Positions 1 to 64,000 of a stretch of 64,000 nt of DNA are shown in pieces. The translations under genes and the position numbers were made by a program. The notes under the pieces are model-generated. The model had not been told where the DNA came from, searched no databases, and was given only the letters and a program-made list of their open reading frames with translations. Each line of letters starts with the position of its first letter. Positions within the stretch are counted from its first letter, which is position 1. Source of the DNA: Candidatus Tenderia electrophaga (GTDB lineage Bacteria; Pseudomonadota; Gammaproteobacteria; Tenderiales; Tenderiaceae); NCBI GenBank assembly GCA_001447805.1, contig CP013099.1, positions 2,861,181-2,925,180 of the forward strand, written 5' to 3'.

Positions 1-1732
1 GCGCCGTCATGCCGGTGCTGGCGCCGGCCTGCACTTCGCGGGCATAGCCCAGTTCGGGCTCTTCGATGGCGTTGACATTGGCATTGTGCTGCAGCAAGTC
101 GGCGACGATACGGTGGTTACCGGTTTTGGCCGCCTCCATCAAGGGACTCAGGCCGGCCAGGCTTTCGATACTGACATCGGCACCGTGTGCCAGCAGCAAC
201 TCCACTAGGTGGCGACGGCCGTTTTCCACCGCCACGTAGAGTGGCGTCTTACCCATAAAACCGCGATAATCCACCTCGGCGCCGGCCTCGATCAAGGCCC
301 GTGCGACCTCTTCATGGCCCTTCTCCACCGCCACGATCAACGCGCTGTCCTTGCCCATGGATTGTTTTGCCATGGCCATGCGGTTGCGCCGATTGTCCTG
401 TTCCCGGGCGTTGGGATCGGCGCCGTGCTCGAGCAACAACCGCGCCACCTGAACATCCCCGCCAGCGGCGGCCACCAATAACGGCGTCTCACCATGGCGG
501 TTGGCCAGACCCACTTGCGCGCCATGCTCGAGCAGAAAGCGGACGATGTCCTGATGCCGCTGGCGCACGGCGGCGTGCAGGGCGGAATCACTGCGCGCGG
601 CGGCCTCCATCAAGTCGCGCTCACGCAAGGGGGCGTGGGATTTGGACAGCGCAAACTGGCTCAATCCGGCGGGCAAGAAATTGATTTCCGCCCCACCCGC
701 AACCAGCGCCTCGACCGTTTCCAGACGGCCTTCATAGGCCGCTGCCAGCAAGGGCAGAATGCCGTTATTATTGGCGGAGTTGGGGTCGGCCGAGCCGTCA
801 CCCAACAACTGTTTCACCTTAACCACGTCACCAATGCGTGCCGCCTTGAGCAGGCTCTCGTCGGCATCCAGGCCGGCGTAGACCTGTTCATCCTTGGCGC
901 CGGCCTGTTTCAGCACCGCGATGAGCTTGGCGTCATCGGTGGTACGGGCATAGTTGAGCGCCGCCTCGCCGTGGTTGCTGGTAAGATTGGGATCGGCGCC
1001 GTTCTGCAATAACAACTGCGCCATAGAGACCCAATCGACCGGCTCGCGGGTCAGACCGTGGGTCGCTGCATACATCAAGGGCGTGAAGCCGCTGTTGTCG
1101 AAATTGGGGCGTACCGTGTTGCGTAGGTTGGGATTGGCGCCGCCGTTGAGCAGCACCTTGGCGGTATCGTAATGGCCGTACCGAACCGCCATGTGCAGGG
1201 CGGTTTCGCCTTCATTGTTGCGGGCGTTGACGGCGGCGCCCTGTTTAATCAGCTGATGCGCCAATTGGTAATCGCCCTTGGTCGCCGCCCCCATGAGGGC
1301 CGTGATGTCTTTATTATTGGCTTCGTCGACGTCGGCGCCGCGGGCCAGCAGCAACAGCGCCATTTGTTTCTGACCGCTGCTGGCCGCGGCGATCAAGGCG
1401 GTGTTGCCGTAGGCGTCCTTGGCGTCCACGTCCATGCCGCCGTCGAGCAGATAGGTCACCGCCTCGGTCTGACCGTAGCGGGCGCCCAGCACCAAGCGTT
1501 CCGGAGACGCATCGACCAAGGGCGAGTCGCCGTCGTCCTCGGTTGCCGAGGCGTGTGCTTGCATCGCGGCCACCGGCGTGGGTGTCGGCGCCGCCGTGGC
1601 TTCGGGGGCCGGGTCGGCACTGTTGACACTGGCGGTCTGTGAACCACTGCAGGCCGTCAGCGCCAGGCTGAGCGCGCCGCTGCACAACAGCACGGCGATC
1701 AATTTGAAAGGCTTGAATGTGTCTTGTTGCAT
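1..1732 (-). CDS. ankyrin-repeat lipoprotein, 3' end outside window
   Basis: An open frame of about 577 codons runs leftward from the ATG at 1732 off the window edge, so the C-terminus is missing. The start follows a purine-rich AGGGGG stretch. The N-terminus is a lipoprotein signal: a basic start, a hydrophobic core and the lipobox LTAC at about residues 25-28. An Ala/Pro/Thr-rich linker follows, then from about residue 70 onward at least ten ankyrin units, seen as repeated blocks such as GNTALIAAASSGQ, GETALHMAVRYGH and GETPLLVAAAGGD. Ankyrin arrays bind other proteins; no enzyme domain is visible in the part present. The residue after the lipobox Cys is Ser, which would favour outer-membrane sorting, so a periplasm-facing scaffold is the likeliest role. 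The partner is unknown. It is separated from dnaQ by about 270 bp and is probably transcribed on its own. Confidence 0.85.
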   Translation of the reverse strand, partial: MQQDTFKPFKLIAVLLCSGALSLALTACSGSQTASVNSADPAPEATAAPTPTPVAAMQAHASATEDDGDSPLVDASPERLVLGARYGQTEAVTYLLDGGMDVDAKDAYGNTALIAAASSGQKQMALLLLARGADVDEANNKDITALMGAATKGDYQLAHQLIKQGAAVNARNNEGETALHMAVRYGHYDTAKVLLNGGANPNLRNTVRPNFDNSGFTPLMYAATHGLTREPVDWVSMAQLLLQNGADPNLTSNHGEAALNYARTTDDAKLIAVLKQAGAKDEQVYAGLDADESLLKAARIGDVVKVKQLLGDGSADPNSANNNGILPLLAAAYEGRLETVEALVAGGAEINFLPAGLSQFALSKSHAPLRERDLMEAAARSDSALHAAVRQRHQDIVRFLLEHGAQVGLANRHGETPLLVAAAGGDVQVARLLLEHGADPNAREQDNRRNRMAMAKQSMGKDSALIVAVEKGHEEVARALIEAGAEVDYRGFMGKTPLYVAVENGRRHLVELLLAHGADVSIESLAGLSPLMEAAKTGNHRIVADLLQHNANVNAIEEPELGYAREVQAGASTGMTA

Positions 1733-2002
1733 GGTATTTCCCCCCTGATCCGAGCCAGGTGCGCTGCCGTAGTGACTAAGGTGATGCCGGTTCATCCGTG
1801 AGGGGCGGCGTCAATCAACGATTGCAACCACGTGTTTATCCTTATAATTATCAGACCTACTCATAGTAGCACATAGGCAATAAGCCGATATGGCGCGACC
1901 TGCCGCGCGCAGCGTTTAATACCTGACATTATTACAACAGTATAGCCATATGCGATCGAGATCAAATGTAAGGCGGGGTAAAGGCCCGGCCGCGACGCAG
2001 GC

Positions 2003-2722
2003 CTAAGATTCGAGTTCACGCCACAGCGGCACCCCGCCGCTGGCGTGCTCGAGCTTGTCGAGATACTCGGCATGGGCGACAAGCTCGTCGTCGGCCGCCC
2101 GGATGACCCGCAGTTGGGCCCGGTTCGGCGTCAGCGGCGCGCGCACCTGCTTGTCTTGCGTTCCCGCACCGGCCTCGGTTTCGGCATCCAACAGCAGAGA
2201 GGTCTGACCGCCGGTCATGGCCAGGTAGAGGTCGGCCAGGATCTCCGAGTCGAGCAAGGCGCCGTGCAAGGTGCGACTGGAATTGTCGATGTCGTAGCGC
2301 CGGCACAGGGCATCCAAGCTATTGCGCTGTCCCGGATGCAGTTCACGCGCCATCAGCAAGGTGTCGAGCACCTGGCAGTGGTCGGTCACCTGGCCCCAGT
2401 CGGCGCCCAAACGCACGAATTCATGGTTGATGAAACCGACGTCGAAGGGCGCGTTGTGAATGATCAGTTCGGCGCCGCGAATAAACTCGAGAAACTCCCC
2501 GGCCACGTCGGCGAAGCGCGGCTTGTCGGCCAGGAACTCGTTGGTGATGCCGTGCACCTCGATGGCGCTGTCGTCGATATCGCGATCCGGCTGCAGGTAT
2601 TGGTGATAGTGATTGCCGCTGAGGCGGCGGTTGATCAGTTCAACACAACCGATTTCGATAATACGATGGCCCTCGGCGGGTTCCAGGCCGGTGGTTTCCG
2701 TGTCGAGTACAATCTGTCGCAT
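2003..2722 (-). CDS. dnaQ: DNA polymerase III epsilon subunit (3'-5' proofreading exonuclease)
   Basis: This 239-residue protein removes mispaired nucleotides during replication as part of the Pol III core. The DEDDh exonuclease motifs are all present: DTETTG near the N-terminus (Exo I), HNAPFDVGF (Exo II) and HGALLDSEI (Exo III with the catalytic His and Asp). A variable Ala/Glu-rich linker follows, then a C-terminal segment that in this family binds the alpha subunit. The length matches the usual roughly 240 residues. The ATG at 2722 is preceded by AAGGA at good spacing. It lies 18 bp downstream of rnhA in the same direction; dnaQ and rnhA are neighbours in many gammaproteobacteria, although often divergent. 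Confidence 0.97.
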   Translation of the reverse strand: MRQIVLDTETTGLEPAEGHRIIEIGCVELINRRLSGNHYHQYLQPDRDIDDSAIEVHGITNEFLADKPRFADVAGEFLEFIRGAELIIHNAPFDVGFINHEFVRLGADWGQVTDHCQVLDTLLMARELHPGQRNSLDALCRRYDIDNSSRTLHGALLDSEILADLYLAMTGGQTSLLLDAETEAGAGTQDKQVRAPLTPNRAQLRVIRAADDELVAHAEYLDKLEHASGGVPLWRELES

Positions 2723-2740
2723 GCTGATTCCTTACGCTGT

Positions 2741-3184
2741 TCAGTTAACGCTTAGTTCGTCGATACCGCGATTGGCCAGGGCGTCGGCGCGTTCATTTTC
2801 CGCGTGGCCGCTGTGTCCCTTGACCCAATGCCATTCCACCTGATGGCGCGCCGCGGCCTGGTCGAGCTGCTGCCACAAATCCACATTCTTGACCGGCTTT
2901 TTGGCGGAATTCTTCCAGCCGCGTTTTTTCCAGTTGGCTAGCCATTCGGTAATGCCCAGGCGCACGTACTGGGAATCAGTGGTCAAGCGGACCCTGCAGG
3001 GGCGCTTCAGGCTTTCCAGGCCCATGATGGCCGCGGTGAGTTCCATGCGGTTGTTGGTGGTCTCGGCGGCGCCGCCGTAAAGCTCCTTCTCGCGGCCATT
3101 GTAGCGCAGCAGCGCGCCCCAACCACCCGGACCCGGGTTGCCGCGACAGGCGCCGTCGGTGAATATCTCGACTACGTCAGACAT
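2741..3184 (-). CDS. rnhA: ribonuclease HI
   Basis: This 147-residue enzyme cleaves the RNA strand of RNA-DNA hybrids, for example at R-loops and primers. The four acidic active-site residues of type 1 RNase H can be placed: Asp in FTDGAC, Glu in MELTAA, Asp in TTDSQY and Asp in NERADALA. The GNPGPGGWG loop and the basic handle ([11 protein letters not shown]) are also typical. The length is normal for the family. Its start overlaps the end of the upstream methyltransferase gene by 8 bp, so the two are probably co-transcribed. Confidence 0.97.
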
Positions 3185-3947
3185 GACTGTGGCGACTCCG
3201 TGTGGTGGGGGTCAGGTCGCCGACCAGGGTGCGGCGCGGGCGCCAGCGCGGCCGAATCGGGGTCAGGGTGGTAACCCGTTTTCTCGCCACCAGCACGTAC
3301 GCCCCGGACAGGCGCGGCCACAGGCGGGCGCCCAGTTTTTCCATAAAGGCGAGTTTTTTCATCACGCCGACGCGCTGGATCGGGGGGCGGTAAAAATAAC
3401 GCCGTACCAGCACCACGTCAAACCCCAGCAGCGCCATCCAGTCCTTGATGCGGGTAAGCGAGAGAAAATCGCCGCACCAAGGCGCCTTGCCGCTGAAACA
3501 GCGACACAGCCGCCAGATACCCCACAGACTCCAGGGGTTGAACCCCAGCACCACGACATGGCCTTCGGGGATCAGGATACGGTCGGCCTCGCGCAGGATC
3601 TGGTGCGGCTGGCGCTCGAACTCCAAGGTATGCGGCAGCAGCACCACGTCCACACTGCCCGATTCGATAGGCATGGCGTCCGGGTAGGCATAGGCCGCCG
3701 GCATGAGCGTCTCACCGCCACTGTCGGCATCGAGTAAGACCTGGTGCCGGATGCGGCTGCCAGCCAGCAAATCATCCCCCAGCAGACAACCGACCTGCAC
3801 GATGTGATAGCCGAACAGGGTCGGCAGAATGCTGTCCAGCTGTTCCCGCTCGCGCTGCAACAGGGCTTGCCCCAAGGGGCGGTTATACCAACCGCGCAGA
3901 CGTTCGCGGATATCGTTGATCTGACAGCGCTTAAGCCCTTCTATCAT
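3177..3947 (-). CDS. class I SAM-dependent methyltransferase, YafS-like
   Basis: This 256-residue protein resembles the Methyltransf_11 group. The segment [19 protein letters not shown] followed by [19 protein letters not shown] corresponds to the post-I/IV region and the strand after it. The nucleotide-binding loop is [10 protein letters not shown], which departs from the usual GxGxG. Position supports the call: a protein of this type (yafS in Escherichia coli) sits between gloB and rnhA in many gammaproteobacteria, as here. The substrate is not known. The ATG at 3947 follows GGGGGA; it faces gloB across about 60 bp, which must hold two divergent promoters. Confidence 0.85.
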
Positions 3948-4006
3948 GCATTCCCCCGGCGCCGCGTCGATTGACCTGCGTGGCGATGCTTGTCAGCATG
4001 TGCTGT

Positions 4007-4774
4007 ATGCATTCTATTCATCCCATTCCCGCCTTTGCGGACAATTATATCTGGCTGATCCGGTTTGGCGACCGCCGCGCGGCGGTGGTCGATCCCGGTG
4101 ACGCCGAGCCGGTCCTGCACACCCTACAACAACAAGGCCTGGAACTGGCCGCTGTCCTGATTACCCATCACCACTGGGACCATATCAACGGCCTCGAGTT
4201 GCTGCGTGATCACCACAGTGATATCCCCGTTTACGGCCCGGCCGGCGAACAGATCGCCGGCCTGACCGACACCTGCAGCGAGGGCGACTGTATCACGCTT
4301 GACGGCCTGCGCCTGAAGGTGCTGGACGTGCCCGGCCACACCGCCGGCCATATCGCCTTTTTCGGTCATGGGGCGTTGTTCAGCGGCGATACCCTGTTCG
4401 GCGCCGGCTGCGGTCGACTGCTCGGCGGCACCGCGACCCAACTGTATGAATCGCTGAACAAAATAAGTCGGCTGCCGATATCCACTTATAACTACTGCGC
4501 GCACGAATATACACTCGCCAATCTCGACTTCGCCCAAGCGGTGGAACCGGGCAACAGCGACATCCGGCAGCGCTGCGCAGCGGAACAGCGCAAACGTGAT
4601 CAGGGGCAACCCACCCTGCCCGCGACCCTGGAGCTGGAGCTGGCCACCAATCCCTTCTTGCGCTGCGACCAGGAGGCGGTGATTGTGAGCGCGGAAAACT
4701 TCGCCGGCAAACACCTGGACGGTCCGGACAAGGTGTTCAAGGCGTTACGCCACTGGAAAGACACCTTTGGTTAA
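4007..4774 (+). CDS. gloB: hydroxyacylglutathione hydrolase (glyoxalase II)
   Basis: GloB hydrolyses S-lactoylglutathione to lactate and glutathione, the second step of methylglyoxal detoxification. The metallo-beta-lactamase fold shows the dinuclear metal motif THHHWDH, then GHTAGH, FSGDTLF and the C-terminal HEYTLANL and RHWKD stretches that contact glutathione. An in-frame ATG exists at 3971, but I chose the ATG at 4007 because the family begins at the IPAFADNYIW block. This gives 255 residues, close to the usual 250. No strong ribosome binding site precedes it. It is divergent from the methyltransferase gene. Confidence 0.93.
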   Translation: MHSIHPIPAFADNYIWLIRFGDRRAAVVDPGDAEPVLHTLQQQGLELAAVLITHHHWDHINGLELLRDHHSDIPVYGPAGEQIAGLTDTCSEGDCITLDGLRLKVLDVPGHTAGHIAFFGHGALFSGDTLFGAGCGRLLGGTATQLYESLNKISRLPISTYNYCAHEYTLANLDFAQAVEPGNSDIRQRCAAEQRKRDQGQPTLPATLELELATNPFLRCDQEAVIVSAENFAGKHLDGPDKVFKALRHWKDTFG

Positions 4775-4825
4775 GGCCGTTATACTGTGGCCACAACAAC
4801 AAGCCGGAATTGAAGCAGGACAACC

Positions 4826-6631
4826 ATGAAGATTCGTACACGCCCGTTCACCGCCCCTGTCATATCCACCGTGCTGGTATTGCTGCTGGCCGGCTGCGCC
4901 ACCGGCATGCAGACGCGCAGCGCGACACCATCGCCGCCGCTCGACACGGCCGCGGCTGATAGCATCGAAGAATTCCGCTCGGTCACCGCGGCGCGGGAAC
5001 ACGCCGTTCACCAGTCAGAGGAATTGGCGCTGCTGGAGGAATCGCTGGCGGCCGCCAGTCAGGACGAACCCCTGGAAGATACGGTGGCGGTGCTGCCCGA
5101 GACGGATGCCGATTTCCCCCAACTCGGGGTCGACGCAGGCCAGGCGCAGCCGCAACAGACGGCGGACAATGACGATATGGAACCCATGGCGGAAGCCCCC
5201 GTCGCCGTTGCCCCGGATGACATCTGGCAGCGCCTGCGCAGCGGCTTCGCCCTACCCGACCACGACCACCGCGGTGTCAACGCCCACCGCGACTGGTATG
5301 CCCGGCACCAAAGTTACCTAAATCGCACCTTTGACCGCGCCGAGCCCTATTTTCACCACATCGTCGAACAGGTGGCGGCGCGCGGCATGCCGCTGGAGCT
5401 GGCCCTCCTGCCGGTGGTGGAAAGCGCCTTCCAACCCTTCGCCTACTCTCACGGCCGCGCCGCCGGGCTGTGGCAGTTCATCCCCGGCACCGCGCGCCGC
5501 TACGGCCTTAAGATCGATTGGTGGTATGACGGCCGCCGCGATGTCGCCGCCGCCACCGACGCCGCCCTGGACTATCTGGAGGCCCTGCACAAGCGCTTCG
5601 ACGGCGACTGGCTGCTGGCCCTGGCCGCCTACAACTCCGGCGAAGGCACGGTCTCCCGCGCCGTGCGCAACAACCAACGCCGCGGCAAAGGCACCACCTT
5701 TTGGGATCTGCAACTGCCGCGCGAGACCGAGGGCTACGTGCCCAAACTGCTGGCCATCTCCGGCATCGTGGCCGCGCCGGAAAAGTACGACATCAGCCTC
5801 AGGCCCATTGCCAACCAGCCCTACTTGGCTGAACTGGACATCGGTTCCCAACTCGACCTGGCCATCGCCGCTGAGATGGCCGGCATGACGCTGGAAGACC
5901 TGTATCTGCTCAATCCGGCCTTCAACCGCTGGGCCACGCCGCCCGATGGGCCGCACCGCCTGCTGCTGCCGTTGGACAAGGCCGACGGCTTCGCCCAGCA
6001 ACTGGCGCAATTGCCTCACCGTGAGCGGGTCAAATGGGTCCGCCACCGCATTCGTGAAGGCGAGACCCTGGGACACATCGCGGTCAAATACAAGACCACG
6101 GTCAAGACCATCCAGACCACCAACAAGATTCGCGGCAATATCATCCGCGCCGGCAATTACCTGATCATCCCCGCCGCCAGCCAGTCACTCGACAGCTACG
6201 CCTTGAGCGAAGCCCAGCGCCGCCACAGCACACAAAACAAATCCCGCGCCGGCACCAAGTCCACGTACGCGGTACAGCGCGGCGACACCCTGTGGGATAT
6301 CGCTATGGCGCACAAGGTCTCGGTGCGCCAAGTGGCCGCCTGGAACGGCATGGCACCGCGCGATACCCTGCGGCCGGGACAAACGCTGGTGATCTGGAGC
6401 AAGGCCGACGGTCTGGCCGCACCGGCCGCGAATCCGCTGGCCGAAAGCCTGACACGTAAAATCAATTACCGCGTGCGCAGCGGTGACTCGCTGGCGCGCA
6501 TTTCACAACGCTTCAACGTCAGCGTGGCCGACCTGAAACAGTGGAACCCCAAGGCGCGCGGCAAATACATCCAGCCGGGCCAGCGCCTGGTGGTCTACGT
6601 CGATGTCACCAAGGTGGCAGAGAACATCTAG
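4826..6631 (+). CDS. mltD: membrane-bound lytic murein transglycosylase D with three LysM domains
   Basis: This 601-residue lipoprotein cleaves peptidoglycan glycan strands to form 1,6-anhydro ends. The signal ends in the lipobox LAGC. A low-complexity linker follows to about residue 130. The SLT catalytic domain has the catalytic Glu in LPVVESAFQP, then HGRAAGLWQFIPGTARRYGL and LALAAYNSGEG. Three LysM peptidoglycan-binding domains lie near residues 410-455, 480-525 and 545-595, seen from their HRIREGETLG, YAVQRGDTLW and YRVRSGDSLA starts. The ATG at 4826 follows AGGA. It is 51 bp after gloB, the same order as in many relatives. Confidence 0.96.
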   Translation: MKIRTRPFTAPVISTVLVLLLAGCATGMQTRSATPSPPLDTAAADSIEEFRSVTAAREHAVHQSEELALLEESLAAASQDEPLEDTVAVLPETDADFPQLGVDAGQAQPQQTADNDDMEPMAEAPVAVAPDDIWQRLRSGFALPDHDHRGVNAHRDWYARHQSYLNRTFDRAEPYFHHIVEQVAARGMPLELALLPVVESAFQPFAYSHGRAAGLWQFIPGTARRYGLKIDWWYDGRRDVAAATDAALDYLEALHKRFDGDWLLALAAYNSGEGTVSRAVRNNQRRGKGTTFWDLQLPRETEGYVPKLLAISGIVAAPEKYDISLRPIANQPYLAELDIGSQLDLAIAAEMAGMTLEDLYLLNPAFNRWATPPDGPHRLLLPLDKADGFAQQLAQLPHRERVKWVRHRIREGETLGHIAVKYKTTVKTIQTTNKIRGNIIRAGNYLIIPAASQSLDSYALSEAQRRHSTQNKSRAGTKSTYAVQRGDTLWDIAMAHKVSVRQVAAWNGMAPRDTLRPGQTLVIWSKADGLAAPAANPLAESLTRKINYRVRSGDSLARISQRFNVSVADLKQWNPKARGKYIQPGQRLVVYVDVTKVAENI

Positions 6632-6646
6632 GCGCCTGTCGGTCGA

Positions 6647-6961
6647 TCAAACCGAACAACGCCGCTCGGCCAGTTTTGCAATCAGGCCGCGTGTGGATTG
6701 ATCGACCCGGGCGAACATAACACCGAATCCGACGTTGTTGCGATGTATCACCAGTCCCGAGACCTGAATCGGTTCCTGCTCGAGGGTGATTTGGGGCATG
6801 GAAATGGTGACATAACGTTCAACGTTAAATCCGGCACCGTTTACCACAAACATTCCATCGCGGCTGACATTGTATATCAACCCCATGGATCGCTCGCCTT
6901 GCCTGTTTTTAATTTCAGCCAGTGCAAATGTACGACAACGCGTTCCCTGACGATTCTCCAT
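6647..6961 (-). CDS. PilZ domain protein (candidate c-di-GMP receptor)
   Basis: A single-domain protein of about 104 residues. It has both ligand-binding signatures of PilZ: RQGTR (RxxxR) at the N-terminus and NVSRDG (D/NxSxxG) about 30 residues later, followed by the expected beta-barrel strands. Proteins of this form bind cyclic di-GMP and pass the signal to a partner. The start at 6961 was chosen over upstream in-frame codons because GGGGAAG precedes it and PilZ domains begin close to RxxxR. It lies 85 bp downstream of a GGDEF diguanylate cyclase in the same direction, so the two may form a synthesis and reception pair. Confidence 0.88.
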   Translation of the reverse strand: MENRQGTRCRTFALAEIKNRQGERSMGLIYNVSRDGMFVVNGAGFNVERYVTISMPQITLEQEPIQVSGLVIHRNNVGFGVMFARVDQSTRGLIAKLAERRCSV

Positions 6962-7046
6962 GCTACTTCCCCTACTCCTCAATATGCATCCTTGCAATCA
7001 ACCCTGCGGCAAGGCGGCCCTGCCACAACCCATCTCCCATACCAAA

Positions 7047-8006
7047 TCAGAGATCGCCCGCCGGCGGGACCGTAAAGATCTTGGTGCGACACGACCGTTT
7101 GGCCCGGTAGCAGGCCTCATCCGCCTTGGTGATTACGCTCGCCAAGTCACCATAACGATAATCCACGGCAACGACACCGATACTGACATCGATCTCGATC
7201 TCACGGCCCTGCCAACTCAAGGCATACTCGCGCAGCGTGGCGCGCAACATGCGCGCCGCTGCCACCGCATCCTGCATGGAACAATGTTCCAGCAACAACA
7301 TAAATTCGTCCCCGCCGTAGCGCGCCACCGTATCGCGCTCGCGCACTATGGAATTGAATAGCTTGACCACTTGACGCAGCACCTCATCCCCGGCTTGATG
7401 GCCGTAGGCGTCATTGATCAGCTTGAAGCCGTCCAAATCCAGGAACAGCAGCGCATGTGCCTGACCCGATTGTTTAGATTTATTCAGCAACCGCTCGATA
7501 CGCTTCTCGATCTCGCGCCGATTGACGATACCGGTGAGGCCATCATGGGTCGATTGGTGATTCAGTTGATCGACGGCACGCTTAATTGCACCGACTTCGT
7601 GTATCACGATACTCATTCCCGAGGGATTCACATCCGGAGAACGGCGTGTATAGGCGATCGACAGCCTGACCGGAATCATGCGACCGTCATCGTGCTGCAT
7701 GAGATACCAGAGACCGTGCTTCGGTAGACTTTCGGGCAATACAGAGTCGTCCTGCGTGACTGAATCGACGGGCTGATCTTCATGGAACAGGCGAATCACT
7801 TCCCCCCAGTGTTTACCCACCGCGCTGGAAAACGTGTTTCCGAGAAAGCCCTCCGCCGCCTGGTTCAAATAGAATATTTTTTGATCCATGTTAACGGCGA
7901 CCAGCGGCGCCGCCAAACTATCCATCAGGCACCACGCGAGATCCGATACGCCGGCATCGTCCTTTATCTGTGCTTGTGAACAGTTATTGCCAACATCAAC
8001 CGCCAT
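7047..8006 (-). CDS. PAS-GGDEF diguanylate cyclase
   Basis: This 319-residue cytoplasmic protein should make cyclic di-GMP from two GTP. A PAS sensor covers about residues 25-140, followed by a C-terminal GGDEF domain. The GGDEF signature is intact at residues 231-235, as is the inhibitory RxxD site (residues 222-225), so product feedback is expected. No membrane segment is seen. The ATG at 8006 is supported by AAAGGGAG six bases upstream; the TTG at 8012 is an alternative without such spacing. Its upstream region contains a 20-bp palindrome at 8108-8127 that may be an operator, and the next gene upstream encodes a LuxR-class response regulator. Confidence 0.95.
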   Translation of the reverse strand: MAVDVGNNCSQAQIKDDAGVSDLAWCLMDSLAAPLVAVNMDQKIFYLNQAAEGFLGNTFSSAVGKHWGEVIRLFHEDQPVDSVTQDDSVLPESLPKHGLWYLMQHDDGRMIPVRLSIAYTRRSPDVNPSGMSIVIHEVGAIKRAVDQLNHQSTHDGLTGIVNRREIEKRIERLLNKSKQSGQAHALLFLDLDGFKLINDAYGHQAGDEVLRQVVKLFNSIVRERDTVARYGGDEFMLLLEHCSMQDAVAAARMLRATLREYALSWQGREIEIDVSIGVVAVDYRYGDLASVITKADEACYRAKRSCRTKIFTVPPAGDL

Positions 8007-8107
8007 ACGCAACTCCCTTTCGCGAGCCGAACTCGTGCGTTCAGATCAATCAAGTGTGAGCTGCTAAGGTAGGGGAATCCCATATGCGTGGTAAAGACAG
8101 GGATTTA

Positions 8108-8127
8108 CTTAGGTATCATTACCTAGG
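8108..8127. promoter_or_regulatory. candidate operator palindrome upstream of the diguanylate cyclase
   Basis: The arms CTTAGGTA and TACCTAGG flank a 4-base centre TCAT and pair at seven of eight positions. The site lies about 100 bp before the ATG of the cyclase gene and just past the end of the response regulator gene. A related sequence, AGGT-CATTACC, occurs at 10684-10694 upstream of the kinase. Dimeric LuxR/FixJ-type regulators bind such inverted repeats, so binding by the neighbouring regulator is possible. This is inference from symmetry and position only. Confidence 0.4.
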
Positions 8128-8231
8128 GCCAGGAATGCGACGATCGCCTTAAAAAGGCTGCCCATGTTGCTTGTAGGCTCCCTCCGCGATTGGGGCTCAC
8201 GACAAGGCACCTTCGCGGGGGAAGGCGGCGC

Positions 8232-8846
8232 CTATTCGGTGACCGAATCGATGAGCAGTTTGGCTGCCTCACTGAGCTCCATGGCGCTGCTTATTTTTAG
8301 TTTGGCCATGGCGCCGGCCCTGTATTTCTCCACTGTGCGAAAACTGATCCCAAGGGCTTTAGCGGCTTCCTTATTGGTGCGCCCCTCGGCGACCAGCTTG
8401 ATGACCTCTTTTTCGCGCGGCGTCAGATAGGCGATGCGCTCATTCAGTTTGCGGGCCGCCGTAGCTAGCTGATGCTGGCGCCGGTCATAGGCCAGCGCCT
8501 GCTCCACACGCTCAATCAGTTGCTCCGGTGAGACGGGCTTTTCGAGAAAATCAACGGCACCTTTCTTCATGGCCTGTACCGCAGACTCCACCCTGCCGTA
8601 CCCCGTCATAAATATGATCGGCAGGGACACGCCGCGGCGTTTCAGCTCGTCTTGCAGCAACAGGCCGCTCATTCCGGGCATATTGACATCGGTAATTATA
8701 CAGCCCCTGAAATTACGCTCGCATACCGCCAGAAACTCTTCCGCCGTGGCAAAGCATTCGACGACATGGCCCACGTCATCCAGGATTTTTGTCAACGCCC
8801 TACAGATGGCCACCTCATCATCGATCACATATACCACCTGAAACAT
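8232..8846 (-). CDS. FixJ-like response regulator (receiver plus LuxR-type HTH)
   Basis: This 204-residue protein has an N-terminal receiver domain with the acidic pair in VIDDE, the phospho-acceptor Asp53 in ITDVNMPGMSG and the conserved Lys103 in LEKP. After a linker, a LuxR/NarL-type helix-turn-helix covers about residues 137-200 (LTPREKEVIKLVAEG, then FRTVEKYRAG). It most resembles the FixJ/StyR/TodT group, which activates transcription when phosphorylated. An excellent AAAGGAGG precedes the ATG at 8846 by seven bases. It follows the sensor kinase by 21 bp and is certainly in the same operon. Its targets are unknown; a palindrome just downstream is a candidate. Confidence 0.95.
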   Translation of the reverse strand: MFQVVYVIDDEVAICRALTKILDDVGHVVECFATAEEFLAVCERNFRGCIITDVNMPGMSGLLLQDELKRRGVSLPIIFMTGYGRVESAVQAMKKGAVDFLEKPVSPEQLIERVEQALAYDRRQHQLATAARKLNERIAYLTPREKEVIKLVAEGRTNKEAAKALGISFRTVEKYRAGAMAKLKISSAMELSEAAKLLIDSVTE

Positions 8847-8867
8847 AATGCGTCCTCCTTTCCCAAG

Positions 8868-10544
8868 CTACGACCCGGGTAGCACAATGTGAAAAAGCGC
8901 ACCTCGAGTTGGTGGCGTTTCCGCCCAGATCCGCCCACCGTGGGCTTCCACGATCGAACGGCTGATGGCAAGCCCTATCCCCATACCGTCTGTCTTAGAC
9001 GTTTCAAACGCCTGAAATATCTTTTCGAGCATCGCCTGATCCATACCGGCCCCGTTATCCTGCACGGTCAGCTTGACACCTTCATCCACTAATGAAGCAA
9101 GAATATCAATCCGTCGGCGCTCGCCGTTAACCTGGCGCAAGGCGTCAATACTGTTGCGCAATAGGTTGATCAACACTTGCTCGACATGCAGGGGGTCAAC
9201 GCAAATCAGGGGCAAGTCTTCGGCATATCCCGCATGTACGGCAACCTGTTCGTCCATTAGCAAGGGGTTCACCAAGCCGAGCGCGCCATCCACGAGTGCG
9301 GATACCGCCAGCGACTCTTTACGCAATTTGCCGTGGCGCGCGAATTCACGCAAATGTTGAATGACCTTGCTGCTGCGCTTCACCTGCTCACGCGATACGG
9401 CAAGCAAGTGCTTTAACTCATTCCGGTCGCAGTCTTGCTTTTCTGTCAAGCGCTGTGCTGCATAAATGAAGTGATCGATAGCCATCAGCGGCTGATTGAG
9501 TTCATGCGCCAGGGTCGATGTCAACTCTCCCATGGCGTTCAGACGACCGGTATGGATTGCCGCTTCGGAATGCTTGCGCACCTCCTGTTCGGCCTCCTTG
9601 CGAGCACTGATATCAGCGGTCATGCCGACCAGCCGGATCAGCTTGCCGCGGCCATCAAAAAAGCCCCGCCCGGATTCTTCAAGCCAGCGCACCCCCCCGC
9701 CGGGCGGCAAAAAGCGATACTCGATATGATAGGCATCCTGCGCCGGTGTCAGGTTGTATATATTATCGAGAAAACGCTCGCGGTCCTCGGGGTGGATGTG
9801 GGCAAAAAACCATTGGCCGGTCTCGTGTTCAGACGCCACCGTCATCCCCGGTCTGGACATGGCTTCGATTTTGCCCGAGTGCTTGACTTCATCCGTCGCC
9901 GGATCCCACTCGAAAGCCTTCATACGCCCGACTTCCGCCGCTTGTTTAAGGCGTAGTTCGCTTTGCCGCAGGGCGATGTTTCGCTCCTCCACTTCAGCCT
10001 CAAGCCGTGAACGCATATCACGTAATTCAGCTTCGATTTGTTTTAGCCGGGAAACATCTTCGACGGCTATATTAATACCGACGACAGCGCCAGCGCGGTC
10101 CCTCAACGGCACATAATGTTCGACAAAAATGTGCTTGCCGCAGCGAACCTCGCATTCGAGTGCCGGCTCCCCCGTACGGATCACACGATAGAGCAGGGCT
10201 TCGCTTTGCTCGGCGCGATCCGGGCAAATCTCGCGTAGACCATGCCCGATATGCGCGGCGATCGGAATACCATGCATCTGCGCCAACCATTGATTGACAC
10301 GGCTGAAGCGCAGGTCGGCATCGAGCACGGCCAACCCTACATGGGCCGATGCATAGATTTGTTCCAGCCCCTCCAGCCCGTCCTCTTGTTGCAATGGACG
10401 GCTGTGCGTCTTCGCCTTGGGGTGACTGGAACCGGATTGCTGCGGATATAAGCGGGCGGAAGCGCCGACCCCTGATGCGGCAAACAGCTTCTGTAAGGAC
10501 ACGCCTGGTCGTGCCGCGCGGGGGTTGTCATTACCCTGACTCAT
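8868..10544 (-). CDS. FixL-like PAS sensor histidine kinase
   Basis: This 558-residue kinase has no evident membrane segment, so it is probably cytoplasmic. It contains a PAS domain at about residues 55-170, a coiled stretch, a second PAS (PAS_3 type) at about 205-315, a dimerisation and phospho-acceptor domain with His347 in LAHELNQPL, and a catalytic ATPase domain with the N box around Asn464, DNGAGM near 496 and GMGIGL at 520-525. The layout is that of FixL, StyS and TodS-type kinases that pair with FixJ-like regulators. I see no haem-binding His in the FixL context, so the signal is open. The ATG at 10544 has AGGGAG upstream; a GTG at 10556 is too close to that site. Confidence 0.93.
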   Translation of the reverse strand: MSQGNDNPRAARPGVSLQKLFAASGVGASARLYPQQSGSSHPKAKTHSRPLQQEDGLEGLEQIYASAHVGLAVLDADLRFSRVNQWLAQMHGIPIAAHIGHGLREICPDRAEQSEALLYRVIRTGEPALECEVRCGKHIFVEHYVPLRDRAGAVVGINIAVEDVSRLKQIEAELRDMRSRLEAEVEERNIALRQSELRLKQAAEVGRMKAFEWDPATDEVKHSGKIEAMSRPGMTVASEHETGQWFFAHIHPEDRERFLDNIYNLTPAQDAYHIEYRFLPPGGGVRWLEESGRGFFDGRGKLIRLVGMTADISARKEAEQEVRKHSEAAIHTGRLNAMGELTSTLAHELNQPLMAIDHFIYAAQRLTEKQDCDRNELKHLLAVSREQVKRSSKVIQHLREFARHGKLRKESLAVSALVDGALGLVNPLLMDEQVAVHAGYAEDLPLICVDPLHVEQVLINLLRNSIDALRQVNGERRRIDILASLVDEGVKLTVQDNGAGMDQAMLEKIFQAFETSKTDGMGIGLAISRSIVEAHGGRIWAETPPTRGALFHIVLPGS

Positions 10545-10683
10545 CGCTCGCCACACTCCCTATACGACACCCAGTAGCACTTCCACCCGCTCATAATTGA
10601 CCTTTCACGTGCTCGACGCCCGCCGGGACACACGTTAGTAGTTGACCAGTTTGCTATGGTATTTTGACTATAGTTCAAACCTC

Positions 10684-10694
10684 AGGTCATTACC
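10684..10694. promoter_or_regulatory. candidate regulator half-site upstream of the kinase gene
   Basis: The sequence AGGTCATTACC resembles AGGTATCATTACC at 8111-8123, within the palindrome before the diguanylate cyclase gene, with two bases missing from the centre. It lies about 140 bp before the kinase start, in the only long untranslated stretch of this signalling block. A role in autoregulation by the FixJ-like protein is conceivable. The match is short and could be chance. Confidence 0.25.
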
Positions 10695-10811
10695 AGTCCT
10701 AAATCAGGGGATTTGTACCGCCATCCAGACCTGTGGCTGCGCCTCGGCGAGACGGCCGGCCCGAGCGATGCGATCGCTGTCACTGCGAGCACGTGCGCGG
10801 CATCGGTGCCC

Positions 10812-13800
10812 CTAACTTCCCCCGCCCAGCGCAGGACCGGAAGAATCAGACCGACCGTCCCCGCCGCCCGAGAGTCGCGCCAGCAACTTATTCGCCTCTT
10901 TCAGATCGCGTGCCAAACGCCGATTCTCAATCAGCATCTCATAACGCCGAAAGGCCTCGTTGATATTGGCACGCAATACATCGATCTCCCAAGGCTTGGT
11001 AAAAAATCGGTAGATATCGCCGCGGTTGATGGCATCGGTAATAAACTCGACATCCGTGTAACCACTCAAGACAACCCGAATCGTATCGGGATATAGTTCC
11101 TTCGCCTTGCTCAAAAATTCGACGCCGCTCATGCCGGGCATACGCTGGTCAGCGACGATGACGCCGACCTGATTAACAGCCAACACCTCCAGGCCCTGCT
11201 CACCGCTGGTGGCGGTCAATATGCGATACCCCTCAGAATGCAGGCCGCGTTCAAGCGCGAGCAGCACAGTGGGCTCGTCATCCACTAACAACAGGGTCTT
11301 GGCAGTCTGGCCTATACCGGCGCCGGGCAGCACCGGCATACGCTTGGGCCCAGCCAACAATCGAGTCACTTCGTCTACAGGCAGCGGTCGACTGAAAACA
11401 TAACCCTGCAACTGATCGCAATTATGGTCGCGCAGAAAATCCACTTGCGCACCGGTTTCCACCCCTTCGGCAATGACCGTCAAGCCGAGACTGTGTCCCA
11501 GCGTGATAATGGAGCGGGCGATGATCGCATCGTCGGGGTTTGTCAGCATATCCTGGACAAACGTCTTGTCGATTTTGAGATTATCCACCGGCAGCCGTTT
11601 CAGATACGACAAGGATGAAAAACCGGTGCCGAAATCATCAATGGCGATCTGGACGCCCAATTCACTGAGCTTATAGAGGGTCTCGATCACATTCTCCTGA
11701 TTCTCCATCAGCATGCTTTCAGTCAACTCCAATTCCAACAAACCAGGTTGCAGATCGGTCTCCTCAAGAATCGCCTTCACTTTCTCATAGATATGGGGCT
11801 GCTTCAGCTGGCGCACCGAAAGATTGACTGCGACCTTGATGGGCTCGAAACCCATTTCCAGCCAGGTTTTCAATTGCCGGGTCGCGCTGCGCAGCACCCA
11901 CTCGCCAATCTGTAGTATCTGCCCGCTACGTTCGGCGATCGGTATAAACTCGTCCGGCGGAATCATGCCGAATTCAGAATGCTTCCAGCGCAGTAGGGCC
12001 TCGACCCCGATGACGGCGCCACCGTCCAAGGCCACCTGTGGCTGGTAATACACCTGCAACTCACCAGCTTCGATGGCGTGCGGTATATCGCTCTCCAAGC
12101 GTAAGGCGTGGGCCGTGGTTTGCTGCAGATCGGAGGTAAAAAAGCAATAATCGTTACGCCCCATGTGTTTGGCGCGATACATGGCGATGTCCGCATACTT
12201 CGCCAACACATCAAACTCCCTGCCGTCGTCGGGACAGACGGCGATACCGATCGAAAATGACACCGTCAAGCGGTAGTCGTCGATTTGGTAGGCCTGGTTG
12301 ACGGCTGCGAGCACCTTCTCCGCCACCCGGGCGGCCCCGTGGGCATCGGTATTCGGCAGCAACAGCACAAATTCATCGCCGCCCTGGCGCGAGACCGTAT
12401 CGCCGTCACGCACCACCGACAACAAGCGGTTGGCGACCTCGGCCAATAACTTGTCGCCCATGCCGTGGCCCAAGGTATCGTTCACATATTTGAATCGATC
12501 AAGGTCGCAGAACAATACCGAGACCTTTTTATTTTGGCGCTCAGACAAAGTAATGGCATGCCTGGCCCTATCGAGGAGCAATGCCCGATTAGGCAGCCTG
12601 GTCAGGGGGTCATAATGCGCCAACCAACGGATATGCTCTTCGTACTGCTTGCGCTGGGTGATGTCCTCGAAGACACCGATGTAGCCGGTCAATTTGCCGC
12701 CGGCATCAACCGCTTGGGTGATACTCAACCACTCGGGATAGACGCTGTCGTCTTTGCGCTTGTTCCAGATTTCGCCCTGCCAGTAGCCGTCCCGAGCCAA
12801 GGTTTCATCTATGGCCTGAAAAAACGCGGCGTCGTGCCGATCCGACGACACCAAGCGTGGCGTCTTGCCCAGGGCTTCCGCCGCTTCATAGCCGGTGATT
12901 TCGGTAAACGCCTTGTTTACCATGACGATAGTCCGATCGGCATCGGTGATCATGATGCCCTCACGGCTTTGCTCGAACACCTGCGCGGCCAAATGCATCT
13001 CCGCTTCAATGGATTTACGTTCGCTGAGATCCATGAGCGTTCCTGTCAGCCTCACGGTTTTTCCGGTTTCATCACATGTCGCGATGCCTCGAATCAGCGT
13101 GGGCACATAGTGACCGTCTTTATGGCGGAAGCGGCATTCGACCGACTCCCGATCCTGAACACCGCTGGTCAAGCGCTCGATGGCCTCTTCCACGGCATGA
13201 ATGTCGTCCGCATGGGCGAGACGTCGCCACAAACCGGAATCAGCGGACAATTCATCGATCTCATAGCCAAACATGCGCCAGAACTGCGGCGAGTAGTACA
13301 ACTCATCTTGCACCAGGTCCCAATCCCAAGGGGCGTCATTGGAGCCCTCGATAATCAAGGATAGACGTTGTTGGGCCTGCTTACGATCGGTGATATCCCG
13401 GGCAATACCCAGCACCCCGACCAATCTGCCTTGTGGATCGAACACCGGTGTCTTGATGGTTTCGAACACACAATGATAGCCGGTCCGCCGGAAGCTTAAC
13501 GACTCCTCGGCGATGGTGGGCTGCTGGTCTAGAATGACCTTACGGTCATTTTCTTGGAAGAAATCCGCCAAGTCTTTATCGACGAAGTCGTAATCCGTCT
13601 TTCCGACTATTTCATCCTCATCGGCGCCGAAGACACGCTCAAACACAGGATTGCAGAACAGATAAACGCCCGCCGTATCCTTTAGCCAAATCAGATCCGG
13701 GATGGTATTCAGAAGTGTCCTGAGGCGCGCCTCGCTCGCCTTCAGCGCCTGCTCGGCCAGCTTTGTGCCAGTAATATCACGCACCGTGGACACCAGATAG

Positions 13801-15383
13801 TCGGCCGTACCGTCGGGTTTGCGCACGCACTTTACGTCGACCGTGGCGAACACGATGGCGCCATCTTTGCGGACAAAGCGTTTGTCTAGGGTATAACCGT
13901 CCGACTCGGCGCGCACGACACGGTCAAATGCGGCGAAATTTTGCTTCAAATCGTCGGGGTGGGTGACGTCGTCCCACGTCATTTGAGCGAGTTCATCGAA
14001 TTCATAACCGAGAATTTCGCACAAACAATCATTGAACAGGAGCCAACGCCGGGTGGTGGGCGAGGTGATCGCCATACCGATAAACGGCAGTTCATAAAAA
14101 TGGCGCAAGGCGCGATCGGTCTTCGTCTTTTCCGCCTGCAGCGCGAGCCCGTACACGCGCTGCTGCTGCCGCCAGAGTATAATCAAACTGATTGAAATGA
14201 CGCTTACCGCCAACAGACTAATCAGGCTTATCCAGCGTACCAGGATATAAAGCGGTTCCAGCACCTCGGCCCTGTCCAGTTTCGCGATAATCTGCCAACG
14301 GGTACCGTTCACCGCATGAAACGCCGCCAGTACCGGCACGCCGCGATAATCCTTGCCCTGGAATACCCCGGACCCGCCGCTGCGCACGGCGAACGCCGCC
14401 GCCAGATGCGGGTCACGCGTGGAAAACTGCAGATCTAGGGGATTCGCTTGACTGAACTTCGGTTGATTAAGAAACATGACGCTGTCACCGTCGTCGCGCA
14501 CCAGCAGGGTTTCGCCACTGGGACTGCTGTCGGGCCAGCGTGTCATGTAGGGGAGCAGGAACTGCTCCGGCTCGATGTGGATGAGGATATAACCCGGCCG
14601 AGTTTCAGAAGCGCCGTCAGGACCCAGACCGACGAGCAAATCAAAATGTAGCGTGCCCTCGGCATCCCGGAACAGGGGCATTACCTGAAACCCCGTGGCC
14701 GGCAGCGACATCAGCATTTCTTGCTGATTGGCCAACGGCCGATGGGGCTCGCCTGAGGTCAGCAGCCCTCCTCCTTGGGCATTTAACAACACAATGGAAC
14801 GATAGCCGTAGGCATTGCGAAAGGCATTCAGGCGTGCGCGCAGCGCTTGCTTAGGGCCGTCGTCGCCGCGGGCGAGACGGACAACCTGGGCGACGAAGCT
14901 CGGGTCCCGTGCCAGCGTATAGCCGTCGCTTTGGCGCTCGTTTATCCAACTCTCGATCTGCAGCGCCTTGAGCTTTGCAATCGCATCAAGATTATTGAGC
15001 GTGTCCCGCTCCAGGCGGGGTTCCTGGTAGGCAAGGATTCCCACGCCGACCACGGGCACCAGTAATAACAAGGACATCAGCATCACGACTAATCGGCGTG
15101 TACTCGGGCGGTTGTCGCCCGGCGGGGCCTGGACGTGGTCATCAGCGTTGGCAGCGGGTCCTTGCCCGTACTTCAGCAGCAGGTAGAGCAAGGCCCCGGA
15201 CAGCGCCACAAAAAACACCCCGTTGACTAGCTCGAGCTGGCTTAAGATGACGCTGTCATCGGTACTGAGTTGGAGCAAAAAGGACGAAACGTAAATCCAT
15301 AGGCCGGCGAATACCACGTAGCACATCGCAATCATCACGGGACTACGGCCGGGGTGGAAACCCTTATTGAGAATGGACGACAT
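10812..15383 (-). CDS. membrane Cache-PAS(4)-GGDEF-EAL-receiver protein
   Basis: A 1523-residue sensor for cyclic di-GMP turnover. Hydrophobic segments lie near residues 17-37, 53-70 and 98-118, then a large extracytoplasmic Cache-like sensor (about 120-375) and a fourth membrane segment (about 378-403). Four PAS domains follow (about 425-545, 550-665, 672-790 and 795-915), then a GGDEF domain with GGDEF at 1001-1005 and an RxxD inhibitory site at 992-995. The EAL domain has EALLRW at 1128-1133, ELTES, DDFGTG and EGVE, so phosphodiesterase residues look intact. A receiver domain ends the protein, with DDE at 1368-1370, Asp1412 and Lys1463. A receiver after EAL is uncommon, since receivers usually lead. 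The ATG at 15383 follows AAGGA, but the spacing is short. Confidence 0.94.
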   Translation of the reverse strand: MSSILNKGFHPGRSPVMIAMCYVVFAGLWIYVSSFLLQLSTDDSVILSQLELVNGVFFVALSGALLYLLLKYGQGPAANADDHVQAPPGDNRPSTRRLVVMLMSLLLLVPVVGVGILAYQEPRLERDTLNNLDAIAKLKALQIESWINERQSDGYTLARDPSFVAQVVRLARGDDGPKQALRARLNAFRNAYGYRSIVLLNAQGGGLLTSGEPHRPLANQQEMLMSLPATGFQVMPLFRDAEGTLHFDLLVGLGPDGASETRPGYILIHIEPEQFLLPYMTRWPDSSPSGETLLVRDDGDSVMFLNQPKFSQANPLDLQFSTRDPHLAAAFAVRSGGSGVFQGKDYRGVPVLAAFHAVNGTRWQIIAKLDRAEVLEPLYILVRWISLISLLAVSVISISLIILWRQQQRVYGLALQAEKTKTDRALRHFYELPFIGMAITSPTTRRWLLFNDCLCEILGYEFDELAQMTWDDVTHPDDLKQNFAAFDRVVRAESDGYTLDKRFVRKDGAIVFATVDVKCVRKPDGTADYLVSTVRDITGTKLAEQALKASEARLRTLLNTIPDLIWLKDTAGVYLFCNPVFERVFGADEDEIVGKTDYDFVDKDLADFFQENDRKVILDQQPTIAEESLSFRRTGYHCVFETIKTPVFDPQGRLVGVLGIARDITDRKQAQQRLSLIIEGSNDAPWDWDLVQDELYYSPQFWRMFGYEIDELSADSGLWRRLAHADDIHAVEEAIERLTSGVQDRESVECRFRHKDGHYVPTLIRGIATCDETGKTVRLTGTLMDLSERKSIEAEMHLAAQVFEQSREGIMITDADRTIVMVNKAFTEITGYEAAEALGKTPRLVSSDRHDAAFFQAIDETLARDGYWQGEIWNKRKDDSVYPEWLSITQAVDAGGKLTGYIGVFEDITQRKQYEEHIRWLAHYDPLTRLPNRALLLDRARHAITLSERQNKKVSVLFCDLDRFKYVNDTLGHGMGDKLLAEVANRLLSVVRDGDTVSRQGGDEFVLLLPNTDAHGAARVAEKVLAAVNQAYQIDDYRLTVSFSIGIAVCPDDGREFDVLAKYADIAMYRAKHMGRNDYCFFTSDLQQTTAHALRLESDIPHAIEAGELQVYYQPQVALDGGAVIGVEALLRWKHSEFGMIPPDEFIPIAERSGQILQIGEWVLRSATRQLKTWLEMGFEPIKVAVNLSVRQLKQPHIYEKVKAILEETDLQPGLLELELTESMLMENQENVIETLYKLSELGVQIAIDDFGTGFSSLSYLKRLPVDNLKIDKTFVQDMLTNPDDAIIARSIITLGHSLGLTVIAEGVETGAQVDFLRDHNCDQLQGYVFSRPLPVDEVTRLLAGPKRMPVLPGAGIGQTAKTLLLVDDEPTVLLALERGLHSEGYRILTATSGEQGLEVLAVNQVGVIVADQRMPGMSGVEFLSKAKELYPDTIRVVLSGYTDVEFITDAINRGDIYRFFTKPWEIDVLRANINEAFRRYEMLIENRRLARDLKEANKLLARLSGGGDGRSDSSGPALGGGS

Positions 15384-15789
15384 ATTCCTTGACCCACACT
15401 AACGACGATCCATATCGCCCTTTTCCTGTAATTCCAACCCGTCACCTCAGCGATGAAACCGGCGCGCGCGATGCCGCGGCACGAGTTCAGCGCAGCGCGC
15501 GGCCCGTTGAGCTCGGCCAACCACTAATTTATTAGTATTTTTTGGCAAGACGCGGATCCGTAATCAGCCGTTGAGGACAGTGACACTATCTTCAATAGGC
15601 ATCGGACCGGGCCCGCGCGCCTGTGCATATACGCGCGCCGACGCCGTCACTCCGACGGATGGATTAATCCGCCTATACGGTTATCGTACAAACTGCCCTA
15701 TAGATTAGTCTCGGTCTCGCCACGTGCAATTACGCCAGGAAAGACCGTCCGGCGTTGCCACGCCGGGAACGCCACCGGTCCCGCGCGAC
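15384..15789. other. 406-bp intergenic stretch, no gene seen
   Basis: No convincing coding region was found on either strand. Features noted are an AT-rich hairpin (ACTAAT, TT, ATTAGT) at 15523-15536 followed by a T-run on the plus strand, and a GC-rich hairpin at 15749-15766 near the end of the SirB2-like gene. The promoter of the 1523-residue sensor gene must lie here, but I cannot place it with confidence. Confidence 0.5.
15749..15766 (-). terminator. weak candidate terminator after the SirB2-like gene
   Basis: A perfect 7-bp stem (CCGGCGT with ACGCCGG, 4-base loop) lies about 25 bp past the stop of the SirB2-like gene. On the minus strand it is followed by ACGGTCTTTCC, which has only a short T-run, so termination strength is doubtful. 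Confidence 0.35.
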
Positions 15790-16170
15790 TCAGGCGCAGA
15801 AAAGGGGCAACGGCGATTTGGTGAGCGCAACAACGACGATATAGGCAAATACCAGCAGGGCAAGCCACCAGGCGGTGATGCGGATATTACGCGTCTTGCC
15901 CAGGCGCAATGCCACCAGGCCCAGGCCTATGTACACCAGCAGGCCGACGATCTTGGCCGCCAGCCAGGGGCTGTTGGCCGGATTGAAGCCGTACTGTACG
16001 GCCAGCCAGATCGCGCTGAACAACAAGGTGGCATCGACGACATGGGGCAGTGTCCTGACCCAACGCGTGCGCAGCAGCGCGGACTCACGCATCATGAGTA
16101 TGCCGCGCAGGATGAATCCCAGGATGGACACCACGGCGCTGCCGACATGGATGAGTTTGACGCCATCCAT
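15790..16170 (-). CDS. SirB2-like integral membrane protein
   Basis: A 126-residue protein with four hydrophobic segments and little else, matching the SirB family in size and pattern: an N-terminal KLIHVGSAVVSILGFILRG segment, then RTLPHVVDATLLFSA, and a C-terminal helix. SirB was linked to invasion-gene regulation in Salmonella, but the family's biochemical role is not known. I start it at the ATG at 16170, because the longer in-frame extension overlaps the upstream gene. That start lies 4 bp after the stop of the AddA-like gene, so the three genes 15790-22244 probably form one transcript. The functional tie to DNA repair is unclear. Confidence 0.8.
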   Translation of the reverse strand: MDGVKLIHVGSAVVSILGFILRGILMMRESALLRTRWVRTLPHVVDATLLFSAIWLAVQYGFNPANSPWLAAKIVGLLVYIGLGLVALRLGKTRNIRITAWWLALLVFAYIVVVALTKSPLPLFCA

Positions 16171-16174
16171 CACG

Positions 16175-19100
16175 CTAGCCTTCCGCCTCCCAGGCGCGCC
16201 AGGCCTGCAACCGCGGGAAGTAAAGCCCCACACGTATGGGGCGCGGATCGCGCAGCTGCATCAATGCCGCGTAGCGTGACAATTGATGTTGATAGCGCGC
16301 CTGCTCGCTGTCGAGAAACGCTGTGGAATCACCGCCTTCATGGGCGCCGGTCTTGTAGTCGATAATCCAGCGCGTACCGTGTTCGTCGACAAAGCTGCGA
16401 TCGATGACGACCCGCACCACGCGCCCACCTAACATCCCGCTGAGCGCCAGTTCACAGGCGCTGTCCTGGTGACCCGAGGCCAGTATCCAGCGTCCCCGTT
16501 CATCCCGCAGGGTCAGCCGCAGACTTTGCTCGACCTGGGCGGCGGCGTCCTCCACGGCATCGGCCATCACCCCGAGTCGCAACAGGGCGGCACGGTAATA
16601 CGGGCGCAAGGCGGTGATGCGTTGTTCGTCCCAGTGCTGCAGCCCCTGTTGCGCGATGCGTTGCAACAATTCGTGCACCACCGTGCCCACGTGGCGCGCG
16701 GTTTCGCCGGCCCAGCTGAATTCCAGTTCGGTTTCCTGTTCGAGGAGTGTCGCCTCCGCCCCCAGCTCCCATGAGCTGGTCGGCGTCGGCGGCTGCCATT
16801 CAGCTCGGCTGCGTTTAAGGCTTGCCAGTGCGGCAAAGCCGTCCTCGCGCGCCGTTACCTCGGCCGTTGTCGGCCGGACGCTGTCGTGTGCCTGCACAAA
16901 TTCTTCTTCCAGCGTGGGCCACAGCAGCTTGAGCAGGGAACCGGACTGGGGCGGTCGCAGGTCTTGTTCATTGGCGGTGGTATGTCCCAGCACGTGCAGG
17001 CGCCGTCGTGCCCGGGTCGCGGCCACATACAACACGCGGCCGGTCTCGAATTCGGCCTTGCGCTTGTCGACACTCTTCAGGTAGTTGTAAATGGCATCAT
17101 GGACCTCACCGGTGGCGCGCAGCGGCGCCAATAACAATTCACCCCGGGCGCCGCTGGACCAGCGCTCCAACCACATCAACAATGGGCTTTCATCGGGCGG
17201 CGCCTTGCGTCCCAGACCGGGCAGGATCACCGTGTCGAATTCCAGCCCCTTCGACTTGTGGATGGTCATCAGTTGCAGGCCGTCATCAGCCTCGATATCG
17301 GGCCGAGCGAACAGCTTAGCCAGACGCTCGTCCAGCAGCTGCACCTCATCCAGGCCGCCGGCGCTGTCCAGCGTCTGCAACAGGTTCAGAAACACCTCGG
17401 CATCTTCCAGATCGGTGCTGTTCTCCACACAGGCCGGTCCGCCCAGCTGCAGCCAGACCGATTCGACCCAATGGCGCAGGCCGTGGCGAAAACGCGCGGC
17501 CATGGCCTTGACCAACACGCTGCGCAGGCGCGTCAGTCGCTGCCGGCCAGGCGCCGACAACTGCGCGATCAGCGCATCGTCCTGCAACTGGCGCCAGATC
17601 ACCGCGCTGGCATCGGCGTCGGCAAGCCGGGTGAGGTCGGCCAGCTCCAGCCCACACCAGGGTGCGCGCAGCAGCGCCAGCCAGGCGAGGCGATCGGCGG
17701 GATGTAACAGGGCGCGGGTCAGGGCGTAAAGATCCTGCACCACCGGCCGGTGGCCGAGCTGTTCGATCTCGATGGCGCGGTAGCGCAGGCCTTCCCGTTT
17801 CATGGCGGCGACGATCTCGGCCAGATGACTGCGGGCACGCACCAGCACGGCGATGGAGCCGCGCGGATTTTCACGCTGCGCCCGGCAAATCAAATCGACG
17901 ACCCGGTCGGCCTCCGCCGCGGCGTCCTGCGCCAGCCAGGGGTGAATCTGCACCGCCTCGCCGTCGTGGCCGTGAAAGGCCACCGAACGGGAATACGCCA
18001 CCGCACCGACGGTGACATCCTCACTCGGCGGAAATACATCGGCAAAGGTTCGATTGACCCAGTCCACCACGCCCGCCTGGGAGCGAAAGTTCACGCTCAG
18101 AGTGAGCGGTGTCAGCGCCACGTCGCCGATGCCCGCACGCCGCGCGCGCAGATACAGCCCCACCTCCGCCTCGCGAAAACGGTAAATGGACTGCATGGGA
18201 TCGCCCACCAGAAACAGGCTGCGGCCGTCGTCCGGCTGCCAGCCGGCGGTGAGCCGTTGCAGCAATTCGAACTGACCGAAGGAGGTGTCTTGAAATTCAT
18301 CGACCAACAGATGTTGGATACGATAGTCCAGGGCCAGGGCCAGATCGCTGGGGGCCTCCTCCTCGCCCAGGGCGGTCAGGGCCGATTGCGCCATCTCACT
18401 GAAATCGACCTGGCCGCGACTGCCGAAGACGACGCGCAGATGGGCCACCGCCACCAGCAACAGTTCACACATGGCCTCGACAATCTGCCACTGCGCGTCG
18501 CTGTAGCGCGGTGACGGCAGGGAACGCACATCGTGCAACTGCTGTTGCAGGCCGGGCACTTGGTCCAGCAGACCGATCAATGCCTGGGCGTCTTCCTTCC
18601 TTTGTTTGAATAAGGCCTTCTCCGCCTTGTCCTTGGTGCCGCTGGGGGCGGGAAAACCGAGTTTGGCGTCGAGCCGTTTGCGCCAGCCGCCCTGCTTGGC
18701 CAGCAACAACTCACACACGCCCAGCCACTGCGGCAGGGCATCGGCATGCGCGTGCGGCAGATCGGTCAGGCCGCGACAGGCGGCCAGCGGATGATCGTCG
18801 GCGACCCGCTGTGAGGCGAAGTCCACCAGTTCCATCAGGCTGGAAATCTGCATCACGGGAAAGGCGTCCCGCGCCTGATGCAGCAGCTCGACGACGGTGT
18901 TGGCCAAGGCCCGCTCCAAGGCCTCGCGCCACTGCGGCTCGCGCACCTTGACCAGATGGCGCAACCACTGATCGCGCCGCGCCAGCATGCTCACCAGCAT
19001 CTGTTCGGCCAGGCCGAGATTGTTGTCCAGGTGGGCCAGCAACTGCTCGATGGCCGGCGACCAGTCCTGGCCCTGTTCCAGATCGGCCAGGGTGGTGCGC

Positions 19101-19567
19101 GCGGCCTCCAGATACAGGGCGTCGGGATCGTCACTGATGGCCGGCTGGGCCCCGAATCTGGAGAGCACCGGCAGCTGACGTGTGAGCGAGGCGCACAGCG
19201 AGTCGATAGTCTGGATGCGCAGCCGCGCGGGATTGTGCAACAACCGCCAACCCTGTTGCGCGTCGCGCGCCAGGGCGGCGCGGGCCAGTTCCCGGGTCTG
19301 TTTGAGATAATCATCCGCGTTGTCCGCCAGCGGTCGGGTCGCCAGCCGCAGGGCGTCGAGCAAACGCTCGCGCATCTCGGCGGCGGCCTTGCGCGTGAAG
19401 GTAATGGCAACAATCTCCTCCGGCTGCGCCACCCGCGCCAGCAGCACCAGAAAGCGTTGAGTGATGAGACCGGTCTTGCCGGAACCGGCGGGGGCCTGAA
19501 CGATGAATGAGCGGCTGGGATCGAGGGCCCGCTGACGTTGTTCCATATCGACGATCGTGTTACTCAT
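16175..19567 (-). CDS. AddA-like UvrD/RecB-family helicase-nuclease
   Basis: This protein of 1130 residues should unwind and degrade DNA from double-strand ends. Superfamily 1A helicase motifs are visible: the Walker A APAGSGKT (about 25-32), TFTRKAAAEMRER, the Walker B DEFQDT (423-428), GDPMQSIYRFR (about 455-465) and, later, LMTIHKSKGLEFD and YVAATRARRRL. A RecB-type PD-(D/E)XK nuclease ends the protein, with IIDYKTG around residue 1070. The ATG at 19567 overlaps the preceding gene's stop (ATGAGTAA), which indicates translational coupling. With the AddB-like partner this forms a two-subunit, RecBCD-like machine. It could be called AddA or a RecB-like protein; the pairing favours AddA-like. 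Confidence 0.9.
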   Translation of the reverse strand: MSNTIVDMEQRQRALDPSRSFIVQAPAGSGKTGLITQRFLVLLARVAQPEEIVAITFTRKAAAEMRERLLDALRLATRPLADNADDYLKQTRELARAALARDAQQGWRLLHNPARLRIQTIDSLCASLTRQLPVLSRFGAQPAISDDPDALYLEAARTTLADLEQGQDWSPAIEQLLAHLDNNLGLAEQMLVSMLARRDQWLRHLVKVREPQWREALERALANTVVELLHQARDAFPVMQISSLMELVDFASQRVADDHPLAACRGLTDLPHAHADALPQWLGVCELLLAKQGGWRKRLDAKLGFPAPSGTKDKAEKALFKQRKEDAQALIGLLDQVPGLQQQLHDVRSLPSPRYSDAQWQIVEAMCELLLVAVAHLRVVFGSRGQVDFSEMAQSALTALGEEEAPSDLALALDYRIQHLLVDEFQDTSFGQFELLQRLTAGWQPDDGRSLFLVGDPMQSIYRFREAEVGLYLRARRAGIGDVALTPLTLSVNFRSQAGVVDWVNRTFADVFPPSEDVTVGAVAYSRSVAFHGHDGEAVQIHPWLAQDAAAEADRVVDLICRAQRENPRGSIAVLVRARSHLAEIVAAMKREGLRYRAIEIEQLGHRPVVQDLYALTRALLHPADRLAWLALLRAPWCGLELADLTRLADADASAVIWRQLQDDALIAQLSAPGRQRLTRLRSVLVKAMAARFRHGLRHWVESVWLQLGGPACVENSTDLEDAEVFLNLLQTLDSAGGLDEVQLLDERLAKLFARPDIEADDGLQLMTIHKSKGLEFDTVILPGLGRKAPPDESPLLMWLERWSSGARGELLLAPLRATGEVHDAIYNYLKSVDKRKAEFETGRVLYVAATRARRRLHVLGHTTANEQDLRPPQSGSLLKLLWPTLEEEFVQAHDSVRPTTAEVTAREDGFAALASLKRSRAEWQPPTPTSSWELGAEATLLEQETELEFSWAGETARHVGTVVHELLQRIAQQGLQHWDEQRITALRPYYRAALLRLGVMADAVEDAAAQVEQSLRLTLRDERGRWILASGHQDSACELALSGMLGGRVVRVVIDRSFVDEHGTRWIIDYKTGAHEGGDSTAFLDSEQARYQHQLSRYAALMQLRDPRPIRVGLYFPRLQAWRAWEAEG

Positions 19568-22244
19568 CCTCATCTCCCATACCGATCTCATCCAGTTCGC
19601 TGGCGGCCAGTTCGTTGATGCGGCACAGCGGTCCCAGGTCGCAATAGCTGCAGGCGCGGCTGTTGTGGGTATAGGCATCCTTGGGATCGACTTCGGCGCG
19701 GCCACGGCGGAAGTTGTCGCCCAGGCGATTCAATTCGTCGCGCCACAGGCCCTGCTGTACAGACCAGTCCACCGCGCCGGGCTTGATGTCCTTGGCGACG
19801 CCCGTGTCGCGGCTCACCCCCTTCAAGGCCAGCTCGCCGGGGCGCAGGGTGGCGAAGGCCAGCGCCGTCACCTGGCGCTCGCTGGTGACGGCATACAGGG
19901 GCAGCTGGGGTTCGTTGGGCCGCTCGCCGAACCAGTCGTTGGGGCTGCTGCGCCCGGTCTTATAGTCGATGATCAGCTCGCCGCCGGTGGTCAGCCGGTC
20001 AATGCGGTCGGCCTTGATGCTCATGTTCAAACCGGCAACAACGACCTGACGCGCCTGCTCCACGGCGACAACTTCGAACGGCGACCGTTGTGTCTCCAAT
20101 TCCAGCCAGGCCCGCGCCAATTTGATCAGGCGCAGCTTTTCCAACGCGGCGAAACGTGCGCTGAACTGTTGCGGAAACTGCTGCGCCTCTGCGTCGATCA
20201 CCTGCGCGACTATGTTTTCCACCCGCTGTTGCAGCGCCGGGTCATCCTGGCGCAGCAGCGTCTGCTGATCCTTGAGTTCGCGCCATAGCAGCTCCATCAC
20301 CCGGTGCGCCAGGTTGCCGCGGGCGGCGGCGTCCAGGCCCACCTGCGCCGTCTGCAGGCCTTCGGCCTTGAGCCGATGACGCCCGAAGGCGCGAAAGGGA
20401 CAGGCGGCCTGGTCCTTGAAGAGGGCGGTGCCGCCGCGCACCTCGATGCCCATGGGCAACGCCGGCGCTTGCCAGTCGCAATAGCTTTCCAGCTGACGCG
20501 ATTCAAACAGCTGATCGCGATAGGGGGGCGGCGCATTTTCCAACCAAGACGCCTGCGCCACAGGCGCGGCGTCGGCGATCATGGGGCTGGGACGCAGATC
20601 GGCATCCCCGTCGCGGCGTGGATAACTGACGATCACCTCGGGTGCGGCGGCGAACAGGCGCCGGCCCAGCTGCTCGGCATAGGCCAGTTCACGTTCGGCG
20701 GAGGCGTGGGGCATATTCAGGCGCCGTTGCAGGGCGATCGGCAGGAAAGGATGAGGCGTCGGCGCCGACGGCCAGACGCCGTCGTGCAGCCCCATCACCC
20801 AACAGTGGCTGAACTGCACCCCGGCCGCCTCCAGCACACCCAGCACCTGGATGGGCTCATTCCTGCTCTGCGCCTGAAACAGCACGCTGCCGGCCTGCTG
20901 GCGCAGTTGTTTCAATGCCTCACTGTAGGTGAGATTGGCGGTCACCTGACTCAGCCCGGCGAAACGAGCCAGCAGCTTGTGCCAGGCCTGCAGGGTCTGG
21001 TAGGCGTCGCTGTCCAGACTGCGCTCGCCGGGCCAGCCGGCCTGTTGCAGCAAATGTTGAAAACTGCGTGCCCATGCGTCCGGGGCCTGGCGCCGCGGCA
21101 GTTCGCTGAGACTCTGCCGCAGGCCCTGCAGCAGCCGGCTGAGGCGATCGCAACCGGCATTGTCACTGTGGCGCAGCACCTGGTTCAGAGTCAGGCGCGC
21201 CTCGCCGCGGCGGCGCAGCAGTGCATCCAATTGGGCGCGCACGGCCAGCTCCCGATCGGCGCCGCCAATCCAGGGGGACAGCAGCAGGCGGCCCCACTCG
21301 GCCAGCGGCGCCGGCGCGCGCAATACCGCCAGCAGGGTCAGCGCAGTGTGGATCATGGGCAGCTGCACCATGGCGCGGCCGAGGGAGATGTTGTAGGGAC
21401 GCAGCGGGCGCCGCTCCAGATCCAGCACGGCGCCAGGCAGCAACACCTGGTCGAAGATACGTTCGATGTCGGCGCGCATGGCGGCCAGGTCGGGCACCAC
21501 CACGCCGATGGGCGGCGCGGCATCGCGCTGCAACAGCTGGCGCAGCCACAGCGCCACCTGCCGGATCTCGGCCTGACTGTCGGCGCAGGATTGCAAAGAC
21601 ACCTGCGCCGGGGGCTGTTCCAATTCGGACTGCTCGATGACCGCCCCCTGGCGCTGCAATGCGGCGATCAGGCTTTGATGCTGCGGTGTCAGTTCGTCGA
21701 AACCGGCCAGCAGGAAATGGCCGTTGAGGTTCAGCCGCCCCTCATCAAGGGCGTTAATCAGCCAATCGGGCAGCACCTCTTGATCCAGCCAGTGATGTTG
21801 TTCACAACGCCGTTGATACTCCCTGGCCCAGGCATGAAAGGCAACGCTGTCCGCTTGGGTCTCAGCGCCGAGCACGGCGACGGGTTGATTCCATTGCCTG
21901 AGCAGGCGCCAGGCCTGCATGGCGGAACGCGCGGCGGCATGGGTGTTGAGCAAGGACTCGCCGTGAACCGAGGAATGGATCACCGCCTCCCACACCGCCA
22001 GCGCCTGTTCCGCTGTCAACAAATCGAGCGAGCGGCCGGCGTGCTCAAATTGGGCCTCCTGCCACAAGCGCTGCAGCCAGGCGTTCCATGGCAAGATCGT
22101 CGGTGTGGTCCAACTGTGCTTGCGCTGTTGGCGCTGCCGGTCTTCATAAGACGTGTGCAGGTGCAGCGCCAAACGGCTGTTGACCGTTAACACGGTGCAA
22201 CCGGCGGCGATGTTTTCCAGTAATGCAGACACGCGTTGCTCCAT
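19560..22244 (-). CDS. AddB-like nuclease with probable iron-sulfur cluster
   Basis: An 894-residue partner of the AddA-like helicase. The N-terminal two thirds resemble a degenerate helicase fold without a Walker A motif (the usual GxGKT is replaced by VLTVNSRLAL). The C-terminal RecB-type nuclease has ADRIDR and IIDYKTG (about 745-764). Four cysteines frame it: Cys615 in AACPFRAF and Cys865, Cys868, Cys874 in CSYCDLGPLC. This CX-long-CX2CX5C pattern is the 4Fe-4S cluster layout known from AddB and related nucleases. It matches a family annotated only as a probable DNA repair protein in gamma- and betaproteobacteria. The ATG at 22244 was chosen over a longer frame; no strong ribosome site precedes it. 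Confidence 0.85.
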   Translation of the reverse strand: MEQRVSALLENIAAGCTVLTVNSRLALHLHTSYEDRQRQQRKHSWTTPTILPWNAWLQRLWQEAQFEHAGRSLDLLTAEQALAVWEAVIHSSVHGESLLNTHAAARSAMQAWRLLRQWNQPVAVLGAETQADSVAFHAWAREYQRRCEQHHWLDQEVLPDWLINALDEGRLNLNGHFLLAGFDELTPQHQSLIAALQRQGAVIEQSELEQPPAQVSLQSCADSQAEIRQVALWLRQLLQRDAAPPIGVVVPDLAAMRADIERIFDQVLLPGAVLDLERRPLRPYNISLGRAMVQLPMIHTALTLLAVLRAPAPLAEWGRLLLSPWIGGADRELAVRAQLDALLRRRGEARLTLNQVLRHSDNAGCDRLSRLLQGLRQSLSELPRRQAPDAWARSFQHLLQQAGWPGERSLDSDAYQTLQAWHKLLARFAGLSQVTANLTYSEALKQLRQQAGSVLFQAQSRNEPIQVLGVLEAAGVQFSHCWVMGLHDGVWPSAPTPHPFLPIALQRRLNMPHASAERELAYAEQLGRRLFAAAPEVIVSYPRRDGDADLRPSPMIADAAPVAQASWLENAPPPYRDQLFESRQLESYCDWQAPALPMGIEVRGGTALFKDQAACPFRAFGRHRLKAEGLQTAQVGLDAAARGNLAHRVMELLWRELKDQQTLLRQDDPALQQRVENIVAQVIDAEAQQFPQQFSARFAALEKLRLIKLARAWLELETQRSPFEVVAVEQARQVVVAGLNMSIKADRIDRLTTGGELIIDYKTGRSSPNDWFGERPNEPQLPLYAVTSERQVTALAFATLRPGELALKGVSRDTGVAKDIKPGAVDWSVQQGLWRDELNRLGDNFRRGRAEVDPKDAYTHNSRACSYCDLGPLCRINELAASELDEIGMGDEDE

Positions 22245-22419
22245 TTCAGGGCACAAAAATCGAAGTTTACAGTTTACTGGAAAGTGTGTATCCAGCACGG
22301 GAGAATCCCCCGGGTTCGCCTCGGACTCACTCAAACGCCATCGAACACGGGACAAAGGACGAGGCTCAGGTCAAGAAAGGCGGTTTTGTCGTATTGGGGC
22401 CTGTGGGTTCATTTCCCGG

Positions 22420-23388
22420 TCAACGGGGATCTAATCTGAACGCCAAGCTGGGCAGCAGATAACTCTGTTCGGCCAACGGCCCGTCGATCCACAGCGGCCG
22501 CGATTCGCTTAACAGTTCGGCCAGCGGCTGTTCACCCCGGGCATAGGCGTCGACCATTTGTTTCAGGGTGAGATAGGCCGGTCGGTTCAGGTAAGACCGG
22601 CAGTGCGACACGACTCGGCGCAGCACGATGACATGGCGACGCCGGGTGGCCTGGTAGGTGAATTGGCGTGCATACCATACGCCATAGACGTGCAGATCGC
22701 GTTGGCCCAGCCTGGCCCCCGCCAGGTTTGCCAGCCAGGCATCCATGCGCCTCAGCCCACGGGCGCCATGGGCCAGCAGGCTGAGGCGCTCGCGGCGGTG
22801 GAACGCCTTAAGCTGCGCCACACTGGGTGGCTGGGCGGCAAAGCGGCGCCAACGGCGATAGGCCTCGACGCGCTGGATAAAATTGACCTGCTGCTCGGAT
22901 GACACCAGGGCGGTTTCTTCCACCACCGGCAGCAACGGCAAGGCCCGCATAATGCAGGCGGCGAACAGACCGGCGCCCTTGGCTCGGCGAGCGCCCGACC
23001 GCTTTACCGGCGTGCTGGACACAGCGCAACTGGGCGAGCGCGCCTTGAAGATATAGCCATCAATGTCGGCCAATTGATGCACCGTTACGCCAGCGAAGCG
23101 GGTCAAATCACGCGTCACATCCAGTCGCGCATCGGCGACCCCGACAGCCCGCAAACGACCGTTCGTCTCCACCAATTCGATCGGCGGACGCGGCACGCCC
23201 ATGCCGATTTCCACCTCCGGACAAATGGGAATCAGCTCCAGCCATTGAGCCAGTATATGCACCGCAAAGGGGTTGAACTTATCAGCGCCGTCATAGCGCA
23301 CCCGCTGACCGGTGAGGCAGGCGCTTAGCGCCAGTCGCAAATCTGTTTTTGGCGGTTGAGTTTGCCTAGACTTGTGTGAAACACTCAT
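22420..23388 (-). CDS. DUF523 and DUF1722 (YbgA-like) protein
   Basis: This 322-residue protein joins two domains of unknown function. The N-terminal DUF523 part begins near ALSACLTGQRVRYDG and holds CPEVEIGMGVPR and KARSPSCAV, with conserved cysteines. The C-terminal DUF1722 part (from about residue 190) resembles E. coli YbgA (LKAFHRRERLSLLAH). The fusion is common in gammaproteobacteria; a link to photolyase genes or stress is known from other genomes, but none is adjacent here. The start at 23388 was chosen because the longer frame crosses the slt promoter. It is divergent from slt. Confidence 0.85.
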   Translation of the reverse strand: MSVSHKSRQTQPPKTDLRLALSACLTGQRVRYDGADKFNPFAVHILAQWLELIPICPEVEIGMGVPRPPIELVETNGRLRAVGVADARLDVTRDLTRFAGVTVHQLADIDGYIFKARSPSCAVSSTPVKRSGARRAKGAGLFAACIMRALPLLPVVEETALVSSEQQVNFIQRVEAYRRWRRFAAQPPSVAQLKAFHRRERLSLLAHGARGLRRMDAWLANLAGARLGQRDLHVYGVWYARQFTYQATRRRHVIVLRRVVSHCRSYLNRPAYLTLKQMVDAYARGEQPLAELLSESRPLWIDGPLAEQSYLLPSLAFRLDPR

Positions 23389-23476
23389 GTGGGTCCGACA
23401 CCTCGTGGGCTTGCAATACAACGCGTCGCGGGCGAGTCAAGAAAGTGTGAGGCAGGCCGAAGAATGCCTTATAAGT

Positions 23477-25450
23477 ATGAAGCATTTTCTTCCCATCATC
23501 GCATTGAGCTTTCTCGGCTGCCTGTGGCTACCGGCATACGGCGCCGGCGGCAACACCGTCGCGCTTACCTTATCAAGCCGCACGACAGAGCCACAACTGC
23601 TGCAGCAACGGGCCGACTTTATCGCCGCCCGCAACGCCCTGCGGCGCGGCCAACAGCACAGGTACAACGAGCTGGCGCGCGAGCTGCAGGATTACCCCCT
23701 GTATCCTTACCTGGAGTACTGGAACCTCAACCGTCATTTAAGCACGGTCGCGACCGCCGAGATCGATCGCTTTCTGCAACGCTATGACGAGCTCTACCTG
23801 GCCGACCGCCTGCAACGCCACTGGCTGGAGAAATTGGCGCAGCAGGGGCGCTGGCAATTGTTTCTGCGCTACTACGACGGGCGCGATGACGCCGAAATGC
23901 AGTGTTATCACCGCCGCGCGCTCTACAAGAGCGGTGATAAGGCCGCTGCGCTCGAGGATATGGAGAAACTTTGGCTGGTGGGTCGCTCGCAACCGCGCGC
24001 CTGTGATCCGCTGTTCTCGGTGTGGCGCGACGCCGGCCGCCTGACCCCCGAGCTGGCCTGGCAACGACTGCAGCTGGCCATGGATAACGGCCAAACGTAT
24101 CTAGCCCGCTATCTGGAACGCTTTCTCGAGCCGCAACAGCGCGAATGGGCGGCCCTGTGGCGCGAAATTCACCGCCATCCGGAACGGCTGGTTGAGCATC
24201 CGCGGCTACGGCAAGACAGCGCGCTGGCCAGAACCGTCCTGGCCCACGGCGTACGACGTATGGCGCGCCGCAATCCCACCCAGGCGGCCGAAACCTGGGA
24301 CAAGCTGGTGATGGAATTCGCCTTCAGCGAGGCGGAGTTCAATGCCACCGAGACCTATATCGCCCTCTCCCTGGCCCGCGCCCACGCCCCCGAGGCCATG
24401 CATTGGCTCGGCAGTGTCAACGTCGAGAATGAAGACATTCGTGAATGGCGCATCCTCACCGCCATCAACCAGGACGACTGGGAAAACGTCATCTTCTGGT
24501 TCGACCAATTGCCCGCCGAAGAACAACAGTCGCTGCGCTGGCGCTACTGGCTGGCGCGCGCCTATGAGCAGACCGGCAAGCCCAACCGGGCACAGATCAT
24601 CTACGCTGCCGTGGCCAAGGCGCGCGACTATTACGGCTTTCTGGCCGCCGACCGCATCGATGCGCCCTATGATTTCGGCAACCAGCCGCTACATTTCAGC
24701 GCCGCCGAACTGGCCGAAACCGAGCGTCTGCCCAGTATTGTGCGCATGCGCGAGTTTTATCTCATGGGCGACACCCTTAACGCCCGGCGTGAGTGGTATT
24801 CCGCCATCCAGGAAATGAACACGCGCGAGATTCAGAAAGTCGCCAAGATCACCCATGACTGGGGCTGGCATGACCGCGCCATCCACAGCCTGGGCCAGGC
24901 ACGCTATTGGGATGATCTGGAGATCCGCTTTCCCCTGGCGCATCGCGACAACATCCACAAAAACGCCAACAAGCAGCAGATCGATCCGGCTTGGGCCTAT
25001 GCCGTGATTCGCCAGGAAAGCGCCTTCGCCTCCGATGCCCGCTCGCCGGCGGGCGCCATGGGGCTGATGCAGATCATGCCCAGCACCGGCCGTCTGATCG
25101 CACGCGATCTCAATACCCGCCTGAAAAACAAGTCCCAACTGCTGGACGTCGACCTCAACATCCGTTTCGGCATCAGCTATCTACGCAAGGTGATGAACCG
25201 CTTCGACGACAACACCGTACTCGCCACCGCCGCCTACAATGCCGGCAGTCAGCGGGTCAAGAGCTGGCTGCCCAGCGACGCGGAACTCGCGCCCGATCGC
25301 TGGATAGAAAACGTGCCGTTCAGAGAGACGCGCGATTATCTGAAACGCGTGCTGGCCTATAGCGCCATCTACGACGAACGCATGCAACGCCCGGTGACGC
25401 CGCTGAAACAACGCATGTCCCTGATTCTTCCCACTGCCCCACCCTCCTAA
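23477..25450 (+). CDS. slt: soluble lytic murein transglycosylase (Slt70 type)
   Basis: A 657-residue periplasmic enzyme that cleaves murein exolytically. A cleavable signal peptide (MKHFLPIIALSFLG and on to AYGA) is followed by the long helical U-shaped superhelix of Slt70 and then the SLT domain, with the catalytic Glu in YAVIRQESAFASDARSPAG and then GLMQIMPSTGR and ATAAYNAGSQRV. The length is close to E. coli Slt (645 residues). The in-frame extension upstream to 23372 is not used because the signal peptide starts at the ATG at 23477. A terminator lies just downstream. Confidence 0.96.
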   Translation: MKHFLPIIALSFLGCLWLPAYGAGGNTVALTLSSRTTEPQLLQQRADFIAARNALRRGQQHRYNELARELQDYPLYPYLEYWNLNRHLSTVATAEIDRFLQRYDELYLADRLQRHWLEKLAQQGRWQLFLRYYDGRDDAEMQCYHRRALYKSGDKAAALEDMEKLWLVGRSQPRACDPLFSVWRDAGRLTPELAWQRLQLAMDNGQTYLARYLERFLEPQQREWAALWREIHRHPERLVEHPRLRQDSALARTVLAHGVRRMARRNPTQAAETWDKLVMEFAFSEAEFNATETYIALSLARAHAPEAMHWLGSVNVENEDIREWRILTAINQDDWENVIFWFDQLPAEEQQSLRWRYWLARAYEQTGKPNRAQIIYAAVAKARDYYGFLAADRIDAPYDFGNQPLHFSAAELAETERLPSIVRMREFYLMGDTLNARREWYSAIQEMNTREIQKVAKITHDWGWHDRAIHSLGQARYWDDLEIRFPLAHRDNIHKNANKQQIDPAWAYAVIRQESAFASDARSPAGAMGLMQIMPSTGRLIARDLNTRLKNKSQLLDVDLNIRFGISYLRKVMNRFDDNTVLATAAYNAGSQRVKSWLPSDAELAPDRWIENVPFRETRDYLKRVLAYSAIYDERMQRPVTPLKQRMSLILPTAPPS

Positions 25451-25486
25451 TTAAACGGGCCATTCCGGCAATGCGACAAAAAAAAA

Positions 25487-25505
25487 GCCCGGCACGAAGC
25501 CGGGC
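25487..25505 (-). terminator. intrinsic terminator between slt and the HU gene
   Basis: A GCCCGGC/GCCGGGC stem with loop ACGAA is flanked by nine A on the left and TTT on the right. On the minus strand it reads as a stem followed by a long T-run, so it chiefly terminates the HU gene. It may also stop slt from the other side. Confidence 0.85.
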
Positions 25506-25534
25506 TTTACTATTAAAAACAGTGAGTTAAAAAA

Positions 25535-25966
25535 CTACTCAACCATTTCTTTCAGTTTCTTCAAAGGCAGAACCTTGACCACGGTACGGGCCGGTTTGGC
25601 CTTGAATACAGTTTCTTCGCCGGTAAAGGGATTGATACCCTTGCGTGCCTTGGTCGCCTTCTTGCGAATGGTCTTGACCTTGAGCAGGCCGGGCAGGTTG
25701 AACTGACCTACCGCACCTTTCTTAACGTGCGCCTCGATCACCTCACCCAAGCCGTCAAGCACGGCGCCAACATCCTTCTTGGCCACACCGGTGCGATCGG
25801 AGATCGTGCTCAACAGCTCGGTTTTGGTATACGCCTTCTTGGCGCGAGGAATCGGCTTGGCGGCCGGTGCGGCTGCAGCCTTTTTGACTGACTTCTTCTT
25901 GGTGACTGCTTTTTTGGTCGCCACCTTCTTCTTGGTAGCAGCTTTCTTTTTTACTGACTTTTTCAT
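25535..25966 (-). CDS. HU-family DNA-binding protein with lysine/alanine-rich N-terminal tail
   Basis: This 143-residue protein has two parts. Residues 1 to about 45 are a basic tail of KK, AT and KKSV repeats with an AAAAPAAKP stretch, much like histone H1 C-terminal tails. From about residue 47 an HU/IHF fold follows: YTKTELLSTISDRTGV, then VKKGAVGQFNLPGLLKVK, ARKGINPFTGEE and the end KLKEMVE. Canonical HU is about 90 residues. HU proteins bend and compact DNA; in Deinococcus an N-terminal and in mycobacteria a C-terminal basic tail adds nonspecific binding, and the same is inferred here. A strong terminator follows it, and it is divergent from the SCO1 gene. Confidence 0.9.
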   Translation of the reverse strand: MKKSVKKKAATKKKVATKKAVTKKKSVKKAAAAPAAKPIPRAKKAYTKTELLSTISDRTGVAKKDVGAVLDGLGEVIEAHVKKGAVGQFNLPGLLKVKTIRKKATKARKGINPFTGEETVFKAKPARTVVKVLPLKKLKEMVE

Positions 25967-26137
25967 AGTGTCGTTAGCCCCTTTTGGTTGTCGAGGTTAG
26001 CAAGTGAATACCACTCCGGTGTCCTATTTAAAAAAGATTCGTTTTTCCCATCGTCACCCACACTAAAACAAACCCCCTTCGCATTACCCTTTTACCACCC
26101 ATTATTAAAAAAATCACTATTATTACGGCACAAAATC

Positions 26138-26166
26138 GAAATTTTTTTAACTTCATCCGGTATAAT
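26138..26166 (+). promoter_or_regulatory. probable sigma-70 promoter of the SCO1/PCuAC operon
   Basis: A perfect TATAAT lies at 26161-26166, about 58 bp before the ATG of the SCO1 gene. The hexamer 17 bp upstream (GAAATT) is a poor -35 match, so the promoter may be weak or need an activator. The surroundings are strongly AT-rich compared with the coding DNA. Confidence 0.6.
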
Positions 26167-26224
26167 TCACGCGCAAAAACCCAGGCCGAACTGCGGTCGC
26201 GAATATTCGGGAGTCTTCAACGTC

Positions 26225-26866
26225 ATGCTAAACTTCCCTACCATGCTGGCACGATACAAAATCCCCTTTATAAGCTTGGCCCTTTTGGCCCTGGCCATAG
26301 GATTGGTTTACCTGCTAGAAACACGGGAACCGGCACCGCTGGAGTTCGACAACAGTACAGGTGTTTCGGTGATCTCGCCGCCCGTGCCTCTAGCCTCGGT
26401 GACACTGCAGGATCAGAACGGCGACGCATTTCGGACCAGCGATCTGGAAGGTCAATGGACACTGATGTTTTTTGGCTTCACCAACTGTCCCGATGTCTGC
26501 CCGACCACTTTGAGGACCCTGAAACAAGCGGAAGAACGCCTGCCACAGGCTATTAATTACGTCTTTACTACGCTCGATCCCCGCCGCGACACGCCCGAAA
26601 AGGTCAAAGAATACCTGGCCTTTTTCAACCCGGACTTTATCGGTCTAAGCGGCACCAAAGACGAAATTGACCGCCTCAGCGAAACACTTGGAGTAATCTA
26701 TGACTACGAGGGTGATGTAGAATCGGGCGACTATCTGGTCAACCACTATGCCGCCATCCTCGTGATCGACCCTAAGGCACGTTTGCGCGCCCACATCCTG
26801 CCGCCCCATCCGGTCGACAAGGTGGTCGATGCGACTACCAGACTGATTGACTACTACGGACATTGA
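26225..26866 (+). CDS. SCO1/SenC/PrrC-family copper chaperone
   Basis: This 213-residue membrane-anchored thioredoxin-fold protein inserts or reduces copper at the CuA site of cytochrome c oxidase. One N-terminal membrane anchor lies at about residues 12-32. The copper-binding CPDVC motif (in FTNCPDVCPTT) and the later conserved His in VNHYAAILVID are both present. I use the ATG at 26225, since the 79-residue upstream extension lies across the promoter and has no family similarity. The gene's stop is 2 bp from the next start, so it is co-transcribed with the PCuAC chaperone, its usual partner in copper delivery. Confidence 0.93.
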   Translation: MLNFPTMLARYKIPFISLALLALAIGLVYLLETREPAPLEFDNSTGVSVISPPVPLASVTLQDQNGDAFRTSDLEGQWTLMFFGFTNCPDVCPTTLRTLKQAEERLPQAINYVFTTLDPRRDTPEKVKEYLAFFNPDFIGLSGTKDEIDRLSETLGVIYDYEGDVESGDYLVNHYAAILVIDPKARLRAHILPPHPVDKVVDATTRLIDYYGH

Positions 26867-26868
26867 CC

Positions 26869-27348
26869 ATGCTAAATAAATTGTTGCTCGGCCTATCGCT
26901 CTCCTTGCTCATTGGCCCGGCCATCGCCGCAGGCGACGCAGCGATCGAGATCAAGGATCCCTGGATACGCAGCGCCCCGCCCAATGTCGCGGTCATGGCC
27001 GCTTATCTGCGCCTTATCAATCACTCCGATGACACAGTTAAGCTTATCGGCGTCAGCAGCCGTCAGTTTGAACGCGTGGAAGTGCATCGTTCCGTGATGC
27101 AGGACAACATCATACACATGGAAAAAATGGAGCCTCTGCTCATCGCGGGGAAACAGGAAATGATTTTCGAACCGGGCGGCTTCCATCTGATGCTGATGGA
27201 TCCGCATCGCCCGCTGCTAAAGGGCGACACCGCCCATCTGCGATTCGAATTTGATAACGGGCAAGAATTGATGCTTCAAGCCAGGGTGCAGGATACGGCG
27301 CCCGCAGGCGCGGATTCGGACATCGGTGATTTCCGCCACCAACACTGA
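26869..27348 (+). CDS. PCu(A)C periplasmic copper chaperone
   Basis: A secreted protein of about 159 residues. A signal peptide ends around AIAAG. The core carries the Cu(I)-binding pattern of PCuAC: His and Met residues in VEVHRSVMQDN, IHMEKM and GGFHLMLMDPH. In the family these hold Cu(I) for transfer to SCO or cytochrome oxidase. The ATG at 26869 starts 2 bp after the SCO1 stop; a TTG at 26863 would overlap it. The final HQH residues could add metal affinity. The pair is followed by a strong terminator. Confidence 0.92.
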   Translation: MLNKLLLGLSLSLLIGPAIAAGDAAIEIKDPWIRSAPPNVAVMAAYLRLINHSDDTVKLIGVSSRQFERVEVHRSVMQDNIIHMEKMEPLLIAGKQEMIFEPGGFHLMLMDPHRPLLKGDTAHLRFEFDNGQELMLQARVQDTAPAGADSDIGDFRHQH

Positions 27349-27376
27349 AGCGCGCTTTAATACCCGCGATTAAAAA

Positions 27377-27393
27377 GCCGGGACGAACCCGGC
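27377..27393 (+). terminator. bidirectional intrinsic terminator
   Basis: A GCCGGG/CCCGGC stem with loop ACGAA is flanked by AAAAA on the left and TTTTTT on the right. It ends the SCO1-PCuAC transcript on the plus strand. Read on the minus strand it also has a T-run and lies just after tRNA-Lys, so it likely ends that transcript as well. The loop and stem resemble the terminator at 25487-25505. Confidence 0.88.
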
Positions 27394-27405
27394 TTTTTTG
27401 ATAGA

Positions 27406-27481
27406 TGGTGGGCCGTCTGCGACTCGAACGCAGGACCAACGGATTAAAAGTCCGCTGCTCTACCAACTGAGCTAACGGCCC
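27406..27481 (-). tRNA. tRNA-Lys (anticodon UUU)
   Basis: The minus strand reads as a complete 76-base tRNA with an encoded CCA end. The acceptor arm pairs GGGCCGT with ACGGCCC, the D loop has AGCTCAGTTGGTAGAGC, and the T arm has GTTCGAGTC. The anticodon loop is CTTTTAA, giving anticodon TTT for lysine AAA/AAG codons. It lies between queC and the terminator. Confidence 0.98.
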
Positions 27482-27542
27482 GAAAAGAGGGCGCTATTCT
27501 AGCCTAATCATGCTGTTAAGGCCAGCCCTCAACTCGAATTAG

Positions 27543-28220
27543 TTAACGGTATTGGGTCGGGTCAGGAATGGCCGCCGCGGCAAACCCCGCCGCGCGCAAG
27601 CGACAGGAATCGCATTCGCCACAGGCGCTTCCCGTCTCATCCGCCGCATAACAGGAAACGGTGAGGCTGTAATCCACACCCAACTGCGTGCCTTGCTGGA
27701 TAATCTCGGCCTTGCTCAAATCGATCAGCGGTGTATGGACGTGAAAACGTCCGCCTTCTACCCCGGCCTTGGTGGCCAGATTGGCCATGGTCTCAAAGGC
27801 GCGGATGAATTCCGGTCGGCAGTCGGGATAACCGGAATAGTCCACTGCGTTCACACCGATAAAAATATCATAGGCGCGCAACACCTCGGCCCATGCCAGA
27901 GCCAGGGACAGAAATACGGTATTGCGTGCCGGCACGTAGGTCACCGGAATACCTTCAGAAGAAGCCGTGGGGACATCGATGGCGCTATCGGTCAAGGCGG
28001 AACCACCGATGTCGCTCAACCCCAATTGAATCACCTTGTGTTCTCGTACACCTTGGGAGAGGGCCACGCGCAACGCGGCGGCCAATTCGGCGCGGTGACG
28101 CTGACCGTAGTCGAAACTAAGCGCATAGCACTCATAGCCTTGGTGCTTGGCCATGGCCAAGCAGGTGGCCGAATCCAGACCGCCGGAGACCAGCACCAAG
28201 GCTTTACCGGCCTGGCTCAT
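27543..28220 (-). CDS. queC: 7-cyano-7-deazaguanine synthase
   Basis: QueC converts 7-carboxy-7-deazaguanine to preQ0, using ATP and ammonia, on the way to queuosine in tRNA. The 225-residue protein begins with the pyrophosphatase-type loop [14 protein letters not shown] and ends with the zinc site [10 protein letters not shown] preceded by VSCYA. The ATG at 28220 sits inside the end of queE (17-bp overlap), so the two are translationally linked. QueD and QueF are not in the window. No preQ1 riboswitch was recognised. Confidence 0.95.
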
Positions 28221-28875
28221 CGCCCCATAGAATCTTGTGCAACTGCACTTGGAAGCGCACCGGCAAGCGATCCTGCAAAATCCAATCGGCCAGTTCCGTC
28301 GCATCCTGGACGCCGTAACCAGGTGACATCAGGATTTCACCGCGCTCGGCCAGCTCAGAGCGGATAATCATCTCCTTGGCCCACAAGTAATCATTGCGAT
28401 CGCAGATGACGAACTTGAGCTGGTCGTGGGCACTCATGTATTCCAGGTTTTCGAGACGGTTGCGGCCTTGTTCGCCCGACGCTGGCGTTTTCAAATCCAT
28501 TACCTTGGACACGCGCGGGTCCACCTGACTGACATCGAGTGCGCCGCTGGTCTCCAAAGAGACCTGAAAGCCCTTGTCACACAATATCTGCAACAACTCC
28601 AGACAAGCGCTCTGGGCCAGGGGTTCGCCGCCGGTCACGCAGACATGGCGGGCAGCGTATTTGGTGACCTCGTCGAGGATGTCATCGATCAGCCACCATT
28701 CACCGCCCTGAAAGGCATAGCTGGTATCGCAATAACCGCAACGCAGTGGACAGCCGGTGAGACGGATAAAGACGGTAGGAAAACCGACGCTGCGCGCCTC
28801 ACCCTGGAGGGAATAAAATATTTCGGTAATGCGCAGCCGGGTCTGCTGTGCGGAGCGGGTTTCGATTGTCACCAC
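28204..28875 (-). CDS. queE: 7-carboxy-7-deazaguanine synthase (radical SAM)
   Basis: QueE rearranges carboxytetrahydropterin to 7-carboxy-7-deazaguanine. The 223-residue protein has the radical SAM cysteine motif in [16 protein letters not shown] (CX3CX2C), and the SAM-binding [17 protein letters not shown] near the N-terminus is typical of QueE. The start is a GTG at 28875 or the adjoining GTG at 28872; neither has a strong ribosome site, which fits coupling to the cpoB gene that ends 15 bp upstream. It overlaps queC. Confidence 0.94.
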
Positions 28876-28890
28876 CGTTGAAAAACCCGC

Positions 28891-29802
28891 TTATCGACCT
28901 TCGAGACGCATCTTCTGTAAACGGTTTTCGGCCAAACGGCTAACCGTCGTATTCGGAAAACGCTCGCCGACGTCCTCGAGGGTCTGGCGCGCGGCATCCC
29001 AGTCGCCCAGCTCATAGTAGGTATAGCCCAGCTTGAGCATGGCGTCGGAGACCTTGCTGCTGTCGGGATGCTGATTCAGCACCTTGAGGAATTCCTGCTT
29101 GGCGCTGTCGAAACGGCGCGTGACATAATTGGCCTCGCCCAACCAGTATTGGGCGTTGTCGGTGTAATCGCCCTTGGGATAACTGCTCAGAAATGCCTGG
29201 AAGGCCGCAATGGCCTTGTCGTACTGCCCTTCCTTAAGCAGATTGAAGGCCTTTTGATAGGCATCACGCTCCGCCGCGGGATCAGCGGACGCGGGGCTGC
29301 CGGGCACGGCCGCACCCGGCATAGTCACGGATGGCGCGGCGATGGCGCTGCCGCCGGAGGCCGCCGGCGCGGCGGAAGACGACGCCGGCGCGGAACTCTT
29401 GAGCTGGTTGAGTGACACCTCGATATCGCGCAGGCGCCGATCGATATCCAGATAAAGATCGCGCTGGCGTTGCTTGATCCCGTCCAGCGCGTGACCGAGG
29501 GTTTCGATTTCGCCGCGCAGATTCTGACTTTCGGACTGCAGGTTATCCAGGCGCATCAACATATCCACCAGCGCCTCGTTATCCAGCAAGCGTTCCAGCT
29601 TATTGACCCGCGCTTCCAGCGACTGGGGCGTTGTGCCCGATTGCTGAGCCGGTCTGGACGGGGCCGGGCTTGCTTGATCCGCGCCCGCGGAACGGTCGAT
29701 GACCGGCGGCAGAAATTCCTGGGCCTGAATAATCGCGGGGGCGGCAGCCGCCATACAGACCGCTGCCACCCCCATCCAGATCTGTCTGGACGCTTTCCGC
29801 AT
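28891..29802 (-). CDS. cpoB: cell division coordinator CpoB (YbgF)
   Basis: A 303-residue periplasmic protein that, in E. coli, links peptidoglycan synthesis (PBP1B) with the Tol complex during constriction. A signal peptide ends near IIQAQE. A coiled coil at about residues 60-130 is the trimerisation segment. An Ala/Ser/Pro-rich linker follows, then three TPR-like units from about residue 180 (DAYQKAFNLLKEGQYDKA, YWLGEANYVTRRFD, AMLKLGYTYYELGDW). The ATG at 29802 overlaps the pal stop by one base (TGATG). The upstream in-frame extension lies inside pal and is not used. Confidence 0.95.
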   Translation of the reverse strand: MRKASRQIWMGVAAVCMAAAAPAIIQAQEFLPPVIDRSAGADQASPAPSRPAQQSGTTPQSLEARVNKLERLLDNEALVDMLMRLDNLQSESQNLRGEIETLGHALDGIKQRQRDLYLDIDRRLRDIEVSLNQLKSSAPASSSAAPAASGGSAIAAPSVTMPGAAVPGSPASADPAAERDAYQKAFNLLKEGQYDKAIAAFQAFLSSYPKGDYTDNAQYWLGEANYVTRRFDSAKQEFLKVLNQHPDSSKVSDAMLKLGYTYYELGDWDAARQTLEDVGERFPNTTVSRLAENRLQKMRLEGR

Positions 29803-30380
29803 CAGTAGACGATTTCTACCCGGCGATTCTGCGCCCAAGCCGACTCGTCATGCCCCATGGCCACGGGCCGTTCCTCACCATAGCTGACCACTTCGATCTG
29901 ATCGCGGGAAACGCCCATCAGGGTCATCATCTGCTGCACCGCCATGGCGCGGCGCTCGCCCAGACTGAGATTGTATTCGCGCGTGCCGCGCTCATCGGCA
30001 TGGCCCTCCAACACGATGCTCACTGAAGGATGGCTGCTCAGGTATTCCGCATGGGCCTCGATGATTTCCCGTGCATCGGGCTTGATCTCGCTTTTGTCGA
30101 ACTCGAAATAGACGGTGCGCTCCGACAACAGACTATCGGGATCCTGCAAGGGATCACCGACGAAACCGCCACTGCCTTCTACGCCTCCCAGTTCCACTCC
30201 ACCGGCGCCGGTATCACGCCCCATGGTGCCGGTCTCGACGCCCTCGGTACCGGACGTCATGGCACCTCTGTCACCCCCCCCGGTGCTCGTATCTGTCTCG
30301 GTGGTACTCGGCGTGGTTGAACAGCCCCACAACATTGCCACTGGCAGTAAAATGGCCAATGTTTTAGTCAAAGCGCGCAT
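29802..30380 (-). CDS. pal: peptidoglycan-associated lipoprotein
   Basis: Pal anchors the outer membrane to the cell wall and binds TolB. The 192-residue precursor has a lipobox ending LWGC. A Gly/Thr-rich linker of about 60 residues follows, longer than in E. coli Pal, and then the OmpA-like domain: VYFEFDKSEI, LEGHADERGTREYNLSLGERRA and the end NRRVEIVY. The meso-DAP-binding Asp and Arg of the family lie in that block. It follows tolB by 10 bp. Confidence 0.97.
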   Translation of the reverse strand: MRALTKTLAILLPVAMLWGCSTTPSTTETDTSTGGGDRGAMTSGTEGVETGTMGRDTGAGGVELGGVEGSGGFVGDPLQDPDSLLSERTVYFEFDKSEIKPDAREIIEAHAEYLSSHPSVSIVLEGHADERGTREYNLSLGERRAMAVQQMMTLMGVSRDQIEVVSYGEERPVAMGHDESAWAQNRRVEIVY

Positions 30381-30390
30381 CGCTTACTCC

Positions 30391-31710
30391 TTATTTATTA
30401 GTGGTCAAAAATGGTCCCCAGGCGGGTTCGCGCGCATCGCCGTCTTCATCCAGCACAATACGCTGCTGCACACGGCCATCCACCGATACCGCGGCCAGTA
30501 CCCCTCTATTCAAATACTCAGTTGCATAGATGATCATACTACCATTAGGCGCGAAGCTAGGCGACTCGTCCAATCGACTTTGGGTGAGAATTTGCACGAA
30601 ACCGGTCTCTAATTCAAGCACGGCGATGCGAAAATTGCCGTTATCGCCGCTCACCATGGCGATTTGCTTACCGTCGGGCGAGTAAGAGGGCTTGGCATTG
30701 TATTTTCCCTCAAAGGTCAGCCGCTTCACTTCACCGCCTGCGGCCGAAATCCGATAGATCTGCGGCTGACCGCCGCGATCCGAAGTAAACACCAGATGAC
30801 GACCGTCGGGCGACCATTCCGGTTCAGTATCGATGGCACGATGATGCGTCAGACGCTGTAATTTGCGGCTGGCCACGTGCATGAGATAGAGCTCGGAGTT
30901 GCCGTCTTTGGACAGGGACATGGCCAGACGCGTGCCGTCCGGTGACCAGGCCGGGGCGCCGTTGATGCCCGAAAAGCCCGCCACCCGCTCACGTTCGGCG
31001 GTAAAGATATCCTGCACATAGATCATGGGACGGCGGTTTTCAAATGACACATAGGCCAGCTTGCGTCCGTCCGGCGACCAGGACGGCGACATGATGGGCT
31101 GGCGTGAGCGCACCACCAGTTGCGCGTTGTGACCGTCCACATCGGCCACATGCAGGGCGTAATAACGCACATTGTTGGTCCGCCACAGCTTGGAAGTAAT
31201 ATAGGCGATGCGGGTATTAAAAGCGCCTTTGTCACCGGTCAGTGTCTCGTAAATGATATCGCTGATCTGGTGGGCGATGCGGCGCAGATCCTTTTCCGGC
31301 GCGCTGAAGCTGTAACCGACCAATTGGGTCTCGCGGTTGACGTCGAAGAGCTGGAACTGGATCTTGAATTGGTCTCCTGTGCCGGTCATCCGTCCCACCA
31401 CCAGGTTGGGCGTGCCGAGCAGGCGCCAGTCGCGGTAATTGACCTGGGAACCCTCCTGGGGCCGCGACAGCATATCGTTGCGCGACAGCGGATCGAACAG
31501 GCCGCTGCGGCGCAGATCGTCACTGATGATCTGGGCGATATCCTGGGGCGGATTCATGGCCGGGCCTTGCCAACCGAAGGGCACCACCGCGATCGGCAGC
31601 GCGCCTTCTACGCCTTGGGTGATGTCGATGGTCAAGCCCGCCCGCGCCACACCGCCGGCCAGGGTGATGAACATGATCAGAACTAACTGGACCAGATATC
31701 TCAAAATCAT
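30391..31710 (-). CDS. tolB: Tol-Pal system beta-propeller protein TolB
   Basis: A periplasmic protein of 439 residues that passes signals between the inner-membrane TolQRA machine and Pal. A signal peptide (hydrophobic segment ending near GVARAG) is followed by an alpha/beta domain, then a six-bladed propeller seen as repeats of [42 protein letters not shown] and [14 protein letters not shown]. The ATG at 31710 overlaps the tolA stop (ATGA), so translation is coupled. Confidence 0.97.
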
Positions 31711-32642
31711 TCCTCGGGTCTGAAGTTAAAAGTGAGTTCACGAAACTCATTCATAAGTTCCGGCGACTTGGGAAACGGCAAGGGCGAAGCCGAAAATACT
31801 GCGTTTTCCACCGAGCGGTCAAACAGCGGATTGCCGCAGCTCCTGGCCAGGCGCGCGTCGATCACCTGGGCGGTACCGCCCGCGCCGGGCACCAGCCTCA
31901 CCGTCACGGTACAGGCGGTGCCGGCGGGCCAACTGGTGGGCCGCACCCATTTCTCTTCCACCCGCCGTTGAATCAGAGCGAGGTATTTGTCCCGTTCGCT
32001 GGCCAGCGCACGCTGCCGGGCCGCCTGCATGGACGCCTGTTCGGCGGCGATCTGTTCCTGGCGCAGGCGTTCTTCCTCGGCACGGCGGCGCGCTTCTTCC
32101 TCGCGCCGTTGCTGCTCGGCCTCTTCTTTGCGCTTACGCTCTTGTTCCAGTTGGCGTTGGCGCTCGGCCTCTTCTTTACGCTTGCGTTCCTGTTCCAGTT
32201 GGCGCTGGCGCTCGGCCTCTTCCTGGCGTTTGCGCTCCAGCTCGGCCTGGCGTTGTTTTTCAGCCTTGCGCTGTTCTTCCAGCTTGCGTTGGCGTTCGGC
32301 TTCGGCCTGGCGCTTTTTTTCCTGCTCCTGCCTTTGCTTCAATTCGGCCTGTTTGCGCTGCTCGGCTTCACGCTGCTTTCTGGCCGCCGCTTCCTCTTTG
32401 CGCCGCTGCTCGGCCTCCAGCTGTTGGCGCCGTTTTTCCTCTGCCAGTTTGCGTTGGCGCTCCTGTTCGGCGCGGATCTTGGACTCGTCGATCATCACCG
32501 CCTGGATCACATCCACCTCGGGGGCGGCCAGTGTGTGGCTGGAGGTCCAATCCAGGCTGAGCGATAGAAACAGCGCCAACAGCAGATGGATCACCAGCGC
32601 CAGCATCAACGCCTTGGGATTGTCGCGAATGATTTTTAGCAT
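31707..32642 (-). CDS. tolA: cell envelope integrity protein TolA
   Basis: TolA spans the periplasm and is driven by TolQR. The 311-residue protein has one N-terminal membrane anchor ([16 protein letters not shown]), a long Lys/Glu/Arg/Gln helical domain at about residues 50-205, and a compact C-terminal domain ([12 protein letters not shown], then [13 protein letters not shown] and [14 protein letters not shown]). The helical part contains a 16-residue unit ([16 protein letters not shown]) in tandem, encoded by near-identical 48-bp repeats at about 32110-32205. The C-terminal domain interacts with TolB in the family. Confidence 0.95.
32110..32205 (-). repeat. 48-bp tandem repeat within tolA
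   Basis: Two adjacent 48-bp units, starting near GCCTCTTCTTTGCGCTTACG and GCCTCTTCTTTACGCTTGCG on the plus strand, differ at only a few positions. They encode the repeated 16-residue helical unit of TolA. A third, more diverged unit adjoins on the right. Such repeats let the helical domain change length by slippage. Confidence 0.75.
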
Positions 32643-32666
32643 GCGTAACGAATCGCGCCGGCGGTC

Positions 32667-33095
32667 TTATTTGCGCTCGACCGGATCGGTCGCCAGACCC
32701 ACGCCGGGGGCGCCCGCCCGTTGCAGCAGCACCATGGCCTCCACCACCGCGCCGTAATTCACATTGTTATCGCCGCGCACCACCACCGGCGTATCCGGAT
32801 GTTTGCGCAGTATGATGGAAACACGCTTGACGATCTCCTCGGCCTCCACCGGCACCTTTTCATCGCCGCCGATGTTGATATAAAAGCTGCCCTCGGCGTC
32901 GACGCTGACCTCGACGGGCTCGCGGCTTTCCTTATCCAGCGGCTTGGCGTCGGCCTGGGGCAGATCCACCTTGACACCCTGGGACAGCAGCGGCGCGGTG
33001 ATCATGAATATCACCAGCAGCACCAACATCACATCGATATAGGGCACCACATTGATCTCGGCCATGGGCCCGCGGCGTTGACGATGCTGCGCCAT
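32667..33095 (-). CDS. tolR: Tol-Pal system protein TolR
   Basis: The 142-residue TolR forms the inner-membrane motor with TolQ. One membrane segment holds the proton-path Asp in VVPYIDVMLVLLVIF. The periplasmic ExbD/TolR domain follows (VDAEGSFYINIGG, VVVRGDNNVNYGAVVEAM). It starts 2 bp after tolQ. Confidence 0.97.
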   Translation of the reverse strand: MAQHRQRRGPMAEINVVPYIDVMLVLLVIFMITAPLLSQGVKVDLPQADAKPLDKESREPVEVSVDAEGSFYINIGGDEKVPVEAEEIVKRVSIILRKHPDTPVVVRGDNNVNYGAVVEAMVLLQRAGAPGVGLATDPVERK

Positions 33096-33097
33096 GG

Positions 33098-33787
33098 CTA
33101 TGTGTCCTCGCCGGCCGGCACGTGGGCCTGACGTTGCAGGATGGAGGTGAATTCATCGACGAAGCTGTCGTAATGGCTCACCAGACGCTCCACGTCACTG
33201 CGAAAACGGTTGTAGGCGATCACCGCCGGGATGGCGGCGAACAGGCCCATGGCAGTGGCGATCAGGGCCTCGGCAATGCCCGGCGCCACCATGGCCAACG
33301 TCGCCTGCTGCACATTGCCCAGGGCGCGGAAGGCATTCATGATGCCCCACACGGTGCCGAACAGGCCGATGTAGGGACTGGTGGAACCGACAGTGGCGAG
33401 AAACTGCAGACTGCCTTCCAGATTGTCGGCCTCGCGATTGAGATTGACGCGCATGATGCGCTGCGCGCCCTCCACCATGGCCATTTTGTCGGGACCGCCC
33501 TGCTGACGCAGCTTGATGAACTCCTTGAACCCGGCCTTGAAGATGCGTTCCAGGCCGCGCGCCTCGGCGTGGTTGCTGCTCTGCTCATAGAGACGACTCA
33601 GATCACCGCCGGACCAGAAACGGTCTTCGAAGGATTCCAGTTCCTGGCGCGCCTGTTTCAAGGACTTCGATTTGTTGAAGATGATGGTCCAGGCCATGAT
33701 CGAGACGACCAACAGCAATAACATCACCAACTGCACCAAGGGGCTGGCGTTTATTAGCAGCGAAATAAGCGACAAATCAGCAGACAC
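33098..33787 (-). CDS. tolQ: Tol-Pal system protein TolQ
   Basis: TolQ is the polytopic subunit of the proton-driven TolQR motor. The 229-residue protein has three hydrophobic segments (about residues 13-35, 130-155 and 168-190) and the family blocks TVGSTSPYIGLFGTVWGIM and APGIAEALIATAMGLFAAI. I choose the GTG at 33787, because CGGAGA lies seven bases upstream; a TTG at 33793 falls too near that site. It overlaps the end of ybgC by 11 bp. Confidence 0.95.
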   Translation of the reverse strand: MSADLSLISLLINASPLVQLVMLLLLVVSIMAWTIIFNKSKSLKQARQELESFEDRFWSGGDLSRLYEQSSNHAEARGLERIFKAGFKEFIKLRQQGGPDKMAMVEGAQRIMRVNLNREADNLEGSLQFLATVGSTSPYIGLFGTVWGIMNAFRALGNVQQATLAMVAPGIAEALIATAMGLFAAIPAVIAYNRFRSDVERLVSHYDSFVDEFTSILQRQAHVPAGEDT

Positions 33788-34190
33788 TGGCAATCTCCGT
33801 ATTTATATAGTTTGGAATGGGTCGCGGACGTAGCGTCTGCGCATCCAGGCAGGCGATCTTGATGCGCGCGCGACAGAGTTCGGTGTGAGCATCGTCTTGG
33901 CGCACAACGCTTTGATGGAACCGCATACTGGCGCGCCCCTGGCCGACCAATGTGACCGACACGGCCAGACAATCATTGAAACGGGCGGGCCTGAGATAGG
34001 CCACTTCCACGTGGGTGACGGCGAACAGCACACCGTCTTGCTCGCGCACCCGGTCTTGCTCAATGCCGAAACTGCGCAGCCATTCGGTGCGGGCGCGCTC
34101 CATGAAACGCAGGTAATTGGCGTAATAGACCACACCGCCGCTATCCGTATCTTCGTAATACACCCTCACGGGCCAGCTAAACGTTTCCAT
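33777..34190 (-). CDS. ybgC: acyl-CoA thioesterase YbgC (Tol-Pal associated)
   Basis: A 137-residue hotdog-fold thioesterase. The active-site block is YYEDTDSGGVVYYANYL, with the catalytic Asp, followed by RFMERARTEWL. YbgC acts on acyl-CoA or acyl-ACP and in E. coli is linked with phospholipid synthesis proteins. It is the first gene of the tol operon here, as in most gammaproteobacteria. The ATG at 34190 lacks a strong ribosome site; a TTG at 34220 is the only longer choice and is less likely. Confidence 0.94.
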   Translation of the reverse strand: METFSWPVRVYYEDTDSGGVVYYANYLRFMERARTEWLRSFGIEQDRVREQDGVLFAVTHVEVAYLRPARFNDCLAVSVTLVGQGRASMRFHQSVVRQDDAHTELCRARIKIACLDAQTLRPRPIPNYINTEIASVC

Positions 34191-34283
34191 TGCAATGTCA
34201 GTAAAAACAGCTCTATTCAATGACCCGAACAGGGCCTTAAAGTTGCAGCCATTGTAAACCAGCCAACCAACGGCCTGTGTGAA

Positions 34284-35336
34284 TTATTCGTCAAACAGAT
34301 CTAAGGCGTCCTGATGTGCCTGATCCGCCACCGCCGGCGGGGCCAGGCCGAAATGTTCGTAGGCCTGACGCGTCACCACCCGGCCGCGCAGGGTGCGCAT
34401 CATGAAGCCCTGTTGGATTAAATACGGTTCCAGCACATCTTCGATGGTGCCGCGCTCCTCGCCGATGGCGGCCGCCAGACTGTCCACCCCCACCGGGCCG
34501 CCGTCAAATTTCTCGAGAATGGCCATGAGCAGCTTGCGGTCCATCATGTCGAAGCCGTTGCTGTCCACATCCAGCAAATCCAGCGCCCCCGCCGCCACCC
34601 GGGCGCTGATGCGGCCGTCGGCCTTGACCTCGGCAAAATCGCGCACCCGGCGCAACAAACGGTTGGCGATACGCGGCGTGCCGCGCGAACGGCGCGCAAT
34701 CTCCACCGCGCCGTCGCGTTCGATCTCCACATTGAGGATCTGGGCCGAGCGCTCGACGATGGCGGTGAGGTCGGCGCTGTTATAGAACTCCAGCCGCTGC
34801 ACAATACCGAAGCGGTCGCGCAGGGGCGAGGTGAGCAAGCCGGCGCGGGTGGTGGCGCCCACCAGGGTGAAGGGCGGCAGGTCCAGCTTGATGGAGCGCG
34901 CCGCCGGCCCCTCGCCGATCATGATGTCGAGCTGGTAATCCTCCATGGCGGGATAGAGCACTTCCTCCACCACTGGACTGAGGCGGTGAATCTCGTCCAC
35001 AAAGAGTACATCGTGGGGCTCCAGATTGGTGAGCAGCGCCGCCAGATCACCGGGACGCTCCAGCACCGGGCCGGAGGTATGACGCATGGCCACGCCCATT
35101 TCATGGGCGATAATATTGGCCAGGGTGGTCTTGCCCAGGCCGGGGGGGCCGAAGATCAGGGTGTGATCCAGCGCCTCGCCGCGTTTTTTGGCCGCCGCAA
35201 TGAAGACCTCCATTTGTTCGCGCACGGCGGGTTGGCCGACATAGTCGACCAGCTGCTTGGGGCGGATGGCGCGATCGATGGCCTCCTCTTCCTTAGAGGG
35301 TTGAGCGGCTCCGACGAGGCGATCGGTTTCTATCAT
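34284..35336 (-). CDS. ruvB: Holliday junction branch migration ATPase RuvB
   Basis: RuvB is the hexameric motor that drives branch migration of Holliday junctions with RuvA. The 350-residue protein has the Walker [10 protein letters not shown], Walker B FVDEIHR, sensor TTRAG, and the winged-helix end [15 protein letters not shown]. It follows ruvA by 36 bp on the same strand. Confidence 0.98.
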
Positions 35337-35372
35337 CTGTTATGTCCGAAGGTGTGCTTGCATAGTCTTAGT

Positions 35373-35969
35373 TTAACCCGCCGCCGCTTTCAGGGCCTGA
35401 CGGATGAGCTCCTCACTGCCCAGGCCGTCGCGGCTGACCCCGCGCACCATGCGGCTGGCCTCATTGGGCTTGTAGCCCAATGCCACTAAGGCGCTGACCG
35501 CGTCCGCCAACGGATCATCGGCCTTGGGGGCCGCGTCGGCAGGTCGTGGCAGGCTAATCTCACTCTTGCCGTCGAGCTTGTCGCGCATCTCGACGATGAG
35601 GCGCTCGGCGGTCTTTTTGCCGACCCCCGGCAGGCGCACCAGGCTGGCCACATCGTTTTCCTGTATGCAGCGGGCGAAGGCGTCGAAGGACATGCCCGAC
35701 AGAATGGCCAGCCCCATCTTGGCGCCGACGCCATTGATCTTGATCAGATTGCGGAAAAAGCCGCGCTCGGCCTCGGAGGCGAAACCGAACAGCAAATGGG
35801 CATCTTCACGCACCACCAGATGAGTATGCAGCAGCACCTCGGCGCCGATCTCGGGCAGGGCGTAAAAGGTGCTCATGGGTGCCTCCAGCTCGTAACCCAC
35901 ACCGTTGACGTCCACCAGCAATTGAGGCGCGCGTTTGAGGATTAATTTGCCGCGCAGGCGACCGATCAT
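35373..35969 (-). CDS. ruvA: Holliday junction DNA helicase subunit RuvA
   Basis: RuvA binds the four-way junction and loads RuvB. The 198-residue protein has the N-terminal OB domain ([15 protein letters not shown]), two helix-hairpin-helix motifs ([13 protein letters not shown] and [16 protein letters not shown]), and the flexible C-terminal domain that contacts RuvB ([15 protein letters not shown]). The ATG at 35969 starts directly on the conserved MIG block. An element of repeated hairpins separates it from ruvC. Confidence 0.98.
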
Positions 35970-36025
35970 GGTTGCGCCTCGACTGAAGCCTGGGGCAACT
36001 GCGATGAGCTTGGTAGCGGAGGAGG

Positions 36026-36290
36026 AAAATCCCCCCTAGCCTTTATGCCCTTCAGGGTGCCCCTTTGCAAAGGGGGGAACAAGGGCGTCATCGAGCCGAC
36101 CCGGCCGCCATTCCCCTGCGTCTCCCTTTGTAACGGGGGCAACAACCATGCCGCCCGCTCCCATCTTTGTGATGGGAAAAATGACCACGCCGCCTGATCC
36201 AACCTTTGTACAGGGGGAAATGACCGTGCCATCTGCGCCCCCCTTTGAAAAAGGGGCACCCTGAAGGGCATAAAGGCTGGGGGGGATTTT
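36026..36290. repeat. 265-bp hairpin element with terminal inverted repeats, between ruvC and ruvA
   Basis: The left end (36026-36077) and the right end (36238-36290, reversed) are nearly identical over about 50 bases: both run AAAATCCCCCC, AGCCTTTATGCCCTTCAGGG, then TGCCCCTTT and AAAGGGGGG. Within the first 41 bases only one position differs. Between the ends lie short hairpins built on CTTTG with flanking C- and G-runs, centred near 36068, 36130, 36168, 36208 and 36247; the last four are about 39 bp apart. No transposase and no clear target duplication is seen. It reads as a non-coding mobile or palindromic repeat element (MITE-like). It splits an operon that is otherwise tightly packed. 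Confidence 0.85.
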
Positions 36291-36318
36291 ACAAACTGCT
36301 TCATCAAAGTCATCCGTT

Positions 36319-36822
36319 TCATTCTCTCCCGTTCCCGGCAATTTGTTTTAACGTGTCCCGGGTATGACGATGGCACAGGGCGCAGGCCAGGGCATCGGCG
36401 GCGTCCTGTTGCGGCAGGCCGGGCAGATTGAGTATCGCCCGCACCATGAACTGTACTTGGGCCTTGTCGGCATGACCGCGGCCGACGAGGGCCTGTTTGA
36501 TCTGGGTCGGCGAGTATTCGAATACTTCCAAGGCCTGGGTGACCCCGGCGCAGATAGCAGCGCCGCGCGCCTGCCCCAGCTTGAGGGCGGAGTCTACGTT
36601 GTTTTTGACGAACACCTGCTCGATGGCCATCTCATCGGGACGGTGCTCGGCGACGATTTCAGCCACCGACTCGAAGATCGATTTCAGCCGCTCGGGCAAA
36701 GCCGCACCACTGACCCGAATGCAACCGCTGGTGACATAGACCAGCTGGCCCTGGGCAATCTCGATAACGCCGAAACCGGTGACACGGGAACCTGGATCGA
36801 TCCCGAGGATGCGCAGTGTCAC
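36319..36822 (-). CDS. ruvC: crossover junction endodeoxyribonuclease RuvC
   Basis: RuvC resolves Holliday junctions by paired cuts. The 167-residue enzyme has its acidic active site in LGIDPGSRVTGFG, MAIEQVFV and QQDAADALACALCH. The start is a GTG at 36822 (GTGACACTGCGC), which fits the family N-terminus MTLRILGIDPG. It lies upstream of ruvAB with the hairpin element between, and about 110 bp after yebC. Confidence 0.97.
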   Translation of the reverse strand: MTLRILGIDPGSRVTGFGVIEIAQGQLVYVTSGCIRVSGAALPERLKSIFESVAEIVAEHRPDEMAIEQVFVKNNVDSALKLGQARGAAICAGVTQALEVFEYSPTQIKQALVGRGHADKAQVQFMVRAILNLPGLPQQDAADALACALCHRHTRDTLKQIAGNGRE

Positions 36823-36929
36823 GCCCGGCCCGCGATTGTAAGGGGGGCGGATTTTGATTGCATCGGCATTCGGCTATTCATCAATCCTTTTTCTAAATCA
36901 TCAACAAAAAACAAATGCGCTGCGCGTCC

Positions 36930-37676
36930 TTAATCCAACTGCGCCAGCACCGCGTCGGAAAAGTCGGCATTGGTGTAGACATTTTGCACGTCGTCCAAAT
37001 CTTCGAGCATGTCGATCAGGCCGGTTACCTTCTGTGCGTCTTCCAGCTCCAGCTCTACCGTCGTGCCAGGCGTCATGGTGACATCGGAGTTTTCCGGCGT
37101 AAGCCCGGCGGCCACCATGGCCTCTTTGACGTCGACGAAATTCTCCGGCGTGGTGATCACGTCAATGCTGCCGTCGTCATTAGTCACCACGTCTTCGGCG
37201 CCTGCCTCCAATGCCATTTCCATAATCTTGTCCTCGTCGCTGCCGGCGGGATAACCGAGTATGCCCTGTTTACTGAACAAATAGGCCACCGAGCCGTCAG
37301 TACCCAGATTGCCGCCGCGCTTGGTAAACGCGTGGCGCACGTCACCCACGGTACGGTTGCGATTGTCGGTGAGGCAGTCGACCATCACCGCCACGCCCGC
37401 CGGCCCATAGCCTTCGTAACGCAGCTCTTCGTAATTCTCACCCTCGCTGTCACCGGAACCGCGCTTTACGGCGCGATCGATGGTGTCCTTGGTCATATTC
37501 TGACCCAGGGCCTTGTCGATGGCGGTGCGCAAACGGGGATTGGAGGCGGGGTCGCCGCCGCCCATTTTGGCCGCTACGGTGATCTCACGGATCAGTTTGC
37601 TGAAAATCTTGCCACGCTTGGCGTCCTGGGCCCCCTTGCGGTGGCGGATATTGGCCCACTTACTATGTCCTGCCAT
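36930..37676 (-). CDS. yebC: YebC/PmpR family protein (TACO1-like)
   Basis: This 248-residue protein has the family start [20 protein letters not shown] and the blocks [20 protein letters not shown] and [22 protein letters not shown]. The family has been described both as DNA-binding regulators (PmpR) and, more recently, as ribosome-associated factors that help translation of proline stretches. It heads the ruvCAB operon as in many gammaproteobacteria. The ATG at 37676 has GAGAGGAG just upstream. Confidence 0.95.
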
Positions 37677-37786
37677 GGCTCCTCTCGTCGTTCCAACGGC
37701 TTATATCATGCTAAATGGCAAGAGTTTAGCATTTCTCGGCGCTGAAATTGAGCGGCCGACGGGCTTTCATCGCAAGCTAAAAAAAA

Positions 37787-37832
37787 GGGGGCGGAACTGT
37801 TCGAGTACACGGGAGTCTCGAACAGTGCCCCC
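37787..37832 (-). terminator. long two-part intrinsic terminator
   Basis: The outer stem pairs GGGGGC with GCCCCC and the inner stem pairs CTGTTCGAG with CTCGAACAG around an 11-base loop. Small internal loops separate the stems. On the minus strand the structure is followed by eight T. It lies about 110 bp past the stop of the EF-hand gene and upstream of yebC, so it ends the EF-hand transcript. Confidence 0.85.
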
Positions 37833-37942
37833 AAGGGGGGGAGGAAAATAAATCTACGTTTCGGCCGGGTGACGCGCATCATTTTAGAGTGTGGCAGCTT
37901 TACGCCACCCGACCGCGTGCACATGGCACGGAATGACCGATG

Positions 37943-38215
37943 CTATTCCTCGCTCAGAGCGGCAAACTCTTCTTCATCCAAGGCGCCGTCGCCATCCATA
38001 TCGGCCTGTTCAAAATCCGCCAGGGTCACGCCTTGCTCGGTCAATTCCTGCTTGGTGATCTTGTTATCACGATTGCTATCGAGCTTGTCGAATTGCTGTT
38101 CCATGCCCTGCATGGACGGATCTTTATGCGCTTTATCCATTGAGTCTCCCGCCCATGCCGGGGCCGCGAGCAATGTTAAGACACAGCCGGCAGCCATCAG
38201 GTTTTTGTAAATCAT
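37943..38215 (-). CDS. small exported EF-hand calcium-binding protein
   Basis: A 90-residue protein. A signal peptide ends at PAWAGD, so the mature form is about 67 residues and periplasmic. Two EF-hand loops are present: DSNRDNKITKQE and DMDGDGALDEEE, with acidic residues at the calcium-binding positions. No other domain is present, so a calcium buffer, sensor or adaptor is possible. The ATG at 38215 has AAGGAG eight bases upstream. About 90 bp upstream lies an exact sigma-54-type promoter match, and a long terminator follows, so it is a one-gene unit. A second EF-hand protein is encoded at 41913-42221. Confidence 0.88.
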   Translation of the reverse strand: MIYKNLMAAGCVLTLLAAPAWAGDSMDKAHKDPSMQGMEQQFDKLDSNRDNKITKQELTEQGVTLADFEQADMDGDGALDEEEFAALSEE

Positions 38216-38300
38216 TGCCTTTCTCCTTGTGCAAATTGACTTAAATCGACATACACGACGCACAGCGCCGTTCGGTGTAAAAACCTTGTCAAAGAGCATA

Positions 38301-38318
38301 GAGCAACCGCCGTGCCAA
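38301..38318 (-). promoter_or_regulatory. sigma-54 (RpoN) promoter match upstream of the EF-hand gene
   Basis: The minus strand reads TTGGCACGGCGGTTGCTC, which matches the -24/-12 consensus TGGCACG-N4-TTGC at every fixed position, with GG and GC 12 bases apart. Transcription would start near 38290 and give a leader of about 75 bases before the ATG at 38215. Sigma-54 promoters need an enhancer-binding activator; no such gene is in the window. Motif matches of this quality are rare by chance but are not proof of use. Confidence 0.65.
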
Positions 38319-38795
38319 GCCATAAAACTCATTAATAATCAATGCTGTAATCTAGACCACCGGTTTACAGCGTGGCCCCGCCGCCGCCACTCGGGCCATA
38401 ACTGTCGCCAGCCGGCGACGGGGTTTGAGGCCGCGGCCGGCAAACCGCCGGCGAATCCGGCCATCCGGGTTGTCACCTAAACACGACAGGCGTTTCTTAA
38501 TCGCGACAAGTAGCCGCCCCAACTAGCCGCCCTGGCGCGGCCAATCGACTGAATCCGCACTGCACCCATCAGGGGACGTCCCAAACTCATTAGGTCATCA
38601 AAGCGTTACTGCATGCTCGCCAGGCCGGTAAAGCCTGACCCAGCCGCTGGCGCTGAGCACGCGCGCCGCTGCGGCCCGGGCGATTCGGGCGCTGGAGCAG
38701 GCGTGAACGGCAGCCGGAGCGGCAAACCGTTTTACATTGAGCCGTGATTGGTTGATGCTGTTATCCGATCCGACTCCGGCATCAATGAGGACACC
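38319..38795. other. 477-bp intergenic stretch, no gene seen
   Basis: No reading frame with a signal sequence, ribosome site and family resemblance was found on either strand. The stretch holds GC-rich inverted fragments such as GCCGGCGACGG and CGGCCGGCAAACCGCCGGCG, and a short palindrome GGGGACGTCCC at 38572-38582. The promoter of the FMN-binding protein gene must lie at its right end. It might contain degenerate repeat material. Confidence 0.5.
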
Positions 38796-39347
38796 ATGGG
38801 CAAACGTTATCAGGCGCTTGAAACCGCGCACATCGACTTCATCCGTCGGCAACATATCTTTTTCGTCGCCACCGCCGCGTGGGAGGGCACGGTCAACCTG
38901 TCGCCCAAAGGCTTGGACAGTCTGCGCGTGTTGAATAAGAACCGCATTATCTGGCTCAATGTCACCGGCAGCGGCAATGAAACATCGGCCCATGTGCAGC
39001 AAAATCCGCGCATGACCATCATGTTCTGCGCCGTCGAGGATAAACCGCTAATCCTGCGCGCCTACGGCCAGGCCAGAGTGATACACCCCAAGGATTCGGA
39101 TTGGTCACTGCTGTATCCCCGTTTCAACCCCTTACCGGGCGCACGGCAGATTTTCGATCTTGATATCGAAATGGTGCAAACCTCCTGCGGCATGGGTGTG
39201 CCCTTGTTTGATTTCGTCGGACAACGAGAAGAGCTGATCGAGTGGGGCGAGCACAAAGGTGAGGACGGCATCAAGGAGTATTGGCGCGATAAGAATCAGG
39301 CCAGCCTGGACGGCCTGCCGACCAATATTGTCAAAAAGGGGCTGTAG
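38796..39347 (+). CDS. pyridoxamine 5'-phosphate oxidase-like FMN-binding protein
   Basis: A 183-residue split-barrel protein. The features are FIRRQHIFFVATAAWEGTVN, LSPKGLDSLRV, IWLNVTGSGNETSAHV and RMTIMFCAVEDKP, all typical of the PNPOx-like family that binds FMN (or F420 in actinobacteria) as a dimer. These proteins are mostly uncharacterised oxidoreductases and are not the true PdxH. The ATG at 38796 follows GAGG at suitable distance. The gene runs toward the next gene and ends 1 bp from its stop. Confidence 0.85.
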   Translation: MGKRYQALETAHIDFIRRQHIFFVATAAWEGTVNLSPKGLDSLRVLNKNRIIWLNVTGSGNETSAHVQQNPRMTIMFCAVEDKPLILRAYGQARVIHPKDSDWSLLYPRFNPLPGARQIFDLDIEMVQTSCGMGVPLFDFVGQREELIEWGEHKGEDGIKEYWRDKNQASLDGLPTNIVKKGL

Positions 39348-39348
39348 C

Positions 39349-39846
39349 CTAGTTTGACGCCGATTCTATCTGCTTACCGCGCTCATCGACCAGGGTTTGC
39401 ACATTGCGTGCGTCTTCAATGAGTTTTTGCACCCGCTCAGGCGTGGGGAGAAGATCGACGGATTGGGAAACATCCTGCTCATCGACAACCGCCTGGTCCG
39501 ACGGCGCAACGACGGTTTGTGCGTCTTCAGCGAACGAACGGACACTGCTGTTCGGCGCCACAACAACCGTTTCCACCCCTCCCCCAGCGCCGGGCGGCTC
39601 GTTGCTGAATTGCCACACACCGGCGTCATTTCTCCATTTATAGACTGTCAGCGATTCACCCCCGGCCGATGCGGGGCGGTCGGCGAATTTATTGCCGGCG
39701 GATTCCAGCCAGTCCGGGATGCCTGTTTCAGGCAGGGTCAAAGAAGGAAGATTGTCCTTGCCGATCCGGTCAACAATCGATAAATACACCAGGGGTCCTG
39801 CCAGAACGGAGGTGACGGCGGCCATGACCAATATTTTCTTAATCAC
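39349..39846 (-). CDS. DUF4124-like exported or anchored protein
   Basis: A 165-residue protein with an N-terminal hydrophobic segment (residues 5-24) that is a signal peptide or anchor. Residues about 66-85 (LTVYKWRNDAGVWQFSNEPP) carry the short DUF4124 pattern of a Tyr-Lys-Trp strand, then Gly and FS(N/D)xPP. The C-terminal third is polar and probably helical (RVQKLIEDARNVQTLVDERG). The family's function is unknown. The start appears to be a GTG at 39846, with no clear ribosome site. Confidence 0.65.
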   Translation of the reverse strand: MIKKILVMAAVTSVLAGPLVYLSIVDRIGKDNLPSLTLPETGIPDWLESAGNKFADRPASAGGESLTVYKWRNDAGVWQFSNEPPGAGGGVETVVVAPNSSVRSFAEDAQTVVAPSDQAVVDEQDVSQSVDLLPTPERVQKLIEDARNVQTLVDERGKQIESASN

Positions 39847-39934
39847 TTACGACTATTACTCATTTTTATCGTCCAACGGCAGGGTTATCGGCGTCGCCAG
39901 GCCAACTCCCGGTTTCATTCACGGCTAAGAACAA

Positions 39935-39956
39935 AAAGGCAGCCGCAGCTGCCTTT
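39935..39956 (-). terminator. intrinsic terminator of the arsM gene
   Basis: A perfect 9-bp stem (AAAGGCAGC with GCTGCCTTT, loop CGCA) lies 17 bp past the arsM stop. On the minus strand the stem ends in TTTTT. It also separates the DUF4124-like gene from arsM. Confidence 0.85.
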
Positions 39957-39973
39957 AGACACTTCGATCAGAG

Positions 39974-40843
39974 TCAACAACACCCCGACCCCGGCGGACA
40001 ACTGCGCGGTTTGAGCGCCTCGATGGTGGCCGACACCACATAGTCGGTGACATTGTGGTCCGGCGCCCAATCGCGGATGAATTCTTTCGACTCATCCTTG
40101 GGCTCGATGCGCACGTCAGTAAAGCCCGCATCTTTGATCATCGCCCCCAGCGCCTCGATCAGCGAGGCATTGCCCATGCAACCGGCGATCAGGGCGGGAT
40201 CGTTGCGCATGGCTTCGGGCAGTTCCACCGTGGCCACCACATCGGAGATGGCCAGCCGGCCACCGGGTTTGAGAATGCGGAAGGCCTCCCTGAACACCTG
40301 CGGCTTGTCGGGTGACAGGTTGATCACGCAGTTGGAGATGATCACATCCGCCGTTTCATTTTCGACGGGCAGGTGTTCGATCTCGCCGAGCCGGAATTCG
40401 ACGTTGTCGTAGTGACCCTTGACGGCGTTGTTGCGTGCTTTGCTGAGCATGTCCGGGGTCATATCGACGCCGATAACATGGCCTGTTTCGCCCACTTCGT
40501 GGGCGGCGAGGAAACAGTCGAAGCCGCCGCCGGCGCCCAGGTCCACCACTGTCTCTCCCGGCTGGAGCGAGGCGATGGCGCGCGGGTTGCCGCAGCCCAG
40601 GCCCATGTCGGCGCCGCCGGGCGCCTTGGCCAGATCCTCTGCGCTGTAGCCCAGGCGGGTCGAGATCAGGGTGTTGATGGCGGCATCGTCAGAAACACCG
40701 CAGCAGCTGCTCTCTATCCCGCATCCCTCGCCCTGGTTGTTGGCCTTGGCCACCTTGGCGTAGGCCTCGCGAACCCCTTGGCGATGGCTGTCCTGCCGAC
40801 TGGATTCGGCGTGTTCCGTTTTGGGGGGACAACAATTGCTCAT
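39974..40843 (-). CDS. arsM: arsenite S-adenosylmethionine methyltransferase
   Basis: ArsM methylates As(III) to methylated and volatile arsenic species. The 289-residue protein has the SAM-binding loop VVDLGAGGGFDCFLAA and the family cysteines: Cys in GEGCGIESSCCG, in MGLGCGNP and in ISNCVINLSPDK, the last being typical of As(III) binding. Extra Cys pairs lie at both ends (SNCCPP and CPPGSGCC). It stands alone: no arsR, arsC or arsB is beside it. No ArsR-type operator was recognised upstream. Confidence 0.93.
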   Translation of the reverse strand: MSNCCPPKTEHAESSRQDSHRQGVREAYAKVAKANNQGEGCGIESSCCGVSDDAAINTLISTRLGYSAEDLAKAPGGADMGLGCGNPRAIASLQPGETVVDLGAGGGFDCFLAAHEVGETGHVIGVDMTPDMLSKARNNAVKGHYDNVEFRLGEIEHLPVENETADVIISNCVINLSPDKPQVFREAFRILKPGGRLAISDVVATVELPEAMRNDPALIAGCMGNASLIEALGAMIKDAGFTDVRIEPKDESKEFIRDWAPDHNVTDYVVSATIEALKPRSCPPGSGCC

Positions 40844-40986
40844 TTCCGATTCCTACCTTTACCGACAAAAAGACTCTTTATGATTATAAGACCCTGCACC
40901 GGATTGGCCTAGGGAACGTTAATGGAGCAACCGTGCTTTAACCTTGGCATTATCGGCACCTGCGAGGCTTGCGTCAGGCGCTACGC

Positions 40987-41538
40987 TTACAAGTTCGATG
41001 CAGCATCTTGGGCCAACTCCGCCTGCGCCACGGGCGCCCTGCCGGCCAGCCCGTCAGCGCCAACCGGCGCGGCCGGTATGGGTACACAATTACTCAGCTT
41101 GAGCGCCGGCGGCTCCATGGAAAAGACGAAGGGGGCCGCCTTGCGCAACGCACTGATACCTAATATATAGCGCGTGCTGCCGGGGAACACCGCGGCCTCG
41201 ACATTCTTGAGATAGCAACCGTCTCCGATGCTCAGACCAGCAATACGGTAGACCGGAACGGTCTTCGTGCTGCCGTCGGCCATGATGCCGGTTAACTGCT
41301 TCACATAACTGGCGCCGCCATTCTCTTGCAGCACCGCCAGGGTCTGTTCGTTAATCGTGGTATAGCTGGAACCCGTATCCACCATCAGATCGATGTCGCC
41401 ATAGCCATTCAGATAGCCGTCCACATAAAATGTCGAGGCTGCGGTCATACGCATGGGGATTTCTTTGTTAAAGGGGGCCGCCTGACTCATTGCACAAGGG
41501 AGTATAAGGAGCGTCAACAAGATGGATACTTTCAACAT
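40987..41538 (-). CDS. exported retropepsin-like aspartic protease
   Basis: A 183-residue protein with a signal peptide (LKVSILLTLLILPCAMSQA). The mature part has a single aspartic-protease half: the active-site DLMVDTGSSYTTI, a flap-like GIMADGSTKTVPVYRI, and the second hydrophobic-hydrophobic-Gly element ILGISALRK. This is the clan AA (retropepsin-like) pattern, which acts as a homodimer. The C-terminus is Pro/Ala-rich and unordered. The ATG at 41538 follows GGAGG at very short distance. Periplasmic clan AA proteins are common in gammaproteobacteria and mostly have unknown substrates. Confidence 0.82.
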   Translation of the reverse strand: MLKVSILLTLLILPCAMSQAAPFNKEIPMRMTAASTFYVDGYLNGYGDIDLMVDTGSSYTTINEQTLAVLQENGGASYVKQLTGIMADGSTKTVPVYRIAGLSIGDGCYLKNVEAAVFPGSTRYILGISALRKAAPFVFSMEPPALKLSNCVPIPAAPVGADGLAGRAPVAQAELAQDAASNL

Positions 41539-41912
41539 TACCTCCGCGTCAGCATTGACGGGTTTCTGATAGGGTTCATCAGCGAAGACAGCAAGTGCTA
41601 TGCCATCCTGCATATTGCCGCTTATCCATCACGATTACCAGTCCCGCCGGGCGTATTTCGCCCCCACCTGTCGCCAACAGGCCACAGGTCGATAGTTCTT
41701 GATTTTCATCAGCTTGCGGCATGCACCGGGCAAAAAACCGTCGTCTAATGGGGACACTTTATCACCCGGCCGGATGGCGTCTTTATACATAATCAATTGA
41801 TTTAATTTGAATTATTGTGTTTTGGCGCGCTTGATGCTTAGTCCCACATGCCCATGCCCACGGACGGAACTGAGGTAATCGCAGTGTAATCAACCGACAA
41901 GGAGACTCAATC
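41539..41912. other. 374-bp divergent intergenic stretch, no gene seen
   Basis: It separates the aspartic protease gene (leftward) from the second EF-hand gene (rightward). Apart from promoters I see no gene. The stretch from 41790 to 41825 is markedly AT-rich (ATAATCAATTGATTTAATTTG) in GC-rich DNA and is where I would expect the rightward promoter, but no clean -35/-10 pair stands out. Confidence 0.5.
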
Positions 41913-42221
41913 ATGACCACTGTAAACGCATCGTTGATCGCAATATCTTTGGCCGGCGGTGTCGCCTTTACGGCAGCGGCAAGCGCCGGGGATATGTCAT
42001 CCGCCAACAATCAATTGACGCCTAAAGACCCGCAGGATTATTCACGCCTGGATCTCGACGGCGACGGCTATATCAGTAAGCGCGAAGCTCAAACAAACCC
42101 GAGCTTGGCCGAGAAATTCGAAACGCTCGACAGCAACCAGGACCAACGGGTCGATGAAGGCGAATTCGCCCGTTTCGAAGCCATTGAGTCTGGTGATTCC
42201 GACACCAGAATCCATGAATAA
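41913..42221 (+). CDS. second small exported EF-hand protein
   Basis: A 102-residue protein with a signal peptide ending near ASAGD. Two EF-hand loops are present: DLDGDGYISKRE and DSNQDQRVDEGE. It is organised like the EF-hand protein at 37943-38215, but the two are not close copies outside the loops. AAGGAG lies eight bases before the ATG at 41913. It is followed, about 210 bp later, by a peptidoglycan-binding protein; both end up outside the cytoplasm. Function unknown, calcium binding inferred. Confidence 0.87.
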   Translation: MTTVNASLIAISLAGGVAFTAAASAGDMSSANNQLTPKDPQDYSRLDLDGDGYISKREAQTNPSLAEKFETLDSNQDQRVDEGEFARFEAIESGDSDTRIHE

Positions 42222-42432
42222 ATCGTGGGTACACAGTGGTGTCACGGCACCTGTACACACCGCAGGTTCGACCTATACTTGAGGTTGCTCCGCAATCGGA
42301 CGGCGCGGCAAGGAATGCGTCTAGGCGTCGCTACACCCTGCGCTGGATGATTCGAGCGGGCAACCCCGTAAATTTTAGGATGAATTTTGGCGAAACCTGC
42401 CATGGATCACTGTTAACACAAGGAGGACCGTT

Positions 42433-42924
42433 ATGAAACTGACACACATCGCAAGGACAGGCGCACTCTCACTGCTGGTCGCGTTCACAGCCGTCGGTCT
42501 GGCCAGTGCTGGGCAAGACAGCGGCAAGGCTCAGTCCGGCGCCAGCACCGGCATGCAATCCAGTTCCCAATCCAATGCCCAATCCAACGCCATGAGCCAG
42601 CAGCAGAACGCTGCCGTGAAACAGGTTCAACAGGCGCTGCAGGAGAAAGGCTATGAGGTGGGCGCGATTGACGGGAAGTGGGGCAAGCAGTCCACCCGCG
42701 CCCTCAAACAATATCAGCGAGACAACAACATAGCGGCAACCGGCAACTTAAACCGCCAAACCGCGGATCGGCTTGGCCTCAGCACCGGCGAGTTTGCGCG
42801 TTTTGAAGAGCAAAGCGGGCAGGCCATCGGTTCCCAGGAACAGGGCAGGAGTACTTTGCAACAGGATGTAGAAGATTGGCCCAGCAGCCATGATGTCCCT
42901 GATCCGCATGAAGTCGATCCGTAA
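42433..42924 (+). CDS. exported peptidoglycan-binding-domain protein
   Basis: A 163-residue protein with a signal peptide (ending near GLASAGQ), a Ser/Gln-rich spacer, and one PG_binding_1 domain at about residues 58-115 (VQQALQEKGYEVGAIDGKWG, then STRALKQYQRDNNI and TADRLGL). No enzyme domain is attached, so it may act as a wall-binding adaptor. AGGAGG precedes the ATG at 42433. A good terminator follows. Confidence 0.87.
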   Translation: MKLTHIARTGALSLLVAFTAVGLASAGQDSGKAQSGASTGMQSSSQSNAQSNAMSQQQNAAVKQVQQALQEKGYEVGAIDGKWGKQSTRALKQYQRDNNIAATGNLNRQTADRLGLSTGEFARFEEQSGQAIGSQEQGRSTLQQDVEDWPSSHDVPDPHEVDP

Positions 42925-42946
42925 CTTTCAGCGCCACAGCTCCCTG

Positions 42947-42981
42947 CGCCAGGGCGTCCTCGGGCACCCTGGCGTTTTTTT
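42947..42981 (+). terminator. intrinsic terminator after the peptidoglycan-binding protein gene
   Basis: A CGCCAGGG/CCCTGGCG stem of 8 bp closes a 12-base loop and is followed by seven T. It lies 22 bp past the stop codon. Confidence 0.88.
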
Positions 42982-43065
42982 GATTGATTCGCCAGCGCGC
43001 GTCCCCAAGCGCCCGCCATACCAAATGTCACCTGCCGAGGCGTGGCCCGCCCGTCGGGTGGTGGA

Positions 43066-44292
43066 TTACTGTTTTATCCCCAGCATTAAATCCATCACGT
43101 TGGTGCCGGTAGGGCCGGTCTGGATCAGAGCGCCGCTGGCGGCCAGGAATGCGCCGGCGTTCGCCGCACTCAGGGCGCGTCGGGCATCCAGCCCCTCGCT
43201 GCGGCCATGCCGCACGGTCACGCCGTCCACCACGGCGCCGGCATCCTGAGTAGGACCGTCCGTGCCGTCGGTAGCGGCGGCCAGCAGGGCGACATTCTTG
43301 CGGCCGTCCAGTTCGATGGCGGCGCTCAGGGCGAGGTGCTGGTTGCGCCCGCCGCGACCGGGATTATGGGGTAGGCGCACCGTGGTCTCGCCGCCCCAGA
43401 CATGCAGCACCTTGGGCCCCTGCAACAGCTCCGCCGCCAGGCGGCGCCCTACCAGCAGGGCGTCGCCACCGATGAAGGGATGGTGTTCGTACACTTCATA
43501 ACCCAGCACGCGGCCTTGTTGCGCCGCGGCGCGGGTGGCGTCGCCGAGACTGGCGACAATCTCCGTTTCGATGTTATCGAAACATTCATCACCCTCCTCC
43601 GGCGCGGGCGGGGCCCGCTCCATCAGCGCCTCCAGCCAGCCAGGCAATTCCCATGGTGCCTCGGTCTCCAGCAGTATCTCCGGCACTAGCAGGCCCGAGC
43701 CGATAGTGGCGGGATCATCGCCCGGCACGTCCGAGATCAGCATCAAGCGCGTCGGCCGGCCCTGCAGTCGCTGCGCCAGACGTCCGCTCTTGATGCAGGA
43801 CAGGGCCTTGCGCACATAGTTGATGACGTGGATATCCAGACCGCTGCCCAACAGCCAGTCGTTGGCCTTGTGCAACTCGCTCAGCGCCATGCCTTCAGGC
43901 AGCACTTCCACCAGACTCGAGGTGCCGCCGGATACCAGAAACACCACACGCGCGTCCGCCGGCGCGGCGTCGATAAAGCGCAGCAAGGCCTCACCGGCGT
44001 CCAGGCTGGCCTGATCCGGCCAGGGGTGTCCCGCTTCGAATACGTCTATCTTCGCCGGCAAGGGCCTGGCCGGGGCATAACCATGCTTGGTGATAAGCAG
44101 GCCGGCGCGCAACCGATCCGCCAAGACATCCAGGGCGCCCTGCAACATGGCCGGCGCGGCCTTGCCGATGGCGATCACATACACCGGCGTATCCACAGTC
44201 TGATCCTGCAATGCCCGGTGCACGCAGGCTCGGCCGTCCACCGCCGCTAGTCCCGCCTGATATATGGATAACAGATGATCTCGCAGTGACAC
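43066..44292 (-). CDS. glycerate 2-kinase (GckA/TtuD/MOFRL family)
   Basis: This 408-residue protein should phosphorylate glycerate to 2-phosphoglycerate. The N-terminal DUF4147 domain carries VIAIGKAAPAMLQGA and FLVSGGTSSLVEVLPEG; the C-terminal MOFRL domain carries GGRNQHLALSAAIEL and AATDGTDGPTQDAGAVVDG. I start it at the GTG at 44292, since AAGGAGGT lies seven bases upstream; a longer frame begins at 44409 without such support. The family supports glyoxylate or tartrate and hydroxypyruvate metabolism, though no partner gene is adjacent. It is divergent from the methyltransferase gene. Confidence 0.93.
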   Translation of the reverse strand: MSLRDHLLSIYQAGLAAVDGRACVHRALQDQTVDTPVYVIAIGKAAPAMLQGALDVLADRLRAGLLITKHGYAPARPLPAKIDVFEAGHPWPDQASLDAGEALLRFIDAAPADARVVFLVSGGTSSLVEVLPEGMALSELHKANDWLLGSGLDIHVINYVRKALSCIKSGRLAQRLQGRPTRLMLISDVPGDDPATIGSGLLVPEILLETEAPWELPGWLEALMERAPPAPEEGDECFDNIETEIVASLGDATRAAAQQGRVLGYEVYEHHPFIGGDALLVGRRLAAELLQGPKVLHVWGGETTVRLPHNPGRGGRNQHLALSAAIELDGRKNVALLAAATDGTDGPTQDAGAVVDGVTVRHGRSEGLDARRALSAANAGAFLAASGALIQTGPTGTNVMDLMLGIKQ

Positions 44293-44428
44293 CTGCCTGA
44301 CCTCCTTTGCTGCCTGATGTTGAGTTCGGCGATCTGCGCTTGCTTGTCTCCCGCCGGGCGAACCCTTACTATGACTATCGCTTTTGCAGCCGATCATCAT
44401 ATCATCCACGCCACTTCACTGACGCCCC

Positions 44429-45166
44429 ATGGACCCACGAATTTATCAAAAAATGCGCGCGGTGGAGGATGAACATTGGTGGTTCGTCGCACGCCGCCGG
44501 ATCGTCGCCAAGCTCATCGAGTCCCTGCCGCTTGCAGCGGCGCCCGACATCCTCGATGCCGGCTGCGGCACGGGCGGCAATCTCGCCTTGCTGAAACGTT
44601 ACGGCCGAGTGACGGCCATGGAAATGGACAATCATGCGCGCCAGCTGGCTCAGCGGCGCCGGCTGGCCGAGGTGCTGCCAGGCCATCTGCCCGACGCCCT
44701 GCCCTTTACCGCGCAGCGTTTCGATCTGGTGGTGATGCTGGATGTGCTGGAGCACATTCGCGACGACAGCGCCAGCCTGGCCGCCGTGGCCGGGCTGCTG
44801 AAAACAGGCGGCAGGATAGTACTCACCGTGCCCGCCTTTCCGCTATTATGGGGAGCGCATGACCAGGCCCATCATCACCAGCGCCGTTATCACGCCGCGT
44901 CGCTCCAGGCGGCGGTGGATCAGGCCGGTCTGGAAACCGAATACATGACGTACTTCAACACTTGGCTGTTCCCCCTGATCGCACCGGTGAGATTGCTGCA
45001 ACGGCTGCTGCCGCGGCAAAACACAGACACCGAACTCAGCGTACCGCCGGCAATGCTCAACGCCCTACTGGGCCGAGTGTTCGCCAGCGAGTCCCGGCTG
45101 CTGCCGCGCCTGCGTCTGCCCTTCGGGGTTTCGCTGCTGGCCGTGCTAAAGTCCCGCGAGAATTGA
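44429..45166 (+). CDS. class I SAM-dependent methyltransferase, glycan locus
   Basis: A 245-residue methyltransferase with motif I in ILDAGCGTGGNLALL, an acidic VTAMEMDNHA and the later DLVVMLDVLEHIRDD. The C-terminal HHHQRRYHAASL block and a possible hydrophobic stretch near residue 175 are often seen in methyltransferases encoded with glycosyltransferases. It is 18 bp before the polytopic membrane protein gene, so it should act in the same pathway, for example on a lipid-linked sugar or quinone-like acceptor. The substrate is unknown. Confidence 0.82.
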   Translation: MDPRIYQKMRAVEDEHWWFVARRRIVAKLIESLPLAAAPDILDAGCGTGGNLALLKRYGRVTAMEMDNHARQLAQRRRLAEVLPGHLPDALPFTAQRFDLVVMLDVLEHIRDDSASLAAVAGLLKTGGRIVLTVPAFPLLWGAHDQAHHHQRRYHAASLQAAVDQAGLETEYMTYFNTWLFPLIAPVRLLQRLLPRQNTDTELSVPPAMLNALLGRVFASESRLLPRLRLPFGVSLLAVLKSREN

Positions 45167-45184
45167 TATCAAAGAGCCGATGCT

Positions 45185-46990
45185 TTGAAGCCCAACCACC
45201 GTGAATTGATTGTCTTCGCCGTCACCGCCGCCGGCCTGCTACTGGCCTATCACTGGATCTTCTCCGCCTTTTTCCCCGCTGCCAACAATGGTATCGGTCA
45301 TGATTATTCGTATTTTCTGCCCAACCTGCTAGACGGCTATTACTGGTACCTGAACAACGGCGCCCTAAGCACTCCTTGGTTTACGGCGGCCTTTTGCGGT
45401 GGCGTGCCGGCCTTTCCCAATCCGCAGAATATTTATTTCTCCGTACCCCAGTGGCTGAGCTTCGCCGCCGATCCGTTAAGTGCGGTCTATATCACCATGC
45501 TGCTGTTCGCGCTGACGGGCTTTGCCGGTTTTTACGTATTGCTGCGCCGCTGTTTCCAGGCAACCCCCACCACCGCTCTCCTGGCTGCGGCGTTGTTTAT
45601 GTTCAACGGCTTTTTCGCCCACCGCCTGTTGATCGGCCACTTGGGCATGCACGTCTTCATGCTCACCCCTGTGATCGCCTATTTGCTTTTGGATCGCGCC
45701 GACAGACAGGCGGGCGATATACTCAGGACGGCGATGGCGGGGCTGCTGTTCGCGTATGTGATCTATGCCGGCGGAACACAGCTGATATTGCCGATGATCA
45801 TTGCCGTCATGATCATCGGCCTGACACAGGGTCTGCTGCATCAAGGACAGGCTCGTTTCTGGATGCGACTCGCCGGCGGCGGCGCACTCGGCATGTTGCT
45901 TGCCTTGGCCAAGCTCAGCGCCGCCCTGGCATTTTTGGATAATTTCCAACGCAGCGACTATCAGCTGCCCGGCGTAGAATCCATCTGGGGGCTTGTTCGA
46001 CTCAGCTTCGAGACCCTGTTTCTACACCCTGCGGACACCACCATCCGTGCGTTTTGGAGCAACGCCCAATGGGCGACGTCCCGGCACGAATTCGAATACG
46101 GTATCACCGTGGTGCCGCTGATCATGCTGGTCATCGCCGTTCCGTTTTTGCTAGGCAGGGTACGCGGGAAAGCGCGCCTCAGCGCCAGGCAATGGCTGCA
46201 GTTGGGCGCGCTATTTCTCCTGCTACTGATGCCGTTGGCGTTGAACTATTACACCCCGGCCTGGAACGCGTTTTTGAAGGACATCCCCGTCATCGGCAGC
46301 AGCAGCACCTTGATCCGCTGGTTCAGTATCTATATCCCGGTCATTCTGCTCGGCGCCGGCCTGGCCTTTGACAAGGCGGCGGGCTTAAAACGCGTCCGCC
46401 CCTATCTCGCCGCCGGCGGTATCCTGGCCGTCGTGGTCGTCAACGCCATGACCGAACGCGACTATTACGCCACCCAGCCCTACAACCCGGCACCCATCAC
46501 CACTGCCTATGAACAGGCCCGGGGCCAAGGGCACGCCCCCCGTATCGACAAGATCACCGCCTTTCGCGATCAACACGGGCGCATCCTGATGCCCATCTTT
46601 CGCAACAACAGTTTGGTCCAAGGCGCCTCACAGCTGTTCTGTTACGAACCGATCTTCGGCTACCGACTGGAAAAGTTTCCCGTGCAGCAGATGCGGCCCG
46701 GGCCGGTGTCTGCGGTCATAAATGATCACTTCAACCTCAAAAACCCGGCCTGTTACGTCTACGATGAAAGCAACAACTGCGCCCCCGGTGATCATTTCGC
46801 CGTTTCCCAAGCACAGGCCGCCCAGGCGTTCAGCCGCTATCAAGCCTATCCTTTCCAACTGCCGTGGTGGCAACGAGCGGCCAATATGATCAGCCTGGTG
46901 ACGCTGGCCTTGATCGTGCTATTTTTGCCGGCATACGCTGTAATGTCATTCCGTAACAAACGAGCTGCGAACAAACCCAGTGGATACTGA
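45185..46990 (+). CDS. polytopic membrane protein, GT-C/YfhO-like
   Basis: A 601-residue protein with about eleven or twelve hydrophobic segments and two hydrophilic loops. The first loop contains GHDYSYFLPNLLDGYYWY, an acidic block placed as in GT-C-type glycosyltransferases that use polyprenyl-phosphate sugars; the long loop near residues 425-560 is probably periplasmic. YfhO-like proteins of this shape are proposed to add sugars to envelope polymers. The start is a TTG at 45185 with AAAGAG upstream; an overlapping ATG is out of frame. It overlaps the GT2 gene by 11 bp, so the two are coupled: the GT2 enzyme could make the lipid-linked sugar that this protein uses. Confidence 0.7.
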   Translation: MKPNHRELIVFAVTAAGLLLAYHWIFSAFFPAANNGIGHDYSYFLPNLLDGYYWYLNNGALSTPWFTAAFCGGVPAFPNPQNIYFSVPQWLSFAADPLSAVYITMLLFALTGFAGFYVLLRRCFQATPTTALLAAALFMFNGFFAHRLLIGHLGMHVFMLTPVIAYLLLDRADRQAGDILRTAMAGLLFAYVIYAGGTQLILPMIIAVMIIGLTQGLLHQGQARFWMRLAGGGALGMLLALAKLSAALAFLDNFQRSDYQLPGVESIWGLVRLSFETLFLHPADTTIRAFWSNAQWATSRHEFEYGITVVPLIMLVIAVPFLLGRVRGKARLSARQWLQLGALFLLLLMPLALNYYTPAWNAFLKDIPVIGSSSTLIRWFSIYIPVILLGAGLAFDKAAGLKRVRPYLAAGGILAVVVVNAMTERDYYATQPYNPAPITTAYEQARGQGHAPRIDKITAFRDQHGRILMPIFRNNSLVQGASQLFCYEPIFGYRLEKFPVQQMRPGPVSAVINDHFNLKNPACYVYDESNNCAPGDHFAVSQAQAAQAFSRYQAYPFQLPWWQRAANMISLVTLALIVLFLPAYAVMSFRNKRAANKPSGY

Positions 46991-47984
46991 TAACGCACTG
47001 ATTTCCATCGTCGCACCGGTGTTCAACGAAGAGACGGTCATCCAGACCTTCTACGACCAACTCTGTGCCGTCATCGACGAGATCGATAGCCGCTTCGAAA
47101 TCATCTTCGTCGACGACGGCAGCCGCGACAGCTCGCCGGCGCTTTTAAATCGGCTCAAACAGCAGGATGCGCGTGTCGCCGTCATCGCGCTGAGCCGCAA
47201 CTTCGGCAAGGAGATCGCCCTTACCGCCGGTCTGGACCACAGCCACGGCGATGCGGTAATCGTCATCGATACCGATCTGCAGGACCCGCCGCAACTGATC
47301 ACGCAACTGATCGCCGAATGGCGCAACGGCTATGATGTGGTGTATGCCCAACGGGTGACGCGCGCAGGTGAAAGCTGGTTCAAAAAAATCACCGCCCACC
47401 ATTTTTACCGCCTGATCCAGCGTCTTTCCCACATCCGGATCCCGGCGGACACGGGTGATTTCAGACTGTTAAGCCGCCGCGCGGTCGAGGCCCTGGGGCG
47501 ATTACGCGAACGGCATCGCTTCATGAAAGGTTTGTTTGCCTGGATCGGCTATCCGCAGAAGGCGGTGCAGTATGATCGCCTGCCGCGCCGTGCCGGCCAG
47601 AGCAAGTGGAACTACTGGCGCCTGTGGAACTTCGCCCTGGAGGGCATCACCTCCTTCAGCACCGCGCCGCTGCGCATCGCCACCTATTTTGGTCTGGCGG
47701 TGGCCCTGCTCGCCTTCATCTACGGCGCCTTTATCATCTACGACACCTTGGTACACGGCAACCCTGTGCCGGGTTATCCTTCGTTGATGGTGGTGGTCTT
47801 ATTCCTCGGCGGCATTCAACTCATCGGCATCGGTATTATCGGTGAATACCTGGGACGCCTGTACGATGAAGCGAAACAGCGGCCGCTGTATTTGGTCAAG
47901 TCCTATCAACCCTCGGCAGATTGCTCCGCCAAGGCGGCAACGACCTCCTCGATCACCGATTCCCATTCCCCCACCTCGGGCTGA
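46980..47984 (+). CDS. GT2 glycosyltransferase, DPM1/GtrB-like, with two C-terminal membrane helices
   Basis: A 334-residue enzyme that should transfer a sugar from a nucleotide to polyprenyl phosphate. The GT-A fold is complete: VAPVFNEETVIQTFYDQL, IIFVDDGSRDSS, IDTDLQDPPQL (DXD) and later RRAGQSKWNYWRLWNFA. Two hydrophobic helices lie at about residues 235-260 and 270-295. The GTG at 46980 lies within the previous gene. The last 22 residues (from SADCSAKAATT onward) extend past the usual end and are encoded antisense to the tail of the convergent TPR gene; they look like a later read-through addition. Confidence 0.92.
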   Translation: MDTDNALISIVAPVFNEETVIQTFYDQLCAVIDEIDSRFEIIFVDDGSRDSSPALLNRLKQQDARVAVIALSRNFGKEIALTAGLDHSHGDAVIVIDTDLQDPPQLITQLIAEWRNGYDVVYAQRVTRAGESWFKKITAHHFYRLIQRLSHIRIPADTGDFRLLSRRAVEALGRLRERHRFMKGLFAWIGYPQKAVQYDRLPRRAGQSKWNYWRLWNFALEGITSFSTAPLRIATYFGLAVALLAFIYGAFIIYDTLVHGNPVPGYPSLMVVVLFLGGIQLIGIGIIGEYLGRLYDEAKQRPLYLVKSYQPSADCSAKAATTSSITDSHSPTSG

Positions 47985-49582
47985 CGGAACAAGCGCATCG
48001 TTGGGTACCAGGGACTGTCTTTACGTTCGAGAAACCAACGCCAGTCGGCGGGATGGGACAGCAAGGTCCAGGCGGGTCGGCCCAGGGCACCGCTCAAGTG
48101 GGCCACTGCAGTACAAACGCTAATCACCAGATCCAAATGACAGATGGCCGCCGCCGTGTCGGAAAAGTCATTCAACTGCGGGCCGAGATCGATAATATTC
48201 ATGCCTGCCGGCGCATCCCGCAACTGGTCGGCAGCGTCCCCTTTTTGCAGGCTGTAAAAAGTGACCTTCGGCACCCTCGCCAAGGGTGCCAATTGCTGCA
48301 GCGCCAAGGAGCGCCGCTTATCGTTTATACCGCGCGGGTTACCGGCCCAGACCAAACCCACCCTGAGGCCGCTGCCGCTGATGAGGTTTTCCCATTTAGA
48401 CAAGCGGGCCTCATCCACAGTCAGATAGGGAACCTCGGCGGGGATGCTGTCGAATTCGGTGTCGAGCAGACCGGGAAGGCTGAGCAGCGGGATTTGATAA
48501 TCGTAGTCACCGTGGTCTTGCGGCGTGATGACCCGGTCCACACCGCTCAAACTCCGCATCAAGTCGGCCAAGCTCGCCGGGCATTCCAATACCAGTGTAC
48601 CCACGCGATCTTCTATCAGATTCAAATAACGGCAAAACTGGATGGTATCGCCCATACCCTGCTCGGCGTAGACCAGCAAGGTCTTAGCGGGGATCGGCCG
48701 CCCGTCCCAGCGCGGCCGTGATGAATAGCGCCGGCCGAACTGGCGCATGGTCTCCAGCGTCTTGAAGCGGGATTCATAATCAAGCCACCCCTGTTTGAAT
48801 TCACCGATCAACAGCAGTAATAGGGCGCGGTTCCAGCGCATAGCGTGGCTGTCGGGATCTATCTGCAAGGCCCGATCAAAGCAGGCGCGCGCCTCATCGA
48901 AATGGGCATAGCGGAAATGCAGGTAGGCCAGGCTGGCCAGGGTGGCCGCCGAACGCGGTGCCAGCGACAATGATTTTTCATACCACGCCAGCGCTGCCTC
49001 GAAATCCCCTTTGGCGTGAAACAGGTTGCCCAGGTTGGCATAGATTTCCGCTTCATTGGCGCCGTGGTGCAAGGCTTCGCGATAAATCATTTCTGCGGCG
49101 TCGAACGCGCCCTGCTCCTGCTTTACATTGGCCAGACAGTTGAGTGCGGCGGCATCCACCGGGTCCATATCCAAGGCCTGACGACAATACCGTTCCGCAT
49201 CCTCCCACCTCCCCAGCGTGAGATACAGCCTGGCCAAACGCTTGTGGCCGTCCGTCGCGGCAGGTTTGAGCTTGAGATAACTGAGATAGAATTGTTCAGC
49301 CGCGGCCGGATCCTGTTGCAGTTCCGCCAGTCCGGCCAGATTGAAGTGGATCGCGGCTGCGTCGGGGCGCAATTGCAAGGCCCGCTGGAAAGCCGCCTGC
49401 GCCTCGGAGTACTGCCCCAGCCGGCCCGACAGGGCACCGTAATTGATCCAGGCCTCGTAATCGAGCCGCTGACGCCGACAGATGTCCCCGAACAACTTGC
49501 GCGCCTCGGCGATACGATTCTGCTGCAACAGCGCGTGGGCCTTTTTCCGTTTTGAATCCAGTACGGGGTCGCGTTTGGCCAC
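47906..49582 (-). CDS. TPR-repeat protein with GT-B-like glycosyltransferase domain
   Basis: A 558-residue protein in two parts. TPR units fill residues 10 to about 270 (for example YEAWINYGALSGRLGQYSEA, AEIYANLGNLFHAKGDFEAA). The remaining part resembles GT9/GT41-like families, with LLVYAEQGMGDTIQFCRYL, RVGLVWAGNPRGINDKRRS and VISVCTAVAHLSGALGRP, the last being the nucleotide-sugar-binding region. It may glycosylate proteins or a surface glycan. The start is a GTG at 49582, 7 bp after the metZ stop, with no strong ribosome site. Its 3' end overlaps the GT2 gene, on the other strand, by 79 bp. Confidence 0.85.
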   Translation of the reverse strand: MAKRDPVLDSKRKKAHALLQQNRIAEARKLFGDICRRQRLDYEAWINYGALSGRLGQYSEAQAAFQRALQLRPDAAAIHFNLAGLAELQQDPAAAEQFYLSYLKLKPAATDGHKRLARLYLTLGRWEDAERYCRQALDMDPVDAAALNCLANVKQEQGAFDAAEMIYREALHHGANEAEIYANLGNLFHAKGDFEAALAWYEKSLSLAPRSAATLASLAYLHFRYAHFDEARACFDRALQIDPDSHAMRWNRALLLLLIGEFKQGWLDYESRFKTLETMRQFGRRYSSRPRWDGRPIPAKTLLVYAEQGMGDTIQFCRYLNLIEDRVGTLVLECPASLADLMRSLSGVDRVITPQDHGDYDYQIPLLSLPGLLDTEFDSIPAEVPYLTVDEARLSKWENLISGSGLRVGLVWAGNPRGINDKRRSLALQQLAPLARVPKVTFYSLQKGDAADQLRDAPAGMNIIDLGPQLNDFSDTAAAICHLDLVISVCTAVAHLSGALGRPAWTLLSHPADWRWFLERKDSPWYPTMRLFRQPEVGEWESVIEEVVAALAEQSAEG

Positions 49583-49588
49583 GGTGTG

Positions 49589-50776
49589 TTACAGACGATC
49601 GAGGCCGCGTTGCAGGTCCGCCTTGAGATCCTCCACATCTTCCAGCCCGACTGCGACGCGGATCAGGCTGTCACTGACACCGGCCGTGTCACGCTGTTGC
49701 TGCGTCAGGCGGCCATGGGTGGTGGTGGCCGGATGGGTGACGGTGGACTTGGTGTCGCCCAGATTGGCGGTGATGGAGATCAGCTCGGTACTGTCGATCA
49801 CCCGCCACGCCGCCTGCTTGCCGCCTTCGACCTCAAACGACAGCACCCCACCGAAGCCCTTCTGCTGTTCGGCGGCCAGGGCGTGCTGGGGATGAGACGC
49901 CAGTCCCGGGTAATAGACATGCTTCACCTTGGCATGGCCCTGCAGCCATTCGGCCAATATCTGGGCATTACGGCAATGGGCCTCCATACGCAGGCGCAGG
50001 GTCTCCAGCCCTTTCAGGAACACCCAGGCGTTGAAGGGGCTCATGGTCGGTCCGGCGGTGCGCAGAAACGCATAGACCTCGCTGCCCACCACATCCTCCT
50101 TGCCCACCACGGCGCCGCCGATACAGCGCCCCTGACCGTCCAGGTACTTGGTGGCGGAATGGATGACGATATCGGCGCCCAGATGCAACGGCAGTTGCAG
50201 GGCCGGGGTACAGAAACAATTGTCCACCACCAACCAGGCGCCATGCTGATGGGCCAGTTCGGCCAGGGCCTTGATGTCCGCCACCTCGGTCAAAGGATTG
50301 GACGGCGTTTCCAGAAACAGGAGTTTGGTATTGGGCTTGAAGGCGGCACGCCAGGCGGCGACATCGACCAGATCCACAAAGCTGGTCTCGACGCCGAACT
50401 TGGCCATGTAGTTATTCAGCAGTACCGAGGTCGTGCCGAAGATGGCGCGCGATGAAACGATGTGATCGCCGCTTTGCAGCAGGGCCATGAAGGTGGACAG
50501 GATGGCCGACATACCGGAACTGGTGGCGACGCAGCGCTCGCCCCCTTCCAGGGCCGCCAGGCGTTGTTCGAAGCTGCGCACCGTGGGGTTGGTGAAGCGC
50601 GAATAGATATTGCCCGGCACCTCGCCGGAGAAGCGCGCCGCGGCCTCGGCCGCGCTGCCGAAGACATAGCTGGAGGTGGGAAAGATGGGCTCCGACTGTT
50701 CCGCTTCTCCGGTGCGCCGCTGTCCCGCCCGCACCGCCAGGGTGTCGAAATTATAGTGCTCGAATTCGTCGCTCAT
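49589..50776 (-). CDS. metZ: O-succinylhomoserine sulfhydrylase
   Basis: MetZ makes homocysteine from O-succinylhomoserine and sulfide in methionine synthesis. The 395-residue PLP enzyme of the Cys/Met metabolism family has the cofactor lysine in VIHSATKYLDGQGR, the phosphate-binding ATSSGMSAI, and NIYSRFTNPTVRSFE. The ATG at 50776 has GGAG ten bases upstream. An in-frame ATG at 50833 would add 19 residues not seen in the family; it lies inside a structured leader. It is 196 bp downstream of purF, the order found in Pseudomonas and relatives. Confidence 0.95.
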   Translation of the reverse strand: MSDEFEHYNFDTLAVRAGQRRTGEAEQSEPIFPTSSYVFGSAAEAAARFSGEVPGNIYSRFTNPTVRSFEQRLAALEGGERCVATSSGMSAILSTFMALLQSGDHIVSSRAIFGTTSVLLNNYMAKFGVETSFVDLVDVAAWRAAFKPNTKLLFLETPSNPLTEVADIKALAELAHQHGAWLVVDNCFCTPALQLPLHLGADIVIHSATKYLDGQGRCIGGAVVGKEDVVGSEVYAFLRTAGPTMSPFNAWVFLKGLETLRLRMEAHCRNAQILAEWLQGHAKVKHVYYPGLASHPQHALAAEQQKGFGGVLSFEVEGGKQAAWRVIDSTELISITANLGDTKSTVTHPATTTHGRLTQQQRDTAGVSDSLIRVAVGLEDVEDLKADLQRGLDRL

Positions 50777-50868
50777 GGTTGCTCTACTCCGCCCGTAGCG
50801 CGGGCACAAAAAAACCCGCTTTGCGTTTTTCATGATCGCTAAAGCAGGCTTGGCACCTCTCTTTAGCG
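50777..50868 (-). promoter_or_regulatory. structured leader of metZ (candidate attenuator or riboregulator)
   Basis: Read on the minus strand, the leader begins with a hairpin of 8-bp arms CGCTAAAG and CTTTAGCG (50868-50837). A short ACGC-AAA-GCG hairpin (50825-50815) leads into a run of seven T (50814-50808), which resembles a terminator. The GCGGG of this part can also pair with CCCGC just downstream (50805-50801). That CCCGC is part of a third hairpin, GCCCG-CGCTA-CGGGC, immediately before the GGAG ribosome site. These pairings exclude each other. I do not recognise a SAM-I, SAM-II or SAH riboswitch core. Confidence 0.45.
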
Positions 50869-50971
50869 GTATTTGTTACGCGCCCGCAAGCTGAGCTCAA
50901 ATCGGCGCACTAGAATATCTAAGAGTAAAAAAATCGGCCCCGCCCTGTCAATGTTTAAGCGATCTCTGACC

Positions 50972-52483
50972 TTATTGGCTGTTATGCAAGTCGATGACAT
51001 CGGCATTATGGACACCACGCTTTTCCTTGGCCGCGTCGTTGCGGATTTCTTCCAGACGCTGGAAATAGGCGTCGTCCACATCGCCGGTGACATAGCGGCC
51101 GTCGAACACCGAGGTATCGAAATCCACCAGCTCCGGGTTGCGTTTGCGCACCGCCTTTTTGAGATCTTCAAGATCCTGGTAGATTACCCTGTCGGCGCCG
51201 ATCACTTGCGCCACCTCGTCATCGCTACGGCCGTAGGCGATCAGTTCATTCTTGGCCGGCATGTCGATGCCATAGACATTGGCATAACGAATCGCCGGCG
51301 CGGCGGAGGCGAAATAGACTTTCTTGGCGCCCGCGTCACGGGCCATCTGGATGATCTGCTGCGAAGTGGTGCCGCGCACGATGGAGTCATCCACCAGCAA
51401 CACGTTCTTGCCCTTGAACTCGAGATCGATGGCGTTGAGTTTCTGGCGTACCGATTTCTTGCGCTGGGTCTGTCCCGGCATGATGAAGGTACGGCCGATG
51501 TAGCGGTTCTTGATGAAGCCCTCGCGATACAGTACGCCCAGTTCATTGGCCAGCTGCAAGGCCGAGGTTCGGCTGGTATCGGGCACGGGGATCACCACAT
51601 CGATATCCCGATCGGGCCACTCGCGCTCGATCTTGCGCGCCAGGGCCTCGCCCATACGCAGACGCGCCTTATAGACCAGCACATCATCGATAATGGAATC
51701 GGGACGCGCCAGATAGACATATTCGAAGATACACGTGGCATAGGCGGGCTTCTCGGCGCACTGTCTTTTGTGCAGACTGCCGTCCCGGCCGATGAGGACC
51801 GCCTCCCCCGGCGCGATGTCGGCGATCAGCTCAAAGCCCAGCACGTCCAGCGCCACACTCTCGGAGGCGATCATGTATTCGGTGCCCTTGTCGGTCTCAC
51901 GCTTGCCATAGACGATGGGCCGGATGCCATGGGGATCGCGAAAGCCGACGATACCGAAACCGGTGATCATGGCGATCGCCGCATAGGCGCCGCGGCAGCG
52001 TCGATGTACCGCCGCCACCGCGTCGAACACGTCGTTATGATCGATACGGAACTTACGCTGACGCTGCAATTCATGGGCGAAAACGTTGAGCAGCACCTCG
52101 GAATCCGAGTCCGTATTCATATGGCGCAGGTCGGTGGTGAACAGTTCGCGCTTCAGCTCTTTCGAGTTGGTCAGATTGCCGTTATGGCCCAGGGTGATGC
52201 CGTAAGGTGAGTTGACGTAGAAGGGCTGGGCCTCGGCGGAGGAGGCACAGCCGGCGGTGGGATAACGCACATGGCCCACACCCATATCGCCGCGCAGATT
52301 GAGCATGTGCTCGGTGGCAAAGACATCGCGCACCAGACCGTTATCCTTGCGCAGAAAGAGCTTGCCCTTGTGGTAGGTGACGATGCCGGCGGCGTCTTGG
52401 CCGCGATGCTGCAGCACCGTCAGGCCGTCATACAGCGCCTGATTGACGTTGCCCTTACCTACAATTCCGATCACACCACACAT
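50972..52483 (-). CDS. purF: amidophosphoribosyltransferase
   Basis: PurF makes phosphoribosylamine from PRPP and glutamine, the first step of purine synthesis. The 503-residue protein starts MCGVIGIVG, with the N-terminal nucleophile Cys2 and no propeptide, followed by the amidase blocks [11 protein letters not shown] and GHNGNLTN. The phosphoribosyltransferase domain has [13 protein letters not shown], the PRPP loop. The ATG at 52483 is 12 bp after cvpA, the order seen across gammaproteobacteria. Confidence 0.98.
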
Positions 52484-52495
52484 TGATTCAACCTC

Positions 52496-53020
52496 TCAAA
52501 AAGAATCCGTTGGGAACAGTGCATCGCCGTTGCGGACGAATGCCTGTCCCATGTTGTCCAGCGGATAATGCAGCTGGAGCCAGGCCAGCGCGTCTTTGAC
52601 GACGGCCACTGCATACGATTGCTGCCACAGCGATTCTTCCACCATGGGCGTCATCTCCGCCAGCAGCACCAGCACCGCAATCACCACAAAACCCCGTGCC
52701 AGGCCGAACCCGGCGCCGGCCACCCGGTCCACGCCCCGCAAGCCGATCGACTTGATCACCCTCGTCAACAATTGGGAGAGGATAAATCCGACAATGTGCA
52801 CCAGCACAAACAAGACCACGAAACTAAGCGCCAAACGCAGACCCTGGTCATTGATCAAGCCGACCAGATACGGCTCCAGAGTCGCCGCCCAGGCAAAGGC
52901 CAGCCAGAACGCCGCCACCCATACCAACAGCGACAAGGCTTCGCGCACGAAGCCGCGCCAGATGCCGATCAGTGCGGACGCAAGCATAATCCCCGCAATC
53001 AGATAATCAATGCTGCTCAT
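52496..53020 (-). CDS. cvpA: CvpA family membrane protein
   Basis: A 174-residue protein with four hydrophobic segments (about residues 5-22, 28-48, 63-85 and 105-125) and the family blocks DYLIAGIMLASALIGIWRG and RGVDRVAGAGFGLARG. CvpA is required for colicin V production in E. coli; its general role is unknown but it affects envelope stress. It sits directly upstream of purF in nearly all gammaproteobacteria that have it. Confidence 0.93.
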   Translation of the reverse strand: MSSIDYLIAGIMLASALIGIWRGFVREALSLLVWVAAFWLAFAWAATLEPYLVGLINDQGLRLALSFVVLFVLVHIVGFILSQLLTRVIKSIGLRGVDRVAGAGFGLARGFVVIAVLVLLAEMTPMVEESLWQQSYAVAVVKDALAWLQLHYPLDNMGQAFVRNGDALFPTDSF

Positions 53021-53186
53021 AAGCGCAGCTGCAAAGTCGGCAACGATACAGACGAAAAATCAAAGACCACTCCAGTCTCAACCCGAGGCGCCCGTGGTTG
53101 CGAAAGGGGGGGATTTTAACAGAATTGACATCAATCCTGAACCAATGCCTGGTTGCGCGGCGGTCCGAGCAGCATCGGGGATCCGC

Positions 53187-53798
53187 TTACTGATACTGCA
53201 TCACCAGGCCGTTCAGCTGGGTCTGTTTATCCACCTTCTTTTTCAATTGGTCCGCCTCGGTGCGTTCCAGTACCGGGCCGACCTTGACACGGTAAATGGT
53301 CGCGCCGCCGCTGCGGCCGCGTTCGATGAAGCTGGGGTGGCCGGCGCTGCGCAGCCGGTCACGCAGCTTAAAGGCTTTGGGCTGATCGGAGAAACTGGCC
53401 ACCTGCACTACCCAGGCGCTGGCGCCCGCGGGCACAACCGGCTTGCTGTCGGCCTCAGGCGCGGCCTTGGCCGTGTCCCGCTTAGGCGTAGATTTAGTTT
53501 CGGCTGCACCGGGCTTAGGCGTCGGGGTGGCCGATGCCTGGGCGGGCGGCTCAGGTTGCTCGGGCTCAGGCATTTCCACAATACGCTCGTTGCCGTCGAC
53601 CTCGGGGTCGACCGGCTCGGACCACACCTCCAAGGGCAACACCTCCATTTGCATGGCATCGGGGGCTTCCGGCATTTCGACCTGCTGCACGGGGTCGGGC
53701 TCATCCTGACTGAAATCAAGAATGCTGGGCACCAGGATCAGCGCCAGGGCCAACAACACGATGCCACCGATCAGCCGCTGTTTATGCGCGCTTTCCAT
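53187..53798 (-). CDS. dedD: SPOR-domain cell division protein DedD
   Basis: A membrane protein of 203 residues. One anchor lies at about residues 8-28 (LIGGIVLLALALILVPSIL), then a long Pro/Glu-rich linker, and a C-terminal SPOR domain from about residue 125 (WVVQVASFSDQPKAFKLRDR, then IYRVKVGPV and LERTEADQLKK). SPOR domains bind denuded glycan strands at the division site. The ATG at 53798 shares one base with the folC stop (TGATG) and has AGAGGTG upstream. Confidence 0.93.
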   Translation of the reverse strand: MESAHKQRLIGGIVLLALALILVPSILDFSQDEPDPVQQVEMPEAPDAMQMEVLPLEVWSEPVDPEVDGNERIVEMPEPEQPEPPAQASATPTPKPGAAETKSTPKRDTAKAAPEADSKPVVPAGASAWVVQVASFSDQPKAFKLRDRLRSAGHPSFIERGRSGGATIYRVKVGPVLERTEADQLKKKVDKQTQLNGLVMQYQ

Positions 53799-55099
53799 CA
53801 CTTCACCTCTGCCTGATTGGGTCGTGGAAAGCCTGCATTATAATCCTCCGCCAAGGCCGCGGCCACGGTGTAAAAGGAACCGAACACCACCACCCGGTCA
53901 TGGGGACGCAGGCGTGATTCCAGCGCCCGCAATGCCGCCGCCACATCAGGGTATTGCTCAGATGCGGCGCCGGGCACGGCGCGCTGCAGGATCTCGTCCA
54001 ACTGCGCGGCTGTGGCGGCGCGCGGCAAGGCCACCGTGGTCAGACACCAATGATCCACCACCCCCGCCATGGCGCTGAACATGGCCTGAATATCCTTGTC
54101 CGCCATCACCGCGGTCACGGCGTACACCTCGCCCGGCATAGACCAGGCCGAGAGGCTGGCGGCCAGCGCCTGCGCCGCCTGCGGATTGTGGGCCACATCC
54201 AGGATCAAGGGCACCGCCCCCGCCACCACCTGAAAGCGTCCCGGCACCCGCACGTTGGCCAGCCCCTCGCGCACATGGGCCTGGGACACGGGCAGGCGCG
54301 CCGCCAACAGTTCAACGACCATCAAGACGGCGGCGGCGTTATCGCGCTGAAAGACGCCGCGTAGCGCCGGCGGTGGCAGGGCGTCGCGGATACGGTCGTT
54401 ACAGCGCCAGCGCCACTGACTGTCCTGGTCCAGCGCGGAAAAATCCTGCCCCAGGCGATACAGGCGGGCGCCCAGGGCATCGGCCGTCTGCTGCAGACTG
54501 GCGGGCGGATCGGGATCGCCGCACACCGCCGGCCGATCCCGGCGCATAACGCCGGCCTTTTCGCGACCGATGCTTTCGCGGTCATCGCCGAGCCAATCGG
54601 CATGGTCCAGGGCGATGGGGGTGATCAGGGCGACATCGGCATCGAGCACATTGACCGCGTCCAGACGACCGCCTAAACCGACTTCCAGAATCACCACGTC
54701 CGGCGCGGCGGCGGCGAAGATCTCGATGGCGGCCAGGGTGCCGAATTCGAAATAGGTCAGGGAGGTGTGGCCGCGAACCTGGTCAATATGCGCGAATGCG
54801 TCCATGAGCGACCGGTCCGCCACCGGCTCGCCGTCGATGCGGATGCGCTCGTTGTAGCGCAACAGATGGGGCGAGGTATAGGCCCCGACGCGGTAACCGG
54901 CGGCCAGATAGATGGCCTCCAGCATGGCCACCGAAGAGCCCTTGCCATTGGTGCCGGCGACGGTGATGACCGGGCAGCCAAGCCGTGGGTGATCCAGGCC
55001 TTGCAATACCGTGCGCACCCGCTCCAGGCCCAGGTCGATCGCGGACGGATGCAGACCCTCCTGCCAAGACAGCCATTGATCGAGGGTTTGAAAGCGCAT
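53798..55099 (-). CDS. folC: bifunctional folylpolyglutamate synthase/dihydrofolate synthase
   Basis: FolC adds glutamate to dihydropteroate and to folates. The 433-residue Mur-ligase-type enzyme has the ATP loop in VAGTNGKGSS, then YTSPHLLRYNERIRI, the metal-binding region ILEVGLGGRLDAVN, TPIALDHADWLG and the C-terminal LDVAHNPQAA. It lies between accD (20 bp away) and dedD, a common order. Confidence 0.96.
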   Translation of the reverse strand: MRFQTLDQWLSWQEGLHPSAIDLGLERVRTVLQGLDHPRLGCPVITVAGTNGKGSSVAMLEAIYLAAGYRVGAYTSPHLLRYNERIRIDGEPVADRSLMDAFAHIDQVRGHTSLTYFEFGTLAAIEIFAAAAPDVVILEVGLGGRLDAVNVLDADVALITPIALDHADWLGDDRESIGREKAGVMRRDRPAVCGDPDPPASLQQTADALGARLYRLGQDFSALDQDSQWRWRCNDRIRDALPPPALRGVFQRDNAAAVLMVVELLAARLPVSQAHVREGLANVRVPGRFQVVAGAVPLILDVAHNPQAAQALAASLSAWSMPGEVYAVTAVMADKDIQAMFSAMAGVVDHWCLTTVALPRAATAAQLDEILQRAVPGAASEQYPDVAAALRALESRLRPHDRVVVFGSFYTVAAALAEDYNAGFPRPNQAEVK

Positions 55100-55119
55100 T
55101 AGCGGAGGCGCCGCGCCCG

Positions 55120-55983
55120 TTACGCGTTCAGTGTCTGCTTGGTCAATATGGCCAGCACAGCGGCCAGGCGGTTGCGCATCTCCAGGCGGCTGACGATCAT
55201 ATCGACGGCGCCGTGTTCGAGCAGAAACTCACTGCGCTGAAAACCTTCCGGCAGGGTTTCGCGCACGGTCTGTTCGATGACACGCGGCCCGGCGAAACCG
55301 ATCAGGGCCTTGGGTTCGGCCACGTTGATATCACCGAGCATGGCCAGGCTGGCCGACACACCGCCCATGGTGGGGTCGGTCATTACCGAGACGAAGGGGA
55401 TGCCCTGCCGACTCAGGCGCGCCAGCACGGCACTGGTCTTGGACATCTGCATCAACGAGAACAAGGCCTCTTGCATGCGCGCGCCGCCGCTGGCGGAAAA
55501 GCACACCAGCGGAATACGTTCTTCCAGGCTGATGTTGGCGGCGCGCACGAAACGTTCGCCCACCACCGACCCCATGGAGCCGCCCATGAAACCGAATTCG
55601 AAGGCCGCCGCCGTCAGCGGCAGCCCCTTCAGGGTGCCCTTCATGGCCACCAGGGCGTCGTTCTCTTCGGTCTTCTTTTGCGCCTGGGTGAGGCGGTCTT
55701 TATAGCGTTTACTGTCGCGAAACTTGAGGATATCGACGGGCTCCAGCTCGGCGCCGATCTCTTCGCGCCCGTCCGGGTCGAGAAACAGATCGAGACGGCG
55801 GCGCGCGCCGACGCGGTGATGATGACCGCACTTCATGCAGACATCCATATTGCGCTCCAGCTCGGCGCGATAGAGCACGGCGCCGCAGCCATCGCACTTG
55901 GTCCACAGCCCCTCGGGGATGGATTTCTTGCTGCCGCCTTCAGTGCGGATGCGGGACGGTAACAGTTTTTCGAACCAACTCAT
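55120..55983 (-). CDS. accD: acetyl-CoA carboxylase carboxyltransferase subunit beta
   Basis: AccD is the beta half of the carboxyltransferase that forms malonyl-CoA. The 287-residue protein has a zinc ribbon (CDGCGAVLY, then [11 protein letters not shown]) near residues 30-60 and the crotonase-like core with [17 protein letters not shown] and [12 protein letters not shown]. It precedes folC. The stretch upstream of it contains repeated sequences rather than another gene. Confidence 0.97.
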
Positions 55984-56012
55984 GTAGTCTTTCCTGTTGT
56001 TTCTGTGTTTTG

Positions 56013-56243
56013 TTTACCACAAAGGACGCGCAGGCGCACGAAGTTAAAATCTTTTTATAATTTTTACCGCAAAGGTCGCGAAGGAACGCCAAGGATTGGG
56101 GCCGTTGTTTCTTCCTGAATCACAGCATTTAAAATGAATCCTGCTAATAGACACAGCGATGAATACAAGCCCGATGCTTTGGGCATAGACCATAAAGCTG
56201 GCAAACATTGCTTTACTTTGCGTTCCTTCGCGTCCTTTGCGGT
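56013..56243. repeat. inverted repeats of a CGCAAAGG-type intergenic element
   Basis: ACCGCAAAGGTCGCGAAGGAACGC at about 56066-56089 recurs in reverse at about 56219-56242, with one mismatch over 24 bases. A third, poorer copy in the direct sense (TTTACCACAAAGGACGCGCAGG) lies at 56013-56034. About 130 bp of lower-GC sequence separates the inverted pair. Related CGCAAAGG sequences are common between genes in several proteobacteria, from my general knowledge. No transposase is nearby. It separates accD from trpA. Confidence 0.7.
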
Positions 56244-56281
56244 TAAATGTGTTTTAAGCTCCCGTGCCTTTTATCAAAAAA

Positions 56282-57085
56282 TCAGTCATCCATCGCCGCG
56301 CGCATGTCGCGCAGCAGCTCGCAGACGGCCTCATTGATCTTGTCGGGCTGCTGCGCGTGTTCGGCGACGCGGTTGACCACCGCGCTGCCCACCACGACGG
56401 CATCGGCCACCTGCGCCACCCGGGCGGCACTATCGGCATCGCGGATGCCGAAACCGACACCGATGGGCAGGTCGGTATGTTTCCGAATCTGTTCCACCTT
56501 GTGCGCCACCGCGTCCACATCCAGGTTGGCGGCACCGGTGACCCCCTTCAGGGAAACATAATATATAAAGCCGCTGGCGACGGCACAGATTTTGGCGATG
56601 CGCTCATCGACACTGGTGGGCGCCAACAGGAAGATGGGATCGATGTCGGCCGCGCCCAACACGGCCACCAAATCGCCCGCCTCTTCCGGCGGCATATCCA
56701 CGGTCAGCAGGCCGTCGACACCTGCCTCGCGGGCGGCCTGGGCGAATGTGTCATAGCCCATGACCTCCACCGGGTTCATGTAGCCCATGAGCACGATGGG
56801 CGTTTCCTTATCCTGCTCACGAAACGCCTTCACCATGGCCAGCACGTCGTGCATACCCACATGGTGTTTCAGGGCCCGTTCGCAAGCCTTTTGGATCACC
56901 GGGCCCTCGGCCATGGGATCGGAGAACGGCACCCCCAGCTCCAGCAGGTCGGCGCCCGCCGCCACCATGGCGTGCAACAAGGGCACGGTGACCTCGGGAT
57001 TGGGGTCGCCGGCGGTGACGAAGGGGATCAGCGCCTTGCGCCCGGCCTGTTTCAAGTCGGCAAACCGTTGTGCGATGCGGCTCAT
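56282..57085 (-). CDS. trpA: tryptophan synthase alpha subunit
   Basis: TrpA cleaves indole-3-glycerol phosphate to indole, passed to TrpB. The 267-residue barrel has the catalytic Glu in [19 protein letters not shown] and the Asp in LTVDMPPEE, plus [11 protein letters not shown] and GVGFGIRDA. Its ATG overlaps the trpB stop by 4 bases (ATGA). Confidence 0.98.
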
Positions 57086-58281
57086 ACCTTGATGCCCTCC
57101 AGCTCGGCGACGGTGTGAATGTCCTTGTCACCGCGCCCCGACAGATTGACCACGATGATCTTGTCCGGCTCCATCTGCGGCGCCAGCTTGGCGGCATAGG
57201 CCAGGGCATGGGCCGACTCCAGGGCCGGCATGATGCCCTCGAAGCGGGTCAAATCATGGAAGGCCTGCAGCGCCTCTTGATCGGTGGCGGCGACGTAGGT
57301 GGCGCGGCCGCTGTCCTTGAGCCAGGCGTGCTCGGGGCCGACGCCGGGATAATCCAGGCCGGCGGAGACTGAATGGGTCTCGATAATCTGACCGTCGTCG
57401 TCTTCCATCAGATAGGTACGATTGCCGTGCAGCACGCCCGGGCGGCCGGCGCACAGCGGCGCGGCGTGACGCGGTGTGTCGATGCCGTCGCCGCCGCCTT
57501 CGACGCCGTACATGGCCACCGCCGCGTCGTCGATAAAGGGATAGAACAGGCCGATGGCGTTGGAGCCACCGCCGACGCAGGCCACTAGCGCATCGGGCAG
57601 GCGCCCCTCCGCCTCCAGGATCTGCTGGCGCGTCTCGCGGCCGATGATGGCCTGGAAGTCGCGCACCAGGGCCGGATACGGATGGGGCCCGGCCACGGTA
57701 CCGATGATGTAGAAGGTGTTGTCGACATTGGTGACCCAGTCACGCATGGCCTCGTTGAGGGCGTCTTTGAGCGTCCTGGAGCCCGATGTCACCGGCACCA
57801 CCTCGGCCCCCAGCAGCTTCATGCGGAAGACATTGATGGCCTGGCGTTTGACGTCCTCGGCACCCATGTAGACCACGCACTCCAGCCCCAGACGGGCGGC
57901 CACGGTGGCCGAGGCCACGCCATGCTGACCGGCACCGGTCTCGGCAATGATGCGGGTCTTGCCCAGGTGCTTGGCCAGCAGGGCCTGGCCGATGGTGTTG
58001 TTGACCTTGTGGGCGCCGGTGTGATTCAGGTCTTCGCGCTTGAGATAGACCTTGGCGCCACCCAGGATCTCGGTCCAGCGCTTGGCGAAATACAGCGGCG
58101 AGGGCCGACCGACGTAATGGGCCAGGTCCTTGTCCAACTCCGCCTGAAAATCGGCATCGTGCTTCATCTGCTCATAGGCCGCGGTCAACTCGGCCAACGG
58201 CTCCATCAGGGTCTCCGCCACGAAGCGGCCGCCGTAGGGGCCGAAATGGCCGCTGGCGTCAGGTAGGTTCGCTTTCGACAC
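57082..58281 (-). CDS. trpB: tryptophan synthase beta subunit
   Basis: TrpB joins indole with serine. The 399-residue PLP enzyme has the cofactor Lys in [13 protein letters not shown], the Glu in AETGAGQHG, and the PLP phosphate loop [10 protein letters not shown]. The start is a GTG at 58281 with AGGAG nine bases upstream. It overlaps the end of trpF by 23 bp. Confidence 0.98.
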
Positions 58282-58891
58282 GTCTCACTTCTCCTATGAA
58301 TGCCGCCATTTTGGCCGCATCCTTGATTCCTTTGGCCGACTCCACGCCGCCGCTGACATCCACGGCATAGGGCCGGACTTGTTGGATGGCCGCAGCGACA
58401 TTGGTGGCATTCAAGCCGCCCGCCAGCACGATGGAATGCGCCAGCTGCGGCGGGACCCGTCGCCAATCAAAGCACTCACCGGTGCCGCCGGGCACATCGG
58501 GCTGGTAGGCGTCCAGTAACAGACCGCGGGCCCGGCGGTAGCGTTCCATTTCGGCCTGCAGGTCCACCGTTTCACGCATGCGCACGGCCTTCAGCCAGGG
58601 GCGGTCAAAACGGGCGCAGAACTCAGGCGTCTCGTCGCCGTGAAACTGGATCATATCCAGGGGCACGCGGGCGAGCACGGTTTCCACCTCGTCCGGGCTC
58701 GGATCGACGAACAAGCCCACCGTGGTGACGAAGGGCGGCAAGGCGGCCGTCACCGCCTCGGCCTGCGCCGGCGTCAAGGCCCGCGGACTGTTGGCATAGA
58801 ACACCAGCCCGATGGCATCGGCCCCCAGGCGCGCCGCCGCGCGGCCGTCCTCGGGCCGGGTGATGCCGCAGATTTTGATGCGCGTGCGCAT
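58259..58891 (-). CDS. trpF: phosphoribosylanthranilate isomerase
   Basis: TrpF converts phosphoribosylanthranilate to the ribulose form. The 210-residue barrel has the catalytic Cys in [14 protein letters not shown] and Asp in [12 protein letters not shown] context, plus [13 protein letters not shown]. It begins the trpF-trpB-trpA operon. No trp leader peptide was found; the other trp genes are not in the window. Confidence 0.96.
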
Positions 58892-58957
58892 GAATGTCGC
58901 TGCCGTCCAAAAAGGGGAGAATCTTACCAGATTTTCGAGGCTTGGGCCTGCCTGCGC

Positions 58958-59392
58958 TCACTTGTGGGCGCGCAGCCAACGGACAATATCGTTCGCCCCC
59001 AACGCCCCCGCTTGGCGCGCCGCCTCGCGGCCGCCGCGAAACAGCACCAGGGTGGGAATGCTGCGAATGCCGAATTGGGCGGCCAATCCCTGCTCGGCCT
59101 CGCTATTGACCTTGGCCAGACGCACCTGCGGCTCCAGCTGCAGGGCGGCCTGGGCAAAGGCCGGCCCCATGATCTTGCACGGTCCGCACCACGGCGCCCA
59201 AAAATCCACCAGTACCGGAATGTCGTTGCCGCCGATGTGTTTGGAGAAAGTCGCCGCAGTCAAGTCCAGGGGTTGACCGGCAAACAAGCTTTGATGACAA
59301 CCGCCGCACTGAGGGTGTTGTTGTAAACGCTCAGTAGGCACGCGGTTCACCGCGTTACAATGGGGACAGACGATGTGCAGATGCTCACTCAC
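58958..59392 (-). CDS. trxC: thioredoxin 2 (TrxC type)
   Basis: A 144-residue thioredoxin with an N-terminal zinc ribbon: CPHCNAVNRVP and CGGCHQSLF. The thioredoxin fold follows with the active site WAPWCGPCKIMGP and the cis-Pro in IRSIPTLVLFRGG. This two-part form is thioredoxin 2, which responds to oxidative stress in E. coli. The start appears to be a GTG at 59392. It lies just before the small zinc protein, in the same direction. Confidence 0.95.
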   Translation of the reverse strand: MSEHLHIVCPHCNAVNRVPTERLQQHPQCGGCHQSLFAGQPLDLTAATFSKHIGGNDIPVLVDFWAPWCGPCKIMGPAFAQAALQLEPQVRLAKVNSEAEQGLAAQFGIRSIPTLVLFRGGREAARQAGALGANDIVRWLRAHK

Positions 59393-59438
59393 CGGGATTC
59401 AATTTTAAGTCGCATGCACACGCGGCAACGTGCCGCCA

Positions 59439-59627
59439 CTAGCCTGACGTTTTTTTCGCATCCTCGGCCGTGCCCGCTTGGTGGCGCCACTTGGCATAGC
59501 AATCCAGGCCGCAAAAATGGGCCACATACTCATTCGCCTCGGCGCTCTTGGCCTCCGAGAGCGGCACCTCTTTCATGCACACCTCACACTTGACCGAGTC
59601 TTGCTTGCTTTTGAGGGAATCGTTCAT
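59439..59627 (-). CDS. small zinc-ribbon-like protein, DUF3330-like
   Basis: A 62-residue protein with CEVCMKEVP and FCGLDCYAKW, which give four cysteines (CX2C and CX3C) spaced to hold one zinc. Its size and spacing resemble DUF3330 proteins, which have unknown function. GGAGGT lies five bases before the ATG at 59627. It runs into trxC, whose start is 46 bp downstream; a shared transcript is likely. Confidence 0.75.
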   Translation of the reverse strand: MNDSLKSKQDSVKCEVCMKEVPLSEAKSAEANEYVAHFCGLDCYAKWRHQAGTAEDAKKTSG

Positions 59628-59716
59628 CTGGTACCTCCGAGCTTCACACGAATAAATGCACGTTTGTTAATTTAAGTTTAGTACGAATTTTATGAGACGC
59701 CCGCCCGGAACAAAAG

Positions 59717-59738
59717 AAGGCCGCCTTGCGGCGGCCTT
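59717..59738. terminator. intrinsic terminator after the 32-residue ORF
   Basis: A perfect 9-bp stem (AAGGCCGCC with GGCGGCCTT, loop TTGC) is followed by TTCTTTTG on the minus strand and TCTTCTTG on the plus strand. Both tails are moderately T-rich. It lies 87 bp past the stop of the small ORF at 59825-59923, so it likely ends that transcript and insulates the zinc protein gene. Confidence 0.75.
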
Positions 59739-59824
59739 TCTTCTTGCTTTGCGAGGGTTCCTGCCCGACCAGGAGGGGAGGGGGAGGAGTAGGACAGAAA
59801 CCCTACCAGCGCAAACCCGGGGTA

Positions 59825-59923
59825 TTAACGCGAATGCTGCAAACGGGCGTCACCTACGGCGATGTACACCGCCAAACCGGTCAGCAATGCCAATGAAGCG
59901 ATTTGAATATAGGCCCATGCCAT
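59825..59923 (-). CDS. 32-residue single-pass membrane peptide
   Basis: A short frame from the ATG at 59923 to TAA at 59825. GGAGG lies nine bases before the ATG, at ideal spacing. The peptide starts MAWAYIQIASLALLTGLAVY, one hydrophobic helix of about 20 residues, and ends in a polar, basic tail (DARLQHSR). Such features are those of small inner-membrane peptides that attach to larger complexes, as CydX and KdpF do. It matches neither of those that I know. A possible promoter (TTGCAA at 60005-60000 and TAGACT 17 bp on) precedes it and a terminator follows, so it appears to be its own small unit. Confidence 0.6.
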   Translation of the reverse strand: MAWAYIQIASLALLTGLAVYIAVGDARLQHSR

Positions 59924-60043
59924 ATGTTCTAACCTCCATTTTGATTGTGTGATTACCCTTACAACTTGTATGACTACAGTCTATACGTGATTTAGAGTTT
60001 TGCAAGGGATTTTTTAAAAAAATTCTCGGCGAGTCGCACCGGC

Positions 60044-60826
60044 TTACCAGAGGGCGGCGGAGCCGTCGATCTGGGGCAATGGAAACTGCTGCGGATAAGT
60101 CACGCGGGTGAGATAAAGCCCGGCGGGCGGCGCGGTCACGCCCCCCAGGGTACGGTCGCAGTGAGTCAGCACCTCAGCCGCCCACTCCACCGGTCGCTCT
60201 TCGGCGCCGATGGCCATGAGCACGCCAGCGATATTGCGCACCATGTGGTGCAGGAAGGCGTTGGCCTCGATATCGATAAAGATCAACTCGCCCTTGCGGC
60301 TTACATCCAGGTCATACACGGTGCGCACCGGGCTTTTGGCCTGACAGCCCATGGCGCGATAGGAGGTGAAATCGTGCTCCCCCAACAGCAGGCGGCCCGC
60401 CGCCGCCATGCGCGCCTCGTCCAGGGGGCGGAAATTCCAGGCGGTGCGCCGTGCCAGAAAGGTGGGGCGCACGTTACGATTGTAAATGACATAACGATAG
60501 CGGCGCCGCAGGGCACTGAAACGGGCGTGGAACTCCTCGCTGACCGGCGTCGCCCACAGGATCACCACCTCCTTGGGCAGGTTGGCGTTGGCGCCGAACA
60601 CCCAGGAACGCATACTGCGCGAGACCTCGGTATCGAAGTGGATCACCTGTTCGGTGGCATGCACCCCGGTGTCGGTACGCCCGGCGCAAATCACCCGCAG
60701 CGGCGCGTCGGCCACCTTGGCCAGGGCCCGCTCGACCGCCGCCTGCACCGAGGGCGAATGATCCTGAAACTGCCAGCCGCAAAAGGCGCTGCCGTCGTAC
60801 TCCACACCCAGGGCGATGCGCATCAT
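60044..60826 (-). CDS. truA: tRNA pseudouridine(38-40) synthase
   Basis: TruA makes pseudouridine at tRNA positions 38-40 in the anticodon arm. The 260-residue enzyme has the catalytic Asp in ICAGRTDTGVHA, the start MRIALGVEYDGSAFCGWQ, and the C-terminal FLHHMVRNIAGVL. It ends 120 bp before the small-peptide gene. Confidence 0.97.
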   Translation of the reverse strand: MMRIALGVEYDGSAFCGWQFQDHSPSVQAAVERALAKVADAPLRVICAGRTDTGVHATEQVIHFDTEVSRSMRSWVFGANANLPKEVVILWATPVSEEFHARFSALRRRYRYVIYNRNVRPTFLARRTAWNFRPLDEARMAAAGRLLLGEHDFTSYRAMGCQAKSPVRTVYDLDVSRKGELIFIDIEANAFLHHMVRNIAGVLMAIGAEERPVEWAAEVLTHCDRTLGGVTAPPAGLYLTRVTYPQQFPLPQIDGSAALW

Positions 60827-60888
60827 GGAGATTCCTGCCTAAACATGGCCCGCCATTTTACCCCTATCCGTGGGTTCTGAAATAAAAA

Positions 60889-60907
60889 CGCCGGGCAGGG
60901 TCCGGCG
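60889..60907 (-). terminator. intrinsic terminator of the DUF1566 genes
   Basis: A CGCCGG/CCGGCG stem with a 7-base loop is followed, on the minus strand, by TTTTTATTT. It lies 23 bp past the stop of the DUF1566 gene at 60931. It separates that gene from truA. Confidence 0.8.
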
Positions 60908-60930
60908 CTTGGCAGAAATGAAATACAAAA

Positions 60931-61440
60931 CTAGTCGGCCACCGGTCTGACGCGCCAGCTCTGATTCTTGTTGGCCACATATTCGCCGCCGTGGATGAAA
61001 TGAATAATCATGGCGCGGGGATTGAAGCCGGCCGCTTCGGTGTCGGTCCAGAAACCCGATTCCGGGGTGTAGGGAAACACGTCCAGATTGATGGCGGGCT
61101 TGAAGCACTGTGTCTCGACAATGCTTTGCAGCTCCGCCGCCGTGGGCAGACGCCAGTCGCTGCGCCCGCCGCGCTTAGCACGGTTCAGCTCTTCGATGGC
61201 GCGCTGCGCCGAGTGCCAGTCATAGGTCAGGGTCTGGCCCGTGCAACTGGCCCCGTCCCAGCGCATGCCCAGACCGCAGCGTAGCCAGGTCAGACCGGTC
61301 TTGCTGTCCGTGACCGTCTCGCCGTTGCCTTGTTTGAAGCGACTCGTCGGGGCGCTGGCGACCTTGTCGTCATCACATGTCTGTGCCATGGCCGGCACGC
61401 TCAGCATTGCCGCCAAGGCGGCTGTCAATAAGGTTCTCAC
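60931..61440 (-). CDS. exported DUF1566 (Lcl C-terminal-like) protein, copy 1
   Basis: A protein of 169 residues with a signal peptide ending at PAMAQTCDD. The mature part holds the DUF1566 pattern: SDWRLPTAAELQSIVET, then FPYTPESGFWTDTEAAG and ENRVWRVRP-like ends (NQSWRVRPV). DUF1566 domains resemble lectin-like folds and are often secreted; binding partners are unknown. Cysteines (QTCD, LRCGLG, ASCTG, TQCFK) are placed as in the neighbouring copy and could pair. I favour the GTG at 61440, since GGGAGAA lies seven bases upstream, over the ATG at 61455. Confidence 0.78.
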   Translation of the reverse strand: MRTLLTAALAAMLSVPAMAQTCDDDKVASAPTSRFKQGNGETVTDSKTGLTWLRCGLGMRWDGASCTGQTLTYDWHSAQRAIEELNRAKRGGRSDWRLPTAAELQSIVETQCFKPAINLDVFPYTPESGFWTDTEAAGFNPRAMIIHFIHGGEYVANKNQSWRVRPVAD

Positions 61441-61566
61441 CGTGTATTCTCCCATCCAGCGCACCGCCCGGCCACGCAGCCCCGGGCGCCAATCACAAAC
61501 TGAACAAATCGAGGGGCGGATTTTAGCCTATTCCTCGCTACGCCGCATGTCCCGCCGGGACGGGCC

Positions 61567-62085
61567 CTACTGGTCGGCGATCAGCCGGATGCGCCAGGTC
61601 TGGTTCTTGTTGGCGATGTACTGCTTGCCGTTAAGGAAGTGGACCAACCAGGTCCTGGGTTGTACCCCTGCGACCGCAGAATCGGTCCAAAATCCGGATT
61701 CCGGCGAATAGGGAAACACCTCCAGATCGATGGCCGGCTTGAAGCAGCGTGTTTCGACGATGCTGCTCAACTCCACCACGCTGGGCAGACGCCAGTCGCT
61801 GCGGCCGGCCGTGTTCTTGGAATTCAGCTCGGCGATGACGATCAGCGCTTCACGAAAGGTATAGCTCAGGCTCTTGCCGGCGCAGGAGCCACCGTCCCAG
61901 CGCATGCCCACCGGACACCTGAGCCAAACATTGCCGCTGCGGGCGTCTTTAATGGTGCCGTCGTCACCGGCCTCGAAGCGGCTCATGGGGGCACTGGCCG
62001 GTTTGCTCTCGTCGCACGTCTGTGCCACTGCGGGCAGAGACAGACTGCCGACCAGCACCGCAATGAACACGCTTCTCAAATACAT
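61567..62085 (-). CDS. exported DUF1566 protein, copy 2
   Basis: A 172-residue paralogue of the preceding gene. It shares the signal peptide end AVAQTCD, then SAPMSRF, GMRWDGGSC, SDWRLPSVVELSSIVETRCFKPAIDLEVFPY and SPESGFWTD blocks in the same order. The two proteins are similar along the whole mature part, so they arose by tandem duplication. GGAGAA lies nine bases before the ATG at 62085. It is divergent from pyrC and lies 126 bp upstream of copy 1, in the same direction. Confidence 0.8.
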   Translation of the reverse strand: MYLRSVFIAVLVGSLSLPAVAQTCDESKPASAPMSRFEAGDDGTIKDARSGNVWLRCPVGMRWDGGSCAGKSLSYTFREALIVIAELNSKNTAGRSDWRLPSVVELSSIVETRCFKPAIDLEVFPYSPESGFWTDSAVAGVQPRTWLVHFLNGKQYIANKNQTWRIRLIADQ

Positions 62086-62281
62086 CACGTCACGTTCTCC
62101 TAAACACCCCTGAGCGGGAGGTCCGCGGACCTGCCATCGAAACTTGGCGATGTCAGAGCTTCGCACTCAGATATTCCCGCACAGTTTGAGAGGTCATTGT
62201 AACAAGGCCGGGATCGAGCGTCGAGAATCCGCCCAGAAATGGCATAATGCGGAAAACCCATCCCATCCCTTGGAGTATTTA

Positions 62282-63337
62282 GTGGATCACCTGACCATTA
62301 CCCGCCCGGACGACTGGCACCTGCATCTGCGCGACGGCGCCGCCCTGGCCACCACCGTGCCCCACGCCGCCGCCCAGTTCGGCCGCGCCATCGTCATGCC
62401 CAATCTGCGCCCGCCGGTCACCAGCACCGAGATGGCCCTGGCCTACCGCGCGCGCATCCTGGCGGCCTGCCCGCCGGGCAGTGATTTCAATCCCCTGATG
62501 ACCCTCTATCTGACCGACGACACCGCGCCGCAGGAAATCCGCCGCGCCAAGGCCAGCGGCCACATCCACGGCGTCAAGCTCTATCCGGCCGGCGCCACTA
62601 CCAACTCGGATTCCGGCGTTACCGATCTGGAGCAGGTCTATGACACCCTGGCGGTCATGGCGGAGGAAGGCATGCCGCTACAGGTCCACGGCGAGGTCAC
62701 CAGGCCGGATATCGACATCTTCGATCGCGAAAAGGTCTTCATCGAACAGACGCTGGCACCGCTGATCGACCGCTTTCCCGAGCTGCGCATCGTCTTCGAG
62801 CACATCACCACCAAGGACGCGGCCGACTTCGTGCTCTACGCCGGCGAGCACGTCGCCGCCACCATCACCGCCCATCACCTCTTGCTCAACCGCAACGACA
62901 TGCTGGTGGGCGGCATCCGCCCGCACCACTTCTGCCTGCCGGTACTGAAGCGTGAACAGCACCGTCAAGCACTGTTGGACGTGGCCACCAGCGGTAATCC
63001 CAAGTTCTTCCTCGGCACCGACAGCGCCCCGCACCCCAAGGGTGCCAAGGAAAGCGCATGCGGCTGCGCCGGTATCTACACCGCCTTCGCCGCTATCGAA
63101 TTTTATGCCGAGGCCTTCGAGGCCGCCGGCGCCCTGGGCAAGCTGGACGGCTTCGCCGGGCGTTACGGAGCGCAGTTCTACGGCCTGCCGGTGAGTAAAC
63201 AGACCCTGTCCTTGGCGCGCCGCGAATGGGCCGTGCCCAAGGCCTTCGCCTTCGACGAAGACGTGGTAATCCCGCTGCGCGCCGGCGGCGCCTTGCACTG
63301 GCAATTGCTCAATAACGAAGAAACACATGTTGCCTGA
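62282..63337 (+). CDS. pyrC: dihydroorotase (class II)
   Basis: PyrC closes the dihydroorotate ring in pyrimidine synthesis. The 351-residue amidohydrolase has the zinc ligands in [10 protein letters not shown], the carboxylated Lys in [16 protein letters not shown], His in VHGEVT and EHITTKDA and the Asp in LGTDSAPH. The start is a GTG at 62282, with GGAG six bases upstream, giving the family N-terminus. The in-frame extension to 62144 is not used. Confidence 0.96.
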
Positions 63338-63379
63338 ACGGCCATCCACCCCCACAACCGAAAGCACTGAATCGATCTG

Positions 63380-63994
63380 ATGTCTGTAACCAAACCAAGA
63401 ATCGCTAACCGCTTCCGCGGTTTCCTGCCCGTCGTCATCGACGTGGAGACCGGGGGCTTCAACGCCGCCACCGACGCCCTGCTGGAACTCGCCGCCGTCA
63501 TGATCGATATGGACGAGGACGGCATGCTCTACCGCGCCCATACCCACGCCTGCCATGTGGCGCCCTTCCCCGGCGCCAATTTGGAACAATCCGCGCTGGC
63601 CTTCAACGGCATCGATCCGCACCACCCGTTTCGGGCCGCGCTGGCGGAGAAAGAGGCACTGGAACAGGTGTTTCAACCCATCCGCGCCGAGATCAAACGC
63701 ACCGAATGCAGCCGCGCCATCCTGGTCGGCCACAATCCGTTTTTCGATCTGGGTTTCGTCAAGGCGGCGGTGGAACGCACCCAGGTCAAAAATCCCTTTC
63801 ACGCCTTCAGCAGCTTCGATACCGCCACCCTTGGGGCGCTGGCCTATGGCCAGACAGTGTTGGCGCGCGCGGTGCAGGCCGCCGACATCGAATGGGATCA
63901 GAGCCAGGCCCACTCGGCCATCTATGACGCGGAGAAGACCGCCGACCTGTTCTGTACCGTAATCAACGCCTGGCAGGAATTGCAGTCACTGTAG
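63380..63994 (+). CDS. rnt: ribonuclease T
   Basis: RNase T trims tRNA, 5S and 23S rRNA 3' ends. The 204-residue DEDDh exonuclease has [11 protein letters not shown] (Exo I), [11 protein letters not shown] (Exo II) and [14 protein letters not shown] (Exo III). Its length matches the family. The ATG at 63380 starts 42 bp after pyrC, an arrangement known in several gammaproteobacteria. The stop falls six bases before the window end. Confidence 0.97.
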
Positions 63995-64000
63995 GGCGCA

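Follow-up and report, generated by a model that had tools for sequence, protein, structure and literature searches.

Why does the ruvC-ruvA junction of Candidatus Tenderia electrophaga hold 349 bp of DNA, and where did this DNA come from? In the window, the whole 64,000-nt stretch of the genome that was analysed here, Pfam matches place ruvC at 36319..36822, ruvA at 35373..35969 and ruvB at 34284..35336, all on the reverse strand. The ATG of ruvA lies 349 bp from ruvC, while in most relatives it overlaps the last codons of ruvC, and a composite palindromic element of 265 bp (36026..36290) fills most of the gap between these DNA-repair genes. The earlier note had placed the element between these two genes, where little spacing is expected, and the comparison bears this out. 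The host genome is a complete Tenderia genome (Gammaproteobacteria) of 3.76 Mb in two contigs. The relatives with RuvC at 83-87% identity are Candidatus Tenderia and uncultured Chromatiaceae MAGs, and the genus is placed in Tenderiales.

Two Tenderia species have the element at ruvC-ruvA, and eight other genomes of the family lack it there. Tenderia sp. BWSM_60 (G003; L048/L129) carries the same element at the same junction (361 bp). The other eight family genomes that gave a ruvC match all have ruvC running directly into ruvA or overlapping it, which supplies the element-free junction that the earlier note had proposed looking for in a relative. The overlap is 4 bp (ATGA) in six of the eight; in the other two, the script detected no start motif, and the printed sequence opens immediately with the ruvA start region. 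The ruvC-ruvA overlap was lost through the element, and by Pfam the RuvC beside it remains intact with an altered tail. Because two Tenderia species are filled and the junctions of eight relatives are element-free, the insertion is most simply placed in the common ancestor of the two species, where a spacer would have replaced the overlap. The locus is therefore a clean natural experiment, with the overlap removed in two Tenderia species and the insertion missing in eight relatives.

The structure agrees with what had been described from the sequence alone, namely inverted ends of about 50 bases, mismatched once in the first 41, and interior hairpins of which the last four are about 39 bp apart. 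A repeat search gave arms at 36026-36077 and 36239-36290, each of 52 nt, 90% complementary and 161 nt apart. By direct count, position 12 holds the sole mismatch of the first 41 positions, and five more follow up to position 53. The interior matches itself at 56% at an offset of 39, compared with at most 37% at other offsets, which gives a hairpin period of 39 bp. Three degenerate tandem hairpin repeats of this length were located on the reverse strand at 36120..36236 (units 36198-36236, 36159-36197, and 36120-36158). When the element strand was folded against 200 shuffles, none of the shuffles was as good (z of -11.3 as RNA and -13.6 as DNA).

Each arm is itself compound, with a local C/TTT/AAA/G hairpin split by an exact 18-bp insert, a feature that the earlier note did not mention. 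The left arm (36026..36077, forward strand) consists of AAAATCCCCCCTAGCC, the insert, and CCCCTTTGCAAAGGGGGG, and the right arm (36239..36290, reverse strand) is its inverted copy. The insert forms a nested micro-hairpin, TTTATGCCC-TTCA-GGGTG, at 36042..36059 on the forward strand, and the identical 18-mer lies in the right arm at 36257..36274 on the reverse strand. Local terminal hairpins are found at 36060..36077 (CCCCTTTGCAAAGGGGGG) and 36240..36255 (CCCCTTTGAAAAAGGG), both on the forward strand. Rfam matched the element to no curated RNA family up to E 1, and a scan for short intrinsic terminators gave one match against 1.2 expected, which is not above chance. A weak promoter-like match (9/12, a consensus match only) lies at the element's edge (36286..36313, reverse strand). 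We also considered the element as coding DNA. The 136-aa frame across it has no Pfam match and was discounted because such ORFs are expected in stop-poor C/G runs.

Alignment with the BWSM_60 orthologue locates the differences between the two copies. The window copy has an exact 18-bp insert, TTTATGCCCTTCAGGGTG, extra in each arm, and the gap in the right-arm alignment is exactly 18 bp. Both window arms hold the identical micro-hairpin at the same point, and the sister copy has it in neither. The BWSM_60 interior contains one more 39-bp repeat and is cleaner (self-match of 77%), and the lengths balance (265 = 268 - 39 + 2x18). Between the two species, identity is 68/69 in the arms outside the insert, 125/160 in the interior, and 83.7% in the surrounding DNA. 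The 18-mer may have been gained by one arm and then copied to the other, either by repair templated on the hairpin or by gene conversion. Such arm-to-arm copying through the hairpin would best explain why the inserts and their loops are identical in both arms, and it fits the better match of the arms than of the interior. This two-step history is read from one sister comparison, and the 18-mer may instead have been lost from both BWSM_60 arms.

The window element belongs to a dispersed family whose copies lie mostly between genes. The copy counts, based on pattern searches and on retrieved parts of the genome, come to about 45 sites in the host genome, with 39 two-ended copies, mostly of 102-131 bp. 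Searching for CCCCTTTGNAAAGGGG with at most one mismatch returned 93 strand-hits, against 0 for the reversed control. About 40 of the 45 clusters lie outside called ORFs, by a rough ORF call made without a gene finder. The shared design has AAATCCCCCCTAACCCCCCTTTnAAAGGGGGG on one side, its reverse complement on the other side, and variable DNA between. Three sub-forms were told apart by their C/T pattern, and some composites contain internal tandem arrays that enlarge them, or recur head to tail. The earlier note had expected many copies, conserved at their ends and variable inside, if the element belonged to a mobile repeat family, and this is what the genome search returned. The opposite picture that it had drawn, a single copy with the same sequence in all relatives, does not describe a family of about 45 sites with eight element-free junctions.

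The core hairpin, CCCCCCTTTn(1-4)AAAGGGGGG, was found in 18 of 274 sampled gammaproteobacterial genomes, with the host the richest at 49 copies. Within the family, it is common only in the host (G000), G002, and BWSM_60. Presence also varies at further orthologous sites: BWSM_60 has no element at the site of one host element (L181), and the host has none at the site of one BWSM_60 element (L231). The flanks are too diverged for the exact element ends to be read, and these comparisons stop short of an empty-site junction at base resolution.

Individual copies were also observed in a range of settings. At genome positions 2646749-2647544 (L190), six head-to-tail units follow one another with a period of 135 bp, where G002 has a single composite. 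Near genome position 1841340 (L017/L182), about ten tandem copies of GGGGATTTATAAACTAGC come directly after an element's end and look like an amplification of its last bases. In G009, a family repeat that contains the 18-mer variant lies in frame inside priA (L043, about 1500-1630) and adds a proline/glycine-rich stretch to the linker before the helicase domain. A family composite likewise lies in frame within a 532-aa host ORF of unknown function (L189, genome 2623893-2624081), and the corresponding G002 region has a related element. Four viral contigs from IMG/VR (L240-L243) carry the basic unit, some in tandem arrays, and phages may therefore move the repeat between hosts.

The micro-hairpin is also dispersed as a repeat in its own right, sited at CC(C/T)^C and mostly within palindrome arms. 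About 20 copies were identified in the host genome by exact pattern, and a few more with one mismatch. Their loops vary (TTCA, GCGA, TGT, GAATTTC, and others), and adjacent units often have the same loop (e.g., GCGA twice or TTTA twice), which is what local conversion or duplication would produce. In the stem, position Y8 and its partner R covary, with few varied cases behind the result (Fisher 1.4e-4 for 47 contexts and 0.03 for 24 unique inserts). Three orthologous sites are polymorphic for the micro-hairpin: ruvC-ruvA itself; L046/L180, where BWSM_60 has the 18-bp insert and the host does not; and L230/L184, where it is in two neighbouring host units and in neither of those of G002. It was observed in at least four distinct host palindromes across three bacterial families. 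In other families of the class, G487 has 11 copies and G236 has 10 loose-pattern matches, at least seven of which have the repeat's form, and the host palindromes there are CCCTCACCCYAACCCT^CTCCCGGAGGGAGAGGG and CTCCCC^CACGAGTGGGGAG or CTCCCC^CATTTATGGGGGAG. BWSM_60 has one copy at the arm end of GGGCTTCACGAAAATCGTGAAGCC^C, and a few copies (L301, L306, L188) stand outside any evident stem. In plasmid records, the 18-mer was in neither host repeat, and in phage records it was absent from the second host repeat. Most viral-contig matches of the loose 18-mer pattern fall outside palindromes and look like chance.

In-silico excision of the micro-hairpin left a perfect helix of 7 bp or more spanning the junction in 29 of 47 contexts, which are not independent because most come from two host families, compared with 2.6% for shuffled flanks. 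A shifted-junction control reached 31%, so part of the helix signal comes from the palindromic surroundings. At genome positions 657203-658070 (L178), two inverted palindrome copies lie about 0.8 kb apart, and each has two successive micro-hairpins, of the GCTC..GAGTAC and GCCC..GGGTGC forms.

The best explanation overall, which we consider probable, is that a REPIN-like composite palindrome with a nested 18-mer was inserted at ruvC-ruvA. Two inverted terminal units (AAATCCCCCCTAACCC^CCCTTTnAAAGGGGGG) stand on either side of a short tandem array of decayed 39-bp hairpins, and the composite would have arrived as non-coding repeat DNA via a process without target duplication. Single-strand transposition in trans and replication template switching are candidates, since both would leave no duplication. 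The earlier note had called the element MITE-like and mobile; dispersed copies and presence or absence at orthologous sites support mobility, while a target duplication and a linked transposase did not appear. A true MITE would be a non-autonomous element derived from a DDE insertion sequence, with terminal inverted repeats, and moved by the transposase of that sequence. The long inverted ends, conserved beside variable interiors, and the differences at orthologous sites would suit such an element, but with exact ends assumed at AAATC...GATTT, 35 non-redundant two-ended copies showed no target duplications beyond chance at any boundary shift of 0-4. The genes checked between family units are ordinary (thiamine synthase/NUDIX, glycosyltransferases, and tRNA methyltransferase) and include no transposase, and ends that bear their own hairpins are untypical, which makes a MITE highly improbable. 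No transposition intermediate or mobilising enzyme was found for the composite. It is also unlikely that the element was selected as a transcription attenuator or mRNA-processing hairpin setting the ruvC:ruvAB ratio. Its exceptionally stable fold and its location within an operon are in keeping with such a role, as is the 99% conservation of the arms between two species, against a drifted interior, although arm identity is also expected from repeat homogenisation. Eight relatives with the same operon lack the element, the same repeat adjoins dozens of unrelated genes, and the terminator scan remained at chance level.

For the insert itself, we tentatively propose that TTTATGCCC-n(3-8)-GGGTG is a mobile, ultra-small hairpin of Gammaproteobacteria, which at 17-21 bp would rank among the smallest known and which targets CC(C/T)^C in the stems of other palindromic repeats, and that the ruvC-ruvA element shows its entry into one arm and its copying to the other; we hold this as a possibility that is more doubtful than assured. 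The insert may otherwise be an old variant of one repeat family, not independently mobile and spread only by whole-repeat duplication, conversion, and horizontal transfer, an account to which we give slightly less than an even chance. Most Tenderia copies do sit in one family and at one position, and neighbours have the same loops. Against this, G487, G236, and G001 (L255, L261, L263, L284-L312) carry the same 18-mer in different palindromes, and one repeat (L177, L178) holds two successive inserts, each at its own CCC^C point. If the micro-hairpin is truly mobile, an 18-base non-coding DNA with a specific target would be spreading among unrelated palindromes across bacterial families, and it would offer a compact test system for REP-like DNA that multiplies without an obvious transposase.

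As for the consequences in the host, the REP/BIME literature suggests that the main physiological effect would be the loss of ruvC-ruvA translational coupling, in which case ruvA would have to start from its own ribosome site. The hairpin in the mRNA might also modulate read-through or stability, as in REP/BIME elements. By this analogy, the element may affect ruvAB expression.

Among known systems, the composite is neither a demonstrated MITE nor a RAYT-REPIN, though it is built like a REPIN, and we regard it as a new family of a known kind. It shares terminal inverted repeats, a non-coding nature, and dispersal with MITEs, and differs in that no target duplication was found and, between units, no parent transposase. 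REPINs, or REP doublets, and BIMEs are extragenic pairs of inverted short palindromes (Bertels and Rainey 2011, PMC3116915). Like these, the family has two inverted short palindromes and a spacer, occurs extragenically in many copies, singly and in tandem clusters, and folds as one hairpin. Unlike them, its arms hold a nested second repeat, its interior can expand as a tandem array, and it does not flank a RAYT gene. Of the four Y1_Tnp genes that we considered for RAYT linkage, three have no C-run motifs within 1.5 kb, and the fourth (L171) has a different repeat. That gene, an IS200-like Y1 transposase gene at genome positions 10482-10808, has an inverted repeat family of its own (AATAAAAGGGGTCAAAGCCCTTT) on either side and is likely a RAYT with its REPs. 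A literature search for the repeat sequences returned no relevant match.

Tags at the palindrome foot and the Rickettsia palindromic elements (RPE) are both described in PMC3733652. The GTAG/CGTC tag is absent from the family, in which the conserved foot is AAATC / TAACCC, and this separates it from REPs and, for CGTC, from RPEs. As with RPEs, copies of the repeat can lie in frame within protein genes, namely in the priA gene of G009 and in one ORF of the host genome, but these are a minority and most copies are intergenic.

The 18-mer has its own parallels. The Neisseria dRS3/NIME repeats combine an inverted repeat of about 20 bp with a variable core and flank larger repeats in mosaic arrays. 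The 18-mer is alike in size, in its variable core, and in its mosaic with larger repeats, and unlike in being nested inside an arm rather than bordering a unit; we know of no sequence relation between the two. Cyanobacterial small dispersed repeats (SDR) are reportedly 21-27 nt long with a conserved hairpin. The 18-mer repeat, at 17-21 bp, is smaller, belongs to Gammaproteobacteria, and targets CC(C/T)^C inside C-rich palindrome arms, yet it is likewise a very short repeat whose hairpin is conserved, whose stem shows compensatory changes, and which sits precisely within other repeats. SDR5, in a passage of PMC4390886 that cites it, interrupts HIP1 precisely between its third and fourth bases. 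Here, precise insertion is seen in the exact orthologue difference at ruvC-ruvA and in the polymorphism at two other sites, and compensatory change in the Y8-R covariation, from few varied cases. By description rather than by sequence, the nested 18-mer thus appears to resemble a cyanobacterial SDR.
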